Position numbers and translations under genes: made by a program. From NCBI GenBank assembly GCA_007135115.1, contig SLJN01000044.1, positions 1-41,767 on the forward strand: a DNA stretch of 41,767 nucleotides, in the 5' to 3' direction. Under the pieces are notes generated by a model. The model did no database searches, had not been told where the DNA came from, and saw only the letters and a list, made by a program, of their open reading frames with translations. The DNA is from Balneolales bacterium. GTDB lineage: Bacteria; Bacteroidota; Rhodothermia; Balneolales; Natronogracilivirgulaceae. Below, one piece after another: positions 1-41,767 of the stretch; the stretch's first letter is position 1; each line of letters opens with the position of its first letter.

Positions 1-1
1 A

Positions 2-3000
2 AATGTAAGTGATACAGAGGACTACTCTTTTGGTTTTTACAACGAATCAGCACAAGAGTGGGATGAAATCGTTGAAAATGCACCAAATTTCGTAATTGTT
101 AAATCAGCTGGAAATGATCGCAATGATGTTCCAAGCGATCAGCCGGTTGAACATTTGGTAAGAGATCCGGATGATGGGGATTGGGTGACCTCCAATACCG
201 TCAGAGATCCGGATGGAGATTACAATTCGTTAGGGTATCGCGCCACCGCAAAAAATATTCTGACTGTGGGTGCTGTCAGTAATAATAAGAACATGACCAC
301 TTTCAGTAGCTGGGGACCGACCAATGATGGCCGGATTAAACCCGATATCGTTGCCGATGGCAGTGGGTTGTATTCAGCAGGTTTTGAGGATGATGAGGAT
401 TACACATCCAAAAGCGGCACATCCATGTCCTCACCGGTTGTAACCGGGGCGGTTGCATTGTTGCAGCAGCATTACCAGGACTTATATGAGGAAGATCCGC
501 TTGCATCCACAATGCGAGCATTACTCTTGCATACCACCGATGAAATGGGAGGTGATCCGGGGCCGGACTATGAAAACGGTTGGGGTTTGCTAAATGCTGA
601 AAGAGCAGCACAAGTGTTGTCCGACGATGCGGAGATGGAGATGTTAACTCACATCGAAGAATTTACGCTGTTTGATGGCAACGAATATGAAAAGATGGTT
701 TGGAACGACGGGGAAGAACCTTTGAAAGCTACCATCGCCTGGACCGACCCCGCCGGTGAACCGGTTGATCCATCTGTTGATGATGATGATCGTATGCTTG
801 TTAATGACCTGGATTTGCGCATTACAGATGAAAACGGCAATGAATATGAACCCTATATCCTGGATCCGGAAAACCCATCGCATACTGCCACAACAGGTGA
901 TAACGACCGCGATAACGTGGAGCAGGTGTATATTGAAGCCCCGCCGGAAGCAGGTTATTACACGGTTAATGTCACACACAAAGGCTCACTTGAGGGTAAC
1001 AGCCAGCAGGCATCACTTATAGTAACCGGCAATGGCAACCCCATTGAACTTGCTGAAGACGGACATCTTGAACTGGAAGGTGACGGGTATGCTTATGCTC
1101 CGGACACCCCGTTCCTGGATATTTCAGGTGATCATTTAACTCTGGAATTCTGGGTTAAAATGGATGCCAATAGTGAAGAAGATGCCATCATCATGTCCAA
1201 AAAAGAAGAAGATGATGAGGGGGATGATGGATATAGCATCCGTACCGTAGGAGATGGGGAAGAGCGACCCCTGAAATTTGCTCCTACGGATTTTGGTAGT
1301 CGGCACATTACTACTAATTCAGGAATTCGAGCGGATGAATGGACCCACATCGCTGCAGTTTACAATGACGGGGATACTCATATTTACATCAACGGAGAAT
1401 TGGATGCTTCACAAACCAACAGTTCCCGTAATATCAGCAGTACATCTAATTCTTTGGTTTTTGGCAGTAACAATTCCGTTAACGGTCAGTTTTTTAAAGG
1501 AAAATTGGATGATGTGAGGATCTGGGCCACATCTCGTAATATGTTTGAAATTCAGGATGATTTTGCCGGACCATTGAACGGCGATGAAGATAACCTCGCG
1601 GCCTACTATCAGTTTAACCAGGAAAGTCAGGATGTCGCGAGTGATATTACCGGAAACGGCAGCGATATTAATCTTGCCCAAAACGTAGCCACAATTGGTC
1701 CGGATGTATTTCCGGTTACACCACTTGTGCACGGAAAGATTGCGGATCAGGCTGTTGAATTGAAAATTGATGAGCGTGAGTTCGCCGAAGATGAAGCAGA
1801 TCAATTTCGTGTATACAGGTCAGATGGCAACGGAAGCCCGACAGAAGTGGAAACGATAAGTGCCGATAATCAATATTATACTGATGATGGGTTGACCAAT
1901 GGTCAAACGTATTATTATAAAGTTACTGTAATTGATGAGGACGGCAATGAAAGTGATTACTCCAATCCAGTAGCGTTGACGCCAAACCAGCGAATTGGTG
2001 GTAATACTCTACGTTTCGAAGGGCAGGGGTTTATAGATTTCTCCCATCGGCCAGGTCTGAATATTTCCGGGCAACATATCACTATAGAACTTTGGATCAA
2101 ACGTGATGCGGATAGCTCCGGTGATCAAGTAATTATGACCAATGAACATGAGCGGGGTGATGATGGGTATGGCCTCTACATGGTTGATGGTGGTGAAGAA
2201 GCACGAGTCAGATTTACTCCTACTGATTTTTCCAGCCGCCACGTAACATCCAGTTCCGGAATCCGGGCTGATGAATGGATACATGTTGCAGCCGTTTATA
2301 ATGAAGGTAATACCCATTTATATATCAATGGTAAACTTGATGCTGAAAGCACCAATGATTCCCGCAGCATAAGTGGAACGAGCAATAATCTCACTTTTGG
2401 AAGTAATGTGGACCAAAATGACAAGTGGTTCCAGGGAAGTCTGGATGAAGTCAGAATTTGGAATAAAAGCAGGACACACAGTGAGATTGAATCCGACTTT
2501 AATCAAATCCTTTGGGGTGATGAATCGAATCTGGTAGGTTACTGGAGATTCGATGAAGCCGACGGTGGTACCGTTTATGGTCAGGCTCAAAGACCTGCAA
2601 CAAGCTCAATACAAGGTGCCATTGAGCAGGAAGATAATGGCGTGTTTCCGGTACCTCCCAGGATTTATGCAGAACCAGGGGAGAATGAAGTCCATTTAAG
2701 TGTTACTCAGCCCCCATATGCGTATGAGGAAGTTGAGAATTATAATATTTACCGGTATACCGAAGGTGAAAACCCAACTCTTGTAACATCACTCAGCTCG
2801 GATGACACAACATACTCAGATAATGAGCCTGATGAAGAAGTCGAATATTTTTATGAGGCTACTATTGTTGATGATCATCAGGGCGAGAGTGATCACAGTT
2901 ATCCGGTAACATCAACGCTATACGAAAATCGTATCGCCGGTAACGCTGTGCGATTTGAAGAGGATCAAAGCTCCTATATTCAGTTTGAATATAACCCGGC

Positions 3001-4465
3001 TTTAGATATTTCCGGAGACTCTATAACAGTTGAAGCCTGGGTGCTCAAAGATGATGCGAGTCAGGAAGGAGCTGTTATTTTGGGTAATAATGCCGCCGGT
3101 GAAGATGGCTATCAAATGTATATAAACGATGAGGGCTCTTCCTCAAGAGTTACATTTGCACCGACTGACTTTTCCAGCAGGCATGTTACATCGGAAACGT
3201 ACTTGGAACCGGGTACCTGGTATCACATAGCAGGAGTATATAAAAACGGAGACTCCCGGATATATATAAACGGCGCATTGGATAACGAAGAAACTAATGA
3301 CAGCCGCACAATCAGTAGCAGTAATCATGGGTTGGTTATTGGATCGAAACATCTCGGAACCGATGACTATTTTCTCGGTGAAGTTGATGAAGTTCGTATC
3401 TGGGAGCGGGCGTTACCCAACAGCGATATCGCTGCCCGGTATAATCAACCCTTGCGAGGGCATGAGAAAGGACTTGTCGGCTACTGGCGTTTTGATGAAC
3501 CAGATGGAGAAATTATCCGGTCTTCAGCGGATCGACCGCTTCATGGTGAGCTTATTAACGAACCATCATTTGTACCTTCGGCTGCCATGGAAGGAGATCC
3601 GTTTGTTCCTGTATTAGCCGAACCGGAAATGGATGATGAAGATCAGGATATTCCGGTGACCTTCTCGTGGTATCCCGTTGACAATGCACAGCATTATGAA
3701 TTGGAAGTATCAAACGATTTGGATTTTAAATCGGTCATTTATGAAAAAGAAATAAATGATACCACACGAACTGCAGATCTGGGATTAGAATATGAAAGTT
3801 CTTATCACTGGCGGGTTCGTGCAGTTACTAATCAATTCACCACGAACTGGTCGGATGCGTGGACCTTCGAGACCATGCTGCCGATTCCGGATACACCCGA
3901 ATGGGATCCGGATCATGAAGCTGAAGACGTAGATACTACCGTCACATTTGCCTGGGCGGAGTCCGATTTTGCCGATACCTACAGGGTACAAGTAGATACG
4001 GACACTGGTTTCGAGTCACCGGTGGTTGACTCGACAGGTTTGGATGAAAATGAGTTAGTCGTTGAAAATCTGAATCCCGAGACAACTCATTACTGGAGAG
4101 TATCTGCCAGCAATGAAAGCGGAGAGAGTGACTGGTCGGAAACACGTGAGTTTACTACTATTGTAACTTCAATTGCCGATGCAGGCAGGGAAGTTCCGGA
4201 GGAGTTTGGACTGGATCAGAATTACCCGAATCCGTTTAATCCATCAACACAGATTGAATACAGCCTGCCTGAGAATGCTTCAGTGTTGCTTGAAGTCTAT
4301 AATCTAATGGGTGAGCAAGTTGCTACACTTGTAAACGGAGAACAAAAAGAGGCCGGATATCATACGGTAGAATTTGAGGCGTCCGGACTTTCAAGCGGTA
4401 CCTATATTTATCGTATCCGAGCAGGTGAGTTCGTAGAATCCAGGACAATGATGTTCATTAAATAA
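2..4465 (+). CDS. Subtilisin-family (S8) secreted protease with three LamG-like domains and T9SS sorting tail (5' partial)
   Basis: The reading frame is open from base 2, so the gene starts before the window; 1487 codons are visible. The first part is the end of an S8 catalytic domain. It shows the oxyanion-hole Asn in SAGND (Asn codon 113-115) and the catalytic Ser in SGTSMSSP (Ser codon 422-424). The Asp and His of the triad must lie upstream. A beta-sandwich region follows (about 640-1030). Then come three LamG/concanavalin-like domains (about 1065-1620, 2000-2560, 2940-3500), the first two each followed by a fibronectin III-like segment. Two more FnIII-like segments (about 3600-4165) precede a C-terminal type IX sorting domain (from about 4195, with QNYPNPFNPST and final MMFIK). 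Known role of such proteins: secreted or cell-surface proteolysis with glycan- or protein-binding accessory domains. The substrate is unknown. A terminator follows at 4499. Confidence 0.93.
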   Translation, partial: NVSDTEDYSFGFYNESAQEWDEIVENAPNFVIVKSAGNDRNDVPSDQPVEHLVRDPDDGDWVTSNTVRDPDGDYNSLGYRATAKNILTVGAVSNNKNMTTFSSWGPTNDGRIKPDIVADGSGLYSAGFEDDEDYTSKSGTSMSSPVVTGAVALLQQHYQDLYEEDPLASTMRALLLHTTDEMGGDPGPDYENGWGLLNAERAAQVLSDDAEMEMLTHIEEFTLFDGNEYEKMVWNDGEEPLKATIAWTDPAGEPVDPSVDDDDRMLVNDLDLRITDENGNEYEPYILDPENPSHTATTGDNDRDNVEQVYIEAPPEAGYYTVNVTHKGSLEGNSQQASLIVTGNGNPIELAEDGHLELEGDGYAYAPDTPFLDISGDHLTLEFWVKMDANSEEDAIIMSKKEEDDEGDDGYSIRTVGDGEERPLKFAPTDFGSRHITTNSGIRADEWTHIAAVYNDGDTHIYINGELDASQTNSSRNISSTSNSLVFGSNNSVNGQFFKGKLDDVRIWATSRNMFEIQDDFAGPLNGDEDNLAAYYQFNQESQDVASDITGNGSDINLAQNVATIGPDVFPVTPLVHGKIADQAVELKIDEREFAEDEADQFRVYRSDGNGSPTEVETISADNQYYTDDGLTNGQTYYYKVTVIDEDGNESDYSNPVALTPNQRIGGNTLRFEGQGFIDFSHRPGLNISGQHITIELWIKRDADSSGDQVIMTNEHERGDDGYGLYMVDGGEEARVRFTPTDFSSRHVTSSSGIRADEWIHVAAVYNEGNTHLYINGKLDAESTNDSRSISGTSNNLTFGSNVDQNDKWFQGSLDEVRIWNKSRTHSEIESDFNQILWGDESNLVGYWRFDEADGGTVYGQAQRPATSSIQGAIEQEDNGVFPVPPRIYAEPGENEVHLSVTQPPYAYEEVENYNIYRYTEGENPTLVTSLSSDDTTYSDNEPDEEVEYFYEATIVDDHQGESDHSYPVTSTLYENRIAGNAVRFEEDQSSYIQFEYNPALDISGDSITVEAWVLKDDASQEGAVILGNNAAGEDGYQMYINDEGSSSRVTFAPTDFSSRHVTSETYLEPGTWYHIAGVYKNGDSRIYINGALDNEETNDSRTISSSNHGLVIGSKHLGTDDYFLGEVDEVRIWERALPNSDIAARYNQPLRGHEKGLVGYWRFDEPDGEIIRSSADRPLHGELINEPSFVPSAAMEGDPFVPVLAEPEMDDEDQDIPVTFSWYPVDNAQHYELEVSNDLDFKSVIYEKEINDTTRTADLGLEYESSYHWRVRAVTNQFTTNWSDAWTFETMLPIPDTPEWDPDHEAEDVDTTVTFAWAESDFADTYRVQVDTDTGFESPVVDSTGLDENELVVENLNPETTHYWRVSASNESGESDWSETREFTTIVTSIADAGREVPEEFGLDQNYPNPFNPSTQIEYSLPENASVLLEVYNLMGEQVATLVNGEQKEAGYHTVEFEASGLSSGTYIYRIRAGEFVESRTMMFIK

Positions 4466-4498
4466 GAGGCCAAGTCCTTATTTGTATAGGGATATAGT

Positions 4499-4542
4499 AA
4501 AAGCACCTGTATTTATCGCACTGATAATGCAGGTGCTTTTTT
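4499..4542 (+). terminator. Intrinsic terminator after the S8 protease, probably bidirectional
   Basis: Inverted arms AAAAGCACCTG (4499-4509) and CAGGTGCTTTT (4530-4540) are followed by more T. The 20-base loop contains a further TTATC/GATAA pairing. The A-rich left arm gives a U-run on the minus transcript too, so it can serve both the protease and the convergent gene ending at 4663. Confidence 0.85.
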
Positions 4543-4662
4543 GTTTACGTTAGTTTATAACTAAACGGTGATTAATCGTATTAGACGTTGTCACACCTGA
4601 AACTCTGTATTTCGCTCAAAGAATCTTTCAGAAGTAGATGGTTTTGAATTAAATCAATCAGA

Positions 4663-5223
4663 TTATTCTGATTCAAGTTTATCACGCACAAGGCTACGTA
4701 AAGTGTTATTGAGGTCATTAAAGATATCAGGATAGTGATGGCGGTCTGCTCCCATGTTTGCCCGAACGGTGTGTTCCTGTCCGTCATTCAAGTCATGTAC
4801 CGTTATGGATACCGATTCAGCGGGAGTGCGCATTTCAATTTCACGCGGACTGCCCTTAGGTAGTCTGTTTGCTAAACCAGAGAATTCGGAATCCGAAGCC
4901 AAAGACTTGATCTCCTGAAATTTTTCCTGCGGTAAGGCGCCTTCAATGTGAAGAGAGTCTACAATAGATCTTTCCCCGTTTGATTCTTTGTAAAAACGAC
5001 GGTATAAGGTATAGTTGCCGTTATCTGTGATCTCAATTTTGTAGCCGTAGCGATCGCCGTCCTGATAAACATCCATTTCACCACCCATCGTGTAGCTGAT
5101 GAAAAGTTGATCGTCCGGGGTTTCATCCATCTCTTGATTTCTTTCGGAGTTAAATATATAAATCCCGGCGGCAATCATAATGACCAGGGGCAGGATTAAC
5201 TTCGACATTAATCGTTTACTCAT
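4663..5223 (-). CDS. Membrane-anchored protein of unknown function
   Basis: A 186-residue protein. It begins with a basic stretch (MSKRLMSK) and one hydrophobic segment (about residues 9-25), so it is probably an inner-membrane anchor or uncleaved signal with the rest in the periplasm. The soluble part is acidic and polar, with alternating hydrophobic residues that suggest beta structure, and a charged helical C-terminus. I recognise no family and no catalytic motif. It reads toward the S8 protease and lies about 100 bases downstream of putP, with a hairpin between, so it is probably its own unit or read-through from putP. A second in-frame ATG at codon 6 could be the start instead. Confidence 0.7.
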   Translation of the reverse strand: MSKRLMSKLILPLVIMIAAGIYIFNSERNQEMDETPDDQLFISYTMGGEMDVYQDGDRYGYKIEITDNGNYTLYRRFYKESNGERSIVDSLHIEGALPQEKFQEIKSLASDSEFSGLANRLPKGSPREIEMRTPAESVSITVHDLNDGQEHTVRANMGADRHHYPDIFNDLNNTLRSLVRDKLESE

Positions 5224-5260
5224 TATCTTGGTATTTAAGTGAGAAAAGATAAATCAAGGT

Positions 5261-5302
5261 AACCCCGGATAGCTGCCATGACTTGCAACTTATTCCGGGG
5301 TT
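5261..5302 (-). terminator. Hairpin, putative terminator of putP
   Basis: Arms AACCCCGGA (5261-5269) and TCCGGGGTT (5294-5302) form a 9-bp perfect stem just after the putP stop. The minus-strand sequence after the stem is only moderately T-rich, so termination efficiency is uncertain. Confidence 0.5.
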
Positions 5303-5325
5303 ATAGGCTGTGCTCCATAAGGGTG

Positions 5326-6774
5326 CTATTCTATCGACTCAAACTTTTCCTTAATCGTCTGCGACGGCGGATCATCCGTTATACTGAACACATAAATGGC
5401 CAGCGCGGATAAAATAAATCCCGGCAGGATTTCATAAAGATCAAACAACCCGCCTTCGAGATAGTCCCAGCCGATAACGACGACGGCACCGGTGATGATA
5501 CCGGCCATGGCGCCGCGGAAGGTCATCCGCTTCCAGAACAGCGACATGATGATCACCGGTCCGAACGAGGCTCCGAATCCGGCCCAGGCGTAGGCGACCA
5601 GCTCGAGAACCATGCTGTCCTCATCCCAGGCGATAAAGAAGGCGACAACGGCAACCGCGATCACGCTCATTCGGCCGATCCACACCAACTCAGATTCTTT
5701 GGCGGAGGGCCTTAAAAAACCCTTATAGAAATCCTCGGCAATAGCGCTTGAGCAGACCAAAAGTTGTGAATCCACCGTACTCATCACCGCAGAAAGGATA
5801 GCCGCTAATAAAATCCCGGCAATCCATGGGTTGAATAACTCCTGAATCATTTCCAGAAAGACAAACTCGGGATCATCCAGGGGATTTTCGGCGAAATAGG
5901 CAATTCCGGTAAACCCGACCAATACCGCACCGAACAGCGAAAATACCATCCAGCCGATGCCGATCATCTGGGCCTTGGGAACGGCTTTCGGAGATTCGAT
6001 CGCCATGAACCGAGCGAGAATATGGGGCTGACCGAAGTAGCCAAAACCCCAGGCTAAAAGAGATAAAGCCGCTAAAAAGCCGGTATCGTGGTAGACACTG
6101 AGCATCCCCATATCAATAGAGCCGACGGTATCGGTTAATACGAACCAGTTTTCATAGAAAAACATCAGCATGATCGGCGCGGTGATTAGCGCGAGAAACA
6201 TGAGAATGCCCTGAAAAAAGTCGGTCCAGCTTACAGCCAGGAAACCGCCTAGAAACGTGTAAATCACAATGACCAACGTTCCGGAAACCAATGCAAAATG
6301 GTAGCTCCATTCGAATGTGGACTCAAAAAGCTTGGCGCCGGCCACCATTCCGGAGGCGGTGTACGCGGCAAAGAAAATCAGGATGACGGCGGCGGATATG
6401 ACCCGTAAAACCCGGCTGCTGTCTTCAAACCGGTTTTCGAGATAATCGGGAAGGGTGATGGCATCATTGGTGGCCTGGGTGTAGGTGCGCAGGCGTGCCG
6501 CCACAAACTGCCAGTTCAGATAAGCCCCGACAGACAGGCTGATGGCAATCCAGATCTGGTTCATCCCCGCAGCGTAAACGGCGCCGGGCAGACCGAGGAG
6601 CAGCCACCCGCTCATATCCGAAGCTCCGGCACTCAGTGCGGCAACTCCGCTCTTTAGGTTGCGTCCCCCCAAAATGTAATCTGACAACGTGTTGCTGTAA
6701 CGGTAAAAAATGATCCCGAAAGTAATCAGCACAATCAGATAAAAGATGAATGTTGTAAGCGTAGCCGGGTTCAT
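5326..6774 (-). CDS. putP: Sodium/proline symporter (SSS family, PutP type)
   Basis: This 482-residue polytopic membrane protein is a sodium:solute symporter. PutP proteins take up L-proline with Na+ for nutrition or osmoprotection. The segment SAGASDMSGWLLLGLPGAVY (about residues 48-67) is the hallmark PutP N-terminal Na+/substrate region. About 12-13 hydrophobic segments and the length match the family. The ATG overlaps the stop of a 37-codon ORF upstream (ATGA), and an AGGAGG site (6781-6787) sits inside that ORF, so translation is probably coupled. The N-terminus is complete and there is no sign of damage. Substrate assignment rests on family resemblance; a related solute cannot be excluded. 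Confidence 0.93.
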   Translation of the reverse strand: MNPATLTTFIFYLIVLITFGIIFYRYSNTLSDYILGGRNLKSGVAALSAGASDMSGWLLLGLPGAVYAAGMNQIWIAISLSVGAYLNWQFVAARLRTYTQATNDAITLPDYLENRFEDSSRVLRVISAAVILIFFAAYTASGMVAGAKLFESTFEWSYHFALVSGTLVIVIYTFLGGFLAVSWTDFFQGILMFLALITAPIMLMFFYENWFVLTDTVGSIDMGMLSVYHDTGFLAALSLLAWGFGYFGQPHILARFMAIESPKAVPKAQMIGIGWMVFSLFGAVLVGFTGIAYFAENPLDDPEFVFLEMIQELFNPWIAGILLAAILSAVMSTVDSQLLVCSSAIAEDFYKGFLRPSAKESELVWIGRMSVIAVAVVAFFIAWDEDSMVLELVAYAWAGFGASFGPVIIMSLFWKRMTFRGAMAGIITGAVVVIGWDYLEGGLFDLYEILPGFILSALAIYVFSITDDPPSQTIKEKFESIE

Positions 6775-6884
6775 GCACTATCCTCCTTATTTCTTAAATA
6801 ATTGATGATAGACAGCACAAATACCGTCAGCATTGGTACGATCAACCAGAACCATGTTCCCAGAGTCAGGCCATAATCATCCAT
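6771..6884 (-). CDS. Small single-pass membrane peptide coupled to putP
   Basis: A 37-codon ORF begins MDDYGLTLGTWFWLIVPM and ends NYLRNKEDSA. It has one hydrophobic segment (about residues 9-30) flanked by an acidic N-terminus and a charged C-terminus. Its TGA overlaps the putP ATG (ATGA), and the strong putP ribosome site AGGAGG lies within its last codons. Its own start has a weak ACGGAG about 7 bases upstream. Small membrane subunits next to sodium-coupled transporters are known (for example MetS with MetP of the NSS family), so an accessory role for the symporter is a reasonable inference. It could instead be a leader peptide that controls putP translation. Confidence 0.75.
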   Translation of the reverse strand: MDDYGLTLGTWFWLIVPMLTVFVLSIINYLRNKEDSA

Positions 6885-7132
6885 AAATTGCTCCGTGTAG
6901 TTGGTTTATGATTTACCCGCTAAATATGGGACTCGATTTGATGATTTACAAGAAGGCTTTGCAAAACCTACTAAAGGGCCGCCGGTAAGTGGTAAGCAAA
7001 GATGTTAAATGTTTTTTAGACACACTTATACCGGATAAATTTTCTTTTTCAAAAACGCAGGTTAACGGTGTAAAATCCCCGATTTTTATTAGATTACAGC
7101 AGTAGCATTTCATCAGACAAACCCGCCGAGCT

Positions 7133-8818
7133 ATGAAACAGACAAGAGATGTTCAACCCGATCGCGTCCTGCATGCTGAAACCGGGCGCTTCAGCACCAA
7201 CTTTTTTGAAAGCGATTTGATTTTGCAGGATTATCTGCGCCGGCACATCCCCGAACCTGCGCGAAAATTTATGATGCCGAAATGGGATCATCTGGGCGAA
7301 AGAGCCGCTGTGGAAATGGACGAACTGTCGCTGCAGGCCGACCGCAACGGGCCGGAACTCGTTAAACGGAACAGGTGGGGGGAGGATATCAACGAAATCC
7401 GGTTTCACCCGTCGTATTGGACGCTGATGGATTATGCTGCCGAGTCTGAAATGATTCGCATCAACTGGGATCTGGAGTGCCGCAACCGGTTTCGCGGTGT
7501 GACGCAAAGTTTGAGTTTCGTATCCGGCTATCTGTTCAGCCTCAGCGAGATGGGGCAGTACTGTCCGCTGTGCATGACTGATGGAGCCGCACTGCTCATC
7601 GACCGCTACGCTGATGAAGAAACCCGAAAACGGTTGATGCCGGGGTTTGCAAAGAAAAAAGGTAAGTCGCTGCTCACCGGTGCGATGTACCTTACCGAAA
7701 AATCGGGGGGATCGGATGTGGGCGCCAATTTGCTTGAGGCGCGTCATGAATCGGACAAGTGGTACCGGTTGTACGGAGAAAAATGGTTTTGCAGCAACGC
7801 CAATGCAGGAGCCGCGATGGTACTTGCTCGCACCGATCCGGATAAACCGGGCACCCGTGGCCTGTCGCTATTTCTGCTTGAACCCCGACTGCCGGATGGC
7901 ACCTCGAATCCGGTTGATGTCGTACGGCTGAAAGATAAAATGGGCGTTCGCTCCATGCCATCGGCTGAATGCCGGTTCAACGGCACGCGCGCATGGATGA
8001 TCGGCGAGGAGTTTCAGGGGATGAAAATGATGCTGGAGATGATCAACCTTTCGCGGCTGTATAACTCGGTAGCCGGGATGGCGGGCATTCGCCGGGCACA
8101 GGTGGAGGCGTATCAATTTGCGCTGCAGCGCCGGACGTTCGGAAAAGATTTGATCGATCACGCGCTTTTGCGGGAGAAGCTGCATGAGCTGGGAGCGCTG
8201 CATCTCGGCAGCTTCCTGCTGACGTGGAGAACGACCCGGGCCATGGAAGCCGCCTGGCAGGGGGATGAAAGCGAAGCGCAGCGGGTGCGTATGCTCATCC
8301 CGATGGCAAAGTGGTGGACAGCCGAAAAAGCCGTTTACGCCGCCCGGGAAGCCATGGAGCTGATGGGAGGCATCGGTTACATTGAGGATCAGATCCTGCC
8401 CAAATTATTCCGGGATGTCAACGTGCTGCCGATCTGGGAAGGCTCGGGCAACATCATCGTGCTGGACATGCTCCGCGCGATGGAAAAATCCGAAGGACTC
8501 AAGCTGCTCGGCGAAGAGCTGGATGGGCTGATTCAATCCGGAAAACCGGATGAGGTACTGCAGGCCGAAGCGGAACAGATTTTCGACCGATTGGAAAAGC
8601 TCCGCTCGATGTCACAGCATGAGCGGGAAGCCACCGCCAAGCCACTTTTTTTAAGGTTGATTCATCTGTATCAGGCCGCACTGTTGAAAATTGAAGACAA
8701 AGAGTGGGCGGAGATCGCATTAGATTGGTATCGCGATCGCGTCATCCGACCAGCCGGTGAAAAAATTACGCCGATTTCCAGAGAGCAGGTTGAGGTGTTG
8801 ACGGGCTGGAAGATTTGA
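7133..8818 (+). CDS. Acyl-CoA dehydrogenase family protein, AidB-like
   Basis: A 561-residue FAD-dependent acyl-CoA dehydrogenase homologue. The middle domain carries MYLTEKSGGSDVGAN (about residues 185-199), very like the AidB motif. The C-terminal helical domain carries LMGGIGYIEDQILPKLFRD and IWEGSGN. Glu436 in the latter aligns with the usual catalytic base. Length and the long N-terminal helical region fit the AidB/isovaleryl-CoA dehydrogenase-like branch rather than short beta-oxidation enzymes (about 380 residues). AidB is linked to protection from DNA alkylation, but relatives may act in fatty-acid or branched-chain catabolism; the substrate here is unknown. It is divergent from putP with about 250 bases between. 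Its codons look more GC-rich than most of the window. There is no partner ETF gene nearby. Confidence 0.9.
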   Translation: MKQTRDVQPDRVLHAETGRFSTNFFESDLILQDYLRRHIPEPARKFMMPKWDHLGERAAVEMDELSLQADRNGPELVKRNRWGEDINEIRFHPSYWTLMDYAAESEMIRINWDLECRNRFRGVTQSLSFVSGYLFSLSEMGQYCPLCMTDGAALLIDRYADEETRKRLMPGFAKKKGKSLLTGAMYLTEKSGGSDVGANLLEARHESDKWYRLYGEKWFCSNANAGAAMVLARTDPDKPGTRGLSLFLLEPRLPDGTSNPVDVVRLKDKMGVRSMPSAECRFNGTRAWMIGEEFQGMKMMLEMINLSRLYNSVAGMAGIRRAQVEAYQFALQRRTFGKDLIDHALLREKLHELGALHLGSFLLTWRTTRAMEAAWQGDESEAQRVRMLIPMAKWWTAEKAVYAAREAMELMGGIGYIEDQILPKLFRDVNVLPIWEGSGNIIVLDMLRAMEKSEGLKLLGEELDGLIQSGKPDEVLQAEAEQIFDRLEKLRSMSQHEREATAKPLFLRLIHLYQAALLKIEDKEWAEIALDWYRDRVIRPAGEKITPISREQVEVLTGWKI

Positions 8819-8974
8819 TCTTGAGGAAGCCAGAAATATAAAAGTAGATCTTGGTTATCTATTCTTTAATTCATATATTTAGATAACTATATCTTGATTA
8901 TATTAGTAGCATTAACACCGAAGTTGTTATTCCGGTAGCAAAAAAACTAAAACCACTAAAGTATTGGGGACGGT

Positions 8975-10372
8975 ATGACTAATCCGGCAGATAATATTGA
9001 ACAGAATGGTGGTAAAGGTCAAAATGAAAACAAAAAAGGTATTTCAAGGCGTCAGGCTCTCAAATACATCGGTGTTGGAACCGGTGTTATATTGGTAGGT
9101 GGTGCGGGCGGTACCTATGGCTACAGAAGAAGTTTTAGAATTTCATCCGCCGATGCAGAACGATTGAAAAATGTGAAATTCGTCGTTGTAGGTGGAAGTG
9201 TTGGTGGCTTAACCGTAGCGGCCCGCATTTTACGCGCTGTGCCCGACGCCGACATTACCGTCATAGAGCCCAATGAAGACCATCACTACCAACCCGGGTA
9301 TACGCTCGTTTCCGCGGGTGTTTATGAGCCGGATGAAGTCGTGTTTGATCAAAAGTCGCTGATGTTTCCGGAAATGAAATGGGTCAAAGATTCGGTAAAA
9401 ACCTTTGATCCGGAGAATAATAGGGTCAAGACGGAAAGAGGCGAAACCGTTGATTATGATTATTTAGTGGTGGGTCTCGGCGTTCAGATGAACTACAACT
9501 CGGTTGAAAACTTTGCCGAAGCCCTTGAAGAACCAAATGTTGGCAATATCTATAATCTCGATAAGGGTATCAAATTCAGCCGGTTAAGAAAGGAATTTGA
9601 AGGCGGAAAGTTTGTATCTACCTATCCTCAGGGATATATCAAGTGCGGCGGAGCTCCTCAAAAAATCACTTGGCTTTCTGAGGATTATTGGCGAAGTAAA
9701 GGCATCAGAGACGATGTTGAAGTGCATTTTCATAGCCATCAGCATACGCTATTTCCTCCGGTTCCAGTAGTTGATGAAGCCGTTAAACCTAAGATTGAAG
9801 CTCGAGATATCCATAATCACTACAATCAGACACTCCGGGCTATTGATATTTCGAAACAAGAGGCCATCTTCGAAGAAGAACGGAATGACGGTTCCAAAAG
9901 AGAAGTGAGACAGAGTTATGATCTTCTCCATCCCATGCCTGCATTTCAAACACCAAAAGCGCTGAGGGAAAGCGACTTAACTGCCGAAGGCATAGGTGGC
10001 CAGATTGAAGTTGACCGGGAAACCCTGCAACATAAACGATTCAGAAATGTATTTGGAGTTGGGGACTGTGCTGCAACCGGTGCTCCCAAAACAGCGGCAA
10101 CAATCAGAAAGCAGGCGCCGGTCGTAGCTGCCAATGTCATTGACGTAGCTTTAGACAGGGAGCCCTATGCTAAATATGACGGAACCTCCGGCTGCCCATT
10201 GCTGACCCGTTATGGTAGATGCATGATGTTTGAATTCGATTTCAATGGGGAATTGGTAAATGAGTGGCTTTATAATTCCACAAACGAAACCAGACTTTGG
10301 TGGCATTTTAAAGTGCGTGGTCTTAAAAGTCTATATACCAACATTCTGCTGAATGGCTATGTGAATGTTTAA
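8975..10372 (+). CDS. sqr: Sulfide:quinone oxidoreductase-like flavoprotein with Tat signal
   Basis: A 465-residue FAD enzyme predicted to oxidise sulfide and pass electrons to quinone. An N-terminal twin-arginine motif SRRQALK (Arg25, Arg26) and a Gly/Val-rich hydrophobic stretch suggest Tat export or membrane anchoring. The FAD-binding motif VVVGGSVGGLTVAARI follows (about 70-85). Cys224 in YIKCGGAPQK and Cys407 in SGCPLLTRYGR match the two redox cysteines of the mitochondrial SQOR type. GVGDCAATGAPKTAATIRKQ is the conserved second FAD segment. The C-terminal part is hydrophobic/amphipathic, as expected for membrane attachment. It follows the acyl-CoA dehydrogenase by 156 AT-rich bases and probably has its own promoter. 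A broader NAD(P)/FAD oxidoreductase role is possible but less likely. Confidence 0.88.
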   Translation: MTNPADNIEQNGGKGQNENKKGISRRQALKYIGVGTGVILVGGAGGTYGYRRSFRISSADAERLKNVKFVVVGGSVGGLTVAARILRAVPDADITVIEPNEDHHYQPGYTLVSAGVYEPDEVVFDQKSLMFPEMKWVKDSVKTFDPENNRVKTERGETVDYDYLVVGLGVQMNYNSVENFAEALEEPNVGNIYNLDKGIKFSRLRKEFEGGKFVSTYPQGYIKCGGAPQKITWLSEDYWRSKGIRDDVEVHFHSHQHTLFPPVPVVDEAVKPKIEARDIHNHYNQTLRAIDISKQEAIFEEERNDGSKREVRQSYDLLHPMPAFQTPKALRESDLTAEGIGGQIEVDRETLQHKRFRNVFGVGDCAATGAPKTAATIRKQAPVVAANVIDVALDREPYAKYDGTSGCPLLTRYGRCMMFEFDFNGELVNEWLYNSTNETRLWWHFKVRGLKSLYTNILLNGYVNV

Positions 10373-10432
10373 GGCTCGACATCTTTACTAAGTCAATGAC
10401 TTTGAGCCAAACATGGGTCTCATCTTATGAGA

Positions 10433-11338
10433 TTATATTGTTTGCAATGTTTGATTAAGCTTCTGCAATTCGGTAAACAGGCGCTTTCGAAGAGGAATAC
10501 CGGTCTCATAAATCCGCTTTTGTTCCTGCCGGTATTGCCGGCGCCCTTCTTCGGTTTCAATGGGAATGGGATCATAGCCGTAACCGGTAAGGTCATAAGG
10601 ACTGGCTTTCATATCCACCGTGCGGATATCCACGGCAAAATCAAAACAGTCGGCGATGAGGTCGCTGCTGATCCAGGGGTAGAATTTATAAGCCCATTTG
10701 TATAAATCCATGTTCGTATGCAGGCAACCGGGCTGCTCGTTCTCCGGAAAAGTCTCCCGGCTCAGTTTGTGTTGATTCAGCGGACGGGCATCTTTGGTGT
10801 AAAACCGGAAGGCATCGTAGTGGGTACATACCAGCGTGCGTGATTCCACAAAAGCATCGAGATCATCAGGGTGCATGCGCAGGGGGACTTGCGTGTGGCG
10901 TCGTTGGTGTCCCTGTTTATAGACCATAGCCCATTCATGCAGGCCGTAGCACCCCATAGATGGTGAGCGCTTCATGGTTTGTTCAAGAAGCGAAAGGGTC
11001 CAGTTCAAGCCATCTAACCGGTGTTTTGGAAAGAGCGCCGGATCGAGATATCGCACATCATCTTGTGAGCGAAAACCGAAGGTACCGGCAAAGTTTTTCG
11101 GATCCCCGTTTTCCAGGCCAACGTCTATACCCGGGCTCCACCGGCGCAAGTAGGAGGGACGGAAACTGTAATATTCAAACAGAAAATCCAGCACCGGGTG
11201 TCTGTGTCCCCGCTCCCTTTTTGCAAGAAAGTCAGAAATCGCATCATCAACTCGCTGCTGATGCTGATGAAGACGGTGCTGCCAGGTTTCTTCCGTCAAT
11301 ACGGTTTCCGGTTGAAGAGTGATGGCGGTTTCGGGCAT
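10433..11338 (-). CDS. Uncharacterised protein of the family often labelled 3-methyladenine DNA glycosylase
   Basis: A 301-residue cytoplasmic protein. The blocks HPVLDFLFEYYSFRP, LRRWSPGIDVGL, GLHEWAMVYK, HYDAFRFYTKDARPLN, QPGCLHTNMDLYKWAYKF and DMKASPYDLTGYGYDPI are those I recognise from a conserved family, common in Actinobacteria, that databases often call 3-methyladenine DNA glycosylase. I see no helix-hairpin-helix glycosylase motif, so that name may be a propagated guess. Conserved His, Asp, Tyr and Cys residues (HEWAM, CTHYDAF, PGCLHTNMD) suggest an enzyme or metal site. It converges on sqr with 60 bases between the stops and lies downstream of the S9 peptidase, separated by a terminator. 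Confidence 0.75.
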   Translation of the reverse strand: MPETAITLQPETVLTEETWQHRLHQHQQRVDDAISDFLAKRERGHRHPVLDFLFEYYSFRPSYLRRWSPGIDVGLENGDPKNFAGTFGFRSQDDVRYLDPALFPKHRLDGLNWTLSLLEQTMKRSPSMGCYGLHEWAMVYKQGHQRRHTQVPLRMHPDDLDAFVESRTLVCTHYDAFRFYTKDARPLNQHKLSRETFPENEQPGCLHTNMDLYKWAYKFYPWISSDLIADCFDFAVDIRTVDMKASPYDLTGYGYDPIPIETEEGRRQYRQEQKRIYETGIPLRKRLFTELQKLNQTLQTI

Positions 11339-11403
11339 TGGAGGCGGTTAAAAAGTGGGGTTAGTTAGTCTTGATGAAGAATGACGAATTTAAATTGGCG
11401 AGA

Positions 11404-11442
11404 TTATAAAAAAGAGCATCACACCAAAGGCGCAATGCTCTT
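11404..11442 (-). terminator. Intrinsic terminator of the S9 peptidase gene
   Basis: Arms AAGAGCAT (11412-11419) and ATGCTCTT (11435-11442), with a 15-base loop. On the minus strand the hairpin is followed by a run of T (TTTTTTA). It lies 36 bases after the S9 stop. Confidence 0.85.
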
Positions 11443-11477
11443 CAACAAATACTGCTTAATGCTTAAACGATTAAGCT

Positions 11478-13547
11478 TCAGTCGGAAGTGACACCCATAC
11501 CTTCAAGATCGAGGTGATGTTCCGGCTTTTCGTCGGCGTCTTCAATCAGGAAGCTTTCAAACCAGCGAAGCATGCGCAGGTTGTAATCCAACTGGGAAGT
11601 TGAATGGGCGTTACCGTGCCCCTCGCCGGGGTACCAGACCAGTCTCAGAGGTACATTAGGCCGGCGAACTTTCATGTGTCGGTAGAGTTCAAGAGACTGA
11701 CCGGGATGCACACGGGTATCTTCTGAGCCGTGCATGATCAGCAGTGGCGTTTGGGCATTATCCACATGGAAAATGGGACTGTTTTCAAGGTATTTGTCCC
11801 AGTTATTGTAAATGCGTTCGCGGGAGTGAACCAAGTAGAGTTCTTCAGGAATATCGCTGGTTCCCCATTTGGAAAGGTTGTTGGAAATTCCAACGAACAT
11901 CACACCGGCGGCAAATCGATCAGAATAATAGGTGGACATCCAGGCTGTGGCGTATCCGCCGTAAGAACCGCCGGTAACCCCAACGCGATCTTCATCGACT
12001 ATACCTTCTTCAATCAGATGATCGACACCATCCACAATATCATCGAATTCCCGGCCGGCAAGGTCGCCCTGGCTTGATGTGATGAATTCAAGACCACGTC
12101 CGGTACTGCCGCGGTAATTGGGATAGAAAGTTGCAAAACCTTTTGCGGCACCAAGATGTCCCGGCATGGAGTAGTTGGTCAGCCATCCGTTTTCGTAATG
12201 GGCTTCCGGGCCACCGTGAACTTCCACGATAAGCGGGACCTCATCACCTTCTTCATATCCGAGTGGTAAAACAAGCAGGCCATCAATTTCAAAAGCGCCG
12301 TCGCGAGCTTCGTAGGTAACGACTCGTTGCTCACCCAGTGATTTTTCTTCCAGCCAGTCGTTGGAGACGGTCATCCGCTCGGGAAGGTTGTTTGGGCGGC
12401 CATCCCACAGGTAAACTTCATTTGGGTGGGTTGGGGTGTTAACTTGAAAAGCTGCGGTTCCGTCATCTGCCAGGGAGAATGAATTGAGAATGAGCGATTC
12501 TTCATGAATAATTCGCTCGTAACCCGATCCGTCGGGGTCAATGCGACCAAATGTTCGTTCGGTGCTTTCGCTGGCAATGAAGTGAATTTCGTCATCATCA
12601 GACCACTCGATGTGCTCGAACTTTCCTTCGAACTGCGGATAAATATTCTGAGGCGAACCGCCGTCAGAAGCAACTACCATAATTCGGCCATCGATGGGAT
12701 CATGCAAATCATTCCCGGCTCTTAGCGCTAAATTCTCACCATCCGGACTCCATTGGATTTGGCCGATTTTACCTTCGTTGGCGATTTCTTGAACGATTTC
12801 ACGGGAATCGTAATCCACAACTTTAACGGTTTGATACATGTACCGGTCATCGATATGAGGAGTTGGGGCAACGGATATGGCGAGTTGCTCACCATCCGGG
12901 CTCCATTCGATTTTGTAGATAGATCCTTCTGCCTGGATCTGGTGAGGATCATGATCATCCCGGGTTACATTGGTGATGAAGCCTTTACGATTCGGCATGC
13001 CTTCTTCGTAAATGTCGGGCTGATACGGTAACTCGCTTTCAGCTTCGTCCATAACTTCATGTGCCATGAAGACAATGTGATCGCCATCATGATGCCAGCG
13101 GTAGCCGAGAATGTTGTTATCAAATTGAAATAGTTTTTCAGGCTCGCCACCTTCTAAAGCAAGTTCGTACAAAGCGTTAGAATCTTCGTCTTCCATGGTT
13201 GTGGTGAAGGTGACGGTACCGTGTTCAGGCCGGAATGTGATATTGCTAACACCGGTCTCTGTGTATAATTCTGTTGATTCACCGGTATCGGTATTCAAGA
13301 CATGCAGCTCAGAGCTTCTGGTAGCATTTTCTTCTAACGGGTTGGCGGGAATGGATTTGGTATAAACGATGTGGTTACCATCAGGCGAGATGTTTACGTT
13401 GCCTGCCATTTCAATGGAAGCAACATCCATAGGCGTCATCGGGTTGTCGGTATCGGCACTGGTTTCGGCAGCGCCGGTGCTCCCACAACCAACGAGCCAT
13501 AATGATAATAGCAAAGTTAGTAGCAGGCAATTTTGATTTACAGCCAT
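11478..13547 (-). CDS. S9-family (prolyl oligopeptidase/DPP-like) serine peptidase, lipoprotein
   Basis: A 689-residue enzyme. Residues 1-21 form a lipoprotein signal ending LVGC, so it is probably lipid-anchored in the cell envelope. An N-terminal beta-propeller follows, with TolB/WD-like blades marked by SPDG (ISPDGNHIVY, WSPDGEQLAI, WSPDGENLAL). The C-terminal alpha/beta-hydrolase domain has the triad Ser528 in GGSYGGY, Asp610 in HGSEDTRVHPGQS and His644 in GEGHGNAH. It also has the oxyanion-region HGGPEAHYEN. Such enzymes remove dipeptides or acylated residues from short peptides; whether this one is DPP- or acylaminoacyl-type cannot be told from sequence. Its own promoter-like region and terminator mark a single-gene unit. 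Confidence 0.92.
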   Translation of the reverse strand: MAVNQNCLLLTLLLSLWLVGCGSTGAAETSADTDNPMTPMDVASIEMAGNVNISPDGNHIVYTKSIPANPLEENATRSSELHVLNTDTGESTELYTETGVSNITFRPEHGTVTFTTTMEDEDSNALYELALEGGEPEKLFQFDNNILGYRWHHDGDHIVFMAHEVMDEAESELPYQPDIYEEGMPNRKGFITNVTRDDHDPHQIQAEGSIYKIEWSPDGEQLAISVAPTPHIDDRYMYQTVKVVDYDSREIVQEIANEGKIGQIQWSPDGENLALRAGNDLHDPIDGRIMVVASDGGSPQNIYPQFEGKFEHIEWSDDDEIHFIASESTERTFGRIDPDGSGYERIIHEESLILNSFSLADDGTAAFQVNTPTHPNEVYLWDGRPNNLPERMTVSNDWLEEKSLGEQRVVTYEARDGAFEIDGLLVLPLGYEEGDEVPLIVEVHGGPEAHYENGWLTNYSMPGHLGAAKGFATFYPNYRGSTGRGLEFITSSQGDLAGREFDDIVDGVDHLIEEGIVDEDRVGVTGGSYGGYATAWMSTYYSDRFAAGVMFVGISNNLSKWGTSDIPEELYLVHSRERIYNNWDKYLENSPIFHVDNAQTPLLIMHGSEDTRVHPGQSLELYRHMKVRRPNVPLRLVWYPGEGHGNAHSTSQLDYNLRMLRWFESFLIEDADEKPEHHLDLEGMGVTSD

Positions 13548-13611
13548 AGCACGTAGTGATTTGTAGTTTTAGGTTGAAAATTGTTTTAGGGGATGAAAAT
13601 AAAATAGGATA

Positions 13612-13640
13612 ATTTTATCTATTTAAGTAGTGTCTGTAAG
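13612..13640 (-). promoter_or_regulatory. Putative promoter of the S9 peptidase gene
   Basis: On the minus strand, CTTACA and TAAAAT are spaced by 17 bases, about 65 bases before the ATG. The block TTACAG...TTAAATAGAT recurs upstream of the fasciclin gene. AT-rich DNA makes chance matches likely. Confidence 0.3.
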
Positions 13641-13676
13641 AAAACACCATTATCTGCATTCCGCTCGCCCAAAATC

Positions 13677-13731
13677 GCTAACCACGACTTTATCGGCTGC
13701 GCTATTTGGGAGTTCGGCTGCATTGGTTAGC
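13677..13731. repeat. Inverted repeat GCTAACCA / TGGTTAGC, 55-base span
   Basis: Perfect 8-base arms at 13677-13684 and 13724-13731 enclose 39 bases, within which TCGGCTGC occurs twice as a direct repeat (about 13693 and 13714). The outer arms loosely resemble the TAAC/GTTA ends of integron attC sites, but the consensus is not fully met. There is no T-run, so it is not a terminator. Confidence 0.6.
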
Positions 13732-13738
13732 TGTTTTG

Positions 13739-13915
13739 ATGATAACCCAAAGTACACTTATTGATGGGGAGTCGAAAGAAGGTGTTGTGAGGCCTTTCAA
13801 TAAGGGAGTAAACAAATTAAACGCTCACAAAATTGCAGATCTTTATAAAAATCACATCCCACAGAAAATGTTACAGGTTTTGATTCGTACAATAAATGAT
13901 TACTCGAAAAGTTAG
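13739..13915 (+). CDS. Possible 58-residue protein of unknown function
   Basis: The ORF begins MITQSTLIDGESKEG eight bases after the inverted repeat and ends TINDYSKS. It is lysine-rich and polar with no membrane segment, and no Shine-Dalgarno site is seen. An upstream in-frame TTG at 13706 would run through the repeat and is less likely. It may be a real small gene, a remnant, or chance. No family recognised. Confidence 0.25.
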   Translation: MITQSTLIDGESKEGVVRPFNKGVNKLNAHKIADLYKNHIPQKMLQVLIRTINDYSKS

Positions 13916-13944
13916 GCCCATTCCAATTTAACTTAACAAATATC

Positions 13945-14310
13945 ATGAAATTAGTAGATAGTCAAGGTAAAGAAGTAACCAGTAAGGGCAACGAAAACGC
14001 TCAAGAGCTTGAGCAGCAACTTGCCCAAAAAGCTGAGAAAATTGTTGAGCCGTTGTTCAACAAACTGAAACTTGCAAATCAGCAAATTCCTCAGGATCAG
14101 CTGATGCAATTGACTTCAATGGCTCACCAGATTTTGTTTAACCGCCTGGTGTTTAATCTCATCCAAAAAGTCGGAATTGAAAATATTGACGACTTGATCA
14201 CCGAAGATGATCTGGAAGAACTGACTACATCATTCAACAACCAGATTCAATTCACCGATCAAGCTCAGACCGGTGCACCGGGTGGTGGAGGCGAAACTCC
14301 GCAGGCCTGA
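13945..14310 (+). CDS. Small helical cytoplasmic protein of unknown function
   Basis: A 121-residue protein. Residues about 18-95 look strongly alpha-helical, Gln/Glu/Leu-rich, with heptad-like spacing (AQELEQQLAQKAEKIVEPLFNK). The last 20 residues are a Gly/Pro tail with no order. There is no signal peptide or membrane segment. A strong terminator follows at 14342, supporting a real, separately transcribed gene. I recognise no family; the composition would fit a small oligomeric adaptor or chaperone-like protein, but nothing in the sequence fixes a role. The ATG is preceded by AT-rich DNA without a clear ribosome site, as is common in this phylum. Confidence 0.7.
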   Translation: MKLVDSQGKEVTSKGNENAQELEQQLAQKAEKIVEPLFNKLKLANQQIPQDQLMQLTSMAHQILFNRLVFNLIQKVGIENIDDLITEDDLEELTTSFNNQIQFTDQAQTGAPGGGGETPQA

Positions 14311-14341
14311 TTAACACAGGCTGCAAAAGTCCCACTTTTTC

Positions 14342-14377
14342 AAAGGCAATGTCGTTTCATTTCGGCATTGCCTTTTT
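14342..14377 (+). terminator. Intrinsic terminator after the 13945-14310 gene
   Basis: Arms AAAGGCAATG (14342-14351) and CATTGCCTTT (14366-14375), with a 14-base loop and a T-run after the stem. Ten perfect base pairs. Confidence 0.88.
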
Positions 14378-14500
14378 TATTTCATTAATCATCCCACCGG
14401 ATATTTGGGTTTGGTCGTTTGCTAAACCGGGGTGAAGCTTTTACTCAACACCTGATCAATCACAACAGCTCTTGAATAAGTGGGCACCGGGGTTTTAAAC

Positions 14501-14536
14501 AAAAAAGTCCCTGTCGGCAAATCAGCCAACAGGGAC
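14501..14536 (-). terminator. Intrinsic terminator of the fasciclin gene
   Basis: Arms GTCCCTGTCGGC (14507-14518) and GCCAACAGGGAC (14525-14536) form an 11-pair stem with one mismatch. On the minus strand it is followed by TTTTTT. Confidence 0.88.
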
Positions 14537-14581
14537 GATAAAGCGTGGTTATTAATGGGGTGATTAGTGCAAACTCACTAA

Positions 14582-15112
14582 TTATTTGTGAGGAGGATCT
14601 TGTGGTGGATCCTGTGGAGGCTCTTGTTGCTGCTGCTGTTGTTGCGGAACAATGATTTCACTGATTTCATGAACCACTCCATTGTCAATGTCAATATCAG
14701 GTTCGGTAACCATGGCATTTCCGACCATGATTTCGCCCGGTTGACCTGCCTGAACATCAAGAGGAGCTCCATTTACAGCCTGAACCTGCCCCGTTTCACC
14801 TAACTCTTCAGAAGAGGCAGACTCTTCAACAATATGTCCCATCAACAGTTCGCTGAGTTGGCGTTCGTCCTGCATCAGCTCCGGCGGCAGGCCTTCAAGT
14901 GCCTCGTTGCTGGGTGCAAAAATGGTGTAATCTCCATCGCCCAATTCATCTGCTAATCCGGATTCTTCAAGTAATTCAGCAAACTGGGAGAATTCATCGT
15001 GTTCAGCCAGCTCATCTGCTACATCCTGAGCATTCACAAGAGTAACAGATCCTAAAAGAAGAAAAGAGGTTATAAAAGCAGGTATTATTTTTCGAAGTTT
15101 TGAATAACTCAT
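14582..15112 (-). CDS. Secreted fasciclin (FAS1) domain protein with Gln/Pro-rich tail
   Basis: A 176-residue protein with a Sec signal peptide (about 1-28, cleavage likely after VNA) and a single FAS1 domain. Diagnostic segments are DYTIFAPSNEAL (H1 region) and DNGVVHEISEIIVP (C-terminal H2-type block). FAS1 domains mediate adhesion to surfaces or polymers in the envelope or matrix. The tail after residue 159 is a run of seven Gln followed by repeated PPQD units. This is unusual for bacterial FAS1 proteins and probably disordered. It is a single-gene unit with its own terminator and a promoter-like site at 15161-15188. Standard FAS1 domains are about 130-140 residues, which this matches. Confidence 0.88.
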   Translation of the reverse strand: MSYSKLRKIIPAFITSFLLLGSVTLVNAQDVADELAEHDEFSQFAELLEESGLADELGDGDYTIFAPSNEALEGLPPELMQDERQLSELLMGHIVEESASSEELGETGQVQAVNGAPLDVQAGQPGEIMVGNAMVTEPDIDIDNGVVHEISEIIVPQQQQQQQEPPQDPPQDPPHK

Positions 15113-15160
15113 AGCACAGGATTAATTATGGATGATTATTAAGAGGTTATATTTGTAACG

Positions 15161-15188
15161 ATAATAATCTATTTAATTATCCTGTAAA
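15161..15188 (-). promoter_or_regulatory. Putative promoter of the fasciclin gene
   Basis: On the minus strand, TTTACA (15183-15188) and TATTAT (15161-15166) are 16 bases apart, about 50 bases before the ATG. It shares TTACAG and TTAAATAGAT with the region upstream of the S9 gene. Low specificity in AT-rich DNA. Confidence 0.3.
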
Positions 15189-15597
15189 TTGAAGATTATA
15201 CTAATTTTAACATGATGTTTTAGTTGTATGAATAGGATTTAATTATGACTTGTGTAATGCACTAATATTTACATTTATAAAAAATGCATTTTTAAATTTT
15301 ATGACTCAACTTCTATAGATAATTATACGATAGTTTGATTAACCATGGATCGAATCACTCTCCCGGCTCCTATACTAATGCTTTAGGAGTTTCAATTACT
15401 CAAACAACCTTAATAAGCCAATGAGAATCTTTACGGGTGGGCTCGGGGATTAGAAATCATGAAACGGGACCGCGGATAGTGAAGATAAGCTGCAAAATAG
15501 ACTTTAAATCCAAATGATTTCACTTGTAGAGAAACCTCACAAAAATTACTGCGGGATTAAATAACTGAGTTTAATCAACATTGCTGCCAGGCAGCAT

Positions 15598-15626
15598 TTG
15601 AACATTGAACCCCTTGAACCTTGAAC
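15598..15626. repeat. Four short TTGAAC repeats
   Basis: TTGAAC occurs at 15598, 15605, 15614 and 15621, with spacers of one to three bases. It directly follows a perfect 15-base palindrome. Function unknown; perhaps repeat debris or a binding site. Confidence 0.6.
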
Positions 15627-15700
15627 TGTCACATCAAATTTATCCGCGTCTAATCCACGCAAATCCTCGTCATAAAAAACAATCTGCCACGCTCAATACC

Positions 15701-16333
15701 TTATTCTCGAAGCAGATCTTCAAAAAGTTTCTCCATTTTATCCAGTTTGGGTACAATCACAAACTGGCAATAGGCGGCCTCAGGGTTATTCTTGAAATAA
15801 TTCTGGTGATAATCTTCAGCTTTATAGAAACTTTTAAACTGTTCGATGGCTGTCACGATAGAATCATTAAAAACTCCTGCTTCATCAAGCCGGCTTTTGA
15901 CGGTTTGGGCCCGCTCTTTTTGATGGGCATTGTGAAAGAAGATAACGGATCTGTATTGAGGTCCGACATCTGCGCCTTGTCTGTTGAGTGTTGTCGGGTC
16001 ATGCGTTTTGAAAAAAACCTCGAGTAGTTTTTCGTATGAAATGACATCAGGGTCATATTCGAGCTGAACGACCTCGGCATGATCGGTGGTACCGGAGCTC
16101 ACCAGCCGGTATGTAGCATCTTCGGCAACACCGCCGCTATAGCCGGAGTGCACATCATAAACACCTTCAAGTTGTTGAAATACAGCCTCTACACACCAAA
16201 AACAACCGGCACCGAAGGTGGCCAATTCTCGATTCGTTTCACTCATATCTCGTTCGTAAGGTTTTGGATTCGTACTTGTACATGAATACCCGTAAGTAGT
16301 CAGCGCTAATAATAAGAGCAGGAAATAACGCAT
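15701..16333 (-). CDS. msrA: Peptide-methionine (S)-S-oxide reductase MsrA, envelope-targeted
   Basis: A 210-residue enzyme that reduces methionine-S-sulfoxide in proteins. The catalytic Cys44 is in GAGCFWCVEAVF, followed by the conserved GYSGG, DHAEVVQLEYDP, QYRSVIFFH and YHQNYF-type segments. I chose the ATG at 16333 because the first 18 residues (MRYFLLLLLALTTYGYSC) form a signal peptide, possibly with a relaxed lipobox at Cys18. The frame continues upstream to 16453, but that part overlaps the yjbQ gene and is not MsrA-like. A later ATG (codon 30) would give a cytoplasmic form. Envelope MsrA protects secreted proteins from oxidation. It lies 23 bases after the yjbQ-family gene and is probably co-transcribed. 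Confidence 0.93.
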   Translation of the reverse strand: MRYFLLLLLALTTYGYSCTSTNPKPYERDMSETNRELATFGAGCFWCVEAVFQQLEGVYDVHSGYSGGVAEDATYRLVSSGTTDHAEVVQLEYDPDVISYEKLLEVFFKTHDPTTLNRQGADVGPQYRSVIFFHNAHQKERAQTVKSRLDEAGVFNDSIVTAIEQFKSFYKAEDYHQNYFKNNPEAAYCQFVIVPKLDKMEKLFEDLLRE

Positions 16334-16356
16334 TGTCGGTATGGGTAAGATATAAA

Positions 16357-16779
16357 TCAGGTATTTCCAACCACCTGAATGACGACATGTCGTCGCCGTG
16401 GCCGGTTGTCGTGATCTAACAAAACGATCTGTTGCCAGGTTCCCAATATGCAAGCGTCATTGCGCAGTGGAACTGTGATGCCGGGTCCCATGAACGTAGC
16501 GCGTATATGGGAAAATCCGTTATCATCTCCCCAGGTTTCGGAGTGATGAGATTTCATGGACTCTGATGCGAATTCATCCAGTTTTTCCTTGATATCCTGA
16601 ACCAATGCCGGTTCATACTCCATCGTGGAAATCGAAGCAGTTGAACCTACTGCAAAAACATGGCAAAAGCCCTCCCTAATGCCGGACCGCGCCACAATCT
16701 CATTCACTTGGTTGGTAAGGTCATGGATATCCGAATATCCTTTGGTTTCCAAATAGATATCTTCGGTTGTTATATGCAT
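16357..16779 (-). CDS. yjbQ: YjbQ/UPF0047-family protein (secondary thiamine-phosphate synthase-like)
   Basis: A 140-residue protein with the family blocks CHVFAVGSTASISTMEYEP, HHSETWGDDNGFSHIRA, GPGITVPLRNDACILGTWQQIVLLD and RRRHVVIQVVG. Conserved His residues (SHHSE, FSHIR) form the presumed metal site. Members have weak thiamine-phosphate synthase activity in vitro; the true cellular role is unsettled. The start at 16779 (MHITTEDIYLET) gives the normal family length. A GTG 33 bases upstream would add 11 residues not typical of the family. It is the first gene of a probable two-gene unit with msrA. Confidence 0.88.
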   Translation of the reverse strand: MHITTEDIYLETKGYSDIHDLTNQVNEIVARSGIREGFCHVFAVGSTASISTMEYEPALVQDIKEKLDEFASESMKSHHSETWGDDNGFSHIRATFMGPGITVPLRNDACILGTWQQIVLLDHDNRPRRRHVVIQVVGNT

Positions 16780-16997
16780 ACGCTTTTTCAGTTTAATTAA
16801 ATGAAACTCCACCGTTAGTAAAGTGAAATTTGCAAAAATGCCACGGTATTATAAAGATAGCAGTGTTCGTTTAACCGGTTTTTTCGTAAATTTGCACACT
16901 GAATAATCGTTGCATTGCATATAGCGATATTCAGCTTTTCTTTTTAAAACCCGCTTTTATCTACAGACGTAGTTTCATTTTTCAATAACGTTCCGTA

Positions 16998-17855
16998 ATG
17001 CTCAAACACTCAGGCCTGTTTTTTATTAGTCTTCTAATTGTATTGAATGCATGTAATGATCAGCCGGCTTCACCAATTGATGAGATTGATCCCCCGGAAC
17101 TGCCTTCATTTGAAGGATTACCGTATGATTTTGGAGTCTTCGATGAGTTAGAGGCGTCGTCTAATGAAGTAGCTACGCCTGAGCATGATGAAGTCGAGGA
17201 TATCGAAGCTTTATTGACGGATGTGCTGGAGCTTTTGAAGTATCGCGTCGATGAATCCGTGCTTGCCGCCTTGAATAATGCTTTTTCACCCTCACATGAC
17301 ATTACGGGGTCATTTGACAATGGCGGATTTGTGTGGGAATATGATTTGGAATCTGATTTTTACAGCGGGGTTGAAATTAATCACCCTGCATTACTCAGAG
17401 GCGAGCATGTAGAAGATGAAACCGTCTTTTGGGATTTAACCCTATACGGTGATGGTACCGGAAACGGAGAATTCCGGTTGATCGAAGGTCAAAATACCGT
17501 TCTTGAAGACGAACAAAAATGGACCATATATAATCTTGATGAAGCACCTGATGTGCAAAAATCGGTTAGTTTAAACTGGACGTATAACGAAGACGATCAG
17601 TTGGATTTAATAGATTTGATTACCCGTTTTGATGAAGAAAACGGCGAACCCGTCAATTATACCATGTTTGAGCTGGAGGAAGATGAGATGTTCATTCGGT
17701 TTCGAAGAGCAATTGCCAGCCAAACTATCCAGTATATCGACGCCGTAATGGATGCAGATGATGGAGATGGCAAAATGACTTACCGGCTGGGAGCCGAAGA
17801 TGATCAAAGTGAATACTGCTGGGAGTCGGACTTTGAAATTGTGGAGTGTGAATAA
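16998..17855 (+). CDS. Putative lipoprotein of unknown function
   Basis: A 285-residue protein with a classic lipoprotein signal: a hydrophobic stretch ending LNAC with Cys19. A Pro/Asp/Glu-rich linker follows. Residues about 95-260 contain repeated aromatic/acidic beta-strand patterns (GGFVWEYDLES, VFWDLTLYGDG, WTIYNLD, VSLNWTYNEDD). This suggests a beta-sheet, lipocalin- or barrel-like fold that may bind a ligand. Two Cys near the C-terminus (EYCWESDFEIVECE) could form a disulphide. I recognise no family. It converges on guaA with about 30 bases between the stops and no clear terminator. Confidence 0.8.
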   Translation: MLKHSGLFFISLLIVLNACNDQPASPIDEIDPPELPSFEGLPYDFGVFDELEASSNEVATPEHDEVEDIEALLTDVLELLKYRVDESVLAALNNAFSPSHDITGSFDNGGFVWEYDLESDFYSGVEINHPALLRGEHVEDETVFWDLTLYGDGTGNGEFRLIEGQNTVLEDEQKWTIYNLDEAPDVQKSVSLNWTYNEDDQLDLIDLITRFDEENGEPVNYTMFELEEDEMFIRFRRAIASQTIQYIDAVMDADDGDGKMTYRLGAEDDQSEYCWESDFEIVECE

Positions 17856-17884
17856 CGTATATCCGTCGGATTATAGCTAAATTC

Positions 17885-19438
17885 CTATTCCCACTCGATG
17901 GTCGAGGGCGGCTTAGAACTGATATCGTATACCACCCGGTTGATCCCCTCAATTTCGTTGATGATCCGGTTAGAAACGCGGGAGAGAAATTCATAAGGAA
18001 GATGAGCCCAGTCTGCCGTCATCCCGTCTACGCTGGTTACGGCGCGGAGAGCAATGGTGTATTCGTAGGTACGCTCATCGCCCATAACCCCAACGCTCTG
18101 AACGGGTAGAAGTACCGCAAGTGCCTGCCAGACTTTGTTATACAAATCATTGGCTTTTAGCTCTTCAACAAATATCGCATCGGCCTCGCGAAGTAAGTCC
18201 AGTTTTTCCGGAGTCAATTCTGATAATACGCGTATGGCAATGCCGGGACCGGGGAAAGGGTGTCTTTGCAGAAAATCCGGTGGTATGCCAAGCGCTTTGC
18301 CGATTTCGCGAACTTCATCCTTAAACAGTTCCCGAAGCGGCTCCAGCAAGTCCAGATTCATTTTTTCCGGTAAACCACCGACATTATGGTGGGATTTTAT
18401 CGTAACCGATGGTCCACCGGTAAACGAAACGCTCTCAATAACATCCGGATAAAGAGTTCCCTGAGCCAGAAAGCCGTAGCGATCATCGTCGTTGACGGCT
18501 TCATCAAAAACTTCAATAAACGTGTTTCCGATGATTTTGCGCTTTTCTTCCGGATCACTGACGCCTGTCAATTTATCCAGAAACTCTTTCGACGCATCCA
18601 CGCCTTTTACCGGCAGCTTCAAATGCTCCTTATAGAGGCGAAGCACATCTTCAAACTCATTTTTGCGCAACAGTCCGTTATTCACGAATACACACTGTAA
18701 CTGGTCACCAATCGCTCTGTGAATCAGAGTGGCGGCTACTGTTGAGTCTACACCTCCGGATAGGCCGCAAACAACATGAGCATCACCGACTTGTTTTTGG
18801 ATGGAAGCAATACTGGATTCGATAAATGACTCGGCTGTCCAGTTGCGATCAACCTGACAAATTCTGCTGAGAAAGTTTTGGATAAGTGTGCTGCCGTATT
18901 CGGTATGCACTACTTCAGGATGAAACTGAACTCCGTAAACAGGCTGATCTTTATGCCTTAAAGCGGCAATCGGTGCATTATCGGTATGGGCAATTATCTC
19001 AAAGTCATCGGGCAGGGTTTGGATGTGGTCGGAATGGCTCATCCAGACTTGGCTACGTTGTGGCAAACCTGCGAGCAAGTCTTCGCTGTCATCCACAATG
19101 AGCTCGGCACGGCCGAATTCACGGCGGGAAGCTCGTGAAACTGAACCCGGCTTTTTGTGATGAACGAGAGCCTGCAAACCGTAGCAGATACCAAGTACGG
19201 GAATGCCAAACCGGTGCAGGTCATCGGGGAGGGCAGGGGCCTCCGTGTCGTTAACACTGCAAGGTCCGCCTGATAAAATAATGCCCGCAGGAGGATTCTC
19301 TTTGAATTCCTCGAGCGGGCGATTAAACGGAATGATCTCGCTGTAGACGTTCAGCTCCCGAACTCTCCTGGCGATTAGTTGGGTGTACTGGGAACCGTAA
19401 TCGAGAATGAGTATCCAGGAGTCGGGGCGAACGATCAT
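17885..19438 (-). CDS. guaA: GMP synthase (glutamine-hydrolysing)
   Basis: A 517-residue two-domain enzyme making GMP from XMP, ATP and glutamine in purine synthesis. The class I amidotransferase domain has nucleophile Cys85 in LGICYGLQ and His173/Glu175 in VQFHPEV. The ATP-pyrophosphatase domain starts with the PP-loop GLSGGVDST (about 225-233). The dimerisation domain ends with the family signature [10 protein letters not shown]. The length is normal. Its ATG overlaps the gcvPA stop by one base (TGATG), so it is translated from the same transcript. This is an unusual joining of purine and glycine metabolism. Confidence 0.97.
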
Positions 19439-20775
19439 CAGCCTTTAACTTTACCTAATTCGGTTACGAATTGATCGAGTTCTTCTTTACTTCGTTTTTC
19501 AGTGACCGCAACCATCAAACCTTCATCATCGAATCTGCTCAGGTCGATTCCGGCCATAAAGCCTTTATCTGCAAGATCTTCGATAATTTTGGAAGGTTCT
19601 ACGGGAGTATTCACAACGAATTCTTTAAAGAACGGGCGATCATACTTCAGACTGTAACCATCAAGGTTTTGAATTTGATCAGCCAGATAATGCGCTTTTT
19701 GAGTGCTTTGCTCGGCAACTTCGCGCACACCCTGTTTACCCAACAGCGACATATAAATGGTTGATGCCAGTGCCATCAATCCCTGATTGGTACAAATGTT
19801 GGAAGTGGCTTTATCCCGGCGGATGTGCTGCTCCCTGGTTTGAAGCGTAAGAACGAAAGCTTCGTTGCCATCGGAGTCGATAGTAAGACCACTGAGGCGG
19901 CCGGGAAGCTTACGAACCATTTTCTTGCGGGTGGCAAAGATACCGCAATACGGTCCGCCGAATTGCAAGCCGATTCCCATACCCTGAGCTTCTCCTACGA
20001 CAATATCAGCATCGTAAGAAGAGGGTTCGGCAAGAATGCCGAGAGAAAGCGGATCTACCACCGAAATAAGCAGTGCTTTTTTGTCGGTGCGGGTGATGCG
20101 CTTGATTTCCTGTACATCCTCAAGGTTACCGTAAAAGTTCGGATGCTGCACAACTACACCAGCAACGGTATCATCGACCAACTTTTCAAGTTCATCCAGA
20201 TCGGCACCGCCTTTGACCGGATCGGTTTCTACGATCTCAATATCATGACCCTTGGCGTAGGTGCGTGCCACATTTAAATAATTCGGATGAACTTTACCCA
20301 CCACAACAATCTTTTGTCGTTTAGTGAGTGCTGAAGCCATGATAATAGCTTCTGAAAGGCTATTGGCGGCATCATAAAGAGATGCATTCGCGATTTCCAT
20401 CCCGGTGAGTTCGCAGATCATGCTTTGGAACTCATACATCGACTGGAGGGTACCCTGTGAGACTTCACCCTGGTAAGGCGTGTAAGCGGTGTAAAATTCA
20501 GACCGGCTTGTAAGTGAAGCGATGGCCGTAGGGATGAAGTGGTCGTAGGCACCGCCACCCATAAAACAGGCATGAGTTTGTGCCGAGCAATTTTTTTCAG
20601 ATATCCGGGTGATTTCTTTGATGGCCTCCCATTCGGAAAGCTGTTTAGGCAGGTTTAAGTCGCCCCGGAATCGAACCCCCTCAGGAATGTTTGTAAGTAG
20701 ATCTTCAATACTTTCAGTGCCGATGGTTTCCAGCATGGATTTACGGTCGGCGTCCGTATGAGGAATAAAACTCAT
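19438..20775 (-). CDS. gcvPA: Glycine dehydrogenase (decarboxylating) subunit 1 (P1)
   Basis: A 445-residue N-terminal half of the split glycine-cleavage P-protein. It decarboxylates glycine with PLP as a heterotetramer with GcvPB and passes the aminomethyl group to GcvH. Family blocks include [54 protein letters not shown] and [12 protein letters not shown]. The ATG at 20775 ([11 protein letters not shown]) gives the usual N-terminus; an in-frame TTG three codons earlier is less likely. The PLP lysine belongs to the P2 subunit, which is not in this window; gcvT is also absent. It lies 142 bases after gcvH with a hairpin between, and overlaps guaA by one base. Confidence 0.95.
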
Positions 20776-20877
20776 AGAGTTCAAATAATTCTGGTTTCGG
20801 GTTTTCTTTTATAAAATCAAAAAACTAACCGGGCAAACGGATAGTTATTGTCTGTCATTCCCGATTTTGAAAAGTAA

Positions 20878-20910
20878 ATAGCCTGCCTGGCTGAATGCCG
20901 GGCAGGCTAT
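20878..20910 (-). terminator. Hairpin between gcvH and gcvPA (terminator or attenuator)
   Basis: Arms ATAGCCTGCC (20878-20887) and GGCAGGCTAT (20901-20910) form a perfect 10-bp stem 8 bases after the gcvH stop. On the minus strand TTTACTTTTC follows. The moderately T-rich tail suggests partial termination before gcvPA. Confidence 0.7.
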
Positions 20911-20917
20911 GATGGCT

Positions 20918-21295
20918 TTAAATAATTTCCTGATACTGTTCGGAAGTTAGCAGCTCGTCCAGCTCTTCTTTGTTGGACATTTTGATTTTGATCATCCAGC
21001 CATCACCATAAGGGTCTTCATTAACCAGTTCAGGCTCATCTTCGAGTTTTTCGTTGACCTCTTGTACCGTTCCGGTAACCGGCATATAAAGCTCGGACAC
21101 GGTCTTTACAGCCTCAACAGTTCCGAAGGTATCATCTTTTGCAATTTCATCATCGTTTTCATCGATTTCAACGAAGACGATATCACCCAACTCGCTTTGA
21201 GCGAAGTCGGTGATACCAACTGTTATGGTTCCATCTCCATTGTCTCGTACCCATTCGTGTTCGCGGGTATATTTCAGATCTTCAGGATACTTCAT
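20918..21295 (-). CDS. gcvH: Glycine cleavage system H protein
   Basis: This 125-residue lipoyl-carrier protein shuttles the aminomethyl intermediate between the P, T and L proteins. The lipoylated Lys64 is in [12 protein letters not shown]. The N-terminal EHEWV and [19 protein letters not shown] blocks and the length are typical. It follows accC by 8 bases, so it is part of the efp-accB-accC operon. GcvH can also feed lipoyl groups to other enzymes, which may explain its place beside acc genes. A strong hairpin follows the stop. Confidence 0.97.
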
Positions 21296-21303
21296 AAATT
21301 TCG

Positions 21304-22656
21304 TTACTCGGTTTCGGGATTATAGGTAAAAGATTCTTCCAGATACTTGGTGTGAAAAGTCCCATCAATAAAGTTGGGGTCGTTCATCAGTTGCTTGTGA
21401 TAGGGAATATTGGTTTTAATCCCTTGAATGACAAATTCTCCAAGCGCTCGTTTCATACGGGCGATAGCCTGCATTCTGTTCGGTGCACTTACAATCAATT
21501 TAGCGATCATGGAATCGTAGTGGGGAGGAACGCGATATCCGGCATAGGCATGGGTGTCCACCCGAACACTTTGACCGCCGGGGATGTGAAAAACTGAAAT
21601 CTCACCGGCAGATGGCCGGAAGTTTTTTGCAGGATCTTCAGCATTAATCCGGCATTCAATCGCATGGCCGCGCATTTTCAGCTCTTTTTTAGGGAGCGGC
21701 TCGCCGGCAGCGACTTCAATTTGCTGTTGGATAAGATCGGTTTTGGTGATCTCCTCCGTAACAGGATGCTCGACCTGAATACGGGTGTTCATTTCCATGA
21801 AATAGAAGTTGTGATCTTTATCCACCAGAAACTCAATGGTACCGGCGCCTTCATAGCCGATGGATTCGGCCGCATTAACCGCTGCCTGTCCCATGCGTTC
21901 ACGGAGATCTTTGGTCATAATCGGCGAGGGTGCTTCTTCAAGCACTTTTTGATGTCGCCTTTGCAGCGAGCAATCTCTTTCGCCGTAATGTACAGCATTA
22001 CCGTGGGAGTCACCCATTATTTGGATTTCAACGTGATGCGGCTGGACGAGGAACTTCTCCAAATACATGGCCGGGTTGCCGAAGCCCGTTTCGGCTTCGT
22101 TGCGGGCAGTACGGAACTGGCGTTCCATTTCCGACTCTTCCCAGACGATCCGCATCCCGCGTCCGCCACCACCGGCCGAAGCTTTCAGGATGACCGGGTA
22201 TCCGATATCTGCTGCGATTTTCTTTGCTTCATCTGGGCCGCTTAATTCTCCTTCACTTCCCGGAACGACGGGTACGCCGCTTTTGATCATATTCTCTTTG
22301 GCATGGGACTTATCTCCCATCTTGTCGATCATCTCAGAAGAGGGTCCGATGAACTTGAGGTTATGTTCTCCACAAATTCGTGAGAATTCGGCATTTTCAG
22401 AAAGAAAACCGTACCCGGGATGAATGGCCTCTGCATTGGTAATTTCCGCAGCAGCGAGGATCCTGGGAATTTTCAGGTAACTTTCGGCTGATGAAGGCGG
22501 GCCGATACACACTGCTTCATCAGCAAACTTTACATGCAAGCTGTTGGCATCAGCCGTGGAGTAAACGGCCACGGTTTTGATGCCCATCTCCTTACAGGTA
22601 CGAATGACGCGCAGGGCGATTTCACCCCTGTTGGCAATCAGAATTTTATCGAACAT
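21304..22656 (-). CDS. accC: Acetyl-CoA carboxylase, biotin carboxylase subunit
   Basis: A 450-residue ATP-grasp enzyme that carboxylates biotin on AccB in the first step of fatty-acid synthesis. Seen: the N-terminal [17 protein letters not shown], the ATP-binding glycine loop [45 protein letters not shown] and [13 protein letters not shown]. All are invariant family blocks and the length is standard. It lies 9 bases downstream of accB and is transcribed with it. The carboxyltransferase genes accA and accD are not in this window, as is usual in many bacteria. Confidence 0.98.
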
Positions 22657-22665
22657 ATTTGCAGA

Positions 22666-23160
22666 TTAAGCCGGTTCGATCTCAAACAGAGGCTGATCGT
22701 ATTCAACCGGCTGACCGTTATCAACCAAAATTTTAACGACTTTTCCGGAAACCTCAGCTTCGATCTCATTCATAATTTTCATGGCCTCAACAATACAAAG
22801 GGTATCACCTTTGGAAACCGTATCGCCGACTTTCACATAAGGGTCGGAGTCAGGTGAAGGGGCTTCGTAAAAAGTGCCAACAATCGGTGACTTAACCGTA
22901 TGAGTATTTGATGGTGCAGCTTCCTGCTTTTCTGCCGGTTCACTCTGTTGAGCCGGGGCCGGTTGAGCAGTAGGCTGTTGGGGCATCTGCATTTCAACAC
23001 CGGGAGCCGGCATATACATAGGGGTACCGCCACCTTCTTTGTTGATCACATCCGGTTGTTTCTTCACTTTGATTTTGAAATTTCCTTCTTCAATGGAAAC
23101 TTCATTAACATCGCTTTCGGATATCAGTTCCAGCAGATTTTTGACCACTTTTAGATCCAT
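22666..23160 (-). CDS. accB: Acetyl-CoA carboxylase biotin carboxyl carrier protein
   Basis: A 164-residue protein. A short N-terminal helical segment ([19 protein letters not shown]) is followed by a Pro/Ala/Gln-rich flexible linker (about 45-85) and a C-terminal biotinyl domain. Biotinylated Lys128 is in [12 protein letters not shown], and the conserved [14 protein letters not shown] thumb region is present. It carries biotin between AccC and the carboxyltransferase. It lies 17 bases after efp. The order efp-accB-accC is common across bacteria. Confidence 0.97.
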
Positions 23161-23177
23161 AATAATCTCTCCAAATT

Positions 23178-23750
23178 TTAAGATTTAACGCGTTCTAAAT
23201 ATTTGGATGACCGGGTGTCTACTTTCACCTGATCTCCTTCGTTGATAAAAAGGGGAACCTGGATGGACGCACCGCTTTCAAGTTCGGCAGGTTTGGTGCC
23301 TCCCTGGGCGGTATCACCACGTACTCCGGGCTCGGTAGAAGTTACTTCGAGAGTCACCTGATCGGGTGGATCCACAAACAGAATTTCTTCCTGATCGGCA
23401 TCAACCACAACAGTTACTTCTTCGCTTTCTTTCATGAAATCCTTGCGGTTAATTCGATTCTCACCAATGGTGATCTGTTCGTAGGTTTCCTGATGCATGA
23501 AATGGTAGATTTCGCCTTCGTTGTAAAGGTATTGGTAGGGGCGACGCTCTACACGTACGGCTTCGACATTTTCGCCGGCCCGAAAGTTTTTATCCAGAAC
23601 TTTGCCGGTGGTGACACCCTTTAATTTTGTTCGTACAAATGCTCCGCCTTTTCCCGGCTTTACGTGCAAAAACTCAATAATCGTAAATATGTCAGAGTCA
23701 AGTCGCAGCGTAAGGCCGTTACGAAAATCGGAAGTGGATACTTTTGGCAT
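23178..23750 (-). CDS. efp: Elongation factor P
   Basis: A 190-residue translation factor that relieves ribosome stalling at polyproline stretches. The N-terminal KOW-like domain has the loop [16 protein letters not shown], with Lys34 at the position modified by EpmA/EpmB-type systems in some bacteria. Two OB domains follow ([29 protein letters not shown]...YLERV). The length is standard. It is the first gene of the efp-accB-accC-gcvH run, with a promoter-like site at 23785-23816. The modification state cannot be inferred here. Confidence 0.98.
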
Positions 23751-23784
23751 AAATGATGATTAAAATTCTACAATAATTCTGTCC

Positions 23785-23816
23785 CGAAGATAGCACAACC
23801 CGAAATGGAGTACAAC
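23785..23816 (-). promoter_or_regulatory. Putative Bacteroidota-type promoter of the efp operon
   Basis: On the minus strand, GTTG (-33) and TATCTTCG (-7, cf. TAnnTTTG) are separated by about 20 bases. It ends about 35 bases before the efp ATG. Confidence 0.4.
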
Positions 23817-23915
23817 CCACCCGTTTCGGTAGCCACCAAAGATAAGCGGCTCGGATATAAAAACGAAACAAGTGGGTTTCCGGAATTTTTTAAGGTAATA
23901 GCGTGGGTTTCGGGA

Positions 23916-25280
23916 TTATATGATATCAAACAGCATTCCCATAATGACGATAAATATGAATGCCGGGCAGATGTAGCGCAGCATAAAAATCCATACTTTC
24001 ATCAGCGTACCTCCGAAACTGCTGCCCTGCTGGATTTCTTCGGCTGCATAATGTGCACCCCATACCCAACCAACGAATATGCTAATGAAGAAAGCTCCCA
24101 CAGCGAGGAACAAGCTTCCGAAAAAGAAATCGAGAATGCTGAGGAAGTCATTCTGCCCGAACAGGCCTTCTTCACCAAAGAGATAACTCATATCGCTGAG
24201 GAAACCGGTTGCACCCTGTGAAAGGGCAGAAGGGATGGCAAGAATGAAAGCGAGTATACCAATGGTGAGAACAGATTTCTTACGGCTCCATTTCTTTTCA
24301 TCAATAAAGTAGGCGACCACTACTTCAAGCAGGGAGATGCTTGAGGTGAGAGCGCCAATGGAGAGTAACAAGAAGAAAAGCACGCCTACCAGTCCGCCCA
24401 GCGGCATTTCAGCAAAAACTTCAGGAAGGATCACGAAAACCAGCGCCGGGCCGTGTGCCGGGTCAAAACCAAGAGCAAATATGGCCGGGAAGATCATGAA
24501 TCCGGCGAGGATAGCAATTGAGGTGTCGAAAACTGCCACATATCCGCCTGAGTTAAGGATGTTCTCCCTTTTGGGCAGGTAAGATCCATAGGTGATCATG
24601 GTCCCCATGCCCAGACTCAGTGAGAAAAAGGCCTGCCCCAGTGCCACCATGATGGTTTGGAAGCCAACCTCGGAGAAATCGGGGTAAAGATAAAAAGAAA
24701 TCCCTTCGGCAGCTCCTTCCAGCGTGACCGAACGAATAATGACCACGAACATGAGAACAACGAGCATGGGCATCAGAACTTTTGCCCATCGTTCGATGCC
24801 TTGCTGAACGCCGCCAATGACTACGTATAACGTCAGCCCGAGAAATAAGGCAAGTAATGTAATGACCATCCCGGGTGAGGCAATAAACTCTTCAAACGAA
24901 GTATGGGGTGCGATGACATCTTTGGCCACATACCCGATAGCCCAGCCTGCAACCACACTGTAATAGCTGAGGATCATCATACCGGCTACCACACAGAGTC
25001 CACCTACTAAAAGCCAGCCGGACGGTCCGGTAATGGCTTTAATGGCACCCACCGGGTTGCGCTGATGGTGCCGACCCAGTGAAAGTTCGGCAAAAAGGTA
25101 GGGTACACAGATTAAAGCGACGCAGATCAGATAAATGATAACAAATGCGCCGCCTCCGCTTTCGCCGGTGACGTAGGGAAAACGCCAAATGTTACCGAGC
25201 CCCACAGCTGAGCCCGCAGCGGCAAATACAAATCCAATTCTTGAGTTCCAAATGCCCCGTTTACTTGTTTCCGTAGCCAA
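23916..25280 (-). CDS. Sodium-dependent transporter, NSS/SNF family
   Basis: A 454-residue polytopic membrane protein of the neurotransmitter:sodium symporter family (LeuT, MhsT, TnaT-like), expected to import an amino acid with Na+. The diagnostic N-terminal block FVFAAAGSAVGLGNIWRFPY (unwound TM1) and the following GGGAFVIIYL are present. So are the TM6-type FFSLSLGMGTMITYGSY and about 11-12 hydrophobic segments. The TTG start (MATETSKRGIW) is supported by a perfect AGGAGG seven bases upstream. The substrate cannot be read from sequence. A separate small partner subunit of the MetS type is not evident nearby. Confidence 0.93.
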   Translation of the reverse strand: MATETSKRGIWNSRIGFVFAAAGSAVGLGNIWRFPYVTGESGGGAFVIIYLICVALICVPYLFAELSLGRHHQRNPVGAIKAITGPSGWLLVGGLCVVAGMMILSYYSVVAGWAIGYVAKDVIAPHTSFEEFIASPGMVITLLALFLGLTLYVVIGGVQQGIERWAKVLMPMLVVLMFVVIIRSVTLEGAAEGISFYLYPDFSEVGFQTIMVALGQAFFSLSLGMGTMITYGSYLPKRENILNSGGYVAVFDTSIAILAGFMIFPAIFALGFDPAHGPALVFVILPEVFAEMPLGGLVGVLFFLLLSIGALTSSISLLEVVVAYFIDEKKWSRKKSVLTIGILAFILAIPSALSQGATGFLSDMSYLFGEEGLFGQNDFLSILDFFFGSLFLAVGAFFISIFVGWVWGAHYAAEEIQQGSSFGGTLMKVWIFMLRYICPAFIFIVIMGMLFDII

Positions 25281-25286
25281 GAGTTT

Positions 25287-25292
25287 CCTCCT
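25287..25292 (-). promoter_or_regulatory. Strong ribosome binding site fixing a TTG start
   Basis: AGGAGG on the minus strand lies 6 bases before the TTG at 25280. Most genes here have weak sites, so this one is good support for the non-ATG start of the NSS transporter. Confidence 0.75.
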
Positions 25293-25348
25293 GTTAGTTC
25301 ATGATTCACATTCACAAAATCAAAGTGCCCTAAATAATCAAATTCTGA

Positions 25349-27376
25349 TCACTGGCGCAACTTTCGAAATACAACCCCACTGCATGCCGGTACTTTAATC
25401 GTACCGCTGATTTCAGCAAGTTTATACTGAGAGGCGTTTTTAGCCGATACGACCATTTCCCAAAATCCGGGCGGTAAATGTAGAATTCGGTGGTCGTGCT
25501 GGTTGGCATTCATTGAAACCAGGTAGTCATAAGAATCACCGGCAGATTTTCCGTCGATGTGAAAAGAAAGGTGCAACGGATCTTCAGTGTTTTTGAAGAA
25601 TATATCCTCAGGATTTGATTTTCGAAGGGCAGGGGAGGCATTACGTAGCGCTATCAGTCCGTGATAAAAGTTAAATAACCTGTTGTTAATCGAAATTTCG
25701 TCGAAATTGAGATAGTTAGTCTGATTGTCCTTTTCGTAGCTATTGTGATCCATTTTACCCTGCCGGGGATCAGGCGCAGATGTTTTAGCGATAACTTTTG
25801 ACCGCCCCCATTCCTGACCGGAATGAACCATCGTGATGCCTTGACTAACAAACAGATATAGTGCGGCAAGTTTGGAAACTTTTAACTCATGTTCCGATAA
25901 CTCGGTGTGATCAGCTTTATCTTTAATCACTTTATCCAACAAGCCGGGATTAAGGCCTATGCGGATAAAATCTCCGAGTGTAAATCCGTCGTGAGCTTCT
26001 AAATAATTGACCGAATGCTCGGCGGACTCAAACCGACCGTTGGCTTTGCCGTGAAGCGTACCCTGAACAAAATTCTCAAGAGCTTCGCGTGAGGTCTCAC
26101 CTTGCCAATGACCAAAAATGTATCCTTTATCGTGAATAGGGTCGGAGCCTTTTACGCCGTTTCGAATTTGGTCATTCCAGGAAGCCCACTTGCGATATGA
26201 AAAATCCGAGGGGTTGTAGCCACCACCCCAGGGTTCTGCGATTAAGACAACATTGGGATTGATTTTACGGGCTTCTTTGCGGATTTCATCGATGGTTTGC
26301 CGGTCAATAAGATTCGCCAAATCAAACCGAAATCCATCGATATGATATTCGCGCATCCAGTATTTGATGCTTTCAATGATCAACGTACGAGACATCGGGG
26401 ACTCGGTCTTGAAATCATTGCCACAGCCGCTTTCACTCAGAAAATGTCCGTTATCATCAAGGCGGAAGTAGTAGGATTTATCTATGAATTTTAACGGGTT
26501 TAAATCATACTGGGAGACATGATTGTAAACTACGTCTAAAATAACCGCTATACCTTCTTTGTGAAGGTTTTTGATCACTTCCTTAAGTTCTCGCGCAGCC
26601 AGCCGGTTTCTACCTGTGACTTTTCCTATAGCAGCCGAACTGTCGGATGCATACAGGGTTTCTGGGGCAAAAAAGAAACTGGTCATGTAGCCCCAATGGT
26701 TTCGGCCATAAGGGTTCCATAGGTTGTGAAAGCCCTCGTCGGTTTTATGACGATAGGGCGGTTCAAACCCGGCAAACTTTTGAAGCGGAAGAAACTCAAT
26801 GGCGTTGACACCCAGCTTTTTCAGATAGTTAATCCCTCCTTTTGTGGAAGGATCAATAAAACCTTTGTAACTGCCGGGATATTTAGATTTGGCTGAAGAA
26901 TGGGCCGTCATATCCTTCAGATGGGCCTCATAAATAATAAGGTCTCTGGGATCTTCAATCGGGATAAATTGATCGTCTTCCCAATCAAAGCTTTCTTCCT
27001 TTATAATCTTTGTGCGGGCATATTGCCGGAAGTGATTGGTGGTGGTTACATGACGGCTGTAGGGGTCAGCCAATAAATAGCGGGATTGCAAAAAATCACT
27101 TGCATTACTGTCTTTAACATAATACCCGTAGAACTTATCTAAATGATTGCCTTTTAACTGCAACTCCCAAATACCATCTCCGGTATGTTCAAGATCATAG
27201 CGATCACCCTCCGGATCATCATAATTATTGAAAAGCTCCAGCTGAATCGAGCTGGCCCTGGGAGCGAATATCCGGAAAGAAGCTTTTTTGCCATCAGCTC
27301 TGCAACCGAAAGATAATTTGTGTCGGGGATCGAATTCGGCAGATTTAGGTTTTGATCGGGTGTCAGTTTGCACCAT
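25349..27376 (-). CDS. GH13 alpha-glucan debranching-type enzyme (pullulanase/isoamylase-like)
   Basis: This 675-residue cytoplasmic protein has no signal peptide. An N-terminal CBM48/E-set domain (FRIFAPRASSIQLELF, about 30-110) is followed by a GH13 barrel. Barrel motifs are VILDVVYNHV (region I), DGFRFDLAN with nucleophile Asp352, LIAEPWGG with acid/base Glu381, and LEAHDGF with Asp463. The stretch SGCGNDFKTESPM resembles type I pullulanases, while NHWGYMTSFFFAPE resembles isoamylase/GlgX. It probably hydrolyses alpha-1,6 links in glycogen or imported maltodextrin. A C-terminal beta domain ends the protein. It is a lone gene with no glycogen operon visible, so exact specificity is open. 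Confidence 0.9.
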   Translation of the reverse strand: MVQTDTRSKPKSAEFDPRHKLSFGCRADGKKASFRIFAPRASSIQLELFNNYDDPEGDRYDLEHTGDGIWELQLKGNHLDKFYGYYVKDSNASDFLQSRYLLADPYSRHVTTTNHFRQYARTKIIKEESFDWEDDQFIPIEDPRDLIIYEAHLKDMTAHSSAKSKYPGSYKGFIDPSTKGGINYLKKLGVNAIEFLPLQKFAGFEPPYRHKTDEGFHNLWNPYGRNHWGYMTSFFFAPETLYASDSSAAIGKVTGRNRLAARELKEVIKNLHKEGIAVILDVVYNHVSQYDLNPLKFIDKSYYFRLDDNGHFLSESGCGNDFKTESPMSRTLIIESIKYWMREYHIDGFRFDLANLIDRQTIDEIRKEARKINPNVVLIAEPWGGGYNPSDFSYRKWASWNDQIRNGVKGSDPIHDKGYIFGHWQGETSREALENFVQGTLHGKANGRFESAEHSVNYLEAHDGFTLGDFIRIGLNPGLLDKVIKDKADHTELSEHELKVSKLAALYLFVSQGITMVHSGQEWGRSKVIAKTSAPDPRQGKMDHNSYEKDNQTNYLNFDEISINNRLFNFYHGLIALRNASPALRKSNPEDIFFKNTEDPLHLSFHIDGKSAGDSYDYLVSMNANQHDHRILHLPPGFWEMVVSAKNASQYKLAEISGTIKVPACSGVVFRKLRQ

Positions 27377-27450
27377 GTGAAGTAATTGCGTCCTTAAATT
27401 AATTTAACGAAGAAATATAGATTAAAGATAGGTAATTAATTGCTAAGGTT

Positions 27451-29472
27451 TTATTTAATAATACTACCCGGTGGTGCCTCAGTAGTTATGGGATAGAGAT
27501 TACCGTCGGGGTCTTCGGCCATTAATATCATACCCTGACTTTTTACTCCCATCATTTTACGAGGTTTCAGGTTTGCCACAACCAACACGTTTTTACCGAC
27601 CAAATCATCGGGTTCGTATTGTTGAGCAACACCTGCCAGAACGGTCCGCTCTTCAAGGCCAATATTTACCTGAACTTTCAATAACTTATCGGATTTCGGA
27701 ATGTGTTCAGCCGAAAGAATCTCGGCACTTCGAATATCAATCCTGGCAAAATCGTCAATAACGGCTGTTTCTTTTAGATCCGGAATATCTTCGGGCTGAG
27801 GTTCTCCGGCGCGTTCTTTGAGTTTTTTGACTTGTGCATCAATAGTCTCGTCCTCAATCTTTTGGAATAAAATGGAGCCTTTTTCAATTTTGTGGCCGGC
27901 AGGTAATAATTCAGAGGTAATATTTTTCCACGTTGATTCCTTCACATTCAGCTCATTACGCAGGGTTTGCATTTTGTTCGGAAGGATGGGATCGAACACT
28001 ATGGAAAGGGCCGCACTCAGCTGAGCACAGACATGAAGCACGGTACCGCAGCGTTCCATATCCGATTTGCGAAGGTGCCATGGTTCCATTTCAGTAAAAT
28101 ATTTATTACCGAGCCGTGCCAGGTTCATACTTTGAAGGACCGCTTCTTTGAGCCGGAATTCTTCATACAATTTGTCGATTTCATCAGCATATTCACCGAT
28201 TGCATTCAGAACTTCCCGATCACGATCAGTCGGATTTACAAGTTCAGGTACGATGCCCTCAAAGTAGCGGTTCAGGAAAGATTGTGTGCGGAATAAAAAG
28301 TTGCCCAAAATGTCGGCAAGTTCACTGTTAACGCGAACCTGAAAATCGGACCAGCTGAAATCGGAGTCCCGCGTTTCGGGCAGGTTGATGGCCAGCACAT
28401 AACGTAGCAAATCCGGTTCGAAATCTTCGAGGTATTCATGCAACCAAACCGCCCATCCTCTGGAAGTGGATAACTTGCGGCCTTCAAGGTTCAAAAATTC
28501 ATTAGCAGGTACATTTTCGGGCAGAACGTAGTCACCGTGAGCTTTCAGCATAGCCGGAAACATGATACAGTGAAAGACGATGTTGTCTTTACCGATGAAA
28601 TGAATCAATCGGGTTTCTTCATCCTGCCAATAGGTTTTCCATTTTTCTGGTTCACCCTGTTGTTCGGCCCACTCTTTTGTGGCTGAAATATAGCCGATAG
28701 GTGCGTCGAACCATACGTATAAAACCTTGCCGTCTGTATCGGGAAGAGGCACTGGGACGCCCCAGTTTAAATCACGGGTAACCGCTCTTTCGTTGAGCCC
28801 CTCATTCAACCAGCTTTTGCATTGACCCGCCACATTGGATTTCCAGTTCTGCCGGCTGTCGATCCATTCTTCCAGCCACTCCTGAAAGTCATTAAGCGGA
28901 AGGAACCAGTGGTTGGTTTCCCGGAATTCCGGAGTTTCTCCGGTTATGACACTTTTGGGGTTCAACAACTCCGTCGGAGAAAGCGAACTGCCGCACTTTT
29001 CACACTGGTCACCATAAGCTTCCTCGAATCCGCATTTAGGGCAGTTGCCTTTGACATAGCGGTCCGGTAGAAACATATCTGCTTTGGGATCAAATAGCTG
29101 CCGCTGAGATTTTTCAACGAAAACATCTTTGTCGTATAAAGTTTTGAAGAAATCTCCGGAGGTTTTATGATGCGTCTCGGAGCTGGTGCGACCAAAATAA
29201 TCGAAGGAAATCCCCAGCTTTTCGAAAGTTTCCTTATTTATTTGATGATACTTATCAACGATATCAGCAGGTGTTACACCGGCCCGGTCGGCTGCAAGTG
29301 TGATGGGAACCCCGTGTTCATCAGAGCCGCAAATAAAAACGATATCATCTTCTTTGAGCCGCTTGAAGCGTACGAACATATCAGATGGAAGGTATGCTCC
29401 GGCAAGGTGACCAAGGTGAAGGGGGCCGTTAGCATAAGGAAGAGCCGCAGTGACAAGAGTTCGTTTAGCCAT
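27451..29472 (-). CDS. metG: Methionyl-tRNA synthetase
   Basis: This 673-residue class I synthetase charges tRNA-Met. The HIGH motif reads HLGH (19-22). The zinc knuckle is CPKCGFEEAYGDQCEKCG (about 144-161). The KMSKS equivalent is RKLSTSRGW (about 332-340), and the anticodon-binding helical domain follows. The C-terminal 110 residues form the tRNA-binding OB/EMAP domain (IDDFARIDIRSAEILSAEH, LKPRKMMGVKSQGMIL). Length and order match the long bacterial MetG with a fused dimerisation domain. Its own promoter-like site lies at 29541-29570. Confidence 0.98.
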   Translation of the reverse strand: MAKRTLVTAALPYANGPLHLGHLAGAYLPSDMFVRFKRLKEDDIVFICGSDEHGVPITLAADRAGVTPADIVDKYHQINKETFEKLGISFDYFGRTSSETHHKTSGDFFKTLYDKDVFVEKSQRQLFDPKADMFLPDRYVKGNCPKCGFEEAYGDQCEKCGSSLSPTELLNPKSVITGETPEFRETNHWFLPLNDFQEWLEEWIDSRQNWKSNVAGQCKSWLNEGLNERAVTRDLNWGVPVPLPDTDGKVLYVWFDAPIGYISATKEWAEQQGEPEKWKTYWQDEETRLIHFIGKDNIVFHCIMFPAMLKAHGDYVLPENVPANEFLNLEGRKLSTSRGWAVWLHEYLEDFEPDLLRYVLAINLPETRDSDFSWSDFQVRVNSELADILGNFLFRTQSFLNRYFEGIVPELVNPTDRDREVLNAIGEYADEIDKLYEEFRLKEAVLQSMNLARLGNKYFTEMEPWHLRKSDMERCGTVLHVCAQLSAALSIVFDPILPNKMQTLRNELNVKESTWKNITSELLPAGHKIEKGSILFQKIEDETIDAQVKKLKERAGEPQPEDIPDLKETAVIDDFARIDIRSAEILSAEHIPKSDKLLKVQVNIGLEERTVLAGVAQQYEPDDLVGKNVLVVANLKPRKMMGVKSQGMILMAEDPDGNLYPITTEAPPGSIIK

Positions 29473-29540
29473 TTAAAAGCAGACGTTGAAGGTTTGAAAT
29501 ATTCCTGATGTTTGAAAACGTTACAGATACAAAAAGTGCG

Positions 29541-29570
29541 CCAAGATACATATCAACGGCGTCGATCAAA
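29541..29570 (-). promoter_or_regulatory. Putative Bacteroidota-type promoter of metG
   Basis: On the minus strand, TTTG (29567-29570) and TATCTTGG (29541-29548, cf. TAnnTTTG) are separated by 18 bases, about 70 bases before the metG ATG. Confidence 0.4.
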
Positions 29571-29699
29571 AGCCTCATTAAAACTAATAGAGCTGGTTTT
29601 ATAACTGCTTGCACACCAATTACCGGTAGCGACCGGTTTTATATTTTGAAGCCTATTTAGGTGTGATGTAACAGTAACATAGAATCCATTTTGTTAGTA

Positions 29700-29728
29700 T
29701 TAAAAATCCGATAATGCAGATATATCGG
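29700..29728 (-). terminator. Intrinsic terminator of the TrmH-family gene
   Basis: Arms CCGATA (29708-29713) and TATCGG (29723-29728) with a 9-base loop; on the minus strand ATTTTTAA follows. It is about 37 bases after the stop at 29765. Confidence 0.65.
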
Positions 29729-29764
29729 TCAAAATAAATGCAAAGCCCGCCCGGATTAAGGTGA

Positions 29765-30304
29765 TTAATTTTCCAGATTTTTCAGGTAAACCTGATATAA
29801 TACAATGCCAATCGTTACGGAGACATTGAAGGAGTGTTTTTGGCCGAATTGAGGAATTTCAATATATTCATCGCACAGGTTAAGGATTTTCGAATCAAGA
29901 CCGATAACCTCACTACCGAACACTAAAATAAGTGGCCGGTTAACAGACGGTTGTAAATCAGTTAGAGGCTTACTTTCATTGGTTTGTTCAATAGCCACCA
30001 GATGATGATAGTCATCTTTGTACTTCATCAAAGCTTCTGGTCCGTTGGTAAAGTGATTCCAATTCATGGATTTTTCCGCACCCAGCGCAGTTTTACTGAT
30101 TTCAGCCCTCGGTGGTTTAGGAGTATACCCTGATAACTGAACATTACCGACGCCAAATGCGTCACTTGTCCGAAAAGCTGACCCCACGTTGTACATGCTT
30201 CTGATGTCATGTAACCAAACTGAGGTTTGGCGGAGTAACTCAGGCTTTTCGCGAGCAAGATTTTGATTTAAAATTTCCTTCGTGGATCGTTTTACGACAG
30301 TCAT
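29765..30304 (-). CDS. SpoU/TrmH-family RNA 2'-O-methyltransferase
   Basis: A 179-residue SPOUT methyltransferase that uses SAM to methylate a ribose in rRNA or tRNA. Motif 1 is LHDIRSMYNVGSAFRTSDAFG, motif 2 LILVFGSEVIGLD and motif 3 IPQFGQKHSFNVSVTIGIVLY. Together these form the knotted SAM site and the catalytic Arg/Asn positions. It is shorter than RlmB because it lacks the N-terminal L30e-like substrate domain, as in the minimal TrmL/TrmH type. Target unknown. Its ATG is only 3 bases from the divergent WecA-type gene, so its promoter must lie inside that gene. Confidence 0.92.
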   Translation of the reverse strand: MTVVKRSTKEILNQNLAREKPELLRQTSVWLHDIRSMYNVGSAFRTSDAFGVGNVQLSGYTPKPPRAEISKTALGAEKSMNWNHFTNGPEALMKYKDDYHHLVAIEQTNESKPLTDLQPSVNRPLILVFGSEVIGLDSKILNLCDEYIEIPQFGQKHSFNVSVTIGIVLYQVYLKNLEN

Positions 30305-30307
30305 TAC

Positions 30308-31519
30308 ATGAATTTTACAGGTCTGTTGCTTATAGCGGGCAGCATTACGTTTTTACTGGCATTATTGTTATCCAATATAGCACGTAGAATGGGTAACAAT
30401 GCAATTTTTAGGGATTATCCCGATAACATCCGGAAATTGCATAAACGCCCGGTTCCATCCACCGGTGGGCTTGCCTTGGTGAGCGCAACGATGCTGGGAG
30501 GTGCGATCTTAATTCCTTCCATGATGGAATATATGTCACCCGGTATGACCGGTTTTACCTATTATTTCGCTGCTGCAGCCGGGCTGATCGCTATTTCCGG
30601 GGTCTATGATGATGTCTTTGGAATGAGTTTCAAGCCAAAGTTCATTATTCAGTTGGTGGCTGCTGCGATTGTGTTGTATGGCTTGGAAACTCAGTTTGTT
30701 GCTCAGCATATCAGTTATTCGGAAACGCCCCTGGCAGGCAGACTTGCCATTTATGGAGTGCTTGGTCTGTGGATGGTCTCAGGCTGTAATACGGTAAACT
30801 TGGTTGATGGAATAGATTCACTGGCCGGAAGCCTGATCATGACCGTAATTTTCGGCATCACAGCCATTTCGGTCAGCTGGGGGGTAGTTGATGTTTTTCC
30901 GTTCATCATTCCCCTTGCAGCCGCAATGCTTGGCTTTCTGTGGTTTAACCGGCCACCGGCTTCGCTGTTCATGGGAGATACTGGCAGTATGTTCAGTGGG
31001 TTTATCGTCTCTGTAGCAATAATTGTTCTCGGGGTGCATGCCACCCATTGGATGCATGCACTTTCATTGGCACTTCTACTAAGTATTCCCCTTTCTGATA
31101 CTATTTTTGCGATAATACGCCGGGTTAAGCATGGGCAAAATCCTTTTGAGTCGGACAACAATCACCTGCATCATATGTTGCAGCGCTATTTTAAAGGTCC
31201 CGGTGCTGCCGTACTAAGCCTGTCTGCTGCATCAGTTGTGATGATATCTATAGCTATTCTGTTGAGTAACATCACCAACATAACGCTGTTTTTCTTTACA
31301 TACGGCATCTTATTTGGTCTGTTTTTAATAATTGCCGTAACTTACTCTATTAAAATCCAGAACCGGGATTCCGTGCTCTACTCACACATGGTAGGGATCA
31401 AAAAAGAAGAACCCGGTATACTCACTCAGAAGGCAGATAAGATCAGGAAACAAGATAACCTCGAATCTAACGTTCCTGTTAGCCATCTGGCAGGGTACCA
31501 TCACCGGAATGGTGCCTGA
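30308..31519 (+). CDS. WecA/MraY-family undecaprenyl-phosphate sugar-phosphate transferase
   Basis: A 403-residue membrane enzyme (about 10-11 segments) of the polyprenyl-phosphate N-acetylhexosamine-1-phosphate transferase family. It loads the first sugar of a surface polysaccharide onto undecaprenyl phosphate. Motifs are KLHKRPVPSTGG, the DD pair in SGVYDDVFG, NLVDGIDSLAG, FMGDTGSMFSGF and the His motif NNHLHHML, all catalytic or Mg2+-binding positions in MraY/WecA. The polar C-terminal tail (about 50 residues) is an extension of unknown role. It opens the polysaccharide locus. It could instead serve a general lipid-linked glycan such as WecA-type GlcNAc. Its ATG lies within 3 bases of the divergent methyltransferase start. 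Confidence 0.93.
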   Translation: MNFTGLLLIAGSITFLLALLLSNIARRMGNNAIFRDYPDNIRKLHKRPVPSTGGLALVSATMLGGAILIPSMMEYMSPGMTGFTYYFAAAAGLIAISGVYDDVFGMSFKPKFIIQLVAAAIVLYGLETQFVAQHISYSETPLAGRLAIYGVLGLWMVSGCNTVNLVDGIDSLAGSLIMTVIFGITAISVSWGVVDVFPFIIPLAAAMLGFLWFNRPPASLFMGDTGSMFSGFIVSVAIIVLGVHATHWMHALSLALLLSIPLSDTIFAIIRRVKHGQNPFESDNNHLHHMLQRYFKGPGAAVLSLSAASVVMISIAILLSNITNITLFFFTYGILFGLFLIIAVTYSIKIQNRDSVLYSHMVGIKKEEPGILTQKADKIRKQDNLESNVPVSHLAGYHHRNGA

Positions 31520-31563
31520 TCTGAGTTTGAACACAAATCAATTAAATCGAAACAGAGTAGGTC

Positions 31564-32034
31564 GTGAAAAAAAATTACTTATCTCCTGAGGGCTATCAGA
31601 AACTTAAAGATGAATTGAAAGATCTGACGAGCAGGGGGCGACGAGAAGTAGCTGAAAAAATTGAAGAAGCTCGTTCTCATGGTGACTTGAGTGAAAATGC
31701 AGAATACGATGCCGCTAAAGAAGAGCAGGGGCATCTTGAAAAGCGAATCGCCGAGTTGGAAAACACACTGGCAAACTCGCGGGTGTTGGATGAAAAAAAT
31801 ATGGATGACTCGAAAGTGTACGTGCTTTCAACGGTTACCGTGTTGAACCATAAAACAAAAAAAGAGATGTCCTACACCCTGGTTTCCAAGGATGAAGCCG
31901 ATTTCAGCCAGGGAAAAATTTCTGTCGATTCTCCGATCGGCAGCTCCCTCATGGGAAAAGAAGTTGGTGAAGTTGTTGAAGTTGATGTCCCGGCTGGTAA
32001 GCTTGAACTTGAAATCAAAAATATTGAGCGTTAA
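31564..32034 (+). CDS. greA: Transcription elongation factor GreA
   Basis: A 156-residue factor that rescues backtracked RNA polymerase by stimulating transcript cleavage. The N-terminal coiled coil has SPEGYQKLKDELKDL and ARSHGDLSENAEYDAAKEEQG, with the acidic tip Asp/Glu residues. The C-terminal FKBP-like domain has VSKDEADFSQGKISVDSPIGSSLMGKEVGE. Length and motifs are standard. The start is GTG at 31564. It sits between the WecA-type gene and ugd, 12 bases before ugd, so it is probably co-transcribed with polysaccharide genes. Confidence 0.97.
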   Translation: MKKNYLSPEGYQKLKDELKDLTSRGRREVAEKIEEARSHGDLSENAEYDAAKEEQGHLEKRIAELENTLANSRVLDEKNMDDSKVYVLSTVTVLNHKTKKEMSYTLVSKDEADFSQGKISVDSPIGSSLMGKEVGEVVEVDVPAGKLELEIKNIER

Positions 32035-32046
32035 AAACTTCAGATT

Positions 32047-33390
32047 ATGAAATTAGCTGTTATTGGTACCGGATATGTTGGCCTGGTGAGCGGAACCTGC
32101 TTTGCAGACTCTGGTAATGAAGTTACATGTGTTGATAATAACCCGGAGAAACTAAAGGCATTAAAAAACGGGGAGATCCCGATTTATGAACCCGGGCTGG
32201 ACACACTGTTCCATCGCTCAATAAGAGAAAAACGACTCTCTTTTACGGATGATCTTGAAAGTGCCGTTAAGCAGGCAGAAGTTATTTTTCTGTGTTTGCC
32301 GACCCCTCCTGGTGCGGATGGCCAGGCAGATCTCAGTTTTGTATTAGATGTGGCCGCACAGATCGCTCCCATGCTGGAAGATTACAAGGTCATTGTAAAC
32401 AAGAGTACAGTTCCCGTAGGTACGGCTGATAAAGTACGCATGACCATTGAAGCCGGCACTTCTCAGGAGTTTGACGTAGTATCCAATCCGGAATTTTTGC
32501 GTGAAGGCGCCGCTGTTGATGACTTTCTCAAGCCTGAAAGGGTCATCATTGGAAGTTCCAGTGAACGTGCCCTGGAAATTATGAAGTCTCTTTACGACCC
32601 ATTTGTTCGCAGTGGTAATCCTATTATCGCTATGGATGAAAGAAGTTCGGAGTTGACCAAATACGCCGCTAACTCCTTCCTGGCAACCAAGATTTCTTTC
32701 ATGAATGAAATTGCCAATGTTTGCGAACGTGTCGGCGCCAATATTGATGACATTCGCCGCGGCATCGGAACGGATTCCAGAATTGGTAAAAGATTCCTCT
32801 TTGCCGGTATAGGTTATGGGGGAAGCTGCTTTCCGAAAGATGTTCAGGCCCTGGATTACACAGCCGATCAACACGAGTATGATTTCAATATTCTCAAATC
32901 AGTTATAGCTGTAAATAACCGTCAGAAACTTTCTATAGTTGAAAAAATTAAATCCTACTATGAAGCTGATGGCATTAAAGGAAAAACATTTGGTATTTGG
33001 GGGCTGTCGTTTAAGCCTGAGACCGATGACATCCGTGAAGCGCCGTCACTCTACATAATTCGCGCCCTCCTTGATATGGGAGCATCAGTTAAAGCCTATG
33101 ATCCCGAAGCAATAGAAACATTCAAAGAGGCCTTCGGTGAAGACAGTAATCAAATTGAGTTTTGCGAAGATCAGGGCGAGGTTCTTCACAATTCGGATGC
33201 TCTCGTTATTTGTACCGAATGGAATGAGTTTCGAAGACCGAGTTTTACCAGGTTCTCCGAACTGATGAAAACTCCGGTTATTTTTGATGGTCGTAACCTT
33301 TATGATCTTAAAGAAGCTAAAAAGCATGGACTTATCTACTTCAGCGTAGGCAGAGAGTCCGTTAATACAGATAAAAAAATACATGCCTGA
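32047..33390 (+). CDS. ugd: UDP-glucose 6-dehydrogenase
   Basis: A 447-residue NAD-dependent enzyme converting UDP-glucose to UDP-glucuronate. The N-terminal Rossmann motif [15 protein letters not shown], the [11 protein letters not shown] and [14 protein letters not shown] blocks, catalytic Cys261 in [14 protein letters not shown], and the C-terminal [16 protein letters not shown] and CTEWNEFR define the family. It overlaps the next gene (UDP-glucuronate decarboxylase) by 8 bases, matching consecutive steps of one pathway. Some members use UDP-ManNAc or UDP-GalNAc, but the closest features are of the UDP-glucose type. Confidence 0.96.
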
Positions 33391-34336
33391 ACGTGCCTTA
33401 ATAACCGGAGGAGCCGGTTTTCTCGGATCACACCTGTGCGATCGTTTTGTTAAAGAAGGATATCATGTTATCTGTATGGACAACTTGTCCACGGGGCGGG
33501 CCGAGAACATACAGCATCTCATCGGGCACGAGCGATTCGAATTTATTAAGTATGATGTCACCGAGTATCTGCATGTAGGCGGGGAGTTAGACATCATTTT
33601 GCATTTTGCCTCACCGGCGTCTCCGGTTGACTACCTCGAAATGCCGATTCAAACTCTTAAAGTGGGATCACTCGGCACGCATAAGGCTTTGGGGTTGGCT
33701 AAAGAAAAAGAAGCTCGATTTTTACTGGCATCAACCAGTGAGGTTTATGGAGATCCCCAGATTCACCCTCAACCGGAGTCCTACTGGGGAAATGTAAATC
33801 CGATTGGGGTCCGAGGGGTGTATGATGAAGCAAAACGTTTTGCAGAGGCGTTGGTTATGGCCTACCATCGCTACCACAACCTCGACACCAGGATTGTAAG
33901 AATTTTTAATACCTATGGCCCGCGCATGCGAATAGATGACGGGCGTGCATTACCGACGTTTATGAGTCAGGCTCTTCGCGGAGAAGATATTACGATATAC
34001 GGAGATGGCTCACAAACGCGATCATTTTGTTATGTGGATGATCTTATTGAAGGCATTTACCGTTTAGCCAACTCTGATTATATTGAACCTGTCAACATCG
34101 GCAACCCCGAAGAAATTTCAATATTGGAGTTTGCAAGGGAGATCGTAAATCTCACGGGTAGCAGTAGTAAAATCGTGTTTAAAGATCTTCCTATAGACGA
34201 CCCGAAAGTCCGTCAGCCGGACACCTCACTTGCTGAAAAAGTTCTGGGTTGGAAAGCAAAAGAGAACCGCAGCGAGGGTTTAAAAACGACACTCGATTAT
34301 TTTAGGTCTAAGATCAGTGATCGACAACCTGTTTAG
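33383..34336 (+). CDS. UDP-glucuronate decarboxylase (UDP-xylose synthase)
   Basis: A 317-residue extended short-chain dehydrogenase. The NAD motif is [10 protein letters not shown] (9-18). The active site has the STSEVYGDP segment and the Y-x-x-x-K pair Tyr147/Lys151 in VYDEAKR. The UXS-typical [39 protein letters not shown] and [14 protein letters not shown] blocks are all present. It converts UDP-glucuronate to UDP-xylose. It directly follows ugd with an 8-base overlap, so the locus can supply UDP-GlcA and UDP-Xyl. Its stop overlaps the AGGAGG of the next gene. Confidence 0.95.
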
Positions 34337-34340
34337 GAGG
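34335..34340 (+). promoter_or_regulatory. Strong ribosome binding site of the Wzc gene overlapping the previous stop
   Basis: AGGAGG shares bases with the TAG stop of the decarboxylase gene and precedes the ATG at 34345 by 4 bases (34348 by 7). Either ATG may be used. Confidence 0.7.
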
Positions 34341-34344
34341 CTTC

Positions 34345-36675
34345 ATGATGCATCCAAATGGCAATGGCCAAGGTCATCCTGCACCAATGCAACAGCAGCA
34401 GGAACCCAGCGCCTATGAAAAGTTCCAGCGCTATTGGTGGCTGGTTAAACGTAGGTGGTGGCTGGTCGTCCTGTTTGCCATTATCGGTGGAGCCTATAAA
34501 TACAATGAAGTTTTACAGGTAGAGGAGCGATTTCGCTCAACGGCAACCGTAATGTTGGATGGCTCACCTACCAATAGAGCCGTATCCCTGTTGGGAGTTC
34601 CGGGAGCAACGTACGGGTATGAAAATGAAATGTATATCCTGCGTTCTGATCAGCTTGCTCAAAAAGTAGCTGAAAATCTTTTAGAATCTTTCCATGATTC
34701 AGATAAATCAGACACCCTCAGTATCCTTCAAGCAGGTGGAGATCTGGCCACGGTAAATCAGGTGGCTAATCGCGCGCGAAGGGCGATCAGTTTTTCGGAA
34801 GGCGGGGATAAAGATAACATAATCTATTTTAGGGCGGTCAGAAATAATCCGGATGAAGCCTCCAGGGTTGCTAATGTATATGCGAATACCTACGAACAAT
34901 TTAATGTAGATCAAAGTGTAAGACAGATCCGCGATACCAAAGATTTTCTTGATGAGCGTATCGGGGATACCCAGGATTCGCTTATGCGATCTGAAGTTGA
35001 ACTATTCGACTTTTACCGGGAACACGGTTACTCTCAGTATGATGTAAGCAGTGAGGCAACGATTAATCAAATTGCCAACCTGCGGCAGGAGAAGGATCAG
35101 GCGCGCCTGCAGATGTTGTCGAATCAGGAGCAGATTCGATCTATTGACTCAACACTGGAAGCCAGTCGCCAGCAAGAAGCCGATTACTTGCTCAATGCTA
35201 CAGACAATCTGATGCAATACTATTCGGCTGAGATTGCCGATCTCGAGCTGGAAAAAGAAGAGTTGATCAATGATCCTACCACGGGTTCGGATGCAGAATC
35301 CAATCCAAGACTCGGTGTACTCGAAAATCGACTCGAAAACTACCGGGAAAAATACAGAGAGCTGCTTAGTGATAAGTTGGATAGCCCCCCATTACTTGCT
35401 ACAACGGATGGCAACGTCGCCAACGAATACGTGCGCTTGAACGCTCGCAAAATTGAGCTGGAAAACGAAAACTCCGCCCTTCCTGCAAAAATAAACCGCA
35501 TTGAGGAACAGATAGAAGATTATACCGCTCAGATGGATGAAATTCCATATCAGGAGCTGGAGTTCGAAAAACTTAAACGAAGCAGGGATCGGCATTTTGA
35601 ATCGTTGTTTAGCTTCTACAGCAAACAACAGGAAATGGAGCTTGCTCTGGCAAGTGAAGGCGGTTACGTGAATGTATTGGATTATGCGCAACCCAATAAC
35701 AATCCGATTAACACGCAAGCATCAACAGGTGTTTTCCAGGGTAGCTTTTTCGGGATAGCTATAGCCGTACTGCTTATTGTCGGTTATGATCGAATCGACG
35801 ACCGTATAAAGTCGGATGATGATTTACGCGAACTACCGGTCGGGCTAACCGGCGCTATACCGTCGATGAAACCGATCATCCAAAAAGAGTTGAACAACAA
35901 AACCTTTTTGGAATACAAAGGGGCATTTATATCGACCTCCCTGATATCAGTTCTAAGACCGCTATCGGGTATATCGGAGATGTACCGGCGACTTAGGTCT
36001 AATTTTCTATTCAGCATGCCGGATAAAAAGAATAAATCCGTGCTGATTACCAGCTCCAATCCTCAGGAAGGAAAATCGGTAACGACATCCAATCTCGGAG
36101 CCGTTCTTGCCCAAAGCGGAAAACAAGTACTTCTGATCGATGCGGACTTGCGCAGACCGAATTTAGATGTGTTTTTCGGGATTACGGGTACACCGGGCTT
36201 AAGCGATTATATTATCGGCAATGCCGACTACGATGAAGTTATTTACCCCACGATTGCGGAAAATTTAGCGGTAGTTCCTGCCGGAAGCCAGGTTCCCAAC
36301 CCTTCCGAAATTGTAGGATCTGAAATGTTCCGGTCCTTCTATGATAAATGCATCGCAGAATACGACTACGTCATTATCGACTCACCTCCTATGAACTCTG
36401 TAGTCGATGCCACAAGTGTAACAGATATCGTGGATATGAGTCTGGTGGTCGTTAACGCGGGCAAAACCCGCAAGAAGGAGCTCATTTCCGCATTGAATAT
36501 GATGCACTTCAATGCGCATAAGGTTATGGGGATTCTACTGAACAACATCCACCAGAAGAGTTTTATCTCCGACTACAATTACTACAACAACTACAATTAT
36601 TACGGAAATCGCAGTGCCGAATACAAGAACGGAACTCCAAGGGAACCATCTCTTTGGGATAAGCTTAATACTTAA
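34345..36675 (+). CDS. Polysaccharide co-polymerase / tyrosine autokinase (Wzc type)
   Basis: A 776-residue inner-membrane protein that sets chain length and couples polymerisation to export. An N-terminal TM segment (about 35-50) leads into a Wzz domain and a long periplasmic coiled coil (about 190-450). A second TM (about 465-480) precedes a cytoplasmic BY-kinase domain. Kinase motifs are Walker A SSNPQEGKSVTTSNLG (about 566-581), Walker A' LLIDADLRRPNLD (about 594-606) and Walker B YDYVIIDSPP (about 673-682). The C-terminus has the autophosphorylation Tyr cluster SDYNYYNNYNYYGNR (about 743-757). Its last 62 bases overlap the next ORF. A phosphatase partner is not seen in the window. Confidence 0.95.
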   Translation: MMHPNGNGQGHPAPMQQQQEPSAYEKFQRYWWLVKRRWWLVVLFAIIGGAYKYNEVLQVEERFRSTATVMLDGSPTNRAVSLLGVPGATYGYENEMYILRSDQLAQKVAENLLESFHDSDKSDTLSILQAGGDLATVNQVANRARRAISFSEGGDKDNIIYFRAVRNNPDEASRVANVYANTYEQFNVDQSVRQIRDTKDFLDERIGDTQDSLMRSEVELFDFYREHGYSQYDVSSEATINQIANLRQEKDQARLQMLSNQEQIRSIDSTLEASRQQEADYLLNATDNLMQYYSAEIADLELEKEELINDPTTGSDAESNPRLGVLENRLENYREKYRELLSDKLDSPPLLATTDGNVANEYVRLNARKIELENENSALPAKINRIEEQIEDYTAQMDEIPYQELEFEKLKRSRDRHFESLFSFYSKQQEMELALASEGGYVNVLDYAQPNNNPINTQASTGVFQGSFFGIAIAVLLIVGYDRIDDRIKSDDDLRELPVGLTGAIPSMKPIIQKELNNKTFLEYKGAFISTSLISVLRPLSGISEMYRRLRSNFLFSMPDKKNKSVLITSSNPQEGKSVTTSNLGAVLAQSGKQVLLIDADLRRPNLDVFFGITGTPGLSDYIIGNADYDEVIYPTIAENLAVVPAGSQVPNPSEIVGSEMFRSFYDKCIAEYDYVIIDSPPMNSVVDATSVTDIVDMSLVVVNAGKTRKKELISALNMMHFNAHKVMGILLNNIHQKSFISDYNYYNNYNYYGNRSAEYKNGTPREPSLWDKLNT

Positions 36676-37336
36676 ATTATCCGCTGCTGTATTACTGGTC
36701 TGGGGAATGAGCCTGGCTACATGCCAGCAGTTACATGCTCAGGGACAGGATTATGGTTACGGGTCAGTCATAGGTGGCTCCGATGAATCCCGATACGGCG
36801 GCCGTTCTTTCTTGCGGGATAATGAAGAAGGCATGCGAATCACCTTAATCCGTTCTACGCCTCCCGGCAGGATTGGAAGTGGACGAATGCTTGGCGGAGG
36901 TGGTTCCGGAACAGATGGCGTTCAGTTTGGAGGAGGCGGATCAGGTGGAGGCGGAAGCTCTTCGGCTCCAAGCGGTAATGTTGATATCTATGAAGTTCCG
37001 ACAGATACGGACTATCTGGAACTTCTCGTATTCTATGCCGGACTCGACCCCCGCCGTATCCGGCAAAGCCAAATCCGAATTTTAAGGGTTGATTCAACCG
37101 GAGCACCGCCGTTTTACAGCGAAGAAATTCATCGATCCTGGACCTCCCACAACTTTCGGGAAGAATATCGTCAGGGTGGACCCTTTGAGACACTTGAACC
37201 CGGGGATATCGTTATTGTAGAAGGTCGAGGTATCCTCAACAGGCCGTTTTTTGACCCCATCGCCGATATCAACTTTCTGATAACCGTGCCCACGCTGGTC
37301 CTTTCCTTCGTTTCGATTTATCGACTTTTTCAATAA
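36614..37336 (+). CDS. Secreted SLBB-like protein with Gly-rich linker and C-terminal hydrophobic helix
   Basis: A 240-residue protein read from a GTG inside wzc, because no better start precedes the hydrophobic signal segment (about 12-36, cleavage likely after LHAQ). An ATG at 36707 would cut into the signal. The mature protein has a polar and Gly/Ser-rich linker (about 85-115). A segment (about 120-205) has the pattern of SLBB domains of Wza-type export proteins: VPTDTDYLELLVFYAGL, an Arg/Ile strand (QIRILRVDS), and FETLEPGDIVIVEGRG. It ends with a hydrophobic helix (about 220-238). There is no Poly_export N-terminal domain and no lipobox. It lies between wzc and a polymerase, so export is a likely role. 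Family assignment is by pattern only. Confidence 0.7.
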   Translation: MPNTRTELQGNHLFGISLILKLSAAVLLVWGMSLATCQQLHAQGQDYGYGSVIGGSDESRYGGRSFLRDNEEGMRITLIRSTPPGRIGSGRMLGGGGSGTDGVQFGGGGSGGGGSSSAPSGNVDIYEVPTDTDYLELLVFYAGLDPRRIRQSQIRILRVDSTGAPPFYSEEIHRSWTSHNFREEYRQGGPFETLEPGDIVIVEGRGILNRPFFDPIADINFLITVPTLVLSFVSIYRLFQ

Positions 37337-37354
37337 AGAAGGAGTAGCCTTTAG

Positions 37355-38824
37355 GTGCAGCCACAAGGATGGACATATCCCAATAACTGGCCTGCTACTC
37401 CAAAAAGTGGCAACGTTTCGGCTGCAGGTGCACATCAAACGGCATTTCAAACCAATGTTGCCGCTCCGGTAAGTCTGTTTCTGTTTATCCTCTATGCCAT
37501 GTTCACTATTGATCCCGGAACAGGCCTGTCCACTGATATTTTTGCCGTTAATTATGTTCACTACGCTTATGTGTTATCGGCTGCTATTCTTGTTCATCCG
37601 CTGGAACAAATTATAAAAGGAGGCATCAAGTCATTTTTCCGGGCGGATGTTTTGCTGTCCACTAGTTTTATCTATTGGGCTATTCTGGACATCATTCAGG
37701 ATCGTATCTCGCTGATTGATCTTCCTGTGCACAGCGTGCAATACGCTTTTATCTACATTGCGGCTTTTGTTCTTGTAGTTCAGGTTTTTGCAAATTATCA
37801 GTTCCGCTTGCCGGCACTGGTTAAAGACGCTTCCCGCATTGATATCGACAGCAGAATGCTGATAATCATCCTCGTGATCTGTTTTCTGATAGGATTATTT
37901 CCGTTTTACCGCGGAGCTTATTACGATTTTGCCTACATGATCGAGGGGCTTTCCCGCCCGAGGTTTGCCGCTCCATGGGCACGAGGCGCCGGCGGAGGAT
38001 TCGGTGCGATCTTCGAGCACATGAAGTATTTCGGGTATGTGCTACCCGCATTGACGGCGCTGATCATCTACAAAGAGGGTAAATTCAATTCTAAAGTTTT
38101 CCTGGCTATTGCCCTGACGTTATTCTTCGGAGCTTTTGAGTTTCAAGGTGGCGGACGGCGTCTGACCGGCTTCCTTTCCGGAATGGGCATCATTACCTAC
38201 TTGGTTGCCAAGCGCCACGACCTCCGCTTAAAGCACTTTGTGATAACCGGTCTTTTGGGGTTTGCAATACTCGTCCTCATGGATATGCAGCTAACATTCC
38301 GGAATGTTGGCTATGAAGAGATGTTCACCGAATATGAGTACGGTGAATTCGATGAAATTCAGGTTGATGATAATTTCCTGCGAATCGCTCAAATGATCGA
38401 ATATGTACCCGAAAGATACGAATATTCGGGTACCCAATATCTGGTTTGGGCTTTTGCCCGACCTATTCCACGGTATTTTTGGGAAGATAAGCCTACAAGT
38501 CCCGGGTTTAATATTGCAAGAATGGTAGGCGAGCAAGGTGTTGCTCTAACTACTACTGTGGTAGGGGAAGCGTATGCCAGTATGGGCCTTACGATGATTA
38601 TCATTGTAGGTATTTTATATGGATTACTGGCCGGAACGCTTTCCAGAATGTTGCATCAACCCTTGGGAATTATTGGCGTGGCCCTTTATGCAATTGGCAC
38701 ATTGGCTCTCGTAGGGGGCGTGCGTTCTCTTGTGGACTTAATCATTTATTCCTATGCATTCTTAGGACTGCTGGTCATTTATCACTTTTTGATACGTGGC
38801 AAAGAAACCAGGATTGAAGCATGA
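37355..38824 (+). CDS. Wzy-like oligosaccharide repeat-unit polymerase (first copy)
   Basis: A 489-residue integral membrane protein with about 11-12 hydrophobic segments and a large periplasmic-type loop in the C-terminal half. That loop carries FARPIPRYFWEDKPTSPGF, followed by VVGEAYASMGL and another TM. This layout and the P-R-x-x-W-x-x-K-P / GE-x-Y pattern are typical of O-antigen or exopolysaccharide polymerases, which join lipid-linked repeat units in the periplasm. The GTG start has an AAGGAG site about 11 bases upstream. It begins 18 bases after the SLBB-like gene, and its stop overlaps the next start (ATGA). Sequence divergence in this class is large, so the assignment rests on topology and motif. 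Confidence 0.8.
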   Translation: MQPQGWTYPNNWPATPKSGNVSAAGAHQTAFQTNVAAPVSLFLFILYAMFTIDPGTGLSTDIFAVNYVHYAYVLSAAILVHPLEQIIKGGIKSFFRADVLLSTSFIYWAILDIIQDRISLIDLPVHSVQYAFIYIAAFVLVVQVFANYQFRLPALVKDASRIDIDSRMLIIILVICFLIGLFPFYRGAYYDFAYMIEGLSRPRFAAPWARGAGGGFGAIFEHMKYFGYVLPALTALIIYKEGKFNSKVFLAIALTLFFGAFEFQGGGRRLTGFLSGMGIITYLVAKRHDLRLKHFVITGLLGFAILVLMDMQLTFRNVGYEEMFTEYEYGEFDEIQVDDNFLRIAQMIEYVPERYEYSGTQYLVWAFARPIPRYFWEDKPTSPGFNIARMVGEQGVALTTTVVGEAYASMGLTMIIIVGILYGLLAGTLSRMLHQPLGIIGVALYAIGTLALVGGVRSLVDLIIYSYAFLGLLVIYHFLIRGKETRIEA

Positions 38825-39939
38825 AAATCCTCTATTATTGGCTAACAATGGGGCCATACCATTTTGCCCGAATGAATGCGCTGGCTCAACAGCCCGGCAT
38901 TGATCTTCATGTGATTGAAGCAACCAATATTGACGATCACTACTGGAAGCGGGAAGAACAAAACTTCGCTTTTACTCATCAATCTATCTATGAAGATCAG
39001 GTTTTGGATGCGGCCATTACTCGTAAAGCCTCCCGTCAACTGGTTGATGTAATAGGAGACATCCGCCCGGAAATCTTTGTTAACGGTGCCGGCTATTTTG
39101 AGCCTTTCATGTATTCCCGGCTGCGAAAGATTAAGAAGAAATTTCATCCCCGATTGGTACTGTGGTCGGAGAGTACGCGGTTTGATCACAAACGCATTTT
39201 TTGGAAAGAGCAGATAAAAAAAGCCATTCTGGGATTATATGATGGTGCCATTGTCGCCGGAATGCCCCACAAATCTTACCTCACTCAACTTGGTTTGCCG
39301 GAGGATTTAATCGGTGTGGTTGGCAATGTGGTTGACAATCAATTCTATCAAACCGATGAGGCTGAAGATGATCGGCGAAGCGGATTTTTATATATCGGCC
39401 GCTTTCTGGATATCAAAAACCTGGAATTTTTGATCCATTCTTATGCCGAGTATCGCAGGCAGAGTCAACTGCCCACCGAAGAATTGCATCCGCTTTATTT
39501 GGTAGGGGACGGACCGGAGCGGGAAAGACTCGAAGAAATGGTAGCGGAGCAACAGATTCCCGGCATTGTGTTTACAGGAATACTTCAACCGGATGACGTT
39601 CGCAAAATGTATGAAGGCTGCTCAGTTTTTGTATTGCCCAGTACGAGTGAACCCTGGGGGCTAGTCGTGAATGAGGCTATGGCATCCGGAATGCCGGTAT
39701 TGGTATCCAACATGTGCGGATGCAGCTTTGATCTGGTCTGGGATGGGCAAAACGGATTCTTATTCGATCCATGGGACCAGCAGGAGTTAACCGAAAAATT
39801 GCTGATTCTAAGCGGAGACCCCGATCTGAGATTTAAAATGGGCAGGGAAGCTCGTCAAACGATCGCACAGTTTACACCTCAAACCTACGCCGAAAAGTGC
39901 GTTCAGTTTTTTCAACATATCCACCCGCAGATCGCCTGA
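38821..39939 (+). CDS. GT4-family glycosyltransferase
   Basis: This 372-residue GT-B fold enzyme is cytoplasmic and membrane-associated, and adds a sugar to the lipid-linked repeat unit. The C-terminal donor-binding domain shows GFLYIGRFLDIKNLEFLI, LYLVGDGPERERLEEMV, VFTGILQPDDVRKMYEGCSVFVLPS and the E-x7-E motif in EPWGLVVNEAMASGMPVL. It begins on the ATGA overlap with the polymerase, so it is translationally coupled. Donor and acceptor cannot be told from sequence; the locus itself could provide UDP-GlcA or UDP-Xyl. Confidence 0.93.
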   Translation: MKILYYWLTMGPYHFARMNALAQQPGIDLHVIEATNIDDHYWKREEQNFAFTHQSIYEDQVLDAAITRKASRQLVDVIGDIRPEIFVNGAGYFEPFMYSRLRKIKKKFHPRLVLWSESTRFDHKRIFWKEQIKKAILGLYDGAIVAGMPHKSYLTQLGLPEDLIGVVGNVVDNQFYQTDEAEDDRRSGFLYIGRFLDIKNLEFLIHSYAEYRRQSQLPTEELHPLYLVGDGPERERLEEMVAEQQIPGIVFTGILQPDDVRKMYEGCSVFVLPSTSEPWGLVVNEAMASGMPVLVSNMCGCSFDLVWDGQNGFLFDPWDQQELTEKLLILSGDPDLRFKMGREARQTIAQFTPQTYAEKCVQFFQHIHPQIA

Positions 39940-41174
39940 ACATTAGAAACTGGCTTCACCCGGCCGGGTGGCTGATTTGGGTAACCCTGCTGATCTACGT
40001 CGTCTTTTTTCTGATCAGAGGAGCAACGACGACCGAGGATACTTTTCTGAGCTGGTCCGGCTACCTTCAATATTTCCTGTTGATCGGCGCATTATTACTG
40101 CCCTTTGCCTTTTTCAGAGTTCAAACTGTTCCATCCGATTGCGACCACAGGTGGAAACTTCCCTTAAAATCACTGCCGGGCATCCTGGCGATGGGTCTTT
40201 ATTTGGTATTGGTACTTATTCGTCTCATTTCACTTCCGGAGTGGCAATATGAACAGATCCGGTTTCTGACCCCACCTTCCCTTTATTTCCTGAGTTTTGC
40301 CGGGTGGCTCATTGGCGGATTGCTGGTTTGGCAACTTCTCGTTCGGAACCTGAAAGCCATTCCTCTGATCATCATTTTGGTGGAATTAAGCTTCATCATC
40401 CACATAGGCTACCGGGAATGGGCCGTCTGGTTTATGTTGATGATCGCTTTGATTATCACCACCAGCTACCGCAGGATCCGAAACCGTGAGTTTTTACTGC
40501 TGATGGTCGTTTTTATCCTGATTTTCTCTCCGCTTCACAACAGTTACCGCTCTGCCGCCTCTTATGTAAACGGATTGGATGAAGCTCAACAGGCTGAAAC
40601 GTCAGTTTTGGCGGAATCGCCGCGCTATTTTTTCTCTCATTATCTCGAATTCACCGGAAATACCATAGAACGGGTGCGAGCGGAATCGGCGATGACCGCC
40701 CGGATTATCGAAAAAGTACCGGACGAGGTGGAGCGAAGATCAACCCGAAAACTTCTTCAGGAAACCGGTACGGTTGCCATCCCTCGCATGTTATGGGCGG
40801 AGAAACCGGCTTATCGTCCCGGTGAAGAGGCCTTTGCCACATTTATTGCGGATCAGGACGATCTGCGCCGAACCCACCCAACCGGTTGGCTTGGGGAGAT
40901 GTACTGGCACTGGGGCTGGGCAGGCATTCCGGCTGCGTTTCTACTGGGCTCCCTGCTCATCTTTGTTTGGAATACCTACACCCGTATCTATCGATATGCA
41001 CCGGCTTGGCTGGTTTCACATTATGCGCTTATATTCGGGTTTACCCAAACTCATTTCATATTTTACAGCACAGCCTGGCTGAGAATCTTACCCTTGTATC
41101 TTCTTTCCGGTTTGCTTATATGGATATGGTCACATCATCAAACGATTTCTTTTGATTTTATTCGGAACAAGTAG
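39897..41174 (+). CDS. Wzy-like repeat-unit polymerase (second copy)
   Basis: A 425-residue integral membrane protein with about 9-10 hydrophobic segments. Its C-terminal loop has VAIPRMLWAEKPAYRPGEE, then GWLGEMYWHWGWAGIP and further TM segments. This mirrors the PRxxWxxKP...GE-x-Y arrangement of the first polymerase. Its role is inferred as polymerisation of a second glycan, or an alternative linkage. The GTG start overlaps the preceding glycosyltransferase by 43 bases; a non-canonical start nearer the end of that gene (CTG 39936 or ATT 39942) is possible. Its end overlaps the next glycosyltransferase by 23 bases. Confidence 0.75.
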   Translation: MRSVFSTYPPADRLNIRNWLHPAGWLIWVTLLIYVVFFLIRGATTTEDTFLSWSGYLQYFLLIGALLLPFAFFRVQTVPSDCDHRWKLPLKSLPGILAMGLYLVLVLIRLISLPEWQYEQIRFLTPPSLYFLSFAGWLIGGLLVWQLLVRNLKAIPLIIILVELSFIIHIGYREWAVWFMLMIALIITTSYRRIRNREFLLLMVVFILIFSPLHNSYRSAASYVNGLDEAQQAETSVLAESPRYFFSHYLEFTGNTIERVRAESAMTARIIEKVPDEVERRSTRKLLQETGTVAIPRMLWAEKPAYRPGEEAFATFIADQDDLRRTHPTGWLGEMYWHWGWAGIPAAFLLGSLLIFVWNTYTRIYRYAPAWLVSHYALIFGFTQTHFIFYSTAWLRILPLYLLSGLLIWIWSHHQTISFDFIRNK

Positions 41175-41767
41175 GGGAAATACCGGAGGTATCCAAAGAG
41201 TCAGCGAACACCTCCGCTCGATCATGAACAAGCATGACCTTGCTTTTCAGGAAGTGGTTTATAATCCGCAGGGCGGATGGTTTAGCAGAATCAGATCCAA
41301 GATTGCTTTTACAACGGTTGTCAGAGAACATGCCCGTAAAGAAGGATTAATGCTGTTTTCCCACATGAACCTGCTCAAATCCATTTCAGATGAAAAGGTA
41401 AAAGCAAAGGTGGCTGTAATGCTGCACGGGATAGAATTGGATTACCAGTTACCGATTGAAAGTTATCGCCTGTTGAATAAAGCGGATTATGTGATCTGTA
41501 ACAGCAAATTCACCGAAGGCCGGATATCCAAAATGGAGTTAAAAGGAGATGTTCGCCAGGCGTATTATCCCGGTATGAATCCGGATATCTTTAAAAATTA
41601 TCCCAGAAAAGAAGCCGATACGCCATTGATTTTGATGGTAGGCCGCATGGCTTCAACCGAGCGCTATAAAGGTCATGAACAAATGCTTCAGACATGGCCC
41701 GAAGTTGTTGCGGAGCATGCTGGTGCCCGATTAATTTTTGCCGGTGAAGGGGATGACATCGACTATT
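41152..41767 (+). CDS. Glycosyltransferase, GT4-like (3' partial)
   Basis: The frame is open to the window end with about 205 codons visible. The start is probably TTG at 41152, giving MILFGTSRGNTGGIQRVSEH. This is a typical GT4 N-terminus with a Gly-rich acceptor-side loop, and a stop lies in frame at 41080. Further blocks are VAVMLHGIELDYQ, DYVICNSKFTEGR, YYPGMNPDIF and LILMVGRMASTERYKGHEQML, then LIFAGEGDD at the edge. These match GT-B glycosyltransferases. It continues the tightly overlapping polysaccharide operon; the catalytic Glu motif lies beyond the window. Confidence 0.85.
   Translation, partial: MILFGTSRGNTGGIQRVSEHLRSIMNKHDLAFQEVVYNPQGGWFSRIRSKIAFTTVVREHARKEGLMLFSHMNLLKSISDEKVKAKVAVMLHGIELDYQLPIESYRLLNKADYVICNSKFTEGRISKMELKGDVRQAYYPGMNPDIFKNYPRKEADTPLILMVGRMASTERYKGHEQMLQTWPEVVAEHAGARLIFAGEGDDIDY

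Follow-up and report, generated by a model that had tools for sequence, protein, structure and literature searches.

Introduction

The exporter Wza is built of domain D1 (Poly_export), domains D2 and D3 (SLBB) and a helical pore, and in the cryo-EM of Wza with Wzc the helical arm of Wzc docks on D1, the deletion of which disperses Wza (PMC12881504). In Wza and the OPX proteins, Poly_export (PF02563) is combined with SLBB (PF10531), and Wza_C may be present or absent. Among short OPX proteins, the typical finding is either a helix at the C-terminus or coupling to a barrel, and the PCPs of such proteins have been argued to reach further (PMC9601211). One SLBB protein that stands alone and ends in a helix is also known: GfcC (PF06251), from group 4 capsule loci, with two SLBB domains and an amphipathic helix of 21 residues (PMC9603273).

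The protein described here resembles each of these in part. It shares with Wza and the OPX proteins export by Sec, an SLBB domain followed by a C-terminal helix of similar predicted energy, and linkage to a Wzc-type PCP, but it is without D1, has one SLBB only, is not a lipoprotein and is closer in sequence to a set of minimal proteins introduced below. Small size and D2 (SLBB) are common to it, to the D1D2-OPX proteins (e.g., EpsY) and to the short Bacteroidetes OPX proteins (PMC9601211), the last of which also have the C-terminal helix and no coupled barrel; both of those groups, however, retain D1. Like GfcC, it is a stand-alone SLBB protein without Poly_export, ending in a helix and encoded in a capsule locus, and like the N-terminal part of ComEA it has a single SLBB following a membrane-targeting N-terminus. 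It is SLBB-based and partly OPX-like, yet by definition it is not an OPX, and if the strict glycine signature is applied it is not an SLBB protein either.

The Locus

The window, by which is meant the whole stretch of 41,767 nucleotides analysed, is the entire contig C15 of a Balneolales MAG with 409 contigs (89% complete, 6.9% contamination), so that absence of a gene from its own genome is weak evidence. The cluster of interest reads as follows.

32047..33390, + strand: UDP-glucose 6-dehydrogenase (sequence recognition)
33383..34336, + strand: UDP-glucuronate decarboxylase-like epimerase (sequence recognition)
34345..36675, + strand: wzc, PCP-2a tyrosine autokinase with a Tyr-rich tail (AAA_31; weak Wzz and GNVR; TIGR01007)
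36614..37336, + strand: gene of the minimal SLBB-like protein (240 amino acids, GTG start, stop included)
37355..38824, + strand: wzy, repeat-unit polymerase (TIGR04370)
38821..39939, + strand: glycosyltransferase family 4 (Pfam)
39897..41174, + strand: putative second Wzy/ligase-like membrane protein (no family match in Pfam or NCBIfam)

The GTG start of the SLBB-like gene lies inside the 3′ end of wzc, with an overlap of 62 nt, and wzy begins 18 nt after the gene, at 37355. Its nearest relative, which occupies the same gene place in Balneolales bacterium CSSed165cm_526 (L004), is 79% identical, and over 235 codons the two genes differ at 49, 25 and 125 first, second and third codon positions, respectively. 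The dN was about 0.15–0.17 and the dS about 1.9–3.7, with a dN/dS below 0.1. This ratio, together with the third-position bias, identifies the reading frame as a real, constrained protein, in keeping with the original prediction of a gene overlapping wzc, and the gene is under purifying selection.

Two Wzy-like membrane proteins (37355–38824 and 39897–41174) are encoded in the window cluster, in which no Wzx flippase was recognisable. The second of them is fused to a glycosyltransferase in G128 (L011:3058-5091, 678 aa), and the two are separate genes in L012. Elsewhere in the window, positions 155–4465 encode a subtilisin-like protein of 1436 aa that carries LamG and FN3 repeats and ends in a type IX sorting-like domain. 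The true start of this protein may lie past the contig end.

Anatomy of the Protein

Five segments of the protein can be distinguished.

36614..36739, + strand: predicted Sec signal peptide without lipobox, residues 1–42 (sequence; h-region and lipobox check)
36752..36856, + strand: conserved N-terminal segment YGYGxVIGG...EEGMRITLIRS, residues 47–81 (family alignment)
36857..36976, + strand: glycine-rich low-complexity stretch, residues 82–121, of varying length among relatives (alignment)
36977..37231, + strand: SLBB-derived core, residues 122–206, VDIYEVP...TDYLELL...IRILRVD...LEPGDIVIVEG (alignment, profile-profile comparison)
37262..37333, + strand: C-terminal hydrophobic helix, residues 217–240 (hydrophobicity, insertion energy, low-confidence model)

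The hydrophobic N-terminus ends in LHA-Q, and cleavage would fall between LHA and Q. The sole cysteine (in LATC) is unfit as a lipobox and is missing in relatives, and hmmscan to E 10 returned no Pfam family, Poly_export (PF02563) included, for the window protein, which NCBIfam models did not match either; Poly_export had no match in the L011 and L012 relatives either. A protein without the polysaccharide-export domain and lipobox was what had been predicted, as was the C-terminal hydrophobic helix, whose best 19-residue Kyte-Doolittle mean is 1.83.

By the full alignment, the end of the conserved segment (MRITLIRS) is likely the first SLBB strand, VxVWGxV, a placement with which a strand predicted at residues 74–80 in a low-confidence model is consistent; in L012, HMMER gave weak support to this register of the N-terminal part. 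By the same placement, the glycine-rich stretch is probably an insertion in the turn between strands one and two, within the first SLBB hairpin.

Relation to the SLBB Domain

The signature of the SLBB superfamily consists of two conserved glycines, including the sGG motif (PMC1796856). At the sGG position the four close family members have AGL, ARL, SRM and SNL, and the glycine signature is thus lost. No match over the curated cut-off of PF10531 or PF22461 was obtained for the window protein or for the L011 and L012 proteins, and the GfcC family PF06251 did not match the window protein, which has one SLBB-like domain, not two. A family-profile search nevertheless reached PF10531-positive proteins (E 1e-8) that have a signal, one SLBB and a C-terminal helix. 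When the four-member window family was compared by hhalign with 58 minimal SLBB proteins, a set that includes clear PF10531 matches (E 1e-8), the score was 73.4 (P 1.2e-11). None of 100 column-shuffles exceeded 26.9, and none of 40 unrelated families encoded at the same loci exceeded 22.9; the score against the last SLBB of 13 OPX proteins was 27.2. From these controls it follows that the window family is of SLBB descent, with the minimal proteins nearest. It forms a long branch of 3.1 changes per site in a tree of few SLBB-domain columns and lies beyond BLAST reach of the other 58. The single SLBB-like pattern of the original prediction therefore stands by profile-profile comparison and fails by Pfam, where no curated model matches.

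The SLBB domain is a beta-grasp. AlphaFold2, given one sequence or two, returned low-confidence models of the window protein, with a pLDDT of 46 and 38, in which the order strand-strand-helix-strand-strand appears. Foldseek of these models against the PDB gave nothing below E 1, and a sequence search against PDB chains gave Gly-linker and chance matches only; chance was likewise taken to explain many weak matches in the search of the phylum, methionine sulfoxide reductase and IspH-like proteins among them. At a pLDDT of 38–46, the fold, oligomer and membrane location of the window protein are what we infer. A secreted protein of unrelated fold, having in common with the SLBB proteins only an (L/I)xPGDxIxV-like motif and a hydrophobic tail, would account for the want of a Pfam match at any threshold, for the lost glycines and for the low pLDDT of both models. 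This is nonetheless very improbable, as the profile-profile score is far over those of shuffles and unrelated families, and the strand-helix-strand order, the tail and the neighbour gene are the same as in the minimal SLBB set.

Distribution and Linkage to PCP Genes

Among the 129 genomes of the order, the close form of the window gene was confined to four, which are also exactly those with the wzy neighbour; wherever the contig reaches, they keep wzc, SLBB, wzy and glycosyltransferase in this order. G128 additionally has a regular minimal SLBB protein next to another wzc (L087). A profile of three minimal proteins brought up many more, of 165–210 aa, across the phylum, and 178 of 396 genomes had a match to it at E ≤ 1e-6, a figure that includes the SLBB domains of OPX proteins. 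The window protein belongs, as a divergent member, to a widespread set of proteins of 165–240 aa with a predicted signal, one SLBB, a C-terminal helix, no Poly_export and linkage to a PCP. The relatives and the minimal set rule out a lone oddity of one MAG.

The linkage to wzc, on which the original prediction in part depended, proved to be conserved in relatives. Of the 62 minimal SLBB genes, 48 are at most two genes away from a PCP/Wzc gene, 38 as immediate same-strand neighbours (13 downstream of the PCP and 25 upstream) and 10 more at the greater distance. Of the remaining 14, two (L004 and L011) are cut by contig ends, with L004 beginning within the wzc end. PCP/Wzc was the most recurrent neighbour family (53 loci), followed by sugar-nucleotide epimerases (30 loci), and the PCP identity was confirmed by Pfam in three neighbours (Wzz, GNVR, AAA_31). 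Outer-membrane barrels did not recur widely around the 62 genes, PorV-like proteins being present in 6 loci, and a linked barrel as the partner in the suggested adaptor role was accordingly set aside. In several Balneolales loci a gene of ~233 aa stands between the PCP and the minimal protein; suspected of being an OPX, it looks like a metallophosphoesterase.

Five loci (L051, L126, L128, L129 and L131) have a minimal SLBB gene away from wzc, after a large gene, a PorV-like gene and a gene for a secreted protein or lipoprotein, and the large gene, where tested, was a C25 peptidase, PorU-like. These non-wzc loci suggest that minimal SLBB proteins have another use as well, near type IX secretion or the sugar anchoring that goes with it.

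The C-Terminal Helix

Insertion energies into the inner membrane were approximated with a simplified, position-weighted formula, which makes them supportive and not decisive. For the C-terminal helix the median among minimal proteins was +0.38, and the window protein had +0.93, compared with +0.64 for OPX helices of the same genomes (p 0.57), whereas the two transmembrane helices of the neighbouring Wzc, at −1.31 and −1.16, differ from the minimal-protein helices (p < 1e-11). The same contrast has been described for Wza-type outer-membrane helices and inner-membrane helices (PMC11845990). The proposed likeness to the Wza C-terminus is thus upheld by hydrophobicity statistics alone, and the structure models lend it no support.

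These energies bear on the idea that the protein is an inner-membrane subunit of the PCP complex, in which the helix would anchor it by Wzc or Wzy and the SLBB would sense polymer or repeat units. The tight linkage to wzc would suit such a subunit, as would the negative predicted energies of the helices of some members (L052 and L110, for example). As a group, however, the helices match those of OPX proteins and differ strongly from the adjacent Wzc helices, and we regard an inner-membrane role as improbable.

Other Exporters in the Same Genomes

A search for a separate Wza in the window genome found two Poly_export proteins, encoded on other contigs. Both also have SLBB domains, and no stand-alone Poly_export protein was found in the genome, which speaks against the split exporter that had been put forward as one option. 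On contig C391 of this genome (L013:509-2211), the gene of a lipoprotein OPX with Poly_export, one SLBB and a weak C-terminal helix is followed directly by that of a PorV/FadL-like outer-membrane barrel; the pair resembles the composite OPX/barrel translocon, though the type of barrel differs. A multi-SLBB OPX of 568–613 aa is conserved beside a DMT-type permease in G000:C216 (L014), G128 (L045), G003 (L047) and G015 (L049), with no polysaccharide genes visible nearby.

OPX proteins persist in most genomes with minimal SLBB proteins, that of the window included, and often one of them is multi-SLBB and unlinked. Every Balneolales genome tested that has the minimal protein had at least one Poly_export protein, usually multi-SLBB, of roughly 570–640 or 810–880 aa, and unlinked. 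This coexistence fits the main rival to an exporter, a GfcC-like periplasmic adaptor or accessory that would stand between Wzc and a full OPX encoded elsewhere (e.g., on C216, L014), or would modulate chain length, and would not itself be the passage through the outer membrane. GfcC provides the precedent for it, and in four operons (L107, L108, L111 and L121) the minimal SLBB gene, a Wzc kinase, a multi-SLBB OPX and a short non-kinase PCP are adjacent in that order. In those mixed loci, however, the OPX adjoins its own PCP, with a periplasmic part of 308–317 aa, against 408–416 aa in the Wzc beside the minimal protein (402–427 aa in the Wzc beside minimal genes generally). Also against an adaptor, 10 of the 63 genomes examined, each 98–100% complete, have a minimal SLBB protein directly adjoining a PCP and no Poly_export match (G251, G268, G332, G360, G362, G369, G386, G478, G495 and G540). 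The adaptor is a serious contender that we nonetheless hold to be rather less probable than not.

Proposed Role

The reading that we favour, at about even chances, is that the window protein partners Wzc on the outer-membrane side, as a Wza of which domain D2 and the helix are left. A reduced exporter was among the options originally raised, and the SLBB relation, the OPX-like helix, the wzc linkage, the ten Poly_export-free genomes and the want of a widely linked barrel keep it in the lead. Such a protein would be made beside Wzc from the overlapping genes and then exported by Sec, whereupon its C-terminal helix would insert, like that of Wza, into the outer membrane. Several copies would join their SLBB domains into a ring on the periplasmic face, equivalent to D2 of Wza, and the periplasmic arm of Wzc would pass polymer from the neighbouring Wzy to this ring; the arm would dock either on the SLBB ring itself or on the conserved segment near the N-terminus. 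The outer-membrane location, the oligomer, the pore and the contact with Wzc are all points that we infer. Since D1, the docking domain for Wzc, is absent here, a direct contact of D2 with Wzc would need another surface. Nothing weighs more against direct export than the absent D1, and nothing weighs more for it than the ten genomes without Poly_export.

A bolder version, advanced tentatively and in our judgement doubtful, is that a D2-only exporter constitutes a fourth architecture, in which one SLBB ring and an alpha-helical outer-membrane pore, without D1, would form a complete export path with a long-reach Wzc, and that it is widespread in the Bacteroidota-like group searched. The length of the Wzc proteins here parallels the further reach argued for the PCPs of short OPX proteins. 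If there is such an exporter, it would have been missed because two OPX surveys (PMC9603273, PMC9601211) select on Poly_export.

Significance

The architecture had been thought undescribed, and in the literature searched, subscription literature aside, no description was found of a single-SLBB, helix-ended, Poly_export-free protein by Wzc. GfcC is a close precedent all the same, and the architecture turned out to be common rather than unique. The minimal SLBB set, which is without Poly_export, is common in a major bacterial group, where it occurs with Wzc, and it is the sole OPX-like protein found in ten near-complete genomes. If its members are adaptors, they would be a common extra component of Wzx/Wzy machines, nameless in the searchable literature. 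If they are exporters, the domain required for the docking of Wza and Wzc would be dispensable in nature, and the exit of polymer without a full OPX would become directly testable.
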